Origin: Phytoseiulus persimilis
Taxonomy: Eukaryota > Arthropoda > Arachnida > Mesostigmata > Phytoseiidae
NCBI GenBank assembly: GCA_037576195.1
Contig: JAQZDE010000039.1
Span: forward strand, 93,343 to 157,342
Reading direction: 5' to 3'
Length of the DNA stretch: 64,000 nucleotides
Below the pieces are notes generated by a model that was not told where the DNA came from, did no database searches, and worked only from the letters and a program-made list of their open reading frames with translations. Below are positions 1 through 64,000 of this stretch, piece by piece. Within the stretch, counting starts at the first letter, position 1. Every line of letters starts with the position of its first letter. The position numbers were made by a program, and so were the translations under genes.

Positions 1-2284
1 TGAGGGTGGAATGCGTAGCTCAGAAATGTACCCCAGCGTGTAACCACTGGCTCAGGGGGTTTCATATCGACGAGGCCGCCAGAGGGCATTACCTCCATTG
101 CTCCGCAGATAAAGAGCGAGGATCGATATTCCGGCTGCTGGAAAACCGCTCTTCACTCATCCCCTTACATTCCCGGAATCATTTCGCGCTCTGTTGCCCG
201 AAACCCATCGATTTTTTTGATGGGGAAATTCATTCAAAGTCAAAGTTGGCCACTCGATCTGTGAGCCTGAAAACCGGACATTTCCTCGGTTGCTCAAGAA
301 AACCGGACTAACGGACGGAAAGGAACATGTCCGGTCATATGGGAGCTTTAGTCATTGGGGAAGTTCGCACGCAGAAGAAGCTGTGCAGCGGAGGATCCCT
401 TGGCGGCGAATTCGCGAGGCAACTCTTGACAGCATCTCAGATCATATCCTTGGGTGTGGTCCCAGCGACGCAAGCAGCTGCAGCAGCCGAGCATTTGGTT
501 GAAAAAACAAACTTCATGGCATTTCGATTACCGATGTGAGAACGATTTGGGAAGCGGAGGCGGGGCCTAAGGTCTTGTGCGCATGAAAGGTTCGAGAGCT
601 CGCCGAAACGATAGCTCCGAACACGAGTCTCCTAGAAGTGTTTCGGATTTTCTACGATTTTTCGGGTTGCACCGTTCGCAGGAAACGTTTCCGGAAGCTC
701 TCCAGCTCCTCCTCTTTTCAGTTTATGCGAGCAGAATCACACTTAACTGACCTACGAACGTTGGAAATGTGGAAGTATATCAAAGTTCGCATTCCCAAGA
801 GATGTCGGCGTGGTTGAGCGCGACCTCGCACCATGCACGAATGCGATTCGGAGCATAATAGTGTCCGGAAGTGCCCTCTTTCTCACCTGCTGAGTGGAAC
901 TCTATCAAAAACTATAGCGACGCGAGGGCAGACTCCTGTATAGAGAAATATCCTCACGCCTCATTACATCAACGTTCGAGCTTCGAGATGAAATTCATGA
1001 CCGACAACGATGAGCGGTACATTCTGGCGTGGTGGCCTCAAGGCATTCCCTCAGACCCCGGAACGGAGAGCTACGTCTCAAGAGTGGATCTACGTTAGCG
1101 TCAGAACGAACGGGTGAGCATCGGAGCGCTTGGTCACACGTGAACGCTAAATAAAATATTCCAGAATCATCCACAGCGCAGAAGCTTTCGGAGGCTCGAG
1201 AGGAGGGAATTTCCTGTGTGTTCCCGTCAGTCATCGGAAGACTCCGCCGATTGAGATGAAACCAGCCTGATGTCAGGTCCACTATACTATTTTCTACAAT
1301 AGAAATCTAGACGCCTTCCCTGAAGAGATGAGAAATGTCCGAAGCGTATGGGATGACATCTCGGAAGACCCACGGAGCGACCAAGGCGGGGTTGATTGGA
1401 ACCTTTGCCCGACGTTGAAGGAGCTCTGAACAGGATGGGGGATCTCGCCTGTTTCCCACTCATGGTCGAAAGAGCTGATGGGGGCTTCTCTGCAAGCAGT
1501 CGACGTATTCCGCGGTCATACACTTCTCCAAACCGACCAAGAAGGCTCTCTAGGTCTGGTCCAGGCAGATGGGGTACAGCTGATTTCAGAGGAGCACCAA
1601 CGCTTATAGAACGCAACGTTCGCAAATAAGCATCACTGCGTTTCTGACAGCTTATCTTGGAGTGGTGGTCGTGTCTTCTAGGCTGGACTACAGTGAAACT
1701 ATACTCGGGGACTCCTATGCTGCCATGAGCACAACACGGTCGTAAGTTGCTTCCACTCCTTATTATATCATCGAAGAGGTTGTGCTCATGATCGTGCATA
1801 AAGATCGCTATGACCTGACTATCAGAGTCTAGGCACCTCAAGACTACCCTAAAATACCGCGTCCATATAACGGACGTCTCAGATAATGTACCCTCGGGTA
1901 ACGGACTCCTCAGTTAGCTCTCTTCCGGGGGTCTGCGGGATAATTCAGTGATCGACATGACCATACTCATGGGATTAAATGTAGGCGATCCCAGGATAGG
2001 ACAGGCCATACATTTGGAGGTCTTTTTTTCATAGAGTTCGGAGTGAAATTCCTTCGTATACTCCAGGTTTTGCTTTTGGTTATTAGTGATTCCTCTGAAA
2101 CACTCACATCTCTTCAACGTACCGGCCGCAGACTTGGTGTTCAGGGCTTCCGAGCCGGCACGTGCTGCTATTTTTCCTCTCTTCTCTTTTCTCTGCCTAT
2201 TCTCTTCTCGTTTTTCGCTCGCTTTTAGGTCGACCTGCGCATCCGTCGAGAAAATCTCTCCCCCCCCCTCGACGGCTCCCATGG

Positions 2285-2558
2285 GGCCACAGCTTTTGGG
2301 GGTCTATGGAGGCGATCCCGTGGTCGATCTGACAATACCTTCGGCAGTATATCAAAGTGATTCCGGGATCAATCTGACCCCACTTTTTGGGGGTCTATGA
2401 CCGATATTCCACGGCTCCTTGGTTCCTCAAACTCGACGCGTTCAGTTTCATGTCATAGTATGCAGGCCTGCAGCTGCGATCCCATCATCTGAAGAGACCG
2501 TTATGCGAAGGTTTCCAGGGTATTGTGGACAAGGGTAGCAGCTTCCATAGACCCCAAG
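2285..2558. repeat. Short direct and inverted repeat cluster
   Basis: The motif tttgggggtctatg occurs at about 2294-2308 and again at 2385-2399. A near-exact reverse complement (ccatagaccccaag) lies at 2545-2558. The phrase 'gggatcaat' also recurs at about 2365 and 2601. Direct plus inverted copies about 100-250 nt apart look like the remains of a small non-autonomous transposable element, but no clear terminal inverted repeats or target-site duplication were found. Confidence 0.35.
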
Positions 2559-2754
2559 ATTCACCTCCCACCTCCAGAAATATGGTCAAGTCCACCTCGG
2601 GATCAATTCGACGGACTTCGAAGGGTACGGTTAGATCAACCCGAAAACAACTCGACGGACCGCCAGGAATGGGAATCCTGGGGAATATGCTCAGATCGGC
2701 CTCGCGGATGTTCGCGGCTCCCTGTTCCCTCCAACGATACTCGAACGAATCTCG

Positions 2755-3372
2755 GTTCTATCGATCTTTATTATACCAACCTCCATTATATTAATTTTCG
2801 TTGACCACCGTTATATCAACCGTCGACTTGATAAATTTCAGACTGTAACAACCTCGATCGTATCAGCCTAAAGCTCAACCTCAATGAGATCTGGCTCGCT
2901 GAAAGTCGCCTTTCTTGAAGAAGTCAGCTCCCATGATGCTTTGGGATGGTCTTGACGAAAGTTCAAGCCGGCTACACTGCGGATGCACGGAACTGCACTG
3001 TTTGCAAAATTTCATTCGAGTAACGATCGAACTCGCGGAATGACTTGATACAGTTATTGGGGGACTCCTCGGGATCTTGTCGACTCAAGTTCGATATGCC
3101 TTCACATTCCTGGAAGTTCCTGAAGCCATCTGAGAGCTCTCGTTTGAAGCCCTCTCAAAAGAGTTGTGAGCAAGACGAAGTCGTTTTTAAGGAACCTGAA
3201 CACCCGCCAGATCTGTTCCCCAGAATATTTCTGGAAGGATTCGACGGACTTTCGACCCGGAAAACGGCCCCAAGAATCCTATATCGTCTGGAACATGCCG
3301 GGTCTTGAAACGTAGAATTTGTCAACTTCGAATAAATAAACCTCGATAAAATCAACGATTTCTCAATCAACG
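2755..3372. repeat. Degenerate AT-rich sub-repeats (pogo/Tigger-end-like)
   Basis: Imperfect copies of a unit like 'acctcgatataatcaac' follow one another at 2757-2880 (ttataccaacctc, ttatatcaaccgtc, aacaacctcgatcgtatcag) and recur at 3329-3372 (aacctcgataaaatcaacg). Ends of pogo/Tigger-type DNA transposons are known for such internally repeated 'aacctcgttataacgaa'-like units. The match here is by pattern only. No transposase is visible between the blocks. Confidence 0.25.
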
Positions 3373-3626
3373 AGCGGGCGGCATGCCCTCCCCTCCATGC
3401 GTACACCACTGTAACCGCTGCCGTTTTTTTTTGATGTGGTCCGGGGATGGCATTTGGAGACTTGAAGCAATAGGATTTCTCAAGAATGTCCACCGAACGA
3501 AGTGTTATTTTTCGAAGCGTGTCCGAGATGCGGATCGTTCATGAGATTGGAGCAAAAACTAGATTCTCAGCATTTGTCATGTTCGTTTCAGGGTAGGAGA
3601 TTCACAGTCAATGTTTTCGGAGAAGC

Positions 3627-4229
3627 TCAATGCAGTTTTCTCGCGCGAGTCTCGGGGAGGCTCTGGAATGGTTCAAGCTCTTCAAACGAAAATCGAGGCT
3701 CTTGCTGCGTGGTGATTAGCCGATCGGGCAGTGCGCAATGACCTTCGCGCGTCACGAAATCGCCGATTAAGAAAATGGTTCCCCGACCGATAATGATTCC
3801 TCCTAGCCAGGGGAGCAGGACGAGGCGGATGGCCATTCGCCTCATTGAGAGCACTCCAGTTATTGGATACCGCCGCCGAAAAATAATATCGCTTAGTACG
3901 ATGACGGCATCTCTCAGCCGGCATTGACACCGGGAACGGTGAGAACAGAAAATACCGCTCGAAAATTCGGACGGCTGCCTATTCGTGTCGGCCTTATCGA
4001 TGCTTCTGTGATATTCACCGACTTTCCTGAAGTCGATGTCCGACAACGAGACAGCCCGCGCCCGGTTGCGATGCTCGGCTCCCGACCACGCGGCAGGGGT
4101 GAGCCTGAGTTTCGTCATTTCCCAAGAGAGAGAGGGTACTTCGAGCTTCCGAGGAAAAAAAAGGTACGCGAGGTTCCCGAGCAGAAAAGTGTAGAATGTG
4201 GGGAAGCCCATGTCATTCCAAACGTTCAC
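3627..4229 (-). CDS. Unassigned hydrophobic ORF, possibly containing an exon
   Basis: A 200-codon open frame with two hydrophobic segments: one near the start (FYTFLLGNLAYLFFP) and one at about residues 130-155 (IRLVLLPWLGGIIIGRG). A plausible acceptor (gattttag) sits directly before the sequence reading VNVWNDMG. A stretch at 4357-4651 ends at a good donor (TTCTT|GTAAGG) and could be an upstream exon in either of two frames. I do not recognise a family. An ORF of this length is close to chance expectation, so this may be only an exon fragment of an integral membrane protein, or nothing. Confidence 0.2.
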   Translation of the reverse strand: MNVWNDMGFPTFYTFLLGNLAYLFFPRKLEVPSLSWEMTKLRLTPAAWSGAEHRNRARAVSLSDIDFRKVGEYHRSIDKADTNRQPSEFSSGIFCSHRSRCQCRLRDAVIVLSDIIFRRRYPITGVLSMRRMAIRLVLLPWLGGIIIGRGTIFLIGDFVTREGHCALPDRLITTQQEPRFSFEELEPFQSLPETRARKLH

Positions 4230-4661
4230 CTAAAATCATGTCGCAATCTCGCTCACGAGAATCCAGCACACAAATACGCACTTCTGAGAGTTTTATGCCA
4301 TGATCAGGAGGACCATCAACGAACTTCTCGAGTTGCTTGAGTTCGGGCAGGCATCCTTACAAGAAACCTGGAGGTTGACAAATTAGGATGGGACGATTCT
4401 TTGAGCTCAGAAGTCTGTTTTCTTTTTTCCTCGTCAGCAGCTCTATAATCTGGATGAATAATTTTTGAATGGCCTCGACTTTTACGGTGGTGGGGGTGCG
4501 CAGATGACCTGCGATTTCTTCTGATGTCACAGGTCGAATCGTAGAGGATATCACTCATATTACGAGGAAGCCCGAGCTGCCACGACTCTCCGCTCACGGC
4601 GCCCCCAGCCATGGAAGTAATGGACAAGGTTGATGATAATGTAGGGCTCAATAGAGCACAG

Positions 4662-4667
4662 TTTATT
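4662..4667 (-). terminator. Poly(A) signal of the mortalin gene
   Basis: AATAAA on the minus strand (tttatt on the plus strand), about 165 nt downstream of the mortalin stop codon. It is the first such hexamer after the stop and fits a short 3' UTR. Confidence 0.6.
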
Positions 4668-4830
4668 GAGTCGTGTTTCTTGTCTTCCGCGAAATGTCAC
4701 TAAATCCGAAAATTCATATACACATCTGAAACGAATCGACTGAGCGACGGACTGCCTAACATTCTTGAATAGATCGATTCATTGTTTAGTTCACTGACGA
4801 CATATGCATAATAAAATCTAGGCGAGGGAA

Positions 4831-7707
4831 CTAATTCTTCTCTTCCTCCTTCTTGCTACTACTATCGTCGCCAGCGCCACTGCTTGACGACCCAGACGTG
4901 GATCTTTCGGCGGCCATCTTCTTGTAGGCTGCCTCAAACAACTTCAACGACTGTTGCTGCAACTCCTGGGTCGCTTCGGTGATGGCCTCGCCGCTAACTT
5001 CGTCCTTCTTTGCGAGCATTTCGCGAACCACGCCAATCTTCTCCTTCAGCTGCTGGCACTCGTCAGCCGGGAGCTGATCTTTGAATTCCTCCATCTTTGC
5101 TTCTGTTTCATGGACAATGCCTTCGGCCTTGTTGACGGCCTCGACAACCTCTTTCTTCTTCTTGTCTTCCTCGGCGAAGCGTTCGGCATTCTTGATCATG
5201 TTCTCGATTTCGTCTTTCGATAGACCTCCGCTTGACTGGATTACGATCTGCTGTTCTTTACCAGTTCCCTTGTCGCGCGCAGACACGTGAACGATTCCGT
5301 TCGCATCGATGTCGAAGGTGACTTCGATCTGAGGCACCCCCCGAGGTGCAGGTGGGATTCCAACCAACGAGAATTCGCCGAGAACTTTATTGTGCTCCGC
5401 CATCTCTCGCTCTCCTTGACAAACCTTGATTTGAACCTGGGTCTGACCATCGGCCGCGGTGGAGAAGACTTGGCTCTTTTTGGTTGGGATAGTGGTGTTC
5501 CGCTGGATCAGCTTGGTCATCACACCTCCAAGGGTCTCGATACCCAACGAGAGTGGTGTCACGTCCAGGAGAAGAACGTCGGTGACGTCACCGGCGAGGA
5601 CACCTCCTTGAATAGCTGCACCCACTGCTACGGCTTCGTCGGGGTTGACGGCCTTAGAGGGCTGTTTCCCGAAAATCTCCTGAACGGTCTCCTGAACCTT
5701 CGGCATCCTGCTCATGCCTCCCACGAGGATGACATCTCCAACATCAGATTTCTTCACTTCGGCATCCTGCATCGCCTTGTTGCACGGACCGACAGTTCGC
5801 TTGATCAGGTCACCAACAAGAGTCTCGAATTTGGACCGACTCAATTTCAAGTTCATGTGCTTTGGTCCAGAAGAATCCATGGTGAGGTACGGGAGGTTGA
5901 TATCAGTCTGCACAGCGGACGAAAGCTCAATTTTAGCTTTCTCCGCAGCCTCCTTCAACCGCTGCATGGCCATGGGGTCTTTGGTGACATCGACTCCTTG
6001 ATCGCGTTTGAACTCCGTCGCCAAGAATGTCACGAGAGTGTTGTCGAAATCTTCGCCGCCAAGGAACGTGTCACCGTTGGTGGACTTCACTTCGAAAACT
6101 CCTTTCTGAATTTCAAGAATGGAAATATCGAAGGTACCGCCTCCCAGATCGTAAACGGCGATGACCTTATCATCCGTCTTGTCCATGCCATACGCGAGAG
6201 CTGCCGCTGTGGGCTCGTTGATAACACGAAGGACGTTCAAGCCCGAAATCTGACCGGCATCCTGTCGAGAGGAATGATTCAAAGGTTAGCGTCAAAATTG
6301 AACAATCGGTCCGCCGATTTTGCGATCGGAGTTCGCGAGAAGACCTCCCTTGGATACGGAATCAAGTGCCGTATACTAGCCTTGGTAGCTTGTCGCTGGG
6401 AATCGTTGAAGTAGGCCGGCACGGTAACGACGGCGTTCTTCACGGGAGTGCCCATATAACTTTCAGCAGTCTCTTTCATTTTCATGAGAACGAAGGCTCC
6501 GATTTGCGAAGGCGAGTACATTTTCCCCTGGGCCTCGACCCATGCATCACCGTTGCTGGCCTGCACGATCTTGTAGGACGATGTTTTCATATCCTTCTTG
6601 ACTTCGGCATCACTGAACTTACGTCCGATGAGACGTTTGGTAGCTGACAGTGTGTTTTGGGCGTTTGTGACTGCTTGACGTTTGGCTGGCATGCCGACCA
6701 AACGCTCCCCGTCGCGGGTGAAGGCGACGACCGATGGGGTTGTTCGAGAACCTTCAGCGTTCTCAATGACCTTCAAAGGATGAATAAACCCACTGTTAGA
6801 TCCATCATTCCGAATTCCTCCTTCCTGAAGAAGATATCACATTCATTTTGACTGACATAGTATCCATTCCAATAAGGGATCGACGCATTACTTTTGGTTG
6901 TTTGCCTTCCATGATGGCGACGCAAGAGTTGGTTGTCCCCAAATCGATTCCTATGACTGCTCCCTTGACCTGGGAATCAGATTTGAATCTCATCCCGCTA
7001 CCGGCCATGCGGTAGGCTGCAGGTAGTCCTTGGAGTCCCATTCCTGAAAATCCGAATCGATCTCAGCATCGGGACGAAAATTCAGGATTTAGCCGGTGAA
7101 TTCTCAAGTTTGCGAGATCAGCTTTCTTCAATCCATGGAACGTTCACGCGGTTGTAAGTGACATTCGAATAATGGTCTCCGTAGCTCTCGCGGGTCCCTG
7201 AGGAGCACGTGTGCTTTCATTGGATGCACCCGGAGAGGCCCATGGAATATACGAGAATTTCGAGCTCAATCATGAAAGTTCTCCATACAGATCCTTCGGA
7301 CTGGCACTGATAGCGATTCCACACTGGAGAACAACCACCGAGCTGTGCCGACGTTCATGTCGTACCAAATCGTACTAATTCGACGATTTCGACTGTCGGC
7401 GTCTCCGCGCGATCTTCAGCGTGTGGATCGAACAGCCGCGGAACAATGCAATAACTCGACAGCACGAGCGAATATGTCGATCATCGCGGGACCGTTTTCC
7501 CAGCTTGAGGAATCCTGATCCTCGATCAATGAAGCCACTTTTGTGCCCGCTCTCCGGGTTAGAGGTTGTATGACGCAACTCCGCGCACCGGTCATTCGAG
7601 AACCTACGATCGTCAAAGAGAGCTGACGCATAATTCTTACCTTTGCTACCGATTGAGTGCCCGGCAGTGGAACCGAGATGGCTCAGAATACTTCCAGCGC
7701 GCAACAT
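4831..7707 (-). CDS. HSPA9: Mitochondrial HSP70 (mortalin / HSPA9 type)
   Basis: ATP-driven chaperone of the mitochondrial matrix; imports and folds proteins and supports Fe-S cluster assembly. Coding exons, minus strand: 7707-7641, 7043-6892, 6770-6381, 6261-4831, giving 679 aa, the same length as human mortalin as I recall it. Exon 1 encodes a targeting-like, acid-free N-terminus rich in Ser, Arg and His ([18 protein letters not shown]). The ATPase domain starts with [10 protein letters not shown] at residues 54-63 and includes DLGGGTFD. The substrate-binding domain follows, with a helical lid and a Ser/Lys/Glu-rich tail. The start at 7707 was chosen because exon 1 (67 nt, donor AAAG|GTAAGA) joins exon 2 in phase and supplies the presequence. 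Intron 3 (6262-6380) must begin with GC (AAG|GCTAGT) to restore the invariant QATK-DAGQ junction. A long antisense ORF at 5287-6414 is a shadow of this gene. Confidence 0.95.
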
Positions 7708-10700
7708 TTTGGAGTCCAAGTATCGGTTTGCAGAACTGTACGAGACGAGCCGTTAACGAATAGCGCACACCACACGTGCCGTGCGATCTGTAATGATCCC
7801 GATGCTGCTTCAATGGCGGAAGATCGAGTCTCGGCATAGAAGCTTCTCTGAGCCGCAACTGGCAGTCATGAAGCGAAACTCACGGTCGGTTACAAGTCAG
7901 CTCCACATGTTCCACCGCATCACAGGAACGCTGTGCTTACCTTTCTTCAATTTTTTCCCAAACCGAGGTTCCGGGGTCCAGATTGAATCGATCTCGGTTA
8001 CTAACATTCAGGAAAGAAAAGACAATGCGTCTAGCGCTGTAAAGATTGGGTTCCGCGTCATATAGCTGAGTTTGAGGCGTTCGAGCGCTTCTCTCGACTT
8101 CTCCCAGTGATGTTCAAGGATGCTCTGCCCGATTTCGTTCCATCTGCCAACTGAAGTCCTAGTCATCACGGTTCGAATCCAAGTCTGGTCAAACTGCACC
8201 GCCTTTCCCCCTGTGGGTTCTACTTGAGCAAGTCGTATGTCGATCTCTCGGGCGGACTCGGGATGTCAGCACATCCCGAACAGCTCTTGAGCGCAGGGTG
8301 CCAGCTCAAGCAGTTCTCGAACACCGGCGACGTTGGGTCCGCCGTCAGGATGCCTATAACCAAGGAGGAGGGAATAGCATGCGCCACGGTGACAACCCTC
8401 CGCTGGCGAAGCTTCGGTGGAGGGTGAACACTCAGCATGCGTCTGGTGAGAGCTGCACAATGAGATTCTGCTTGCTCGCGAGTCAGTTCGAAGATAACGC
8501 TCAATGACGACGTAGTCTCGGTGGGCCAATATCCCGCTGGAGATCAGATGCTTCTGACTCGCTCCGACACGCCTTGGGTTCTGGTAGGCCTCCAGAGACC
8601 GAAAATCTTCCCCCTCCCGAGTCATTAGAATGCTGAGCTGAAACTTGGTCAAGTTGGAGAGCTATCATAGCATATGCGGTCGAGGAACTAGTGGCCCGCT
8701 TTGACGGAGTGCGAAAGAACGGTTATCAAGCTCAAGTGCTGAGGGAGATCAGGCTTCTCTTGAGCGAATAACGAACTCCACTGCATTACCGAGATGATGA
8801 CGGACCTCGACTTTCGCCAGTAGCGATGTCAGCCGCGATCCGGCTCACCGCCGGTCATCGATGAGAAGTGCTCAGATTCGAACACAGTTAACTGAGCACC
8901 CATTATGAGGCCGGCGAGACTTCAGCCCCCACCGGAAAGATAATATCGGTGCTGACGGAAATGGGGTCACAGAACGGAGGCTCGGTGTTGTGAAAGTTCC
9001 ATGAGAGTTCTCTATGAGGGAAGACTTCCAGTCCCTCCTAGAAAACCTATTTCTTCCCTAGAATATCTCATAAGAACCTATTTCCGTTTTCGAGTCCTGG
9101 TTAAGCCCCTGGTTTGGAAATAGGGTTGTGCGGGTGAAACCTCTCTCTACCCCCCCCCCCCCATATCGGAAAGTTCCTGTTCAATCATATGGATTCTCAG
9201 GCTAGCAGGAGAGGTTATTTCAGCATTTTCCGATCATCTAGGGTAGCTGGTTGGACCTTGGATCTACGTGCAGTCCGTCACGTTGACGTTACGAGTGACA
9301 GAGTGCTGCCCAATCATTTCCTACGAGCAGTAGTAGGAGGTCCGGTGGGACCCCCGATCGCCCCCCCTCTTACAGGCCACTGAATGATAAGGTTTCCGAT
9401 TCCTACAGGGCACCTATTGAATCATACTTCCAGGATGTTTGACAAGTCTCTGTAACCGTCGAAAAAGGATTTCCATGCTTTCCCTTCCTTATATGGTGAA
9501 AAAAAAACCATTAAATATAGTTTCTCTAGTGTAATAAGTAAGGCGTGGGAAGCTCTGAACGCAATGCACAATTTATTAACCTCCGAGCTCACGGGTGTTG
9601 GATCACTCAGTCCGCTAAACGGATGTCGCGACGTCTTCCCGAGGCCACGCGCGAACGTTTCCAGATCGAAATTCCCGTGATCGCTCTCGGTTGGGATTTA
9701 TCATCGATCATCCGGGGCCAGATATTCCTTGGGGATACTTGATAGGGATGCGCGCTACTGACACGGACACGGCTGTCGCACGGAACCGATGCCGTTCTCG
9801 AGAAACCTGTCTAAGACTAAACATTCTGACTCAGTCAGGGGCGTGAACTTCCGATTGGTTGTGCGGATTCGATTCATATCTGGTACCGATTCGGAGCCAA
9901 CGTCTAGGGGACAGTCCTGGATCAAATGTCTTGAATCCTCCATCCATCCAATGTGGTATATCTGAATGGACCTGATGGCTGACCTCGCTGAACCGAACAC
10001 AAGAGATGAATGAGGTCATGCAGTGAGGATTGTGCGTATCGATCAGTTGTGCGCGAAGTTCGATCCCCGTCATCCATCAATGGTTTCCCCCATGGGCTCT
10101 GATGCTTCCTTCTGTTCCAATGAACGGCCTCGCTGAAGCTCCGAAAAATCAAGAAACAGCTGATGCCTTTCTCCGATCCTATCCCGCCTAGAACAAAGAT
10201 CAGAGTCATCATTCGATTCACTTCCCCATGGATCGATCTGATTTCCGAGACTCCATTTCGCCCGTAGTTAATCAGCGGGTCTTCATTGAACTGTGTACAT
10301 TCTCTCCTCCCCTCCAAACCGGATCGAAACAATACTTTCGCTATTCGAGAAGAACGCCGTCCCTTACGTTGCAATCAAGTTCATGCTTGGAGAAATCGTG
10401 TCAAGCTTCTATGTTTTCATGACCTCAGCATTGACCGTGAGGGCCGCATAGCGTCAACAACTCCTCTAGCGAGGAAAAGTCAACCCATACTTGCAATATA
10501 GAGCCTTCCGCTGATTATTATCGATCTTTAGGGGCACCAGTGCATTTAAGATTGAGGAGGATAAAGTTGGACCTCACGATGCGCTTTTCTTGTGATCCTC
10601 GGCAATGAGCAACGAATTCGAAATTGGCGCCATTACGAAACAAACAGAAACCACCACCGCCGAGAGCTTCGACCAACCGGACCCTAACTTGTATATTGGG

Positions 10701-11737
10701 AGTCCGAGTGAAACAAACTCTTACATTATGAATATGAACGTGTATACTTATCGCTCACCATTATTGCACCGCTATACCCAATAGAGCCTCAGCTCGTGGT
10801 GCCGCCGTGGCTTGTTCGGGAGTGTGAAGACCGATGGGCTCTAGTTCCAGCCGACCTCAGTCAAGATGCTCCTCTTGCAGCATCACTGAAAGCCTAGGTG
10901 ACCAGTGATTCTTTTTGAATTATCTCATCAGGAGTTCAGCTCCGGGACTTCCGTAAGTTCTCTCCGAAGAGCGTTTCATAATATAACGTCGAGTTTGCTT
11001 GTCCAGAGTCTCGGCCTACAACTCTGGGGTTAGTGACCCTACTGTCAAACGTGTGTGACTGCTGCGGAAAAATCTCCGAAACTGGGAATTTCTGAAGCGA
11101 GATAGAAGAGAAACACTCGCTCCTGTATCAGGCTCCGACAGCCGAGCGTTCGAAAGTAGAATCTCTTGACTTGCACATGTTGCTCCTCCATGGAAGCTGT
11201 TAACGGTGGATATCTCAGTGTGGATGCCGGGCGAACGGAAGTTACGCCGTAGGGATCCTAGTTCTTCGTCGTCGTTCAGGTCGGAGGGAGCGCCGATATG
11301 ATCGTGATTCCGGAACCTGTCCTGCATTCTGACTGGTGTTTGACCACGCGGAATGATCTGCTGAATATGTCATATATATGGGGAGAATCACAAACTGCCC
11401 AATTCTGGCATCGAGGCGCGTTGTGGTCCACGCGAGCATGCCGACTGGGTTTCTGGCGCAAATGTCCTGCCGACCGGTACCGAGCTATCAACAGCCTGAC
11501 GCAGATCTAAAGCTATAGAAAGCTTCTGTCAGAAGCGCTTTCTAAGAACCGTCCCGAGGGTAAATCACGGTCCAAAGAAGAACGAGCTGTCTTCTAGTCG
11601 AGACCGACGGATGGTGGTGCTAACAGGCGTTGATGCATAGTTACTCTTGCTCTCTCTGGGTTCCGTTTACGCACTGTTTTCTGTGTGTCTGAGCGTGTTT
11701 TCGTCGCAGGTTCTCCGTGTTCTTCGAGTGTATCGAC
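7708..11737. other. Spacer between divergently transcribed genes
   Basis: This four-kilobase interval separates the 5' ends of the mortalin gene (minus) and the SCAF-like gene (plus), so it should hold both promoters and 5' UTR exons. A likely acceptor (cgtcgcag, ending about 11709) just before the SCAF-like start suggests a 5' UTR intron. Short ORFs on both strands at 8.2-8.65 and 9.8-10.4 kb resemble no family I know. A homopolymer C run and a degenerate repeat at about 9.0-9.44 kb are listed separately. Confidence 0.4.
9001..9440. repeat. Degenerate short repeats with a C homopolymer
   Basis: Variants of 'ttcctacaggccacctattgaatcat' recur loosely at about 9170, 9305, 9370 and 9400, and 'acctatttc' recurs at about 9045 and 9077. 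A run of 13 C lies at 9150-9162. This looks like decayed low-complexity or transposon-derived sequence. The relation among copies was judged by eye only. Confidence 0.2.
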
Positions 11738-14700
11738 ATGGATGAGTCCCCGCGAGCTGAATCGGTGGACGATATTTATTTCGGTTTGGAGAAAAACAGT
11801 GTTCCAAGCCAAGACACTTCATCTCTAGAGAATAATTCCTCTTCCCATCAGAACAGTCAGGAATCGGAGAATGAAGACGATGACGCGCTTGTGATCGACG
11901 CCCAGGTGAGTTCTAGACTAACGTTGGAAGCTGATTCGAAAGAGTGTTATGGAGCCGCTCCCCTCCCTGGACCCGTTCTCCCCCTGACATCAACTTTCTC
12001 GTTTTGTGTTTCGATTTTGATCAACAATTCGTCATCTATTTATGTGACGCGAACGAAGCTGGTGTGTCCTCTCTCCGGCGTCGTATGTATCCACACATGG
12101 AGTGGGACCTATCCATGCGTGATTTCGCTACTCAGCCAGGCTATCTTCGACCATGACCTCTGGTACGTTTCAGGATGATGCCACCGAAGTCCCGTTTGCG
12201 GAACCGAAGACGCAAGACACTCCTGTGAAGTCCTCCCAGGACGATGCGTTCGACGCGTTCGAAACGGGCGAGTGGCGTCTTCCGGCCTCTGCGTCAACTG
12301 GAGCCCTGAGTGAATCTCTCGATCGTATCAGAGATTTGGCCACTGCGGTCGTGAAGGGAAATCAGGAAGCTAAGGGTAAGGTCCGATGAATTTCCGACAG
12401 TGTCTGTCGGTTGGATCAGGTCTGGATTGGAGCACACAGAGAATCGTCGATGGTCACCTTCAATTCCACGTTCTCCAGCTCAGGGATAATCCTCTCCTGT
12501 TTCCACCCCCTTCTTCCTAGTTCCTATGTCTGATGAGAAAGTTCGTCATTTTCCAGAAGCCAGATCGGAACTAGAGGCTCGGGAAGTCGAAGACAAAAGT
12601 CAGCACTCGCTGGACGAGCCGACTGACAATGAGAAGTCGAACGACAAAACGCTCGACCAGGAAGATCAATCGGAAGATTCGTCACTGGCGGTAGTTGTCG
12701 AAGGGGACAGCGAAGGCGACGATGATCTCAATCAGCAACTACTTGAAGAGCAGCTCGTCAAGGAGAAATCTCCTCCGAAAGAGCCCGAGAAACCTTTCAA
12801 GAGGGAAGAAGAGGCTCTGAACGCTCTGAACAATGTTCTCGATACATTGTGCAAGAGCAAGATGAAATCCAAGGACGAAGACCGCGACGACGGAAGCAAC
12901 ACAGATCAAGGAAGAGCGGAGGACGACAACCGAAAATCTAGCAAGGATCTCTATGACAACCTCGAGGACTTTTCCAGTGGCGAAAGCTCTCTGCCAAACG
13001 AAGATGAATCTGACAGTGATGCTTTGGAGGGAATCCTCGAAGCCGCCTCGGAGGTCAGCTCGAGCGAGGACGAAATGCTCAAGCGGACGGAAACAGCCGG
13101 AACCGCCGGCAACGATGAGGTTGGTAGTTAAACTCTCGCATTCAACGCGCTACCTATTCAGAATCTGTTCCGGGATCCATTTGAAGGGAACTCCACGGTC
13201 TGTGTGAGAAGCGCGCTTGAGTCCACCTAACTGGTGATTGATCTAATGCTTTACTCATCCAACACAGAATGCCACGAAAGAAGGGAAAGCGGATGATCAA
13301 CGAAATCCGGAGCACAACAAGAGTAAGGAACCGGCTGTCAAAAGTGCGCCTGACGGTGTGAAAACCAACGGCGCCACTTCCTTCAAACTCAAACGGAAAA
13401 CTGGTTTGGAAGAGGGCGAGCTCTCCGAGAGCAACTCAAACGGTTCCCATGTCTCCCGGAGGCTCCGAGATCTGAAACGGCGGAAGCGGCGGACGAGAAG
13501 TCAGCGGAACCCGTTGGCCCCTCTGCGTTCGAGGTCTGTCAGTCCATTGTCAGTGAGATTCAGCGGGGACTCTTCGAGTGATGACAGCCCGATGAAAGCT
13601 CCTCTCGTACTGGACAGAACAGCGGTTCGGAAGGTTGTTCTCAGTCCGTCACCATTGAGGGATGAGGCTAATAACGCTACCAACAACGCGTCGACTTGGA
13701 AGAAACTGAACTCGAGTACGAAGAACAGAAACTACAGACAAGCGGGCAACGAGATCACGGCGACAAACCACCTACAAACCACGCTGACGGTTGTGGCGAC
13801 TGCGAACAAGAAGGTAAAGGTGTGTGTTGCTCTTCATCTCTCCATGACGTTAATACGATCCTCTCTCGGTCTTGCAAAACTAATCGAAAGAACTCCACAG
13901 ACGCGGCGCCCCGACAGGGAAGTGTATCAAGTGAGGAAGCGACGGAGTCGGTCTCCACGTGGGAGGAGCCGATCCCCAGTCACACGATCGCCTGTTCGGC
14001 GGAGTCGAACGCCCAGAAGAAGTTTGTCTTCGCGGAGTAAGTCTCCAAAGCGGAGCCGATCGCCGAATGGCCGGAGTCGTTCCATCGGGCAGGCTCGACC
14101 CAAAGGTCGGAGTCGTTCCCCCAAAAGAGGAGCTCGTCTCTCTCCAGGACGTAGCCATTCCCCAGTGTCAAAGACCAAGCGACGATCCACCTCGAAGTCG
14201 AAACGCCGGAAGCGTTCGATCAGCCCGACGCCGCGGAGTCCTAAACGACGCGCGCGGTCGCGATCGCCACGGTCTCCCTTGGAGAAACGCAAGAAGTCCA
14301 AACAGAGGAAACAGAGGACGGCCGAAAAGCGTTCCAAGAAGAAGAAGAAATCCAAGAGTCACAAAAAGACGAAAGCCGTCGAAAGGAGCCGTAGCCGCTC
14401 CTCGTCACGGAGCCCGAGGGATCCGAAGAAGGTGTCAGAGAAGAAACGGAAGTCCAACAGTGGAAGTTGGTCAAGATCCAGATCCAGAAGTATTCACATC
14501 TCAGATGGAGAATCGGTCGTCGCGTCACCCAGAGACAACCTTAAACACGCGCCTCCTCCACCGCCGCCGAAGCGACGCAAGAAGAAGACCCAGCACAAGA
14601 AGGCTGCGAAAGATCAAGGAGAACGTGTCGTTATCGATCTCAGTCAGGATACGAGTCCTGAGCGCGAGATTTCTTCGGACCTCAAACAGGACCCGAAGCA

Positions 14701-16369
14701 GAACAACAAAGAGGGTGAGTCCCAGCATTGGTTACGTGGAGCAACCATCCTTCAAGCTCGTGTAATCGAAACTAACTCCGCCTTTCTGTCTCGACAGATT
14801 CTTCGAATGTTGGGAAAATGTTCAAGACTAGCAAGTCAATTTCGGAGAAGGGCGACAACCTGGTGATCAGTGTCAATTATAAGAAGAAAGCTCTCCAAAA
14901 CATATTCGGGGACGAAACGTCGGATGAGGAGGTGGACCCTCTGCAACAGAAGAAAGACGTTCGGAACGATAAGCCTCCCGAGAAACCTGACAGAACAAGC
15001 CCGGTCAAGAAGAGCCCTGCTCCGAAAGGGCCTCAGACACCGCCCGATAGCAGGAACCAAGACGAATACGACCCCTGTGAGCCGCTTGGAGATTCTCCAT
15101 CAAGCACGCCAACGAATGACGAGCCTGATCAGGTCAGAATATCAAATTCACCCGAAAAAGATTCTCCGGTCGCGGTGACATCATCTCAGGGTAAACCCAC
15201 GGTCGCCGTTCTCCCCATCGTCGATAACAAATCGCCAAAAATCCGAGACAAACGGAAAGTCTCACCGAAGGCTCCACCAGCTCCTCCCCTACCGCCTCCA
15301 CCGAGCAAAGAGAAGCCGCCCTCCCCGCCACCCAAACTAGCACCTCCTCCCGTGCCATCGTTCTTGTTCAATCAACCTCCGACGGTCCAGCCGCAATACA
15401 TCGTCATGAATCCATTCTTGGTCAATCCGTACATGATGCCGATGCAAGCCGCGGCTGCCCCGCTCGTGACCTCGTCAGCGGCTTCAATGTCGCAAGTGTC
15501 TCTATCGTCGACAATAACGACGACGGCTCCGATGACGACGACGGCAACGGTCTCTTCTCGAGAATCTCATGCGACCGGCCCTGTAGAAGGGAGCCCGTAT
15601 TCTCCTGGCGATAGTCCGCTGTTCAACGATCCAATAACGCCACCTACGCCGCTTAGCGCTGAGGACAACGGCGAAGGGTCCTCAAAGCCAGGAGGCGTAT
15701 TTGACCAAATCGCCGCCGGCGTCGTCAAACCAACCAAGAAGAGACAAAAGAAAAAACAGAAGGTGAATCTCGGACGTGTACGGTTCGGATCGACACAAGT
15801 TTCCCCGCCTCGCCCAGTTTCTGATCCGTTTCTGTCCTTCCAGGTCGTGGTCAAAACCGCTGGTCAGCTCGTTGCAGAGTCGAAGGACGGTGATGAGAGC
15901 AATAAGGAGCGCTATGTGAAAATGGACGAAGCCCAGATGAAAATCCTTGATGAACTGCCTTCATCAGCCGTTGAGATGCAGGTCAAGGAGAAGTATCTTC
16001 AGAAACTCCATCGTCAGGAGCGAGTTGTGGAGGAAGTGAAACTGGCATTGAAACCATTCTACAACAAGAAGCAGGTCAGCAAGGATGACTACAAGCTGAT
16101 CATGAAGAAATGTGTGCCCAAGGTAAGGTCCCGATATATTTTGGTGACTTTTCCTTCGACTTGATCCATGCTTCGATCGATCTTAACTCTCACACGTTTC
16201 TCTCACGAGCTCTCATTGCATACTTACTCCACAGATTTGTCATAACAAGAACGGTGAAATTAATCCAGCCAAAATCAAGGCTCTCGTCGAGGGCTATGTC
16301 AAGCGATACCGACATCTGGGTAAGAAACACAAAGCCCAAACAACGGCGAGTGCGGCATCTACTAGTTGA
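11738..16369 (+). CDS. SCAF-like RS-rich pre-mRNA processing protein
   Basis: Probably a nuclear protein linking RNA polymerase II CTD to splicing. Coding exons: 11738-11905, 12174-12375, 12521-13119, 13268-13813, 13901-14714, 14798-16122, 16235-16369; all junctions keep phase, giving 1262 aa. The N-terminal ~500 residues are acidic and Ser/Glu-rich. Exon 5 (residues 506-776) is a long arginine-serine domain ([11 protein letters not shown] type) with Lys-rich blocks. Residues ~900-960 are proline-rich. The last ~90 residues ([19 protein letters not shown], then [14 protein letters not shown] and [11 protein letters not shown]) match the conserved C-terminal domain of SCAF11/SCAF1/PHRF1. No RING or PHD finger is seen, so it is closer to SCAF1 than PHRF1, unless N-terminal exons are missed. 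The start ATG at 11738 follows a likely 5' UTR acceptor. Intron 13814-13900 is 87 nt and stop-free in frame, so retention would extend the RS region. Confidence 0.8.
13901..14714 (+). repeat. Coding RS / SRSP low-complexity repeat
   Basis: Within exon 5 of the SCAF-like gene, codons for Arg-Ser and Ser-Pro recur dozens of times ([17 protein letters not shown]). The repeat also opens long spurious frames on the opposite strand (e.g. 13927-14355). Such domains are phosphorylated by SR protein kinases and drive nuclear-speckle localisation in known SR proteins. Confidence 0.85.
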
Positions 16370-17443
16370 ACGAGAAAAAAAGATGACGGAAGCGAAAGCC
16401 GCAAAACTCCCCTTGGATGAATCTGTACATATGGATCGTAAAGTATCTTCGATCGAACGGCACAAGTGTTGAAATATCCCTTTCGGTGCGAAGCGAGAGA
16501 TAGAATCTCAACTTTTGTGACAACCGATCGTTTCATTCATCTGCTGTACAGACCGAACCTTCTCTCGGAGGTTCATTTTCAAGCGATAACCTCTCAAAAA
16601 CGTCTGCCGAGTAATAACTTCAGTGAATCCATTCGATGGTGATCGGTTGAAGCGAGATATGCTCTCCCAAGCTCACCAATGGTTCAGATTTTTCCTTCAA
16701 GCCATGAGGTGTATCATCGCCTAACGCTGAAGCGTGGAAGCCGGGCAGGGGGAAGGAAAGGATTATTCTGCTTTCTGGGAGATTCGCGATTCGCTCCATG
16801 GGTTCCGTCACTGATGTGAATCGATCAAATTAGTACAACAAGAACGCCGCGCGGCTCAGGAGAGGAACGGCCCTAGAATACCAATTCTCTTTCGGCCCGT
16901 GCGAAGACCAGACAGTGTTTGCTTCGGAGTAGGGTCTCTGAAATTCATTTGACAAGTGTTGCTTGGAAACTGTATATAGCGTGTACAAAATCAGGGGAAG
17001 CTGGAGAGAAGATTTGAAACTAGGAATTTTATCCTCCTGGCTTCTGGAATGAAAGGAGAGTCAGATAACGGGTGGTAGAGAATCCAGTAATATAAAGTAG
17101 TTCTCAATTTTATTTCCGACTGCAAGGAGATTCGATGCCAGACGAGTATCGTGGTCTGCAGCTGTGCATATAGACGCGACGCAGATGTTTTCAACAGTTC
17201 GTGTGGATTGTGTAGATGGGAGGTACATTCTTTCACAGGATTCGTCAAGTACACACATCTGAGTGCGAAATCATTCTCTCCGCGCAGGCATGTCTTATAA
17301 GCAGATGCTGTGTGAGTAAATACGTCAGTTTCTATAGGAGTGGGAACGCTGTTGAATATTTCCCGGTTTCTCACTCAAACGAAGACGAACATAAACATGA
17401 GCATCCCGCCCGCCGTAATTTGTAAACTGAAAATGATTGATCC

Positions 17444-17449
17444 AATAAA
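17444..17449 (+). terminator. Candidate poly(A) signal
   Basis: AATAAA about 1.08 kb after the stop of the SCAF-like gene, and the first canonical hexamer I see after that stop on this strand. Assignment to that gene is by position only. Confidence 0.3.
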
Positions 17450-17470
17450 TACAGAAATCATGAACGTAAT

Positions 17471-17781
17471 TCAGGATAACTCTCACTACCGGTCATTGCA
17501 CGACCGACGGGTTGGTATTTCTGAGATTATTTCCGGATGTGGACGGACTAAGCCCTGCATGTCCGATCGACTCCGTAGTTCCCGAAGTAGCGAAAAGGCT
17601 CATTTTTTTCACCGGTGATTCCGGCGCGGAATACCAATTATATCCTTGGCATAGTCTTGACCTGAATGAGAGAACAATAGGAGACATAGCCTGGGTGATG
17701 CACGAAATTTATTCAATCCCGTTCTCCTCCTCCGACTTGCGTTTGAGATTTTTCATTCAAAAAACACTTGGAAACAGCTGA
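17471..17781 (+). CDS. Possible unassigned terminal exon
   Basis: An open frame of about 100 codons follows an acceptor-like aattcag at 17468-17474 and ends at the TGA at 17779-17781. Its composition looks protein-like (VFLRLFPDVDGL ... YPWHSLDLNERTIGDIAWVM). No start codon, family match or upstream exon was found. It may be a chance ORF inside the SCAF-like 3' UTR. Confidence 0.2.
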
Positions 17782-18311
17782 GGTTGGTTTTCCGTTTTGT
17801 CGGAGGGTATTATTGTTACGTCAAAGTTCCTTATGAAGATTGCTTCCGTTTTTACAAAATGAATGTCCTTTTCAAGCAGAGATAAGTAATAATGTACAAC
17901 GTTTAAATATTATCATCTTTCATGTCGTGAACGCTCGAACGCATTCGAGGGAAATGCGTTCGAGTTTTCGAAAATCTATACAACACTTCGTCACTTAAAG
18001 AAAAAAACTCTCGACCGTTCGGGCTTCCCCGGGTTCACTTGAGAGGATTCCTTGTTACAGTCTGTCATGTCGGCCTTTGAAAACGGCAGTTTCGCCACTC
18101 CGGCCTCTAGTGTTGGCGCTAGCGAACGAAACTACATCGGCTGAAAGATCGGTTCATGACAGACTCGTTCAACGCTGCTCACTCGCACCTGGTTTGCGAG
18201 AGCCCTTGCGGTCAAGTTCATGGCTATCCGGCGACAAGAGTCCGTCGAAGTTGCGACAGGCTCTATCAATGATGATGATGATGACACATCGGAGACTGTC
18301 CCTTCTCGCGT

Positions 18312-21300
18312 CTACTTGTCGGGCTCGTCCATGTTTATATCGCCTCCGATTATGGAGTCCAGAAGCTTGTAGTTCTCAACGTTGTCCCACTTCAGCCCTT
18401 TAGTTCCGTCACAATCGTCCTTCGAATCTTCTTCATCCTTGATCGATAATAACACAGGACTGTTCTCACGTCCGCCAGCTGAAAAATTCATGCGTGCCCG
18501 GGGCAAGCGATTAATAGAATAGCTCTTCTCATTCTCCGGGGGGAAACTAGACTATTGCGCTCTCAGCCATTGATCAGAGAGAAGGCTGAGGAGGAGCTCT
18601 TCGAGCATGCACTACTGACCAGGGAGATCTTCGAATAAGTTCATGGTGCCGGTGCTTTCCACAGGACCTCCCGAAGGAGCCGTGAAACAGTTGAGGTCGC
18701 CGTACTCTTCGAGATGCTCTTCTCCCCCCAGGTGGCTGCCTGCAAATCCGAACACAGTATCATCCGGCGGAAGTTTCATCGTCACTGCGCTTGCAGAACT
18801 CGCCGACACCTTGACGCCCACTGATGACGTTGAATCTGCAGAGACAAAGAACACTGAGAAAGATATCCGGGGAAAGATGCGAGGATTCGCAATGTGCATT
18901 TGGCATTGCGTAGACACATACTCAGGCTAGGATCGTCGTTGAGATGTTTTGTGGCGCCGTTTGTTATATCCATGTCTTCTTCATCTTCCAACGCTCCGAC
19001 GGGAACCGCGGTTTTCGTAGCTGCAGGAGATGTTATGTTCACTTGTACTCTGTGGCCTGCGTTTCTCGTCCACGCTGTGTAAATCTGATTGATTACGGTG
19101 AACATGTTATTGAAGTCCGTCTGATTGCTAACTGCCGCCAGGGTTGCCAACCCATTGGTGATCTCTCGCATTTTCGCCAACTGGAAAGTGACATTCACGA
19201 ATGAAAATCTCTCGGGATGAATCCTAGGTCGTAGAGAGTCAGATAGAGGAGGCAGGATCCGACTCGGTCACCTTGTCGCTGTATTTCATTTCCGAGCCAG
19301 GGCCTTCACTGAGATCGCTCATGATATCGACAGGGAAAGGTTCAGTTCGACGCCACTTGTCCGGGATGAGGCAATCCTGCATGGGTATTGAATGAGCCAT
19401 CGCGACTACAAACGCGTGACTGCAGGGGAGATGATAACTCTGGTGGAATGCGCAATTGCACGAGAAGTTCTTCCCGGGTTGAACTGTCCCCTTGCCCGCG
19501 ACTGAGGATACAAGGTAGGTGGATTCGTTGACGGTTTGGGTCACGGAAAACTTATAAGTCCTGGAATGAATCATATATCATTACTGACCCGTTATGGAGT
19601 CTGCGTTCCGGCGTTTCCCGGCTGTGACCTGGCAGTGGAGGAAGCGGTTCGACAGGATTACCCGGGCTTGCAACGGGCGGCATACGTCCTTGCGACATAT
19701 TTCTTCCCACCGGGCAATGCAGAGCGGTAATAAGCGATCGGACACTGCATAGTTCTCGTGGCGAATAGCGCGCTTAGCGGAGAATACATCTAAAGACCTC
19801 CCAACGCCGGCATACCCGACAGCCTCACACGTGTGCGTGTGTGGTGATCCGAGCGGCACCGGGAAAACATTGTGTGAAAACATAAAGAAGACACTCTTCG
19901 AGTGTTCTTCACGGAATATCACCGCGTTCGGATGTATGCCGACGTTGGATGAAGCATAAATCTGCGTGAATTCCTCTTTGTGCCAACTTTGACTCAGAAC
20001 TGTCGAGTTTAGTCACCGAGGTAAACATTTCCCGTAAAATGTCTCTGAGGCCGTCCGAAACCATGTGATGCATTTCTGTCGAATTCGGCTCCCCGGAGAC
20101 TCCAAGCTCGTGCTCACCATAGTGTTCCATTCTCGCAGGGTGAGCTTCCAGCTGAACAACACAATGGCAGCGACTGAGGCTGCACAGAAGCCACGGATCC
20201 CCGAGGAACAACTCCGACAAATTGGCCGAGTGTTGAAGGACCCAGGAAGGCCTCTGAAGGAGCGCTTTCGAGCTCTATTCACATTGAAAAATCTTGGTAA
20301 GCTACGCAGTCGACGAGCGGCGAGCCAGTGTCCGGAGTGTGTCTATTCAAGAGGATTGAATCCCGAACTTCCTCATTTTGTCACAGAGGGCGGCGTTCCA
20401 TACATCAGCCAAGCTTTCAACGATAAGTCAGCTCTACTCCTTCACGAATTGGCTTACTGCCTGGGACAAACTCAAGACCCGGAGGCGATTCCGATTCTCG
20501 TCAAAGTTCTCGCCGACTCGCAAATGGAAGCGATCGCTCGACATGAAGCGGGAGAAGCGCTAGGAGCCATAGGAGTACTCCACCAGAAGGCTAGATCGGT
20601 TCTCGAGAGCCACAAGAACGACTCGAATCCAGTCATCGCTGAAACTTGCCAATTGGCCTTGCGGCGGATAGAATTCATCCACAGTGCGGGGTACAAGGAG
20701 GCCAATGTGAAATGCTCAGGTTACGGTTCTATAGACCCAACACCGCCGTTTGAGGAACACAGCAAGAGTGTCGAAGAATTGCGAGAGATCCTGATAGACC
20801 CGAAGAAGCCACTGTGGGAGAGGTAAGACGATAATTTCCGTTCGGGTTCTGGAAACGAGCTCCGATCCAAGAAGGTTCAACGTCTATGCGTTTAATGCCA
20901 TCAACGTCTGATGTTGTCGTTTCCAGATATCGAGCCATGTTCTCTCTGAGGAACCTCGGTTCACCCGAAGCCATCAAAATACTCGGTGAAGCCTTATTTT
21001 GTCCATCGTCGGCCCTGTTTCGCCACGAAGTCGCGTTCGTTTTCGGTCAACTCCAGTCGGAGGAGTCGATTCCATATCTGACGAAGTGTCTTGAGAACAC
21101 TCAAGAATTGGGCATGGTACGGCACGAATGCGCAGAAGCGCTTGGCAGCATCGCGACTGATGACTGCAAGAAGCTGTTGAGAAAGTACCTGGATGATCCC
21201 GAGAATGTCGTTCGAGAGAGTTGCGAAGTTGCATTGGACATGTGCGAGTACGAGAACTCGGCCGAGTTCCAATATGCTGACACTTTGTCAAAAGTGCGCC

Positions 21301-24300
21301 TGGTTCACAATAAGTGTCGCGACGGTGTGTATCCGGGTACGCGAGTCAATCGCGCAGCAGTGCCTCTGGAGAAAGTTCCTTGGGATGTGGATTTCACTGA
21401 ATATCAGCCCACTGAATACGAGGACTCGAAAGTTTTGGAAGATAAGCCCTGGGCGGATGCCAAAATCACCGGAAGCGGCTCGGGGCTGAAGTTCAACGGA
21501 GTCGATGGCGGAGTGAACCGAATATCCTATGAAGGAGAATACAAGGTTGTGAACGGTCGTCCCCTGAATCCCCAGGGACGAACGGGGATCACTGGAAGAG
21601 GTCGACTTGGGCGTTACGGGCCGAACCATGCGGCGGATCCAATCGTGACTCGTTGGCAACGAGACGCCCAAGGGAAGCAAGTATTCAACGAAATCACCCT
21701 GATGCCAGTCCTGGAATTTGTGGCGATTCAACGCCGGGATAACGGCCAATGGGCGATTCCTGGGGGGATGGTCGACCCAGGCGAGAACGTTAACTCGACT
21801 CTCAAGAGAGAATTCCTGGAGGAAGCGATGAACTCTGACAGCGGAGTATCGGAAGCTCAGAGGAAACTCGTGGAGTCATTCTTTGGAGGAGGTCAGCCCA
21901 TTCACAAGGGCTACGTCGACGACCCCCGGAATACGGACAATGCGTGGATGGAAACAGTAGCAGTGAACTATCACGACGAGAAAGGTGATATCGTGGGAGG
22001 TATGGAGTTGTCGGCTGGGTCAGATGCAGGTAAAGTCTGCTGGATGCCAATGACCCAAGAACTGGACCTCTACGCGAATCACGCATCATTCCTCGAAAAA
22101 GTCGCTGAGAAGCTCGGGGCTCATTGGTGAAGTCATCAGTCGGACATTTCTCTGTTTGTGTCTTCCTTTAACTCCATCAATGAGGGAAATAAAGTTCGCT
22201 CTCAAGGGGAATAACGTTTGCATTTCTAGTGACGACTTCTGATGCAGATGAAGAAGGCACCTCGGTGCGAAGAAATGAAGCTCCGAGAAATGAAGCTGTC
22301 TAGAACGGTAAGCTGGAAGTGAGCCACATGTTTAAGAGTGGTCTGACAGGCACTCACCGCGAAATCCGAACTTGGGTCAGAACGTGCAAAGCGGCGTAAT
22401 CGCAGCATAGAGAGATGAGCCTGGCTTCGTGTTCGACCATTTTCATGTGGTACTCCCGGATGTCACACAATAACCGATCTGTGTTCGTTTGTTCGATTAT
22501 ACCTGGAGAGTAAACGTCAAATGTCATAAGGAAGATACGGGAGCTGCATCGCCCATTGATGGGTTGATCGCACGGGAGATTCCGGTTAATAGTGGTCACG
22601 CCCTCAATGAAACGTAATGAACTCACCAGTTACGGCGTAAACCAGATTACATAGAGCGTCAGACAAAGTCTGCGATCTCTCACAGACGAGTGACATGAAC
22701 TGCGAGAGGACCTCGACGCGGTCATTCATTCCATTCGCGAACGGTACAACGCCTTCTCTCTGGAATACAGGGCATCGTTTCGGTTGTTGTGTCTTGAGCG
22801 CTCAAATCCCTCACACTGTCGCTGAGCTCAAGATCTTGGTATATTCATCAACTCACTCTGAATCCAGCCCACATTTCTCTCGCGGGATGCCATTGGGTGT
22901 TGAAGTATTTGGCGAAGCGCGTTTCGATACCGTCGAGTTTCTTCAGGTGTTCGTTGTAGTTTTTTTCTTGCAAGCCTGAGAACATGCCTCGCAGCGTCTT
23001 GCAGATTCTCTCTTGAATCGGTAACGAGAGATCGATTCTGGTCATTTCTTTGAGCATAGATCGAACCACATGGAAATGACAGTAGAGTACACAACGGGCT
23101 CCTTCGAACAATGAAGCGAGTTGATTCTTAAGACGACGATGTTGTTCCCGATCTAGGAGTATGCAGCGCACGTTTCGCGCAGCCGGTTGATTGTGTTGGA
23201 TGAAGACGTTCAGCAGCAGACCTTGATGAGGATGAAAGCGTTCGGCAAAAGATCAGTTTAGACGAAGTGTTAGTAATTCGCTGAACTACTACTATCGAGA
23301 AGGCAGAATGGCAGTACGAGGGATCTGCGAAAATCTTACCAGCCATCAGGCGGATCGGCTTCATAAGGATGGCGAACGCGAAAGGCCCTCCGAGGCCTTG
23401 GGCGTCATGCCCCGAGAAGGAAACGAGGGAATACTCAGGATTCATGGCGAAGTGGTACCCCGCGTCGAACAACAGGATTTCGGGATATAGAGCAAACTTT
23501 CTCTTCATGTGTCCTGTTTGGAAAAACACTGCAACCAGTTCCGACTGGTTGTTCACAATTATTGAGGAACGACTCTCGAGGTCGCATTCCTCCAGCTTCT
23601 GGAGCTCCTGGAAAAGCATAAGGAGATGGATCCGTATTATTTCTGAAGAAGACACCATACTCCACAACTAAAGTGTTCATCCTTCAGGGCTCGTGTAACG
23701 AACTCTTTAGGTCTGTCAACGACCAACATCCGGAACGGGAAGTTACCTGAAGAAGGACTTCAACAGGGGCAGCGTCCCCCAATAGAGTCAGCTTTTCAGG
23801 AAGATCGACTATTCCTTTCAAAGTCAGCGCTCGATACTCCTCTTGAGGACCGATGTCTTCCTCTGCATCGGGTTCCTCGTCCCCGATACCCATTCCAAGG
23901 CCCATGCCCGGCACTGGCGAAGGGTGTGCGCCTGACTCATCGAGATCTTCAGCGTCAAGTAAATTGACTCCAATCGTCTCGGTTTCCACAACGTCTGGGA
24001 CTCCGCTGCAAATTAGTCATGGACTTCAGACTCATCCGATTCGGTTCACAGAGAGGGGGTGGACGATGAGGTTAGTTACGGAATCGCGGATAGTAGCCGG
24101 CAGTATCACGTTCATGCGTCGAATTTCCAAACTCACTCGAGAGAGTCTTCGACGACTTCATCCTGTATGACGCTGGCAGGAGCGATAGGAGTGCTCGGTT
24201 GCTGAATGTCGGGTGTTCGTTCTGTGTGATCATGTACGGGATCGAGTTTGAGCACAATAATGCAGTCAACTTTTCTTTCGTATTTAACAACAACTGTAGC

Positions 24301-25214
24301 TTTACAGTTACGAATATTCTTCCTGAAACGGTGAGACCTCAGGTTTTGAGAAAACGAACACTGGAACGACCATCAGGGCTCTGAGGTTGACATTCTGTTG
24401 CGATGCGCGTAATTGGACATCCGAATAAATGTAAACTTACGGTGGTGTCTTCGGATTCGGTGTGTGGCCGCTCTTCGCTCGGTTGTTGTGAACACAGAGA
24501 TATCGTACGTACACAAATTGCCATTTTTCTTCCACCTTCGGAGCCAGCTCAGGCTGTGATTTTCCAAGAGCCGTGCTTTTGCTCTGGTCACGTTTTTGCG
24601 TAGCCACGTCTCTCCCTTTGTTATAGGCGGCAACAGTTCTGGAAGATGTACAGAAACATTTCTAACGTAACAGCCGTTATCACATTGGTTCATTCAATGA
24701 ACGTCATGCACGCCAGTATATCAGTGATCTATAGTTTCACTGACCGAGTCCGAATTGTGTGGCTATGAATCTTCATCGGTATTGCATAAGTCGACAGATA
24801 AGATATAGTGCGGTTGGGTAGTTTCATTCCCCCAATGAGATTCTAGCACGTTTTCGTGGTCGAAAGAACTCGATAACTCTTGTTTGACCGAACTGATTCC
24901 GTCAAATGCTGGCGGCACATCAACTTTCAATCGACCGTACTGTGAGCCGCTCGTCGTCGAGTTTCGGCGACTGTATAGAGTTACCCTCCAGGTGGAATAA
25001 GATAAGTTCTAGATCGGCACAAGCCCGGGGCATTGTGGAACCGGGGCGGAACTTGGCACAAAGTTGGAGCTTGTTCCTCGAATGCTCGAGAGACCTACCT
25101 TGACGTGTTGACTTTATATTGTTGTCCGGTCGCTTGACACCACTCTTCGAAGCGGCTTTTCCACTCTTCCCACGAGTGGAATTCGTCGTTCTCTTTCAGT
25201 AAGGCCGAATCCAT
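18312..25214 (-). CDS. SWIM zinc-finger protein with MULE-transposase-like core (ZSWIM3-like)
   Basis: Twelve coding exons, minus strand: 25214-25099, 24638-24441, 24322-24137, 24005-23747, 23607-23340, 23221-22857, 22759-22627, 22502-22358, 19560-19272, 19210-18922, 18835-18620, 18478-18312. Every junction keeps phase, giving 876 aa. Residues ~1-140 form an N-terminal module typical of ZSWIM1/3 ([14 protein letters not shown]; then [12 protein letters not shown] and CKATVVVKY). Residues ~254-460 resemble a MULE transposase core: LLFDAGYHF (D301), CILLDRE (D366), then CHFHVVR. The SWIM finger is C591-x-C593 ... C603-x-H605. The tail is acidic. Mammalian relatives are domesticated transposase-derived proteins of poorly known role; many introns and a conserved layout argue for a host gene, not a live element. 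The acceptor of exon 10 (cccgag|AGATTT) is weak. Intron 8 (19561-22357) holds the DOHH-NUDT9 gene on the other strand. Confidence 0.8.
20164..22130 (+). CDS. DOHH-NUDT9: Bifunctional fusion: deoxyhypusine hydroxylase + ADP-ribose pyrophosphatase (NUDT9 type)
   Basis: Three exons, 20164-20296, 20387-20822 and 20927-22130, all in phase: 590 aa. Residues 1-310 are a complete DOHH, the HEAT-repeat di-iron enzyme that completes hypusine on eIF5A. All four metal-binding His-Glu pairs are present: H64/E65, H97/E98, H223/E224, H256/E257. The normal DOHH end (FQYADTL, 304-310) runs without stop or intron into a complete NUDT9 domain (about 315-590) that hydrolyses ADP-ribose to AMP and ribose 5-phosphate. 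It keeps [15 protein letters not shown], the Nudix box starting at G469 with REFLEE at 484-489, [13 protein letters not shown] and the terminal AHW. The junction lies inside exon 3. The start at 20164 has context ACAATGG; an in-frame ATG at 20065 is upstream but off-family. No separate mitochondrial presequence precedes the NUDT9 part. Intron 1 is 90 nt and stop-free. Nested antisense in ZSWIM-like intron 8. Confidence 0.93.
22188..22193 (+). terminator. Poly(A) signal of the DOHH-NUDT9 gene
   Basis: AATAAA 58 nt after the stop at 22130. The short distance implies the transcript ends well inside the host intron, before exon 8 of the antisense ZSWIM-like gene at 22358. Confidence 0.75.
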
Positions 25215-26659
25215 TGTTGTCCAACTGGGCCGACTGCGCCTCTTCAGACAACTCTGGAATGCCGCCGACGCTTCTTCCCCACTACACGATTCCGAGCCCG
25301 AGTTTCTTTATAAGCTTTGGTTATGTTCACTTCAGTAGCGATCGGCTTGTTTGTAAACAGGGGTTACCTCTGTCGTCTGCTACTGCTCGCGCCACCGCCA
25401 TCGCTGCCGTTGAATCAAACTGTCATCCGACCGCGCCATTCGCACGCGCACGCTTACAACGATTCGGCGAGATCAACTTCGGATGTTAGAACCACCCGAA
25501 AGAGCATCGTTGTAATCTTCATACGTGGATCGAGCATCGGGCGGCGGAAATCTTGCGCTCCACAAATCGAAAAACGTATCCTTCTCTTTATACATTCAAT
25601 GTCGTCGAATCCCAGTTTTCTCTCCAATACAGATTAACATGCATGCAGTTCCAGCTCGAGAGCTCAATCCATCTCCTCTTTTCCACGCCTCGATTTCTGC
25701 ACTTTTGAATCGAGTTGAAAAGATTCTGGCTCCCAGTTTGAGAACGTTACATCTCCATTGGCCGATATTGTGTTTGACCGTTTTCCCGCAGATATTCCGA
25801 TGGCTCTCCACAGGAATCGATAGCGCTCTACGGCTGTGTTACCTTGACTGAGTATCGAGAGAATTTCATTAAATGTATAAGAGACCACAGTTTTTCGTTG
25901 TTGTCTCGAAAACCGGAAAACGTATCTTCCTCCAGATCTGAGATCACGTGACTCCACATCACGAACTTCGCGCGTTTTGAATCTCGTTCTTTGTGTTCAA
26001 CTCTGTCAGACTTTCCACTGTATGAAGGCGTGAAACTAATCGCATTCAGTGTCACTTGACGCAAATACGCTCTCAGTGGGATCTCGGTAGGCTCGCGGTG
26101 CCGCTCGAGTAACTGATCCTTCACCCTCACGGGACATCGGAAAACTTTCCGGTTATACTCGATGAAAAGATTCATATCGCGAATGCTCCGTAAGGCTCGA
26201 CTCAATGTCAATGAGACTTTTCCTTGGCGATAATTCCTCCACCGTTCCAATCTCTGTGTATTGGACGCGCTAAAATGAACCACATGCCGCAAACTCTAAC
26301 CGCGAAAGTGCGAGAATCATGAGCGATGACTTAAGTTTGATAGATGAAGCCTCTACCCCTATTGGTTCTTCGTTCCTGGATGCGTTTACGATTTTACGCG
26401 AGATATGTGCAACTGACGATACCTTATCTCTTGCTTCTCGCGGCACTTCCGAATGAAACAACTTTAGAGAAAACGCTCCGAGTATGACTCCATTTCCTCT
26501 ACTTGAGTTTATTGTTCCGCTAACGATTGTTCGAAGTCGCATATTAAATTAGGCTTCGATCAAAGGAGAACTCAGCTGGAAAATGATTCTAGTGCAAGTC
26601 GGGACGAGCTGGGTATCAGGGAGGCTCGATCTCGCCGTATTTACAACCCAGATGCACGT
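25215..26659. other. Interval between ZSWIM-like and cuticle genes; overlapping unassigned minus-strand ORFs
   Basis: This should contain the ZSWIM-like promoter and the cuticle-protein 3' UTR. On the minus strand, open frames overlap at 26542-26270, 26292-25828, 25957-25664 and 25811-25596. The second ends near a plausible donor (AAG|GTAACA). The first carries a stretch reading KLKSSLMILALSRLEF, which loosely recalls the C-terminal region of arthropod gustatory receptors, but no transmembrane series can be assembled. I annotate no gene; a decayed receptor copy is one possibility. Confidence 0.25.
26509..26514 (-). terminator. Candidate poly(A) signal of the cuticle protein
   Basis: AATAAA on the minus strand, about 146 nt after the stop codon of the cuticle protein. 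Spacing fits a short 3' UTR. Confidence 0.5.
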
Positions 26660-28626
26660 CTATGAATGTAGTGGCACCAGGACGGCGCGGAAACCGTCGG
26701 GAACCCGCACGTAGCGCATCCGAAGGTCTGGGAAGAGACTGCCGCCTGGGAATCTGTATCGACTTTCCAAATCGCCGGCCGTCGGATAGCGAAGAGGATT
26801 CAGGGGACGTGCTACGTCCGAGGGACTCAACGGAAGTCCAGTCGGAGTAATTGCTAACGGGCTCGGTACACCGTGGGCCAAACCACCCGTAGGTGTGTGC
26901 ACAGGAATCGACGACGGCTGAAGGCTCGATGGAGGTACTCCGGGCCCGGACGAACGCTCGGGATAGGGTAGAGCCGCCGAAGAGCGGAAAATTGCACCCG
27001 CGGTATTCTGGTTGTCGGTTCCGGGCTCGTTGGTGAGCACTTCTGCGCGGAAACCGTTGTGATCGGCGATATAGTTAACACGTCGAACATGACCATCTGG
27101 TTGACGGATTGTGTAGTAACCAACACGACGTCCCGAGGCGTCAGCAACTTCAGAACGAGAATGCGCACCACCGGCCTCAGTTGGCGAAACATAGGCGAAG
27201 CTGAAGGGACGCGGGACTCTGTGTTCTTCATCGCGAGGCACAGGCGGCAGAAGCGTGTGAAGTCGAGTGGCAAAAGATACGTCTATGGGGAGGAGTCCAG
27301 AGCGATCTCGGAAACCTGAGTATCCATGTCGGTAGAGCAGATGGGCGTTACGGTCGTCGACATAACCGGAAGATTTCACCTCGTCTGTGCGCCTGCTAAT
27401 CTCATCTGGCGGGAGCCTACCACGGGTATCCTGGATTGGGGACTCCTTTGCGATTCCCAGAGAGAGAGCGGGCGGAGTAGTCATCGGTTGCGAGAATGGT
27501 GAGGTCGTTGTCGAATCAACATCTCCACCAAGTGAGGCGGATTGAGCCGAGGTTGGCGTCGCGTCAGTGAACGTTGTTGAAGATTGCACCGAAGACAAGC
27601 CCGGATCGAAGTCGGAGATGGAAGGTCCTCCGAAAAGGGACGACGAAGAGGACCCTGATGATTTATCCAAGGGTGAGGAGCTCGATTCAGTCCTTCGACC
27701 TGGAAATTTCCAAACGCATTATTGTTCATCCTTGGAGCGCCTTCGCAGGGCATGCTCCGAAACGTGACTCGAGCCGTAGGCAGCTGACTGCTAGGTAGTC
27801 GCAGACTCACGCAGCGGTTTTTCTCCGAATTCTTGCTGGATCAAGCTCAGGGGACTGTCGTCCTTTTCATCGTCCTCAAGGTCGTTTTGAGCATAGGCAT
27901 AAGCCGCTACGAGAAGCAGCGGGAGGATCCTGGAAGTTAAAGTCGAACTGAGCCGTCTTGCTAGAACCACTCACGCCCACAGTCTCCGGTGTCAACTTCG
28001 GGACAGACACGGATCGGTTAGCGCACTGAACGGTTCAGGGGAATGGGAAAAAGCTCGCATTCACGAGCTCATCAGCTTAGTTCTCTCGTCTCAACATACT
28101 GGTGAAATGACTGCATCAGAGAGACTGCGAAGCAAACGCTCGTCACGGCGGTCGAGGCTGAAATGAGCGCTCAATTCCGAGAGGTTTCTCTTTCTGAACC
28201 TCAGAGAATAGATTCTCTCGACTGGAACGCGTACCTATTACCGCAGCTGCCGCTGCAGCGGTAGTAGTGACGCCGGGCGAAATCTCCGCTTGGACTTCCC
28301 CATCGCATCTTCGCAGAATGAATGTCGTTCCACGGAAAACTCACTAACGTGCGCCACTATAATCAGCCGGCCGTTCCCCACATAATTGCTCCGTAACTGC
28401 GCGCCCGATTGTGCGTGAAAGTGTTAGGCTTGACCAATCATACCGAATCGAAGGGAAAATTCGAAGCGTGTCGAACCACTTGGTTTTCGATTGGGGACGG
28501 GTGAAATCTTGCTCACGACTAAAAACCGGGACCGAGCCATAGGCGACTAGCGACGACTGGGAGTGTATCCAGGAGGGTACCGCACGGTTGCAACTGTCAC
28601 TCAGAGAGCACTTACAAGAACTTCAT
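26660..28626 (-). CDS. Cuticle protein with Rebers-Riddiford chitin-binding domain
   Basis: Secreted structural protein of the exoskeleton. Three coding exons, minus strand: 28626-28616 (only 11 nt, ATGAAGTTCTT), 27929-27811 and 27699-26660; phases agree and give 389 aa. Exons 1-2 encode a signal peptide, MKFLILPLLLVAAYAYA, followed by an acidic segment. Exon 3 begins with a Ser/Thr/Pro-rich region. The chitin-binding core lies around residues 200-270 and shows the expected pattern: RPFSFAYVSP, then GYYTIRQPDG, RRVNYIADHNGF and AEVLTNEPGT. The NYIADHNGFRAEV.TNEPGT form is the one I associate with mite and tick cuticle proteins. A Pro-rich tail follows. A TATA box lies about 75 nt upstream of the start. 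The very short first coding exon is common in arthropod cuticle genes and is supported by the intact signal peptide it creates. Confidence 0.88.
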
Positions 28627-28700
28627 GAGCACTGTGCGGGACGCGGCGTATTCCACTCGACGAATCCAACTTTGTGATGAGGGATGCTTGCCGAGAGCCA

Positions 28701-28707
28701 ATTTATA
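28701..28707 (-). promoter_or_regulatory. TATA box of the cuticle-protein gene
   Basis: TATAAAT on the minus strand (atttata on the plus), 75 nt upstream of the ATG at 28626. This would place transcription start about 45 nt before the ATG, usual for arthropod cuticle genes, which commonly have TATA promoters and very short 5' UTRs. Confidence 0.6.
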
Positions 28708-31700
28708 CTTACAGCTCTCGCACTAAAGCTCCCCAAGGCAAGGCATACTTTTGTTCAGGAGGATCTTTTCAAGAATACCAAGCCACCCACCCACCCGCAC
28801 ACACACAACCACAACTTCTGATATAACTTCTGGAATAAACACACACAGCCACCAACACACCTACAAGCGCGTACTTCAAGTCGTAACAACCGCGGCCCTG
28901 TATTGGTGTGTTGGCCAGCAACGGTACCTCTGTTCTCTTAGTTAAGCGCCTTCTACTGTGGTGCAAAAGATCCGACAATATTTCAATCCTTGACCGAAGT
29001 TTTTCGTACCTTCGGATGATACATATTCCGATGTTGCTACCCTCCCATGTCGCCCAGGGAGTCCTTCTCCTGCTCCAAGGTTGGCTCCCTACGTTCAGCT
29101 CCGCCTGTTGCCTAGAGCGTGTGGAGGTGAACGAGGACTCCGAATCCATTCCACAGAAAGTTGAGTTTGCGGCGAGCTCCAAACTTTCCCTCCTTCCGCG
29201 GCTCCAACAGCCTCTTTCGAGCTCTAAGCGATGCATTTGGGACCCCCCGGGGTTGATGAACGGCGACAACTCCGAGGTGATTGCTGTCTCCAGGTGATTC
29301 GCAGGTTTCACTTGACATCACTTTTCACCTGGGTCGGATCTCAGAAGAAGGACACTAACTACTGTCCTCTGCCATTTGTCAATCAATGCGATCCGGAAAG
29401 CAAACAGACACAAGTCACTGAATCACAGTCGCATAACTAGTTTCCTCCAGCTCATAAACATTGTTTCTCTTCTGAGGGCGACACTCTGTTGTTCTGGGAG
29501 CGGTCAATTGAAGACTCGCCCCTCTTGCTCGTAACGATGTCGCCGGAAGAAGATTTCCATCGGCAAACAATGCGCGGCTCACCTTCCGTCGGCTGTGACA
29601 ACTTGTCACCGACTGCTAGCGGCGACTGTGCGCTCTTTGAACGGAGGACCCTTCAGGAGCTCCCCGACTTCAATCGTGAAGATCACTTCACTGTCAAGAA
29701 CAGAATCAGGACAGAAGAGAAGAAGGGGTCGAATGAGACGATTCGGTGGCATTCTACGGTAGGCAGCCGTACATTGTTGTGCCGACTGCGGAGACATCAC
29801 AGCGGAAACGATCTCTGGGAAATTCGCGTCCCAAAGTCACAACTTGAAAGCTGGTCATATCTAAGCAGTGTTTCTAAGTACCGTTCCTTCGCATTTGATG
29901 CTTGACAGCTAGCCCGTTTGTCGACGGAATGTTCTCAGCAATCGCAATGAATACAATGATGCCTTCTTCCTCGTTCATGTAGGGGAGCCACAAGCCTCGT
30001 GGAACAAAGGGGGCTCGCATTCGATGTATACGAAAACGTCACAATTGAAGTTGCTCTTACGCTTCTTCTGCGAGCCGACAGTGTTCCAGCTGAGGCGCCC
30101 ATGTCGGCATAAGGACGGCATCATGGCTGCGGCCTCAACAACGCGGCGGCGAAAAATCACGAGCGATCCAACTCGATTCAGATTCGATATCGAGGAATGA
30201 TTCGATAACGCCCGATTCGAAACACTCGCGTACGCCGGATTTGAGCCGGAACTGTTGTTCGACGACCGATCTCAGAGCCTTCCAGTCTCTCCGGCAGACT
30301 GCTCCGCCGACCAGAGACGGTGATCTGCCGGAGATGAATCAGATTTCTTGCCGAATTCGTTGATAGATAATCAACGACTTCGATGAGCGAATCGATTGCT
30401 GGATCATGGTGCTGTGGTTGCGCTGAGCTGATGACTGACCGACGAGTCGACCTGCCTGGTGTCGTTTTTGGAGCTGGATTCCACGGCAGCCATGGGTTGA
30501 TATTCAACCTGATGCGGGGTTCCGTACGGGCCAGTGTTCGTGATTCCCACAACGGCTGTTTCAAACAGAGACGATCATTCCAAGAAATTCGAGTCAGACG
30601 GCCCGTCCAGGTTGACACCTATCAATCTTGTATCATTCCCGTTCGAGCTACGTCAATGTTGCACCACTTTTCCGCCGGACGAGGAAGAAACGGCCGACTC
30701 AGCTCTTGAAGATTCACTTAAATGGAGGGAGTCTTTCTCTACCTTGTAATTGCGGTTTTGTCGTGTTGTTTCCTCTGTTCAACGAACCGTGAACCACGAG
30801 TCGTAACAAATAGGGACCTAAGCAGTTCCTGGGAAGAAAGGGGCGTTTGCTATAGAGCTGAGCGTAACACTCGTGTTGCATCGTATTATGGTCATGGAAT
30901 GGGTCAGGAATTTTAGTTTCAACCGGGTGGCGCTTCCCCGGCCCGAAATGCAAGATGGCAAGTCCGGAAAAACACACAAAGTGATGAACTTAACACCTAG
31001 AAGTACTTTACGAAGGTTGCCGTCAGCAACGTAAGAACCGAATGCAACGGACTATGACCCTGGATACATTTTGTAGTGCTGAGGAAGGAATGTTCTGACA
31101 TCCCCGATCGAGTTCCGAGTGCAGAGATTACGAGCAGCGAGAGCAAATCCATTGCTCAACCATGGGTTTGGCGGAGTTCAACGTGATTCCATCGCGCCAG
31201 CGGATTCTAGTTGCAGCATTATCGCTCTCTCGAACAGGGAGTCACGTGAGTCAATAAGCAGCTTCGATTCCGGGAGCGGTCTCTTCAGTGCTTTACATTC
31301 TGCCCGGGAGTATGCGGAAGTTGAGCATGGCCATGGGTCGTCAGCGCCCTCAGGGAGCGAACGGATGTTTCACCGAACCCCAGCGCTTCATCGATGGCAT
31401 CGAAATGTGACAAGGTTCTAGACTTTCCGACACCATGTTCGAGAGGGCCACCGAAGATGTCACGATTATGATTACTCTAGGGTTAACTGGAATCAAACTT
31501 CTCTCGGGCCCTGGGATATCCGCTCTGGGCCAGAGCCTCTGGCTTGTCGAGTGCACGATCGGCCGATCAACACCGGACAACAACGCGAGCCGCGTCCGCT
31601 TTTTTCTCTGCAGGAAAGCCTGGAAATCTCATCGCGATGAGCTAATGGATCTGATTTGGAAGGCAAGGGGCAAAGAGCGAAGAGAGCTCTCCATTCCCTG

Positions 31701-34700
31701 CAGAATCACGGGGGCACCTCACTGCACTTGCGGTCAAGCATTTACGTGGTGCTCACCGAAATATGAGCACCAGGTCCAGCAAAAGAGATTCGAGGATGCA
31801 TCGACGTTCACTGTGCGGGGAACCTCAACCAGCCTTAGCCCATGCAGACAGGGGGTTTCCACAAGGAAGATGGTGCTGCGCAGCGACAGACTGCTAGAAT
31901 CGCTGCTGAAGCTGTCGAAATCCGGTCTAGTTGGAGGTACTCGCATTCAAAGGCCGCGTTATCGCTGCTATTCATTTGCGAGCGACAGTATGGCCTGTAG
32001 CATCCTGATAGCGAGCGTCTCGATCGTGTGCCAAAGCGTGGCCCAGTATTCAAACGAATTTCCATGGGCACACGCATCCACCGACCGTTCATGAACAGAA
32101 TTCAGTGAAGAGAACTAACGCTGGGTTCGACTCCGTTCCCCAGCGATTCGATCTGATTGTGAGAATGATTGGACTGCGGTTAAAACTCGAGCGTCGAGCG
32201 TCTTTCGTGTGCGTGATTCGTTGGCAGGGTGTGTCGAGCTCCGTGAGCACGAACAATGCGCGTTGATTAGATTTCTCTTCCGTGCGGTTCCTCGACGAGC
32301 TCTGGGGCCAACAGACCGACATCGAGAACGCACAGGATGGACTTCGCAGCGACAGCATCAGAAGTTCTTGTGCGAGTTCTGCGTTGGGCACGAAGCTATC
32401 GCAGTTTTTACCGGAAGCGATAGGAGTCCAAACCGGTGTTGATGTGATACAGTAGCCACGAACACTCGATCGGTGTGCTGGATAGAATCCGATTCCAATA
32501 ACACAGATCAAGTCTACAGCTGTCATTCAGGACTTTCGGCCTGGCGCATCACGAATGGTTTGACGCCTGGCTCGAGCCCGGGAAGTCAGACCACAGGAAT
32601 GATTCCTCCTCTAGTTGTGAAGGAAACATTAATTGTGGAAAAACGTGGGTTCATGTGCTAGAGGAGCCATCCGGGTTTCATTATCACCGGCACTTTTTAC
32701 GCGATCTCAATCACGATCGGCGTTATCTCTATCACCACTCGGCTCGGTAAGAAAAAAAACGGACGAATATCTTTTCAAATAACGATCACCAATGGGAAAT
32801 AAGAGCGAGTAGCGGCTAAGCGCTTCGGCTTGCCGAACGCATCCTTAGGATTCGGAATCGCAAGAAAATACGCTTCATGGTTCCCTTAATTCCTTCTAAA
32901 GAAGAAGAAACATTTTTCGGGCCCGAAACGCAACCCGAGTAGTCTTTTACATTGAAGAGTGTGGAAATTTCAATTGAATTTATGCCTAATCGAATAATCA
33001 AAGATAAATGCTCGAGCTGATGAAATCATGGTTTAAATAGTGCAAACGAGCGAAATCTCATTGTTAGTGGAATCTTATAGTATAATCGCTGCTCAACTGA
33101 TTCGGCGGCAGGGGTTTCGTGCCGCTTCGGGTCAGCGAAATCCCTCCAGAGACAACGCAGGCTGATCGGAGAGCCCGAGCCCCAGTATTCAACTTTGTCA
33201 CCAATCTCCGGCGAATCTCTAATCCGTTGGGGCGATCGAGCACCAGTTCGAGGATCGCGCTTCCTCACTCACGACCATCCGTTTTAATGCCATGGGTGTT
33301 TCCCAGCCACTCCGAAACCCAGCTGATTGGCTCGTTCCCAGCTGATTCGTGAGTCGCGTAACGGTGAGATCTCAGGTTCGGAACGAGGAAGATCGGACCC
33401 TACAGAGGGGAGTGAGAGTTCGGAAGCGGAAAAAAAAAACAGATGATAATCAACGACTCAATCGGGATCATTGATCATGTAGAAACTTACATCGAGATAC
33501 CAAACTTCACTTTTCTCCCATTGATTTTATCGAACTTGATGATCTTCCTCAAGACTCTTTCTTGAGATATTCTCACAGCGAGGACTGCGTATTCGAGCCG
33601 GAGTTTTTCCACCCGTTGAAAGTGTCAGCCAATTGTATGCTTTCCTTTTGTGCACCTTTTCCGCGTAGCATCGTTCGGCACTCGTTTAACTCGACACCGA
33701 GATGTTTATCTAGCCACAACAAAATCGCTGAAAAAAGTGACGGGATGTACGGAGGTGAATGTCTGGTTTTCCAACGCATTGAAGTGAGAATCGAGTTAAA
33801 AACTCATTCGCTCAATGGATAGCTTGATTGAGGCCAGCCTTCAATCAGTCGCTATCGGGCGGATGTGATCTCAATACAGCAGCACCAAAGTGAAGAATAT
33901 AGATCCGCGGATTCGGTAACAGGCTGATAGGGAATTGGGCTATGCTCAACTTTTCCAGAATTATCTGCATGGCAAAGCGATTCGACTTAAGTTGGGAAAA
34001 AGGAAAGGAAATAAGCCTCATATCAAAACTGACAGTGTACCAACAATGCTTCCGCGTAGAATGGCAGGATCATGGAACGGGAGTGAAAAATTTATGACTC
34101 TGCTAGATCAACAGCCACTGCAGCTGCAGGTGAGGGTTACGACCAGGTAAAGAGGGATGTACACTATGAGAGTAATACACCTGTGGAGACCACCATCGAA
34201 GTGTTCAACTGCCAGTTGTTCTTGCTTTGTAATTTCAGCCGGGGACTTCTCAGCGTATAATAATCGTTCAGCTCCTGCTCGGTTCTCTTCAGCATTTGCA
34301 TTAGAGCCTCCAGCCTTCAAAGCGCTGGCAATTCCGACACTCTTGAAGACCCTCTAGCAAAAAGTGTCGGATCAAGCCGAATTCAGTTGAGCCATTGTAT
34401 AGTCCAAGATTCAGGGTTCTTCCGTTGTCCAGATCACCCCTCCCGCGCATACTGGCGAACTACGGGCAGAAATGTGGACGAAATTGTACGATCATTATTC
34501 CCTCAGACTCTAACGCATCCGAAGAAGGAGCAAGTCGCCAAATCTGCTGCTTTCGTCCAGTTTCCAGTCGATCCCAGAATTCCAACAGCAGAGCCAGTCC
34601 AGCTCGCTTCTTCATCCGTGTTGAACTCCGTGGTTATGAGAATCTGAGAAAACTGGCGAGGACAGAAACCCGATCTTTTCGTCGGTTGGACATGGGTAAC

Positions 34701-37343
34701 CGGTCATCTCCTCATAAATGCTCCTCCTTGTGCAGACTCTGAGGCCATTTCTCTTTTAATCGGTCGTCTTCTCATCATATTCGCATGGAGAATAAAGAAT
34801 GCACGTATCCTGGATTGAGGATCAAACCGGGAGCTCAAAACTCGGTTCTGCCATTGGCCTGCTCCGACGTTCTTGCCTCATCTTTCTGGCATGCTCCAAC
34901 ATCGAGGGGCAGTCTCGGCATTGCCTCGGGGCGAATAATAATTTGGCGTCAGATCGAAATCCGAGCTCGAGCATCTCGCCAACGTGATACGGGCGCTTTC
35001 GAAGCGGAGACTCGCAGCTACTCGAGCAGGCTGAGCTCCAAAGATATAAAGATAAAAAGATTCTCAACTCAACGCGCGTACCCCGAGAGTGATGCCAGGC
35101 GCGAAAATTGAACGAATAAAACGCAACCCGAGCGAGCGGGAGCCTCTGAAATCAGACTCAGAGAACATGCTTTTTGAGATAGCACGCCCAGAAGGTTCTT
35201 CCTTCATCAGAGGCAATGCTGGAAGACGGAGTTTCGAGTTCATTGTTACCCGTCATGATTTGTCGATCGGCGCGGCACGAAACACACGGGGCAATCGTGG
35301 AATATAAAGTCGACGCTATCGCCTCAGGCGGCTCGACACTTCCTCAGAGGGAAGTGCAGGGGAGCGATCGGGAACTTCTTTCGAGACTCATCGTATTTCC
35401 AGTCAGAGTTCAAGTCGCACATTGCTATTCCATCGAACGTTTAGCATTGTGGCCTCATTAGCACAGGCCACGCCATGAAGTCAGTCCTCTCCCTTTTGCT
35501 AACCGAGTCCGTTCTGTAATCTTCCATTTGTCGAAACCTAACTTTTTCCTCTAGAATTCGAGAAATCAAATTAACGCTGAGCCAACTGTACAGCTCCCAC
35601 TCGCAATGTCCGGCAACCATCGCACTTGACCGCTCAATGCCTGCGGAATACGATCGTGTGTTCCAACAGCAATCGAGTAGACCGAGCAGCCCCAGCGATT
35701 CTCTAGAATATCGAGGCTTCAAACGCCATTCCAGGGGTTCGTGATAGGTTTGTTCAGGAATCGTAGACCGCGACGGAACCGATCACCTGACCCTGTAGCC
35801 TCGAAAGCGGTTTCCGTTTCCAGATGGATCTTCGCCAGTTCATTTTCAACCCGAGTTTAGTAGTTCCTGAAACAACTCTTCTAAATAGAGTTCCGTGTCA
35901 TACCATGACGCCTGTGCTCGGCTCATTCTCTGAGTGTTCGGATGTCATTCCAGTTCCTCCGTCAGCTCGCAGCCTACTCACCTGTGTGGCTATTCTCCGA
36001 CCATATCAGACCGCTTTCATCGGAAAAAAATCAGAAATAGCTGTCTACTTCAACGAGTTCTGAAACGAATTCTCAAGCGCGCCATCCGATCACGTTCAAT
36101 CACAGGCTTCGATGGATGACATCAACCTATCATCAAGAGTTTTTGTGCGGATGATGATTTCTGATCATGGATGATCCTCTGGTGTTCGTGGAGCAATCCG
36201 TCAGGCAAGTCACAAGCATCCAATGATCGACTGCCGCGAGGTACTCTGGCAGTGGGTCATCACTGAGAACTCGTAAGAAGTTTCCCAAAATTTGACCGAA
36301 TCGCCGAGCTCCTTGGATGGACTCCGAAGGCTTGTCGAATGCATCGCGTCCGGTTCCTTCTGCTGAATCGGTCTCAGAGAGCCAGTACTCGCCCGACTGT
36401 AACAGCCCCGGAGAATATGTGCCGTGTGCTGCAGGAAGGCGGCCATCAGGAGCAGCTCGCTGTCATGAAAATTCGGATTTTTATTTTCCAGAACATCGCG
36501 ATTTGTCCGGGCAGTGGTTTATGGGGTGAATCCGAACCGCGGCGTCGGCGCCCTTGCCAGCAAGCTAACGGGGAGCTGGATCGGCAAGCCGGGAGGAATC
36601 CCGGAGCATCCCGCTGGCGGGCTCGCCACCGTGCTAAGCAGTCAGTCAGTCAGTTAAGCCAGGCATCCAGTCATTTTGCCAGCCGCGAATCCTGGCGAAG
36701 GTGTGTGTGCGGCTGTGTGTGTGTGTTGTTGGAAGAAGACGCTGGCTCGTTCGCTCCCTTTGATGAAAGGGAAAGCGAGTTGAGGTCCGGCCCGGAGCTT
36801 GGAATGGAACGTCGAAAGCGTCAGATGGTCTGACAGTGCGCTGCGTCTTCGCTGCTCGCCGGATAGAGCAGCCAACAGCATCAGATACTTGGATTACACG
36901 CCGAACATTTGAAGCGAAGTGTCTACCTCGTTTAGTGCCGACCGCTTGTTCGCTCGAGAACTGTTTTCGTTCTCAAGCTGGTTCGTTCGCCTGGTGCGTT
37001 CTACCGTTCAGAGATCCGCACGGGGTTGAATCACCCAAACGTGCGCTCCTCCTGCTGTTCGCTTGGTGCCGCGGTCGTGCCGGCTAATCAGCGGAAAGCA
37101 ATCTCATCGTCATACTTTTTCATCCTCTGCGCGAATCGGAACTCCCAGCCGAGGACACCTAACCCGCCCCCGGCTCAGCTGAAGGTTGGTCGTCAAGGAT
37201 CCGTTGTTCTTTGCGGGCACTAGCGGAGACCACCTAACAGCTCATCATACGTTTGGCAACTGTAGAGGGTCCTTCATCCGGCCGAGCGTTGCAATGAATT
37301 AATGAATAAGTGAATAGTGATTGTGCCATAGTGAACACAAGGG
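28708..37343. other. Gene-poor interval upstream of the GMC oxidoreductase
   Basis: Nothing I can assign. Several ORFs of 100-220 codons occur (longest plus-strand 31435-32094, 219 codons; minus 28769-29311 and 30178-30618), but none shows a known domain, signal peptide or splice-consistent chain, and their lengths are near chance for 64 kb. CA-rich and GT-rich low-complexity tracts lie at about 28781-28860 and 36700-36728. The last kilobase probably holds the promoter and 5' UTR of the GMC gene. Confidence 0.35.
36700..36728. repeat. GT microsatellite
   Basis: Interrupted run of GT dinucleotides (gtgtgtgtgc ggctgtgtgtgtgtgt) about 0.6 kb upstream of the GMC oxidoreductase start. Confidence 0.7.
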
Positions 37344-40300
37344 ATGAGAATGCGCCAAATTCGACGTTCGGCTACGGCCACTTCTCTGTTAGGCTGTTGT
37401 ACTTTGCTGCTCGTGGTGTTGAATCAATTCCACAAGTGTGATGCGTTCTACGGCTCGGAAGGGGGACGGCCGATGTTCGATATTCCGATTCTGCCGGCTC
37501 TCATCCCGTTCTCAGCCTTCATTTTCGTTCGGTTTGGCGAACAAGTGGTACCGTTCCAGGCAAAGAAGCTCAACACCGAATACGACTACATCGTCGGTGA
37601 GTACAGCTGTCATCTTTCTTAGACTCGACGACGCTCGCCAGAGCATGCGCTGTAACTCTCACGAAAGCGAGGGATATGGCTTCTCGAGGAGAAAACGTCG
37701 GTGTCGATATTCCACGAAACTCTGATCAGACGCGAAAAGCACATACGTCAACGGAATCTCCAAATCGAACATTAGAAAACACACCTCAGTGGCTGATAAC
37801 AGATTCTGACTCTCTTGCGGGAAACACTGCTCACTGACTGAGAGCGCTTTGCCCATAGTTCCGATACAGTGCAATATTCAGCTAGTTTACCCCGATATTT
37901 CTGACTGGAATAGATTTGGCGCCGACTGAGAAGCGCACCGGAAACGAACACAGGACGATCTGTGGTCCACACGGCGCGTGGACGATCTGACTGAAGGAAC
38001 GGAAGATAAGGAACGTAATGAAACTTACCAGGCTAGATGCCAATTACATACGTCTGCGCATCATTCCTCTTTATTGTAGGGCCTCAATCGTCGAAACCAT
38101 AGCAGTAGCAGCACTGCTACTTGTTGTAGGTTTTCCGTTATAGCGATGTCAATGAATCTTCAAACGAACAATCGGTACGAACATTGGCATGTTCCGGCGG
38201 CCGACTCGCAATCAACACGAATCGAATGCAGCAGAAAGTGCGCGTGAATGATTCAGTAGTGAATAGAGAAATATGTTTTGAAAATCGGTCGATGTGATCA
38301 ACAGCGGCAGGACCTGAACCCCGTCGGCGATTGTATCCCGGCCGTTCCCAAGTCGTTCCCACTCGGAACACGCCTCGATACTTGTGGAATTTCGAGCTTT
38401 ATGTGGATCCCGTTCAGTCACTCCCCATTGTTTGGTTCGGGACATTTCCTCGAGCTTCCGATCAATGAATCGGAACACATCTTGAGCCAGCATGGCGGAA
38501 ATCAGGAACTGCTATCGACGACGTTCGAATTTTCGAAGCCATCGAGTGCAATCACTGATCGAGAAAGCGGCGCGCCTTGTTGCGACTCGATTTGTTCCGC
38601 GCCGGAAGCTCCTAGCGTCGAGCTCTCGGGTCGGAACAGTATTGGAACCACGGTTCCATTCCCCCCTACCACTGCCTGGAGGAGCTGGAATATCAGAACG
38701 GAGATCAGGTGCACGGAAGAATTGTCGCTCTGCGGATTCGTCCTTGTATCGGCTTGTTCCGCATGCTTTCGATCTGGCTGGCTCGACGGATCGAGTTGAT
38801 CTGGAGCGTTTTGAGTCTTTTCCCTTCAGGTTGATTTCGTCTCCGACTTCCGGTGACTGAAAAACGTAACTACTCAAATGTTGCTCGTGCAAACGGCCCC
38901 AGCCACGAAAGTCTCCCGTTGGGATACTGTGCAGCGCTGGTCAAGAGAAGAACATTTACAAGCATATCAGCGTTCGAATTTCTGTGTTATTCCAAACTTC
39001 GAAGGGAATCCGCGGTTTCTCGTATTCCCCTTCACCAAGTTTAACATCGCTGCAGCCCCCCTGGTGAGTCGCCTGCTGGCTGGACCGTTTGTGCCCATAC
39101 GATCTCTGAAACAATCACCGCGCATTTCGTTCAGCAGCCTTTTTCGCTCGGGCTCCGGAGAGCCTCTGATCTGATGTCACCATTTTGGTCACACTTTGTT
39201 GGCTTCCTTTTCCCGTTGAGGACTTCCAGTCGAAAACGGAACAAAATTATTCAAATTCGGGTCCACGAAGCTTCGCATGATCAATCGGCTTCGGAGTACA
39301 TCTCGAGAAAAAAGCAAGGAAGTTCGTTTCGTAACGTTATTATCGAAATATCAGCATTTTGAGATGTCGAATTTGACAAATCCGACGCGCGTTGTCAGAG
39401 GGCACACGTTTGAGTCTTCCGATATTTCAGTTGTTGGGAACTCCGCCTGTTGGAAAAAAAGGTCGTTTCCCTCTGCGGTTCGGAACCATGGTTTCGTAGT
39501 GGACGTAAACACGTTTCCTTAACGGTATGGACTTCACGCGGACGCAGAGTATCATTCTCTTGATGATTGGGGAAGCCCACCGCTCGTGGAATATTTTCCC
39601 TTTGTCAGCTCTTCTCGGCTCTCCTCTGCTTTGTGGGCTGTCCCAGCGAGGAAGGAGACGGAGCGAAGTTGAATAATTGTTCTGTCGCGTTTGTCGCCGC
39701 GTCGCCGGCTTCAGGTGTTCTGGAAGTGCTGAAGTTGAGTCATACTCCGTCACACATTCACATCGATGACAAACTGTCCTCGTAGCACGATTCCCACATT
39801 TTCTCAATGGACAAGTACTGCGTATTGAAGAGAAAGCTTCTGAAAACATTGTGCCCCCCACCTTCATCATAATATGTTGGTCGCAGCACGCGATTCCTAC
39901 AACGAGTCGCATTTCATTAACGCCGTAGAAGACGATCTGACAGTCTTCGAGTCGGGAAGAAAGGATCCCGGGGCCGACTAATGTCCGGGAATCTTCCGAC
40001 GCTCTATGTTTTACCGGTAAATAAGCCGAGGAATTAAAAGCTTTCCGAATTCCATCTCATGAACGAGCTGCGGTGTGACATCATTCCAGACTTGCTGAGC
40101 TTATCTTACCGCTCGCGATTGTAGGTTCTGGACCGCGGCAGCTTGCGTTCAAGTTTTAAGAGCATCTCGTTCGGGAACCGGCACTGTTAATCCTGCCAAT
40201 CCGAAAACAATATTTAAACCAGGACTATACTCGGAAGTGACTGGCCAGACTTTTTCTCTCATTGTTCGAATCCAGCGATTGTCTCGCCGTCTTTCCCCAT

Positions 40301-43300
40301 CCCCTGTTCTAACAAATATCGTTGGAAACTAAGTAACCGACAAATTCATTGACCCGGAATAAGAGCGCACCCAACCCAATTCGAAGCTCACATTTTTGAG
40401 GAGTTTTCTGACAAACATTCGCTGACCTCGTTTGAGATCATATTTCGCGCGAAACTGACTCCCAGTCGTATTCCTTGACACCTAGAACTGATGGATGTCG
40501 CACCGTCGGACCCCTTTGAGGAGGTTGCGTTACAGCTAGCGGTACAGCCCGGCTTTGATTCGGCATAACTCTCACGAAGTTGTTTTCCTCCCCGTTTTCG
40601 ATCGTGCCCTTCTTCCCGCCCCGTGATCTACACCCTCCATCCTTCATTCTCAGAGAGTAGGGAACGGGTCACCTTCGGTCGGATATGTAGCACGATCCCG
40701 TATCAATTTTTCCACATGATGGGTTGAGTTGCGGAATCCACGATCGCCCGCAATGAGGAGCGAGGAACTGTCATCCCTTCAATATCCGTCAGCGAGTCCC
40801 GAAGGCGTTCGCGGTTTTTTTTTTCGAACCTTCCGAGCCGAGGCTTCCGCCCCACTCCGAACGAAGCTCCGCAGAGATCCGTCATCACAGCCTCGGTCTG
40901 TCATGCGTACTTCCACCCAGAATCGCTTTCTCACTTTTCCGCGGGGACTCGCTAACGACCCACGAGACCTGCTGCTGACGACGCCAACTTCGGATCAACG
41001 AGCTAAATTGTTTCTGAACGATACTTCACTCCTTCGCGGCCTGAACAAGCGGAGGAGGAAGGGACGGAAGCTAGAAAGAAAAATGGGAAACTTGAAAGAT
41101 AGACAAACGACGAAACAGCGAAAGATTCCGCTGTTCCCGTCACCCGCTAGTCCGAACGCTTCCGACCTACCTCTCGTTCGAAACCTTCTCAGGAGTTCTT
41201 GTTTCACTTTTTGGTGCTTCCATTTGTTCTCTCATCGTGTCTCACTTCGTGATGAATTAACTCAATCGCACAATGATCTCGTCCCGGGAGCCGAAGCTCT
41301 GGTCCTGTGAGGTGGGCTATGTACAGACCGGGAGTGCGATCCGCTTCATCGTGACCTTTACCTGTACGCACGAGCTACCAGTCTGTCTTGGAACTCAACG
41401 TGCCACGTCAGGTGAGGGCTTCGAAACTTTGATTATGGGGTTCCAGAAGGTAAATCGCCTTGATATCGAACGCCCAGGGCTCTAGTCAAGGTGCTGGAGT
41501 TCGGAATTCGCCCGCCGCTGTCAGTGAGTTTGCGGGATTTCTGACAACGTCGCAAAGGAGAGTCGTTCTCCCGGTGATTATGTGCTCGTTCGAATCGAGG
41601 ACGGTTGCTCAGAAACCACTGTGACCTGCCTCCGGTATACGACACGCGGCCGGCCCGCTTGCACCTGTTGGCTGGAGCAAACACAACCGGTGTTTTTGTA
41701 GAGCACTGAGCCGATTTTTTTCCCCTACTTTCTCCCAAACTCTCCTAACGCTTGGAGAAACGGCAAGAAACTGGCTGCATTTTGCGGCATGGCACGGACG
41801 TTCGTCCGTCCATGGATGTCTCGCCCATCAGCTTAAAATCAGAAAGCGCCTCTCGTTCCCAATGAATCGATTGCGGGAGCTTCACCTGTGCGGGTGGCGC
41901 ACAACAGCATCGTCTGACGGGGAATCGCTTTCCCGGTTGCTCATCTGCAGAAAAACCGAGCACAAAAACCAAGTCACCAGACCCTGAAAACTTTCGTTTC
42001 TCAGAACAAAACGGAAACAGAGACCGCACCGGAGGACTTCAAGAAAATATTTGCAACAGCCTCGGCCGCTGACTTTACGAAGCTGGGGCCCGAGGAGCAC
42101 ACGGGGGACACAATCTGAGGGACATTGCGATGAGCTGAAGTCGATCGCCGCTCGAGCCGCCGGCAACCATTGTGGAGGGGAGAACGATTTGCCCGACAGG
42201 CGATTCGGCAGCTTTTCCAGTCTTCCGTCGGATGACGCGTTCGTCGGTTTGTTAGAGGCTCTATTCAACGGCCGCCACTGGACGCGGCGCGCTCTTTGAC
42301 ATAACACCCACATTTTCAAAGGCCATCATAGCTGTGTTTGCGTGCGAGCACGCGCGTCTGTTTGCTTCTCCGCAAAACGGTGATCGTTTACATCTGCGCT
42401 GCGGAAGTTCGAAGACGGCTGCCTGCCGGCGACGTGTTTTGTCAACGAGCCTCACCGAAACGCGTGAGCATGGAGCACCGGGTGACAGAGTCAACAGCTG
42501 ATCGTCCACTGAATATTCTGCCGGGCGGTCCTCCGGAGCTAAAGCGGATCCCTTCCCGGCCAAAGGGGGAGGTCCATGAACCGGTCAATGCTCAATTGAT
42601 CATTACAACTTTGCTTGCCGCTCCACGCACATTGAGGGACCGATCGCCGGCCGGTTTCAGCTCGATTCGGATCTGATTCGTTGCGGCTCCATGAAGTTGA
42701 TATTTCCTCAAGACGAGAACTCTCTCCGAGCTCAAATATCGTCTCTTGCCGTTCCGACGCATAGACGATGACTTCTTTGCTTCCTGGCAGCCCTTATCTA
42801 CCGGCAGATTCAGAAGAAGTCCGCACTGCATGACATGTCGACCCGAAGAACCACCAGTCAAACGTGGAGGGAGACGTCAAAAAAAAGTCTTCTTCAGATC
42901 CAAATCTTGCCTCCGGATCTCGGACTGCCCATGCCTCCCAGCTGGCTGGCCAGCTCGGCCGGTTGATCGTCTGGTTGACTGACTGACTGACTGGCTGCGT
43001 TGTCTCCATTCGCCCGCAAAAAAAAAGATGGAGACGATTCCGAAGCCGGGCACCCAAAAAGATCGTTATCGACGCCCACTTGTGATAATATCAATTTCGA
43101 AGTTGTAATCCAAATCGGAATTCGTCGTGATGGGAGTGAAGATACTGATGGGAGAAGCAAGAAGTCGATGTGAAGTTTCAAAAATAAAATGAGCTTCTCG
43201 GAATAAATCGAGCATAAATGGAATCTTGAGCCGAAGTAGATGATGTTGAGCTGGGAACAGCGACCGAGGATCAAGGGCCCCGACATGAGAGAGAGAGAGA

Positions 43301-46300
43301 GAAAGATATCTGAGCGAACATTTTGATACGTCTCCGTCTGAATGTTCGACTTTTCGTCGAGTGGCGTCGATTCGGGGGTGTGCCCGCATTGTGAGGACCG
43401 ATGGGGTAAGAAAAACGGGTGGTCGCAAAGATCAGACTTTTTTCATCCATAAAAAAAAGAAACGACAACAACGAGAAGGCATAGGTTCCCGGTCTGCATT
43501 GTCCCCGTCATTGAGAATCGGAGACGCTCGCTCCTTCCTCCTGCACCGCCGTGATTATCGAGCAGCTCTCAATCCAAGTCAGCACACGGTTAATTCTCGC
43601 AAATCTGTTCTCCCGTGTTTTCCGCGTTTCATTCGCGGGATCGGGGAATCGCCGCCAGGCAAGGAGAAAACCCTGTGCATCTCACCTGGGTTTTCTCTGA
43701 GGGATCATTTCCTTCGTTAACTTGAGCGGGAGGAACGACGAACACACTATAGTTAGGAGCCGAGTCTCGCGAAAAGCACTGCGCTGTGTTGTAAGCGACA
43801 GCGGTGACATCTCCATCAACGACAACTTGCGGGCGTGGCTACGTCGAAGATTCCGATGTTCGTGAAAGCGCTTGTTCCGTCCCACCGAAATATCGTTTTG
43901 TGAACGTTTAGCTCCTAGTTAGGATGAATCCCTGATTCGGTTGTGGCTGGTCACTTTGAAGGCCGCGGTGTCCACGGTTGCCGCTTTGAATGGGGCATAG
44001 GCGTTTTTTGTCAAGTTCACAATGGCTGAGTACTTGAACGCGAGCCGAGTGACGCAAGACCGACCCAGTCAAGGGGTTCAAGAAGATAAACAAATAGCCA
44101 GTTTTGTTTTCTGTGTCATCCAACACGGTTTTTCAGTTGACGGTTTCCGCGCTTGGCCAGAATAGATCAGCGGATGTGGCGTTTAGGAAGCGGTCAGCTC
44201 CAGCACTAGCCGTCCATGGGCAGAACCTCATCGACTTAACGAGTTTTTCCATGCTGCGCCGTACTGTCGGGGTTCCATATACATGCCACCAGTTAATCAT
44301 CAAAGTCAGAGGTCTTTCTGGCGATTGCCGATGACGGTGGGGTGTACGAGCGCGTGATAACGTTTTCGACAGACGCGGCTCCGGACGCTTCGTCTCGTCT
44401 TCATCGTTGTCGTCGCTGTTTGTAGCAGTCGTAGTGCTCCGTGGCAGGCTTTGCCACTGCGTCTTCTGTCTGAAATGAGTCCGTCGGCGTTCCTCACCCA
44501 CGATGGTTCCGGGTCGGACCAAATGTTCTGTTCCTTCCAAGAGTATCATGCCAGGTCGCGACACTGCAGATGTTCCCTCTCCAGGGTCGAGTTTCGATAT
44601 TGCTCACTTACCAACCCTGTTCATTGATAGACGGACCGATTGGCTACAGATGAGGCAGAGTGTACCACGATCGATTGATTGATTGACCGATCGATCGACC
44701 GAGCAGCCGCAACATATGGATTAATATCGCCGTGAAACTTGCTACCATCATATTCATCCTCGACATCATCTTCTTCGGAGTGATCGTTTGACATACGGAA
44801 ACGTCAATCATTGCAGGCAGTCTCACAGCAGATTTGACTTTTTTGGATTTCATGATTTGGATATTTACGTGGATCCGATCGCTTCTCGGGAATTGCTACA
44901 CACGAGCTGGAGTGAATTGACCAGCTGCTGGCGCTCTGATCGGCTCCCATACGATTTCACTCCAGGCGTGACGCCGGATAGCCCGATTTCGACCGATCGG
45001 ACCCTTGATATCAGTATTTTCTGCAAGCACCTCTAAGCGACCTCGGTCATCCCGCGTCGCACAAGGGACATCAGAGATCCGCAGGAGCCGAAACGCCCTC
45101 TGGTCGCGGACAACCTCCATCGCTATTAGTGTGGGGGTCGGGGAGGGTTCACTCCCTCGGTCCTGGCCGCCTATGAATCTCTTCCGATTGGAACATCAAC
45201 AAGAAGTGCAGGAGGAAGCAGTTGTTCAAAATGCTATTACTCAACAGTGGAACCAACGGCGAACGGGATCAGATCTTCCGCACCGTGAGAGTATCTGTCC
45301 GAGGCGCCGCGTAAAGAGTAGCAACTTCAACCACGTTAACGAGGATTCGGAGAGAATGTAGCGATCACCGCTTTAACTATGGTGTTGTGATTGTTTTGCT
45401 GCCTTCCTTCGCAAAAAATGCGTTTTTTGAATCGCCGTCGCTCCAACTAATGGGCTGGATGCGATACGAAAGAGATTCCCCCTGTTCAGTTCCAGCGCTA
45501 TTCTTGATTCTCATCTTCACCCGATGCCGTTTGGAGCTATTTGGTGTAGAGCGGATGGGTAGAATCAAAACGAAAGAACGAAGGAGGATGGGTTCACGTG
45601 ACGCTTACGAAATTCGGGTGTTAGGCGTTTCCGCACGCGATCTTGGCTTATTTTCACTGCAAGAGAATAATTCACTTATTCCGTTCACGAAAACTTACAC
45701 GTCACGATCCGATTTGGCAGGGGAACCTTCATAACAAAGCCTCCCACAACCCTTGTTACATTGGAGCTGAGCAGTTCCGATGATTCCCAGCTTTGATCGG
45801 GTTCTGTCTGAATTGAATGAATGGGGAGTGCGGGCGAGTGAATGAGCTCTGACAGTAAGTCGAGGTCACGACCTGAGCTAGGCAGATCTGTTCCTGCTCG
45901 ATGTGAAGTTTCCTCGCTCGTTGCATCGGAGGAGAACACTGGGAAGATCGTCTCCGTCGAGTATTTTCGCAGAAGAAAATCTCCGGTAACTCGCTTTCTG
46001 TATGGAAAAAAAGGCGTCACTCTTTCGCTGGTTCCCGTTTGAAAAACTTGGGAAGTACCGCAAATGCTTCTTCTGTTGATGGTTTCCTTCGTTTCCCTCG
46101 TCCCGTTTCACTACCGGTCGGGCTTTTTTGCAAAGTCGCGGATCCAACGTCGTTGAATCGTCGAAGGAATGCGAAAGCACTTTTCTCTGATGGAAAACTT
46201 TTTATAGTTCTATTTCTATTTATTTATAGTTCTGATTTTCATTCAAAAACTCCGGCTTGATCGTTGCCGACGCTTCCGGTGCCCGCAGCTGACTCATGGG

Positions 46301-49300
46301 CCATCGAAGCAGCACGCGTTGACACGATTTTCTGCCAGAACTAATCGGTTGCCCGCAAAGTTCAAATCAGGCGCCGCAGAAGAACGCTTTCGCGCGTTCA
46401 CGGGTCCGGTGGAGCTACCTGATCAGATCGTCTCGGAGGGACTTGCCCATGGCGCTTTTTGGCTCACTAGTCGCGTGCGAAGGAAACCACCCCCTATGAT
46501 GATGTCTGCTCAACTTCATCGTTACCCAACCACCTCTGCCTTCATACTTCCGTTGTTTCGATAAGGGCTCTAGTCTTCTGACAGTTCGGTGCTACCTGGT
46601 TCACTCACTTCCCAGACCTCCAACTTGTATTTACGAGTTTGCGATAAGATGATCTCGCCCGGCTCACTCCGTGGTCGAATGCCTGATTGCGGAAGGTCGG
46701 ACGGCGAGAATCTGCGGGCTCTACTCGAACCGTGACGGCGAAACGTCGATGAGCAAAACAAGGAGCTCACAACTTCATGGATGGCTTTTAACGACCTCAT
46801 TCTGTCGCTGGTATTTGAAATCCATTTCTGCTGAGAAACTTCTGGAGCTGGTTTTGGGATGATTCTCATTCAGCTTGACCGCTCTTCCGAAGTTTGAACA
46901 CTTGCTATCAGTCCGAGCCGTTGCTCCCACATCGTTTTTGTTGTGGCGGTGGCCGTTGGCGGATTACAGACTCATGATGTTCACGGGGGAGAGATACACC
47001 AGAACAGAGTCGATGAGACGGTCCCGAGTCTGAGAAAGAGGTTCCATCGAAGTCGTGAGCGTTTCTCGCGGAGGACCATGACTGCACGCTCGGATTCCCA
47101 TGCTCGGTGAAAATATTTTTTCCTAAATAATCTACTGGGTGCATCGCGATAATGGACTCGAGTGGAACGCCAGCGCAGCGCTCGCGGGCCGCATGGGCTG
47201 CGCTTTCAGCGAGAATTCCGACTGTATTCGCGAGAGGATCCTTACTGGGTCGGTCGCGTATGAGCGCTCGTGACCCGGCCGCTGCTCAATTTACGATAGT
47301 TGTCGCGTCAGAACAAATCACGCGTATGCCTTCGAAACACGGATTGTCGCGGATTACAGAAGAAGATAGCGCTCACTGGAGAGCACAGTGAGCGCACGGA
47401 TCTGTCGACGGAAGACTGGCCGCGGAGTATTATCTCCCGCCTAAATTTCGAATCGAGAGCCACTTCTTTTCATCATCAAACGGCTGGATTCATCTCTAGG
47501 AGGAGAGCTCCATTCAATCGCCTTCGATCCGATACTGAGAAAAAACTCCCGGACTTAAGGCTGCCCGGTTAAAGATCCCTGCGTGAGTCGTAACAGTGTT
47601 TCACTGTCCTGCCTTCGGATCGCAAACTCCGTCGTCGATGAAACGTGCGGATCATGGCTCACATCGTACGACAACCTTTGCCGGAATCTCCTCAGTACGC
47701 TATTCAGGCACCCGAGCCGTCGAGAAAAATATCATTTGTGAGCCGCTTTCGCATCAACACTTAGAGATGAAGTGACTCTTATCTTCCAAAGGAAACAATC
47801 ATTCTTTGTTGTTGTCGCCAGTGAATTCGTCGTCACCGCCGTTTCTAAAGGTTTTCTGTACCGTGTGGCGTAACGCCCGAACGTCCTGAAACGCTATTAA
47901 TACGAAAGCATCAAGTTCTTTGAAAACGTCAGGGAGGAAGGGTGATGGTGGAACGAAGCAGGAGCAGGCATTCTAAATTGGTGGGATCCGACCTAGACTT
48001 AAATAGAATGCGTCGAACGGCCCTCGTTGCGCAAGTGAAGCTAGCCGAGATGAAGACTTTTGTTTAGAGATCCTTGACGACGACGGACTTTTATTCCGGT
48101 TATATTCGTTTTTTTTTCGTCGGTTCGATTCCCAGATGACCGTCAGTGGAAACGGGTTTCGGACCTCTACGCATTGGCAGTAGAGAGGGGGGGGGGGGGG
48201 GAGAAATCAGCCGTCGAGATCGGGGATAACCGATCGAGATAACCAGAGCCGGAATTTGCGACCAACTCCGCTAGCCATGAACGGAATTCAGCGGCACCAC
48301 GCCGAAGATCTGCTCCGGAAAATGATCCAAATGGAAGATTTCAATGCTCTCTTTCGGAGCGTCTGAAGAGAGTCATGCTAACGTTCTAGTCTATCGAATC
48401 CATTGCTCGTGTTGTTCAGAAAATTCGCTGACGCATGTTCTTCGTTTTGCCTCGGTTTCTGTAGTTTTTTCGCCTCACGACTTCGTGAGTGTTCGTGAGC
48501 CTGGTTGTGCATGAATCCGTGTGGTGAATAACACCCTGCGATTCTAAGACAGATGTCCTACCGGGAGCGCTTCCTCTGAATTTCTCGCCCTTTCGACGGC
48601 CGCCGACTTCGCACTCGCTGGTTCCCTAGAAATTCGAAAGAAGACGTTCGCACCCAGAACTGCACGAACAGCTTCGTGGAATCGACGAGTTCAACACGTC
48701 GGTGTGTGAGCGTGCTACACGCTGACCAAGCTCTATCACCGAACAAAGTTGACATCAACGAAAAACTCATTGTTCCCTCCTTTGAATCCTTGACTTCAGT
48801 CTAGCCGGCAGTGACACTCGGTTCGGATTCATTGAGTCGACTTTATCGAGTCTGAAACCTAGCCCAGAACCGCGGACGTGGTCGGCGATGATTTTCTGTC
48901 GATTTGGGTTAACCTCTGTGCAGTCATGAAGCGAATTGACCTGGTCCCGATCGAAGTCCACTGGTGTCCGTCGAAGTTCAGTGCAGTTCCTCCAGTAGAG
49001 TCCCTAATATAGATTCCGCGTTCGGTCATCAAAACGGAAGTTCGTTCACATTCATTTCTCCTACCTGGACACGATAATTCACAATCGAAATCTTTCAGTT
49101 CCTGTCAAACTTCTCTCCATCGTTGATGCGGGAAGCCGTTGTGTCAATTTTCCCTGGCGTCAGTGATACGTTTGCAGAAAAGGATCGATTTGAAAACTTG
49201 AACGACGCTCGAACCCAGCTTTTCCGGGTCGAATGGTTTGGGTGCATACACCATCCCGGCTTCAGCCGGGACTGGTAAGCATTGAAAGCGGGCAGCCGAT

Positions 49301-52300
49301 GTGTTCCAGTGAGAATTACGAGCTCTATCGAACATGAAACTGGTGCAACGAAATTATTCTGCGGTGGGCGAAGCGTTTCCTCCTGAAGGGTGTGGAACGT
49401 GCATTGTGGAGTCGTTGTTAGCACAGATGATGTCTTCGGTTTGTCGACGAAAGCCGGTGACGTCCGGTGAGTAGCGTGATCGGGTGTCTTACTGTCTCGA
49501 AGTTCCCCTATGGTCGAAGGACCCATTCTCTAGATATTGTCGAGCGGTGCCTTGAAGTTACCCGCGGAAAGATTCTGACCAAAAGAGTTGTGGACCCGCA
49601 AGATCAGGCGAAACGGAGTCGATGAGGGGCAACGACTTGCGATTCCCGAGGAAATGTGATAGTGTGGCACCCTAGACTCGGACGTCGGGTCGGACTTCAT
49701 TCTGGCGAGAATAACTGCCTGGCCGCCGGTCGAGATATTTGAATGGAGTCTCCATTTGATCGGGTATTGTCGTAATGTTTGCGACAGAGGAAGCATCAAT
49801 CACAATTACAGCGAATTTCACGAACTGTCATCGCCGTTGTGTTGTTCAGAAGCGTCCCGCTCATCTCTGGACGCCACTCCAAGCCATCCTAGCTCATCGG
49901 GCTCATCTGTTCTCACGGATTCCCCAGTTCGGAATTCTCGCAACTTGTTCCGTTCATGGGAGAAAGCTCCATTCCTAGCCAGTGTATCGTGAAGTTCAAA
50001 AGTTGTTATGAATGAGCTGTTGTAACGAGCGCATGTTTTATACAGACGAAAGTCGCCATCCGCGAAGTTGAACGCAATTAAGAACTCGACAGCGGCGGTG
50101 AGGGCTTCGGATGAGACAATGATAGAAGTAATGGCGATAAGGCACACACCTTGTGGCAACAATGCACGCGCGGTCGGCGACCCGGGAAAAAGAACCGCCA
50201 TGTTACTGGACCAGGATCCGAATTCCCCAATGAACTTCAGATTTATGATGATGGTTTCCTTCCCTCATTATTGCCACTGCCGAAAAGCATCGTCACACCG
50301 CCCTCTCCACCGAGTTTACTCGATATCAGGTATTTGTTGTTCTTCTCGGATGTTGCCCGCTTGGCTAGCTCCATGACCCCCAGATAATTGGTCGACTCGT
50401 TGTCAGGCTCGCTGGTTGATCCGTTCGTCCACTGTTTTGCACACCGGTTTGTTGCTGTTGACTGATGTCGAGAGGAAGTCACGCGGGAGGAATCATGGTT
50501 TCTGCCATATTCAAAGTGAATGTCCATCTACGGATCACGACTTCGGGAGCTTGACAGCTTTCTGCAGGTTCACCTATGCCCACGGATAGATAACACGAGG
50601 CAAAATCCAACTCCCATCCGGCTGCAGGCAAATTCACCGGAGGTGAAGATAAGATTGGCTTCGTCGGATGTCAGGGCGGAGGAGGCGGCGGTTCATTTAG
50701 ATTATTCACGAAGCCATAAATTTGCAGAAGGTGTCGATACGATGATCGCTGGTTTTGCCACTTTATTTCCGAACGGATTGCTCACTATCCCCCAGGTTGT
50801 TCGGCTTCATCTAGACAGCCCTCGATACCTGATCGGAAGAATCGATATAACTTCAGAAAGTTGACCCGTCTTGAGAACGGACAACAACGCAACGCACCGA
50901 TCAGCATCACGACGAGCAAGTTGTAATCGACACCGGGTTATTCCTCGATTCGCAACTCAGACCACACGGCTACGGCGACACGCGATGCCTTCCTAGGAAG
51001 ATGGAGAAACCCGGCAACAGACGGAAGCAAGTGTTTTCCAGTTCGGTCGATGAACAATGAGGCTGGACTAGGAGGGGAGCGCTGGAATTTCGCGAGACCA
51101 GGAGCAAGGACAACGCGGAACCTTGGCTGAATCGGAGCTCCACACCGCGATTGGAAGCGGACAGTGCCGAACCGCACCAAGAGCCATCCATGCTGTGATC
51201 CGAAACCGAACAGTACGCTTCTCGATAGAGTGTCCGGATCGCGGTCTACGGTCGCGGAATTCCTCGAAACAAGGATGTAGAAGCGGGTACTCGAGCACCC
51301 AAAGTGTGCGAAGAATACTCGTTATAGAGGAACACGGGTTATTTCACGCGTTCCCACTAAAATCCTAAGGACATCCGGGTTAATCCACGAGCGCAAGCGC
51401 TTCGAAGTCATACAAAAACTCTCGGAAAAGTTGAAGAGGATGGCAGGGGGAAATTTCTTCCTTCACGCTTTTCCAAATCAAACGGTGGCTCGGATTGCTG
51501 CTTCCGATTCCGAGCTCAAGCATCTCACGCTGCAACCACTGCGCGCCACGAAACGATGGGCCGTTTGTGTCAATAAAAATTCTATCGGCATCCATGGAAA
51601 CATGCAGTTGAAGTAGAAGATGCAGAATCGGGACTGGCGGCCGCCACGAGGACATCCCTATCGAGAGCATGACGAATCGACCAGAGATGGGGGCACGATC
51701 ACGTCGAGGTTGATGACGAATACAAAGAACAATGTGTACTATGAGAGTTCTTGCTGTGATGACCCGCCGTCTAGATGCGACTGAAGATCCTCACGTCAGA
51801 CCTGTCCAACACCTCAAGCCCAGGGGTGTGGCGTCACGAAAACCCTCAAAAGGATCTATCGTCTATTCGGTCGTTCCATGATACGGATGGAACCATGGTT
51901 GCGATCCGATTTAATTGGCATTACTCCCTTCGACTGGTTCATCGATGAAGTATAGACGGCAGCTCGTCAGTGGAACACAATGGGAAGACCTTTTCAAGAG
52001 CTGTCCGCGGAAAAAAATGAAGCAAAAAAGCTTCTTTTGGTTGTTCAGTGTCTAGCGGTCTGGCCAAACGACCGCGGGCTGACTGGTCGGCCCTCCGGTC
52101 GGCCGTTTGGCTGCGCGCCGGTCGTTGTAGCATATCCGGAAAAAAGCAGCCGTGACGTCGACAAGCGCGTCATCAATGGCGACCGCAGCTTTCGCGGCAC
52201 AGGAAAAACTTGAGATTAACTCCGCAGTAGATTTTCGACGAGTCCTCGCGACGGACGATTAAGTCGTTTCAGTCTTGTTATGGAAAGTCTAAAAACTGGT

Positions 52301-55300
52301 AGGTCGCACGGTGTGTGGACGTGTCGCCACAAATTGTTGGAATAAAACCGAGCCCCGCGACGAGGAACGATTCACTGATCGGAACCATAACAAAGGAGAG
52401 GCTTCGCGGAATCCGACAATGGAAGTTGGTTGGGCGGGCGCTCTGAGTTTCGTGTGTTCGAAGAATATTCATGCCTTCCATGGGGATCTTCGGTCGAAAT
52501 TCCTCAATTAGCGTTTTGCGGGCTTATCGGATCTTGAAGACAGTGTCAACATTCGTTCTCGGAATCGGACATGGCTTGGCAGAAGTGGACGAAAGTGAAA
52601 TGGGGAGAACACGGCGGTCAAAATGTAAATGAGCGGAAGAGATGAAGAAACGGCTAAGTCCAGTGAGCACTGCGCGTCGCCGCGCCTGTAATTCAAGCAC
52701 GCGTCCTCTCTCGTCGTGTACTTCTGTTTCCGGCTCGGTTCGGCCGCGTTTAGTGAGCATTATCATACTGACATTCATCCCCTCTCGTCCACCCACAGGC
52801 CAGCCGCCCGCCCGCCCGCGCACACTGGACCCTTGTTTCGGCTCCACGCGACCGAGCCGGCTTATCAGGTTTACCCGATCCGGTCCATCGCTGTCCGCCA
52901 TTATACCTGTCGGAAGAGAATCAGAAATTAATCGCCCCTGCGGGGGTCACCTCGTTATACTGAAAAGAAACCGGCAGAATTGCTTCGCTCAGTCTGAACG
53001 AGAGGCGACGGCTGGTCTGTGCTTGCGACTTGCATCAGGAGCGGAGTTTTCTCGCGAGAATCTGCGGAAAGCCCGGAAGAAATCGGCAGTCTTCCAACAA
53101 TCACATCTGCGAACAAGGAGAGAGTCCGCCGCGGGACCGGTTATAGTTCAGCATCGGGAGCACACACAACACACCGGATACGTTTCGGTTCTTTTGCTTG
53201 TTGTGTTGCCCCCGACCCGAAATCCTACACTCACTGATACAATAACGTTCCGTCTACCTGTTTGACTGACTGGCTGCCCGCTCAGCTCATTGAAACCGCT
53301 CCGAGGGAAGTTCCTTCTGCGTATCGATTCTTTTCTCATTCATCTGCTCAGTCGGCGATAACGATTAACAAAAGACTGCTGCAGAATGAGTCGACGTCAT
53401 CGCAGAACGCAACAACGGTCACTGTGGCTGAAAGGTCGAACGTCAGGTTCGCCTGAATGATCCCCCCTTTTCTGCTGTTCATCTGTCGATGTTCCGCTAT
53501 CAGCGACGTGGCTCAAGGCGAAGCTGTCGGAAATTTTCCGGGGCGCATTCGTTCGCTCGTTCACGCACTAGGTAGCCACTTTAGACGCTAAACTGCGAAC
53601 GCGTCTTCCCGTACGTTATTTCTGTCTGATAGCAACCTTCTTACATCCGTTTTTCGGATCGTCAAACATTGCGATCGCACTGCTTCCGTTCACGTAGAAG
53701 ACAGAAACTCTGCGCTCACCACGGGATGAACCGCAACGCGTTTTCTGCAAAGAACTCCCTTGGAGGGACCTATCGCCTTCTTCCCGCTCCCTTTTGACCT
53801 CATCAATGTCGGTCGGGTATCCCGTGTAATTATCTCATTTCATCTGAACAATTTTCTCTATCCCCGTCGTTTACTCCGTTCGTGAACCCGGACCAGTTTC
53901 TAAATCGAACGATTTTGCCTTTCACGGCTCTTCCGACTTGGGACGGGTCGAACGGGAGATTCCTTGTATTCAAATGTTTCGTGAAAGCTTTCCCATCCCT
54001 CGGAAATAGGATGGATACCATTCGGATCTACAATCGATTATGTCCCTTCCGATCATCTCATCAACCTCAGAGTAGCTCAGCCTGTACAGCCTCGTAAGCT
54101 CATCGCTTCGCGCTGAGCCGAGGACAGGCATCACAGACAGGCCCTATGATTCAGACCCCGAGGAGCTTGTTTGCAACTTCCAAACCAGTCTACAAGTCTT
54201 TCTGACTCAACGTTCCCGTTCCGTTTCAGTTGGAGGAGGCTCTGCCGGAGCCGTGATTGCAAATCGTCTTTCGGAAGATCAGTCTGCGAGCGTTCTCCTC
54301 ATCGAGGCAGGAGGGATCGAGAACGAAGTTTCGGACATCCCGCTGATAGCAGCCACGATGCAATTGTCACCTCTGGATTGGCAATACGTAACGGAACCTC
54401 AGGACGCAGCTTGTTTCGGGATGAGCGACCGGGTAAGCTGACCGGTGATCAACCATATTTCTTCTTGTGACACTCAATCGCCATCGCGAGACTGCCGCTG
54501 TCTTCTCGTCCTGGCCGTCTGCTTCCGTCGCTTGCGCGGTAACAAGATCAGAGTGAAGTCGAAACACCGCTCCGTTGGGCCGAAACATCACCGTTCGCTT
54601 GGTTCAGATATCGAGCGACGAAATTCCTCTCGAACTGACGATGCCGATGATTCGACGGCGACATCTGCAGAAGCCGTGGCCGGCACAGCGGCGTAACCGT
54701 CGTCTCAGCTCAGTATCTTCCGCCTTCGACAGTCGACCGACAGAAGTCGAAAACAGGAAGAACTTCCGAGGCTCCTCTGCTCACGGAATTTCACCTAAAC
54801 TAATGGTTCATGTCTTCCACACATTTTGCTCGTCAAACGAACTCGTCGATAATGTCGAAACGATCATCCGAGCCGTCACTACCACCGATGTGGCACGGAA
54901 GCACGAGAGTGAAGTTACGGATGCGACCACCGCGAGTCATAACGATCGGGTTCGCAAACGCAACCGGTGCATTAGAGACGGACGATTGTTCCAAACATTC
55001 CGGAAGTGATTTTCCTGGGCTCCGCGAGAACAGGGGGCTGTGGCCGCGGCTCGGCGGGACTGAGTCTGAGCGTCCTGGAGCACCGATTTCGGTTCGGATC
55101 ACTGCCCCCGGTGGTTCCTCCAAGTCGGTACCGTCAAGCAGAGTGGATTAAACGGTCGATTGCAAGCGCTGATCTCATGGGATAGACCCGACCAAGTTGG
55201 TCCTCGTGAGATATCGGATCAGACTCCCGGCAGCGTCCGCGTTTCAATCTGAGGTCACTCTCCGATTACCGATTGGCCGATTCATTGTCTAGAATAGTTC

Positions 55301-58300
55301 GAAACCCATGTGTCCCCCTATACGACGCCTGGATTCAAAGTTTTCTCCATCACAGAAGCATTTTCCGTTTTCCAGCGGAGCTTATGGCCGCGAGGGAAAG
55401 TGTTGGGCGGATCGAGCGTTCTCAACTACATGCTGTACGTCAGGGCGAGCCCTCATGACTACGATGACTGGGAATCCGCCGGGAACTACGGCTGGAGCTG
55501 GAAAGATGTTTTTCCATATTTCCTAAAATCTGAAGACAACCGGGACCCCGTTTTCCTCAAAAACGGTAAGTTGGAGAACCATAAGCACAAGGATAAAAAC
55601 TATAGCGCATAGATTGCCCGATGTCTGTTGTGTCGAGTGTTCACAATGGCTCCGAAATATAGTCTTCTGGGTCACTGTTAATTCATCAGAGCCGCGCTCC
55701 ATGGGCCATGAGCCGAGGTTTTGAGCAGATGGCTCCGGTCACATGTCCTGAGGAGAATCGCTTTCCAGTCTCCTGTTGTTCATCATTCGGATACGCTCAG
55801 CTCGTCCGGTTGAAGTATCGCGGATGCTGTCACGCGAGATCTGAGAAGTAACCATGTTTTTCATGTTTTCCAACTGATTCCTCAGGTTATCACGCCACCG
55901 GCGGATACATGACGGTCTCAACTCCGCCCTATTCCACACCGTTGGGTCGAGCTTTCATAAAAGCCGGTCTGCAGATGGGTTATCCCAACGTCGACGTCAA
56001 TGGACCGACAATGTCAGGTGAGACGCCCTTGGCATTGGAAGTGTAATGCTAAACTATTATTCGAATTTCGTCTAAGATCTGAGAGCGAACGTTTAGCACG
56101 TCATCCACATGCCTTTGATTCCTGTCACGTCACCCCTGGACGGCAAGCTGTCTCTTTCCCGTTCCGAAATGAGTGTCCGAGTAGTCAAGAACGGGCGCCC
56201 CATGGTTCTGGCTGGGAGGGGGGGGGGGGGCTTGCCCTCGGAGCAGGGAGAATACTGGTTTAAACAGACCAGCTTTGTTCCGTCTGCATGGGGCGTTAGC
56301 AGCCACGAACCGTCAGGAGAGTCTGTCGCCCCTGATGTTTCTTTTTTTCTGCGAAAGCGATCGTATGGGAACGATTCTACGTCGGCAGCGTTTTATAGCG
56401 GCTTCCGATGAACTGTGTCGACCGCTCAAAGCATAATTCGGTCGACGAAGACGTAGGTTTCGTTCACGAAGACCAAATCTGAATAAGGAATGCGACTGCG
56501 AGTGCCTACGTGACGGACGCAAGCCGGATGTTGGCAAAGTGAAAGAGATGAACCTCGCATCCTGTCTCCGACGATTCCAATAGAAATCAATCAATTCCGC
56601 CTGATGTGCCACGGCCGTGATCACAACCTGAAATCGTTCAGTTTTGCTATTGTCTCGAAGCTTGCGATCCGTTGCTCGAAACAGAATGGGGAATCGCTCC
56701 CCGCGTTCTTTTTCGAATTCCGTTCCGCGGGAATCTCGGATCCGCGTCGTGTTATGGACTCCGAATCTCGCTAGCAAGGGGCCTTCCTAACCCCGATGAA
56801 AGCAAAACGAAATTCCAGAAAACATGGTGCATTGCCTGAGTCATTTAGACTAAGGTGATTGAAGACAGCTACCAAACGCAGACATTCATCTCTGCAATCG
56901 CGTCATTATATTCAGATCTTTTCCTCTATTATGGTCAATATTATGTTCATAAACGTCATTACCATGCTCAATTTTATTATCATGATTCTAGAAGTTTTTT
57001 GTGACGGTGGCAAACAGAGCGCTGTCCAAAACGACTGAAATTTATTCTTCCCAGGAGACGTTCCTATCACCCCTATGTTTGAGATAATATTCCGAAAGCT
57101 GTCATTTGTAGCAAAATTGAGTGCGGAGGCGAAAAAACGAAATGGTTCGTCAAATGCTCCACTCAACCATCCTGGCTGGGTCCCAAACATCCGTAACGTC
57201 CGTTTGTCGATTGGGCAGCGAATTCTCATTTATTCAAAGGTGGGAAAGAGGAGTCTACTTTGAGAAACCCTCGAGCGGCGAGTTCCAAAACTGAAGGGGT
57301 TCATCGTCTGAGAGAAATACGGCGACCAGAGTTGAATACTGCGCCCGCTGATGGAACCATGAGGCTAGCGAAGGTGATAAGCGCTCCCATCGATTCGCTG
57401 TCGAGGCTTGCCGATCTTAGTAGGCCACGGGTATCGCCATCGTCTGCGTCCTCTCCACTAATTCAGTGGAGCGAATGATGGCATACCCAGAAAATTGACC
57501 ACGTTGTTCCGTTACTCCCAATGGCGATTGCTCATCAAGCCCCGATTGAATCTTCGTAACCGTTCATGGCGATAAGGTATCGAGGGACGCGTTCTGGCTG
57601 AAGATCTCATCCTCTCAACCAAATTCCATCACCGCCCCGAGCCGGCAAGCAGATGGAATCTTTGGATTGAGATGAGAACGTTCGCTCGTCTTCAGCGTAG
57701 CAACTGTGCGAAACATCCTCAACTACGCATCGCGGAGACGCTGAGGAACGCTCCCGGACGAAGATGGAGAGACCGCTCCATGACGAGATTTTCAGAGAGG
57801 AGAACAAACAGAGCCATGGTTCCGCAGCATGGGGAACACAGAATGATTGAGCAACCCGGCGGCATGGAAACTTTTCGTGGGTGGCTTCAGAACTATGCGT
57901 ACGACAACCGTTTGATGGATGAGCGTCGCAATCAGTATCTGGCGCATTCTCACCCGGCATGGCATTATGTTTGCTGGAAACGCGGACGACCGACGGTCGC
58001 GGAGAACCCTTGTGAGCAGGCCGCTTGTTGACTGAACGGCTCTGTCGGAAGGAAGCCGGCGATCGTTGAACACAAGAATTTTTCTGTTCTCAGGCTTCAT
58101 GGGATCGCGATGTGGGAGGAAGCCACTACGCTGGACTCAGACTATTCTCCGCAAGTTCCGACCACACGTTTATTCGGGAATTCGGGTTGAGAGAAACTTG
58201 GCCCACACAACAATCTGTTTGATAGCCGTATGCGTATCTGGTGTCTGGTCGATGCGACTCGAGCATTTATGACAGCCATGGTCCGGCGGTGAGGATGTGG

Positions 58301-61300
58301 ATACGAAGCAACAGCTAGCTGCGATTCGGGCGATTTGTTCCGCGGCGAGTTCTGGCGATTGCGGAGCTCCACCACCGATAAATCGTGGATTCCGATACCA
58401 AACTTAGGAACTGCTCATCTCAACCCTCGGCCGCGACAGCATTCCTTCATGCGTACCACGATTTGGAGAAGGGAGCGTGTTGCATATTCCCACTGAACGA
58501 TTGTGAAGACGAAGCGGCATTGTTGATAGCTGGACGTAGTAGCGATGAAATTTCGTTCTTCTGGGATTCGGCATGGATCCCATCTTTGAAGACGACATCT
58601 GGGTTAGTAGCGCCGATGCGTAACTCAAAACAGCGTCATAAGATGCTTTTCGGCTAAAAGGGAAGGGAACCATGGAGCCGTCTGGCTTCGCCGTGATCCA
58701 AACACTGCCATGATTTTGAGACTAAGATTAAACTAGATGTTCTCGTCTGGAACTCCATCGGTCTCCCCGATCGCTGTCTCTGCTGTTCGGCGACGGAGTT
58801 GGTGATCGCGGTCGAATCCATACGAACGCGCTGCGCTTGAAGGCGAAAGAGCTTGTAATATACATGTATACTATTCCTATTCACGTATGTACATATATGT
58901 ATATGTGGAGAGAGAAATAGCGACGATATGGTCAAGCTCGCCAGCTCTCTCTAGGCGAATCATCAATTTTCGGAAAAAAAATATGAGTTGATAACACCTT
59001 CCCTCTCTTGCCATCTGATTCCAGGTTTCATGATACCACAAGGAACCACGAGACGCGGAGCGAGGTGCAGCACGAGCAAAGCTTTCATGAAACCGGTCCG
59101 ACATCGAAAAAACCTCCACATCACCCTCTACTCTCTCGCAACAAAGGTTCGCGAGGTGTTCACTCTCCCTCCATCCACAGCCGGAGCTCGGATTTGCTGG
59201 CTCATTTCTCCGAAAAGCGAACTCATGTCCCATAACATTCAAGCAGTGTCTGAGCGTTCACGGGTGGTTCTGTTTAGTTCTCATCGGGTCTTCTCCGGGA
59301 GCCCTTCAAGGCTTATCGCGATCACGGGTCTACAAACGCTTCTGTCGTTCAGAACTCACCCGCTCCAGAACTAAGGCTGTCCGAGCCTTATCCTGTTTTT
59401 CCGTTGCTGTCAATCTGAGGGGATAAGATGAATCCGGAAGCCCGCTCCGGCTTCCCAGGGGAGCTACTTCCACTAACATTTTCTCCCTTATAACGGCCAG
59501 CATAACACGTCTTATCAATAGCTTGCATCGACTTTTCGAATCTTTGAGTTTTTGCATCATTCGAGTCACGAATGGGAAACTAGAGCTGTAGCGGATCGAA
59601 TTATGAAGGCTTCCGAGATCATATTTTCGATAATCACTGCGATTGCTCATTCTCTATCGGGAGCAGCGTTGGGACTTCGTCTAACGTATAATGAACCCTT
59701 TTCCTCGATCCAGATTCACTTCGATCACCACAAGAGGGCCCGAGCGATTCAATTCGAGCGGTTCAAGGTGCCGCACATCGCTTATGCTCGAAGAGAAATC
59801 ATCCTCTCGGCAGGAGCCATCAACTCTCCCCAGCTGCTCATGTTATCCGGAGTAGGACCCGCACACCATCTCTCACATCTCGGGGTAAATTTTTGACTTT
59901 GCGAACGTCGTTCACCTGGTTGTCCAGGATAAAGCTCCGGTCAACGATGGGCTTCACCAACGTGGGCCGATCGTGGACGGACTCCGAGACTGGAGAAAGA
60001 AGTATATATTGGACAGATTTCGACATCGATTCAATCGACGTTTTCAATCTGCAGATCAAGGTCATCTCGGATCTCCCAGTGGGTCAGAATCTGCAGGATC
60101 ACATCTACACCGGTGCTTTGAACTTCCAAGTATCGCCGGAGTCATCAGTGACGCACGAACGAGCTTTCACACTCAAAAACGTGATGTCGTTCTTGTCGGT
60201 CGGCAAAGGTCCGCTATCGTTGCTGGGTGGCGTCGAAGGCATTGCTTTCATAAACACCAAGTTCGCAAACAAAACGATCGATCATCCCGACATCGAAATT
60301 CATTACTTGACCGGAGCCCCGACGGCTGACGGCGGTCAAGTGTTCCGAAGGACTCAAGGGTTCGCTGACGAGGTAAGCTTCGATTGCAAACGAGGAGTTG
60401 GAGGTCTCACACGAAACCATCGAGAATCATCTCCTGTAACTTTGAGTTTCGCCCAAGTCCAGCCAATTTGAACAATCTACGGAGAAGCCCCTTCACGCTT
60501 CCAATATCATGCAAGTTTTGTATCGATTTTCCAGTTATGGGAGCGGTACTACATCCCGCACCTCTACAAAGATGGAATGTCAATTTTCCCCGTGCTACTG
60601 CGGCCGAAATCGCGCGGTTTCCTGAAGCTCCGCACCGTTTCGCCTTATGATCCCCCCATCATCGATCCGAAATACTTGACGCATCCTCATGACGTCAGAA
60701 CTCTCGTGGAGGGTGAGTTGACGAGTGATATGCAAGCTCCGTGTCTCGGGCGCTTCGTTTTGAGATCTTAGCATCCTGATTCGAGACCCAAGACAGTTGA
60801 GAGAACGATGTCGTTAGCTAAGAGTGGCTCCATTCTTCGCAGGAATGAAATTCTGCATTTCGGTCTCTCAGACGCCTGCGTTCAAGGCATTCCATTCGAA
60901 GTTATGGCCCGAGCCAATCCCCGGCTGCGAGCACTACAAGGCGTGGTCAGACGAGTACCTGGCCTGTACGGCGCGAACGATTACCAACACCATCTACCAT
61001 CCAGTCGGTACTTGCAAGATGGGCTCCAAATGGGATCCAACCGCCGTTGTAGACCCCGAACTGAGGTGAGTTCATGGACAGAAACGATGAGTGCCTCGCG
61101 GAATCGAGAGTTGAAATGGCGGGGCCTTGACGAATTCCGGTGGAGATAAGCTTGTTTCTGTCTGGCTTCCGCTCACGCTGTTCACTATGTCGGGAGCGCT
61201 GCTTGACTTCGGGATGCAGAGTTTACTCACTGTCTTGCGGAAGGAAGCAGTGTTCGCGAATGAGATACCATGGTTAGACATTCTCGACGGTCGATGCGAT

Positions 61301-61496
61301 TTCTAAGAGACCGTTCTCCTCATTCCACAGGGTCAAAGGCGTCACAGGGCTGCGAGTAGCAGACGCATCCATAATGCCGAACATTGTCTCCGGCAACACC
61401 AACGCTCCATGCATTATGATCGGCGAGAAAGTTTCGGATATGATCAAGAAAACTTGGGGAACAGGACCTCTTCACAAAGGACGCCAATGGGGCTGA
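37344..61496 (+). CDS. GMC oxidoreductase (glucose-dehydrogenase-like)
   Basis: FAD-dependent alcohol/sugar oxidoreductase, probably secreted. Ten coding exons: 37344-37596, 54230-54432, 55376-55565, 55886-56017, 59025-59146, 59714-59884, 60055-60372, 60535-60712, 60843-61065, 61331-61496; all in phase, 651 aa. A signal peptide or anchor lies at residues ~13-35 ([15 protein letters not shown]). The FAD Rossmann motif VVGGGSAG is split by intron 1 at residue 85, with LIEAG following. GMC signature 1 is RGKVLGGSS at 158-166 and signature 2 [16 protein letters not shown] from 334. The catalytic His is H575 in [10 protein letters not shown]. The partner region SGNTNAP at 617-623 has Asn, as in many arthropod members. 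Intron 1 spans 16.6 kb and intron 4 about 3.0 kb; the others are much shorter. The exon 5 donor (AAG|GTTCGC) is weak but gives a family-consistent junction. Insect relatives act in cuticle modification, immunity and ecdysteroid oxidation; the substrate here is unknown. Confidence 0.9.
42975..42991. repeat. CTGA tetranucleotide repeat
   Basis: Four consecutive units of the tetranucleotide (tgactgactgactgact) within the GMC intron 1. Confidence 0.7.
43287..43302. repeat. GA microsatellite
   Basis: Eight GA dinucleotides in a row in the GMC intron 1. GA tracts can bind GAGA-type factors in arthropods, but no function is shown here. Confidence 0.7.
44668..44702. repeat. GATT/GATC/GACC simple repeat
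   Basis: A run of related tetranucleotides (gattgattgattgaccgatc followed by gatcgaccgag) with partial palindromic character, inside the GMC intron 1. Confidence 0.6.
48187..48201. repeat. Poly-G run
   Basis: Fifteen consecutive G inside the GMC intron 1. Such runs are prone to length errors in sequencing and can form quadruplex-like structures. Confidence 0.8.
56018..59024 (+). other. Long intron 4 of the GMC oxidoreductase
   Basis: Bounded by donor CAG|GTGAGA and acceptor attccag|GT in matching phase. It contains a 13-base G run at 56218-56230 and no recognisable gene. An ORF at 57672-58031 (plus) has no family match. An alternating at/gt tract lies near 58860-58905. Confidence 0.7.
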
Positions 61497-62488
61497 TAGA
61501 TTTCTGAGAAATTTTAGGAGACATGTAATTTAATAGGTAAGCTTGAGGTTGTATTTATGAACGAGGAATCAACGAAAGTATCGAGTAACACGGGCATAGT
61601 AAATCGTTGTCAAGTGCCATGCCGACCAACATGCGATCTTTGCGCTCCTCTCTCTTCTTTCCCAACCCTTCACGTCACGATCAGTTATCTCGACCCCATT
61701 CAAATACTCATCCTCGAGATACTGAATCAACCTGCTCTAGAACATCATTTCCCATCGCTCGGCACTGGTCGCTCGAAGCTCAAGTTAGTTTTGAATTCTG
61801 TCAAAACTTCAGTGATTTCACTCAGCGTCGACCAGAATGAGGAAGACTCTTCCAATTTACAAACTAATTGTCTGTGGATAAATAAGCCGAGGAGCATAAT
61901 GTCTTTTTTGTGATCGTATAGTGAACTCAAGTGGAATGGAAACTCGAGAATAGTATGTAACATGATGTGTAAATACGTACGTAGAACTTGGATCAACGTT
62001 TTCGAGTAGCAGCTGGTCTGTTACCGCACTGACGAGAGAATCGGGTTGATTCCTAGAGTCTCCCGATGCCAACAAACGGAATGTTGTATCAGAGAGCTAA
62101 GTTATTGTTCAATAAAAGTTGAGAACTCAAGAATTCCATTTATGTGCTGATGTGCGCGACCAAGCCGGACATAAAATAGTTGGGGTTGTGAGTCTGGACG
62201 CTTCATGAAGACAAATCTGGGTCGACGGTTGCGGTCATCGGTCGATGTCGATCTTCGATCGTGAAGTGTGCGAACGCCCTCAATCAGATGCTTGACGAGC
62301 GGGATAACACATGCACGTTATTGACATTGAGATCAGAAACAAAGCCTCCCGGAAGACGGCGCGGTCGCAGACCTGTACGTTAAAGCGGATCTCACTCGTT
62401 TTACTGCCGAGAATTCGTTTCTGGAGTCGAGAGAATACGCTTGTGATTTTCCATTATGAACGCGATTCACAGCTCTGTGTCGCGGAGC
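61497..62488. other. Intergenic interval after the GMC gene
   Basis: Contains the probable 3' UTR of the GMC gene, with AATAAA at 62111-62116 about 615 nt after the stop. The promoter of the CNOT9-like gene should lie in the remaining ~370 nt. No other feature is seen. Confidence 0.5.
62111..62116 (+). terminator. Candidate poly(A) signal of the GMC gene
   Basis: AATAAA about 615 nt after the stop codon. It is the clearest canonical hexamer before the next gene begins at about 62489. Confidence 0.45.
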
Positions 62489-63877
62489 ATGACGCTGAAT
62501 GCGGAAGCTGTCTCTCGTACGAAACTACTCCGGGAATGGGAAGGTGAGACTGCTTCCTATTGTGCGAACATTCCACCACTCGAGCACAGCAATTGACACC
62601 CGAGTTCGAGATCAGATGACGCTATCAGTTCAGGATTACGAATGTTCGTGTGCGCCCAGATCTCCTCGGAGTCATCACAGGATCCCGAACTCGATTTTCA
62701 GAGCTCTGTGCGGTGAGCAGACCAACAAACACTCCGAAGCCAGGCAACGGTCAAGGTCATGGTGACGCAAATTCGTGGATTGTAGAGCTCAATAATCCCA
62801 ACTCGCGAGCGCAGGCTATGCAGAATCTTTGGTAACGTTTGGCGATCTCGGTTTCCTTCTCTCACGACAATGCTCGTTGAAATATTGTGGATTGGAAGGG
62901 GAAACTGATTCCAAATGAGCGGCATCGGAAGCTCGTAGTTAGTGTTTCCGCTTACCTGGAAAGCATTTCTAGCACTCACCATCGACGCACGCCAGACTTG
63001 GGCGTTCTGCTCTGGCATTCTTTCGGCGCAGTGAGCAGCTTGGTTCAGGAAATTTTGAACGCATATCTGAAGTGGGACATGAGGCAATCAGACGCCACGC
63101 GAATCCTCAACGCTCTCACGCTCCTCGAATCCGTAGCCGAGCACCCGAGGTCGAGGTAGGCCACATCCTGCTCATTTCGAGGTACAGGCATCATCTAATT
63201 TCCACTGTTGCAACAACTCTCTGAGGATGCGACTCCGCAGAATCCAGTTTGTGTGCAGCAAGCTCCACGAATTCATCGGGCCTCTTGCGAGGCAGGGTCA
63301 AGTCTCAGGCTACAAAGAATCCTTTCGTCAAGCTGCGTTGCGCGTAATACACGCTCTCCTAGACCAAGAGCAATCGGATCGAGCCTTCATAGCCGAAAAG
63401 GAGTATGGATGCATCGTCATGCAGTTGCTGGTTGATGATTTCCTCAACCACATCCTTTTTGCCTCAGCGAAGCACGGTGAGAATATGCCGAGAATTGTTC
63501 GCTGAGCCAATTTTCTTTTCGATCGACAAACGGCTCCCATTTTAAACCCTGATCTTGCTCGACAGGTCAACCACAGTCTCAATTACTCGTTGTCCAAATT
63601 CTCACGAAGGTCACCAGCCACGATGATATTCTAACGGTTTTCACAGGCAATAACCAAAGGTAGGTAACACTTCCCGTGGCCTCGGAACTTTCCGCACGAA
63701 AGATCACATCGCAGATCTACTCGCGACTATATCGGAATAGAGGGAGTTCAACGAAACTTCAGATAGTTCCCGGGACCGATCTTCTCGTTGCAGCAAGAAG
63801 AATCTCTGTCATCTGTTGGAGCATCTTCACAATGTCTTTCAGACGAGAGCAGCGTTCGTGTGTCCCTTGCTGATTAT
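62489..63877 (+). CDS. Divergent CNOT9/Rcd1 paralog (partial, runs off the window)
   Basis: CNOT9 is an armadillo-repeat subunit of the CCR4-NOT deadenylase that binds GW182/Roquin-type partners. Exons: 62489-62543, 62702-62831, 62973-63155, 63241-63476, 63566-63659, 63794-63877, all phase-compatible; the last ends at a donor (AT|GTAAGT), so more exons lie beyond the window. About 260 residues are visible. WIVELNNPNSRAQAMQNL aligns with the first CNOT9 helix. PDLGVLLWHSFGA with LVQEI matches PDLAPMLWHSFGT, then NALTLLESVAEHPRSR matches NALALLQCVASHPETR. Exon 4 corresponds to the LRLTSLGVIGALVKTDEQ region but has changed heavily. About 20 residues around the family's SHVAMILGKM helix appear missing between exons 5 and 6, unless a small exon was missed. 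Start choice rests on phase: exon 1 (18 codons plus one base) joins exon 2. Expected to be distinct from a normal, well-conserved CNOT9 elsewhere in the genome. Confidence 0.75.
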
Positions 63878-64000
63878 GTAAGTCCGCTAGCCAGTACATG
63901 TCCCGTCACAGCGGAAAATTCACCTCCTTGGGTTTCAACTCATCACGATCATGGGCTGCATCGATCAGGCATAATGTGCTCGAAACTCTTCTCAGGCTTT

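Follow-up and report, generated by a model that had tools for sequence, protein, structure and literature searches.

The question raised by this stretch of Phytoseiulus persimilis DNA (64,000 nucleotides, hereafter the window) is whether deoxyhypusine hydroxylase (DOHH) and a NUDT9-type ADP-ribose hydrolase are encoded as a single protein. DOHH is a highly specific enzyme in translation control and is cytosolic. An earlier sequence-only reading had proposed that the two are fused in frame, and this is borne out by a single splice solution whose open final exon crosses the junction. A genuine gene fusion that yields one bifunctional protein, and that now stands in place of separate genes for DOHH and NUDT9, is regarded here as the probable explanation (approximately 0.8).

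Gene organization

Window positions are used throughout and all features lie on the + strand. When GT–AG combinations were tried within ranges set in the script, a single one left the frame open: 20164–20296, 20387–20822 and 20927–22130. The resulting gene has three exons and encodes 590 amino acids, with an estimated mass of about 65 kDa, of which residues 1–310 constitute a complete DOHH and residues 311–590 a complete NUDT9-type ADP-ribose hydrolase. Exon 1 (20164–20296) carries the start ATG at 20164, which sits in a good Kozak context (ACAATGG, with A at −3 and G at +4), and is followed by a GT..AG intron of 90 bp (20297–20386). Exon 2 (20387–20822) encodes the N-terminal half of DOHH, and a second GT..AG intron of 104 bp (20823–20926) precedes exon 3 (20927–22130). 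This last exon accommodates the C-terminal half of DOHH (residues 191–310; 20928–21287), the junction at 21287/21288, the whole of NUDT9 (21288–22127) and the stop codon. Read from 20928, its frame meets a stop only at 22128–22130, and base shuffling of these 400 codons left them stop-free in 0 of 2000 cases. The sequence-only reading had described this exon as running unbroken from one enzyme into the other, with coordinates that proved right; the two introns upstream are an addition to it. Third-position GC is equal across the DOHH and NUDT9 halves (0.574 and 0.575). A polyadenylation signal, AATAAA, is located shortly 3' of the stop (22188–22193); of the two variants scanned, AATAAA and ATTAAA, no other instance occurs on the + strand from 20100 to 23000.

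Across the window, neither a tandem-repeat scan nor Rfam at its gathering thresholds returned a match. A cuticle-protein domain within the window fits an arthropod, and an HSP70 gene is also present on the contig. The structure predicted for the exon-3 product from its own sequence alone was too poor for use (mean pLDDT 40.7, pTM 0.31).

The two enzymes and their junction

The halves were compared with PDB chains 4d4z and 1q33, which we take to be human DOHH and human NUDT9, respectively. Residues 12–305 of the fusion align to residues 7–294 of the 294 in 4d4z (E 6.3e-90; identity in 160 of 296 columns), and HEAT_PBS and HEAT_2 exceed the Pfam cut-off, so that together with the alignment a HEAT-type repeat protein is seen over the full length of this half. 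All four His–Glu pairs of the diiron site are intact: H64-E65 (20443–20448) and H97-E98 (20542–20547) in exon 2, and H223-E224 (21024–21029) and H256-E257 (21123–21128) in exon 3. The pairs are 33 residues apart within each half of the enzyme, as are H56/H89 and H207/H240 of human DOHH (PMC9117371).

Residues 7–280 of the 280-residue NUDT9 half align to 1q33 (E 4.3e-98; identity in 152 of 278 columns; one gap of four), and the alignment reaches the C-terminal AHW of NUDT9. The NUDT9-type N-terminal region and the Nudix domain are both present at full length, and Pfam NUDIX exceeds its cut-off; in NCBIfam, the exon-3 product and six further Nudix frames had matches only under the curated cut-offs. 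The Nudix box, GX5EX7REUXEE, is intact from residue 470 (21765–21824). It reads REFLEE in the fusion, and REFGEE is given for NUDT9 (PMC6461439). The catalytic sites of both families had been called intact at the outset, and the motif checks agree.

A linker of 11 residues (306–316; 21273–21305) separates residue 305, where the alignment to 4d4z ends, from residue 317, where that to 1q33 starts. There is no in-frame ATG at residues 296–448, and hence the NUDT9 half lacks its own start codon; an in-frame ATG occurs at 21240 (residue 295), 16 codons ahead of this half.

Other copies in the genome

A search of the assembly for DOHH returned the fusion gene only, as two matches that correspond to its two DOHH halves; when relaxed to E values up to 10 it gave one extra match, at E 2.15 and with an internal stop. 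No second free NUDT9 was found in the assembly either. These searches rank the best candidates only, one exon at a time, and a heavily split second gene might escape them. Separate intact DOHH and NUDT9 genes, which the sequence-only reading had named, together with a lack of reads across the junction, as grounds for abandoning the fusion, did not emerge from these searches, a result that counts against that objection. Apart from the fusion, the only NUDT9-like match falls at the end of a TRPM/TRPS-family gene (L012, from the NUDT9 search), whose degraded Nudix box has lost the REUXEE signature. Deoxyhypusine synthase, the enzyme before DOHH, was found on contig C2.

Nudix genes are represented by at least ten matches among those listed, one of them the fusion (L007). 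By PDB comparison, L001 is DCP2-like, L002 MTH1/NUDT1-like, L003 like 3dup, L006 DIPP1-like and L008 NUDT18-like; the likeness of L004 and L005 to L003 is based solely on reading frame and weak NCBIfam matches, and the other two matches lie at C2:23051563 and C1:44873709. With the exon-3 protein, prokaryotic genomes gave 13 pattern matches and viral contigs gave 1, none of which was confirmed.

One protein or two

If the fused gene acts as a single unit, its transcript presumably crosses the junction and both sites are presumably active. The N-terminal half would hydroxylate deoxyhypusine on eIF5A by means of its diiron centre, and the C-terminal half would hydrolyse free ADP-ribose. Each half has its own catalytic site, about 11 residues connect the halves, and their activities are probably independent of each other. 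The fused gene would have taken over from ancestral separate genes, leaving both functions to hang on one transcript.

A different possibility, judged unlikely, is that the gene is fused and that separate products are made as well: a DOHH-only form through early polyadenylation, and a form with NUDT9 alone from an internal promoter, an alternative 5' exon or an internal start, or both by cleavage of the protein. DOHH, as noted above, works in the cytosol. NUDT9 is described as mitochondrial (PMC6461439), and separate products would therefore restore both compartments, each enzyme regaining its own place. The ATG at 21240 would be available to such an internal start. However, the stretch that follows it is acidic by eye, unlike a mitochondrial presequence, residues 296–448 provide no alternative ATG, and internal signals of the two polyadenylation variants scanned are absent.

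The location of the single protein hinges on its start. No presequence is evident by eye at the predicted start at 20164, and NUDT9 activity would be moved to the cytosol if this start is the sole one; an upstream start or a 5' exon is possible. An in-frame ATG at 20068 opens a basic extension of 32 codons (20068–20163) that was considered as a possible targeting sequence. Its 32 residues (charge +4, one acidic) were set against open ATG segments drawn from the window, from ten stretches of the fusion-bearing contig (C39) and from ten stretches of C1–C4; these controls include the tested segment itself, and one of the C39 stretches shares sequence with the window. By charge alone 373 of the 2780 controls did as well, and by charge and helical moment together 253 of the 2780 did, leaving a mitochondrial leader unsupported. 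A possible splice acceptor near 20139, noted by eye, could remove the extension.

Is the join regulatory?

It is distinctly unlikely that the gene specifies an obligate bifunctional enzyme that is at once the animal's sole DOHH and its sole NUDT9-type ADP-ribose hydrolase, that physically couples ADP-ribose (NAD stress) to eIF5A hypusination (iron/oxygen status), and that is possibly targeted to both cytosol and mitochondria. Improbable, too, is the proposal that the fusion exists for regulation, with binding or turnover of ADP-ribose in the NUDT9 half governing hypusination, or iron and oxygen status governing the clearance of ADP-ribose. A precedent is provided by the TRPM2 channel, which carries a fused NUDT9 module and is gated by ADP-ribose, the ligand of that module (PMC6461439), and the short linker could permit contact of the halves. 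Against this, no sequence feature beyond the join speaks for regulation, and the same paper reports nvTRPM2 currents as unchanged when ADP-ribose hydrolysis is disrupted. Moreover, NAD is a redox cofactor kept inside the cycle of deoxyhypusine synthase (PMC9117371); this enzyme is therefore not an obvious supplier of ADP-ribose, which makes for a weak metabolic link. A regulatory connection between hypusination and ADP-ribose is speculative.

Provenance of the contig

The fusion lies on an unplaced contig of 157,342 bp (C39), in comparison with 28–55 Mb for C1–C4, and this small size invites the suspicion that C39 is foreign, from another animal, or an alternative haplotype, which would place the fusion outside the genome's single-copy gene set. 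This is very improbable. No second copy of DOHH, of NUDT9 or of a SCAF11-like frame that C39 also carries was found on other contigs, and the 1.3-kb flank has no second DNA match in a search that skips very common words. GC in ten 10-kb stretches of C39 (0.498–0.536) falls inside the range of ten on C1–C4 (0.478–0.553), and C39 stretches are as close or closer to the chromosome tetranucleotide mean (0.889–0.958 vs 0.725–0.936), although composition alone cannot separate the contig of a close relative. A misassembled or collapsed stretch joining two separate genes, for which the small unplaced contig might again be cited, is likewise very improbable: it must have united two whole domains in the same frame, leaving about 11 residues between their regions of similarity and no space for a UTR, promoter or intron, the NUDT9 half would have had to lose its own start, and separate copies were not found elsewhere in the assembly.

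Comparison with known systems

No relevant description of a DOHH–NUDT9 fusion was found in the open-access literature searched, within which the initial claim of novelty holds. To our knowledge this would be the second kind of NUDT9 fusion, TRPM-family channels being the only other. If the fusion is obligatory, hypusination and ADP-ribose clearance would be bound to one gene and probably to one cell compartment, and the need of NUDT9 for mitochondria and the effect of ADP-ribose on hypusination would become directly testable questions.

The fusion resembles DOHH 4d4z in its near-full chain alignment, its four His–Glu pairs and their spacing per half, but the known enzyme stops at about the point from which the fusion frame runs on for 280 residues more. 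Likewise, the whole catalytic protein of NUDT9 1q33 is covered with its Nudix box intact, whereas in the fusion this protein lacks its own start codon or an evident leader and is placed behind DOHH. With TRPM2-type channels the fusion shares a C-terminal NUDT9 module on an unrelated protein, and similarity to PDB 6co7 sets in at almost the same point, residue 3 of this module. The partner is an ion channel there and a hydroxylase here; no channel module precedes NUDT9 in the fusion, for which Pfam gives HEAT-type and Nudix families only. The TRPM/TRPS-family gene of P. persimilis is separate from the fusion, and its NUDT9-H box is without REUXEE, in contrast with the intact box of the fused enzyme.

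Gene structure and junction

The assembly totals 181 Mb in 127 contigs; the fusion is carried by contig C39, which is 157,342 bases long and whose final 64,000 bases make up the window. GT donors and AG acceptors were tried by script around the visible exon boundaries. Within the ranges tried, a single combination maintains an open frame: three plus-strand exons at 20164–20296, 20387–20822 and 20927–22130, which encode 590 residues and end in a stop codon at 22128–22130. The junction between deoxyhypusine hydroxylase (DOHH) and the NUDT9-type ADP-ribose hydrolase lies at 21287/21288 on the plus strand, inside exon 3. The in-frame fusion proposed by the sequence-only reading is borne out, as the 400 codons of this exon are open across the junction; 2000 base shuffles of the exon produced not one stop-free sequence.

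Several signals bear on a single product. The ATG at 20164 has a context favourable for a start. The in-frame ATGs of exon 3 fall at residues 194, 253 and 295, all within DOHH, and the next only at residue 449, deep in the NUDT9 half, which therefore has no start codon of its own. The sole AATAAA/ATTAAA on the plus strand between 20100 and 23000 is located at 22188, past the fused stop.

The two enzyme halves

Residues 12–305 of the DOHH half align to the DOHH structure 4d4z (E 6.3e-90; identity in 160 of 296 alignment columns, gaps counted), and residues 7–280 of the NUDT9 half to the NUDT9 structure 1q33 (E 4.3e-98; 152 of 278 columns, likewise with gaps). Both halves are complete, with approximately 11 residues separating the two regions of similarity, and Pfam places HEAT-type families ahead of a single Nudix domain. 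The catalytic residues are indeed intact in both, as had been claimed. DOHH requires four His-Glu pairs, at H56, H89, H207 and H240 in the human enzyme (PMC9117371); those of the fusion are found at H64, H97, H223 and H256, with the same spacing of 33 inside each half of the domain. The NUDT9 box is described as REFGEE, mutants of which are inactive (PMC6461439); the fusion displays REFLEE inside a complete GX5EX7REUXEE box.

At third codon positions the two halves have nearly equal GC (0.574 for DOHH, 0.575 for NUDT9), which gives no sign that either is of recent foreign origin. The whole NUDT9 half is contained in one exon, which would fit an origin as a retrocopy joined to DOHH.

Copy number in the assembly

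The sequence-only reading had set separate DOHH and NUDT9 genes elsewhere against its proposal; six-frame searches of the whole assembly found neither. The DOHH matches were the two halves of the fusion's own DOHH, and loosening the search to E values up to 10 added one match (E 2.15) with an internal stop. As the searches proceeded exon by exon and scored the best candidates alone, the absence of further copies is strong, not absolute. The enzyme acting one step earlier in the pathway, deoxyhypusine synthase, was found on chromosome-scale contig C2.

The one weak NUDT9 match, on C1, was rejected as a second free enzyme: it is the NUDT9-H tail of a TRPM/TRPS-family gene (G000:C1:37541661-37548100, loci L012, L026 and L027). 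Upstream frames of this gene contain SLOG-in-TRPM in two cases and a TRPM2-like domain in two, one above and one below the cut-off; six of the ten frames scanned, tail frames included, matched no Pfam family, and the pore domain was not found among them. Its Nudix box is degraded, with KFFRSS at the REUXEE position in both frame and alignment, whereas the invertebrate TRPM2 boxes described in PMC6461439 are canonical. The gene may belong to a TRPM/TRPS clade other than TRPM2, and, if the organism is an arachnid, is probably TRPS or TRPM-gamma, because these genes are reported from arachnids and TRPM-beta is reported to be missing from arthropods (PMC13143021). Since this box is degraded and no other free NUDT9 was found, the fusion probably encodes the only active NUDT9-type enzyme of the genome.

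Three similar-looking Nudix frames of 322–354 residues are present on C2 (G000:C2:17451003-17453528 and C2:31511118-31511492). One of them, L003, resembles PDB 3dup (E 1.2e-34), and two are neighbours, which suggests tandem duplication.

Reliability of the contig and neighbouring genes

If C39 were a haplotig or a foreign contig, chromosomal counterparts should be expected; assembly searches revealed none elsewhere for both fusion halves, a SCAF11-like frame and a 1.3-kb flank. GC spans 0.498–0.536 in ten C39 stretches versus 0.478–0.553 in ten stretches of C1–C4, and the tetranucleotide profiles of C39 lie as close to the chromosome mean as those of C1–C4, or closer. A misassembly would have had to join two complete domains exactly and in frame. 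In this assembly, then, the fusion is real, and most likely the gene itself is fused too.

The SCAF11-like frame (14776–16161, plus strand, 462 residues) has a C-terminal match just above the cut-off, and the genome search found no second copy. An HSP70 gene occupies two adjoining minus-strand frames at 4834–6836 (one of them 4834–6285; E 3e-194 and 9.8e-58), the frame change near 6282–6285 reflecting an intron or a sequence error. A minus-strand frame at 26663–27718 encodes a chitin-binding domain of the cuticle-protein type (PF00379), as would suit an arthropod. Minus-strand frames also flank the fusion gene: that at 22851–23667 matches a ZSWIM RNaseH-like domain and DUF5575_C, and that at 19242–19577 shows weak similarity to a SWIM zinc finger (below the cut-off, E 0.038). 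Possibly the fusion gene sits inside an intron of an opposite-strand SWIM transposase-like gene.

Function and comparison with known fusions

In the simplest reading, the product would be a two-headed enzyme with independently working halves, one hydroxylating through a diiron centre and the other hydrolysing ADP-ribose, and a single gene would deliver both activities one-to-one. Coupling between them is possible but speculative, with nothing beyond the join in its favour; a metabolic reason is not evident, as the NAD used by deoxyhypusine synthase serves redox within its own cycle (PMC9117371). Where the gene really begins decides whether NUDT9 activity has departed from the mitochondrion: by eye, the predicted N-terminus (16 residues) has no obvious presequence, and the upstream in-frame extension was equalled by 253 of 2780 control segments.

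Searches of the open-access literature for DOHH with NUDT9, ADP-ribose pyrophosphatase, Nudix or fusions in mites, and for NUDT9 fusions and arthropods, yielded no DOHH–NUDT9 fusion; PMC8688507 and PMC7222750, which they brought up, appear unrelated. Protein databases may well contain such an entry that nobody has commented on. The regulatory meaning of the fusion is unproven. Specialists in hypusination or ADP-ribose metabolism are likely to be surprised by it, since two known enzymes are combined here in a new way; its architecture has a precedent in the TRPM-family channels (PMC6461439), in which the NUDT9 module is likewise placed at the C-terminus of its partner.
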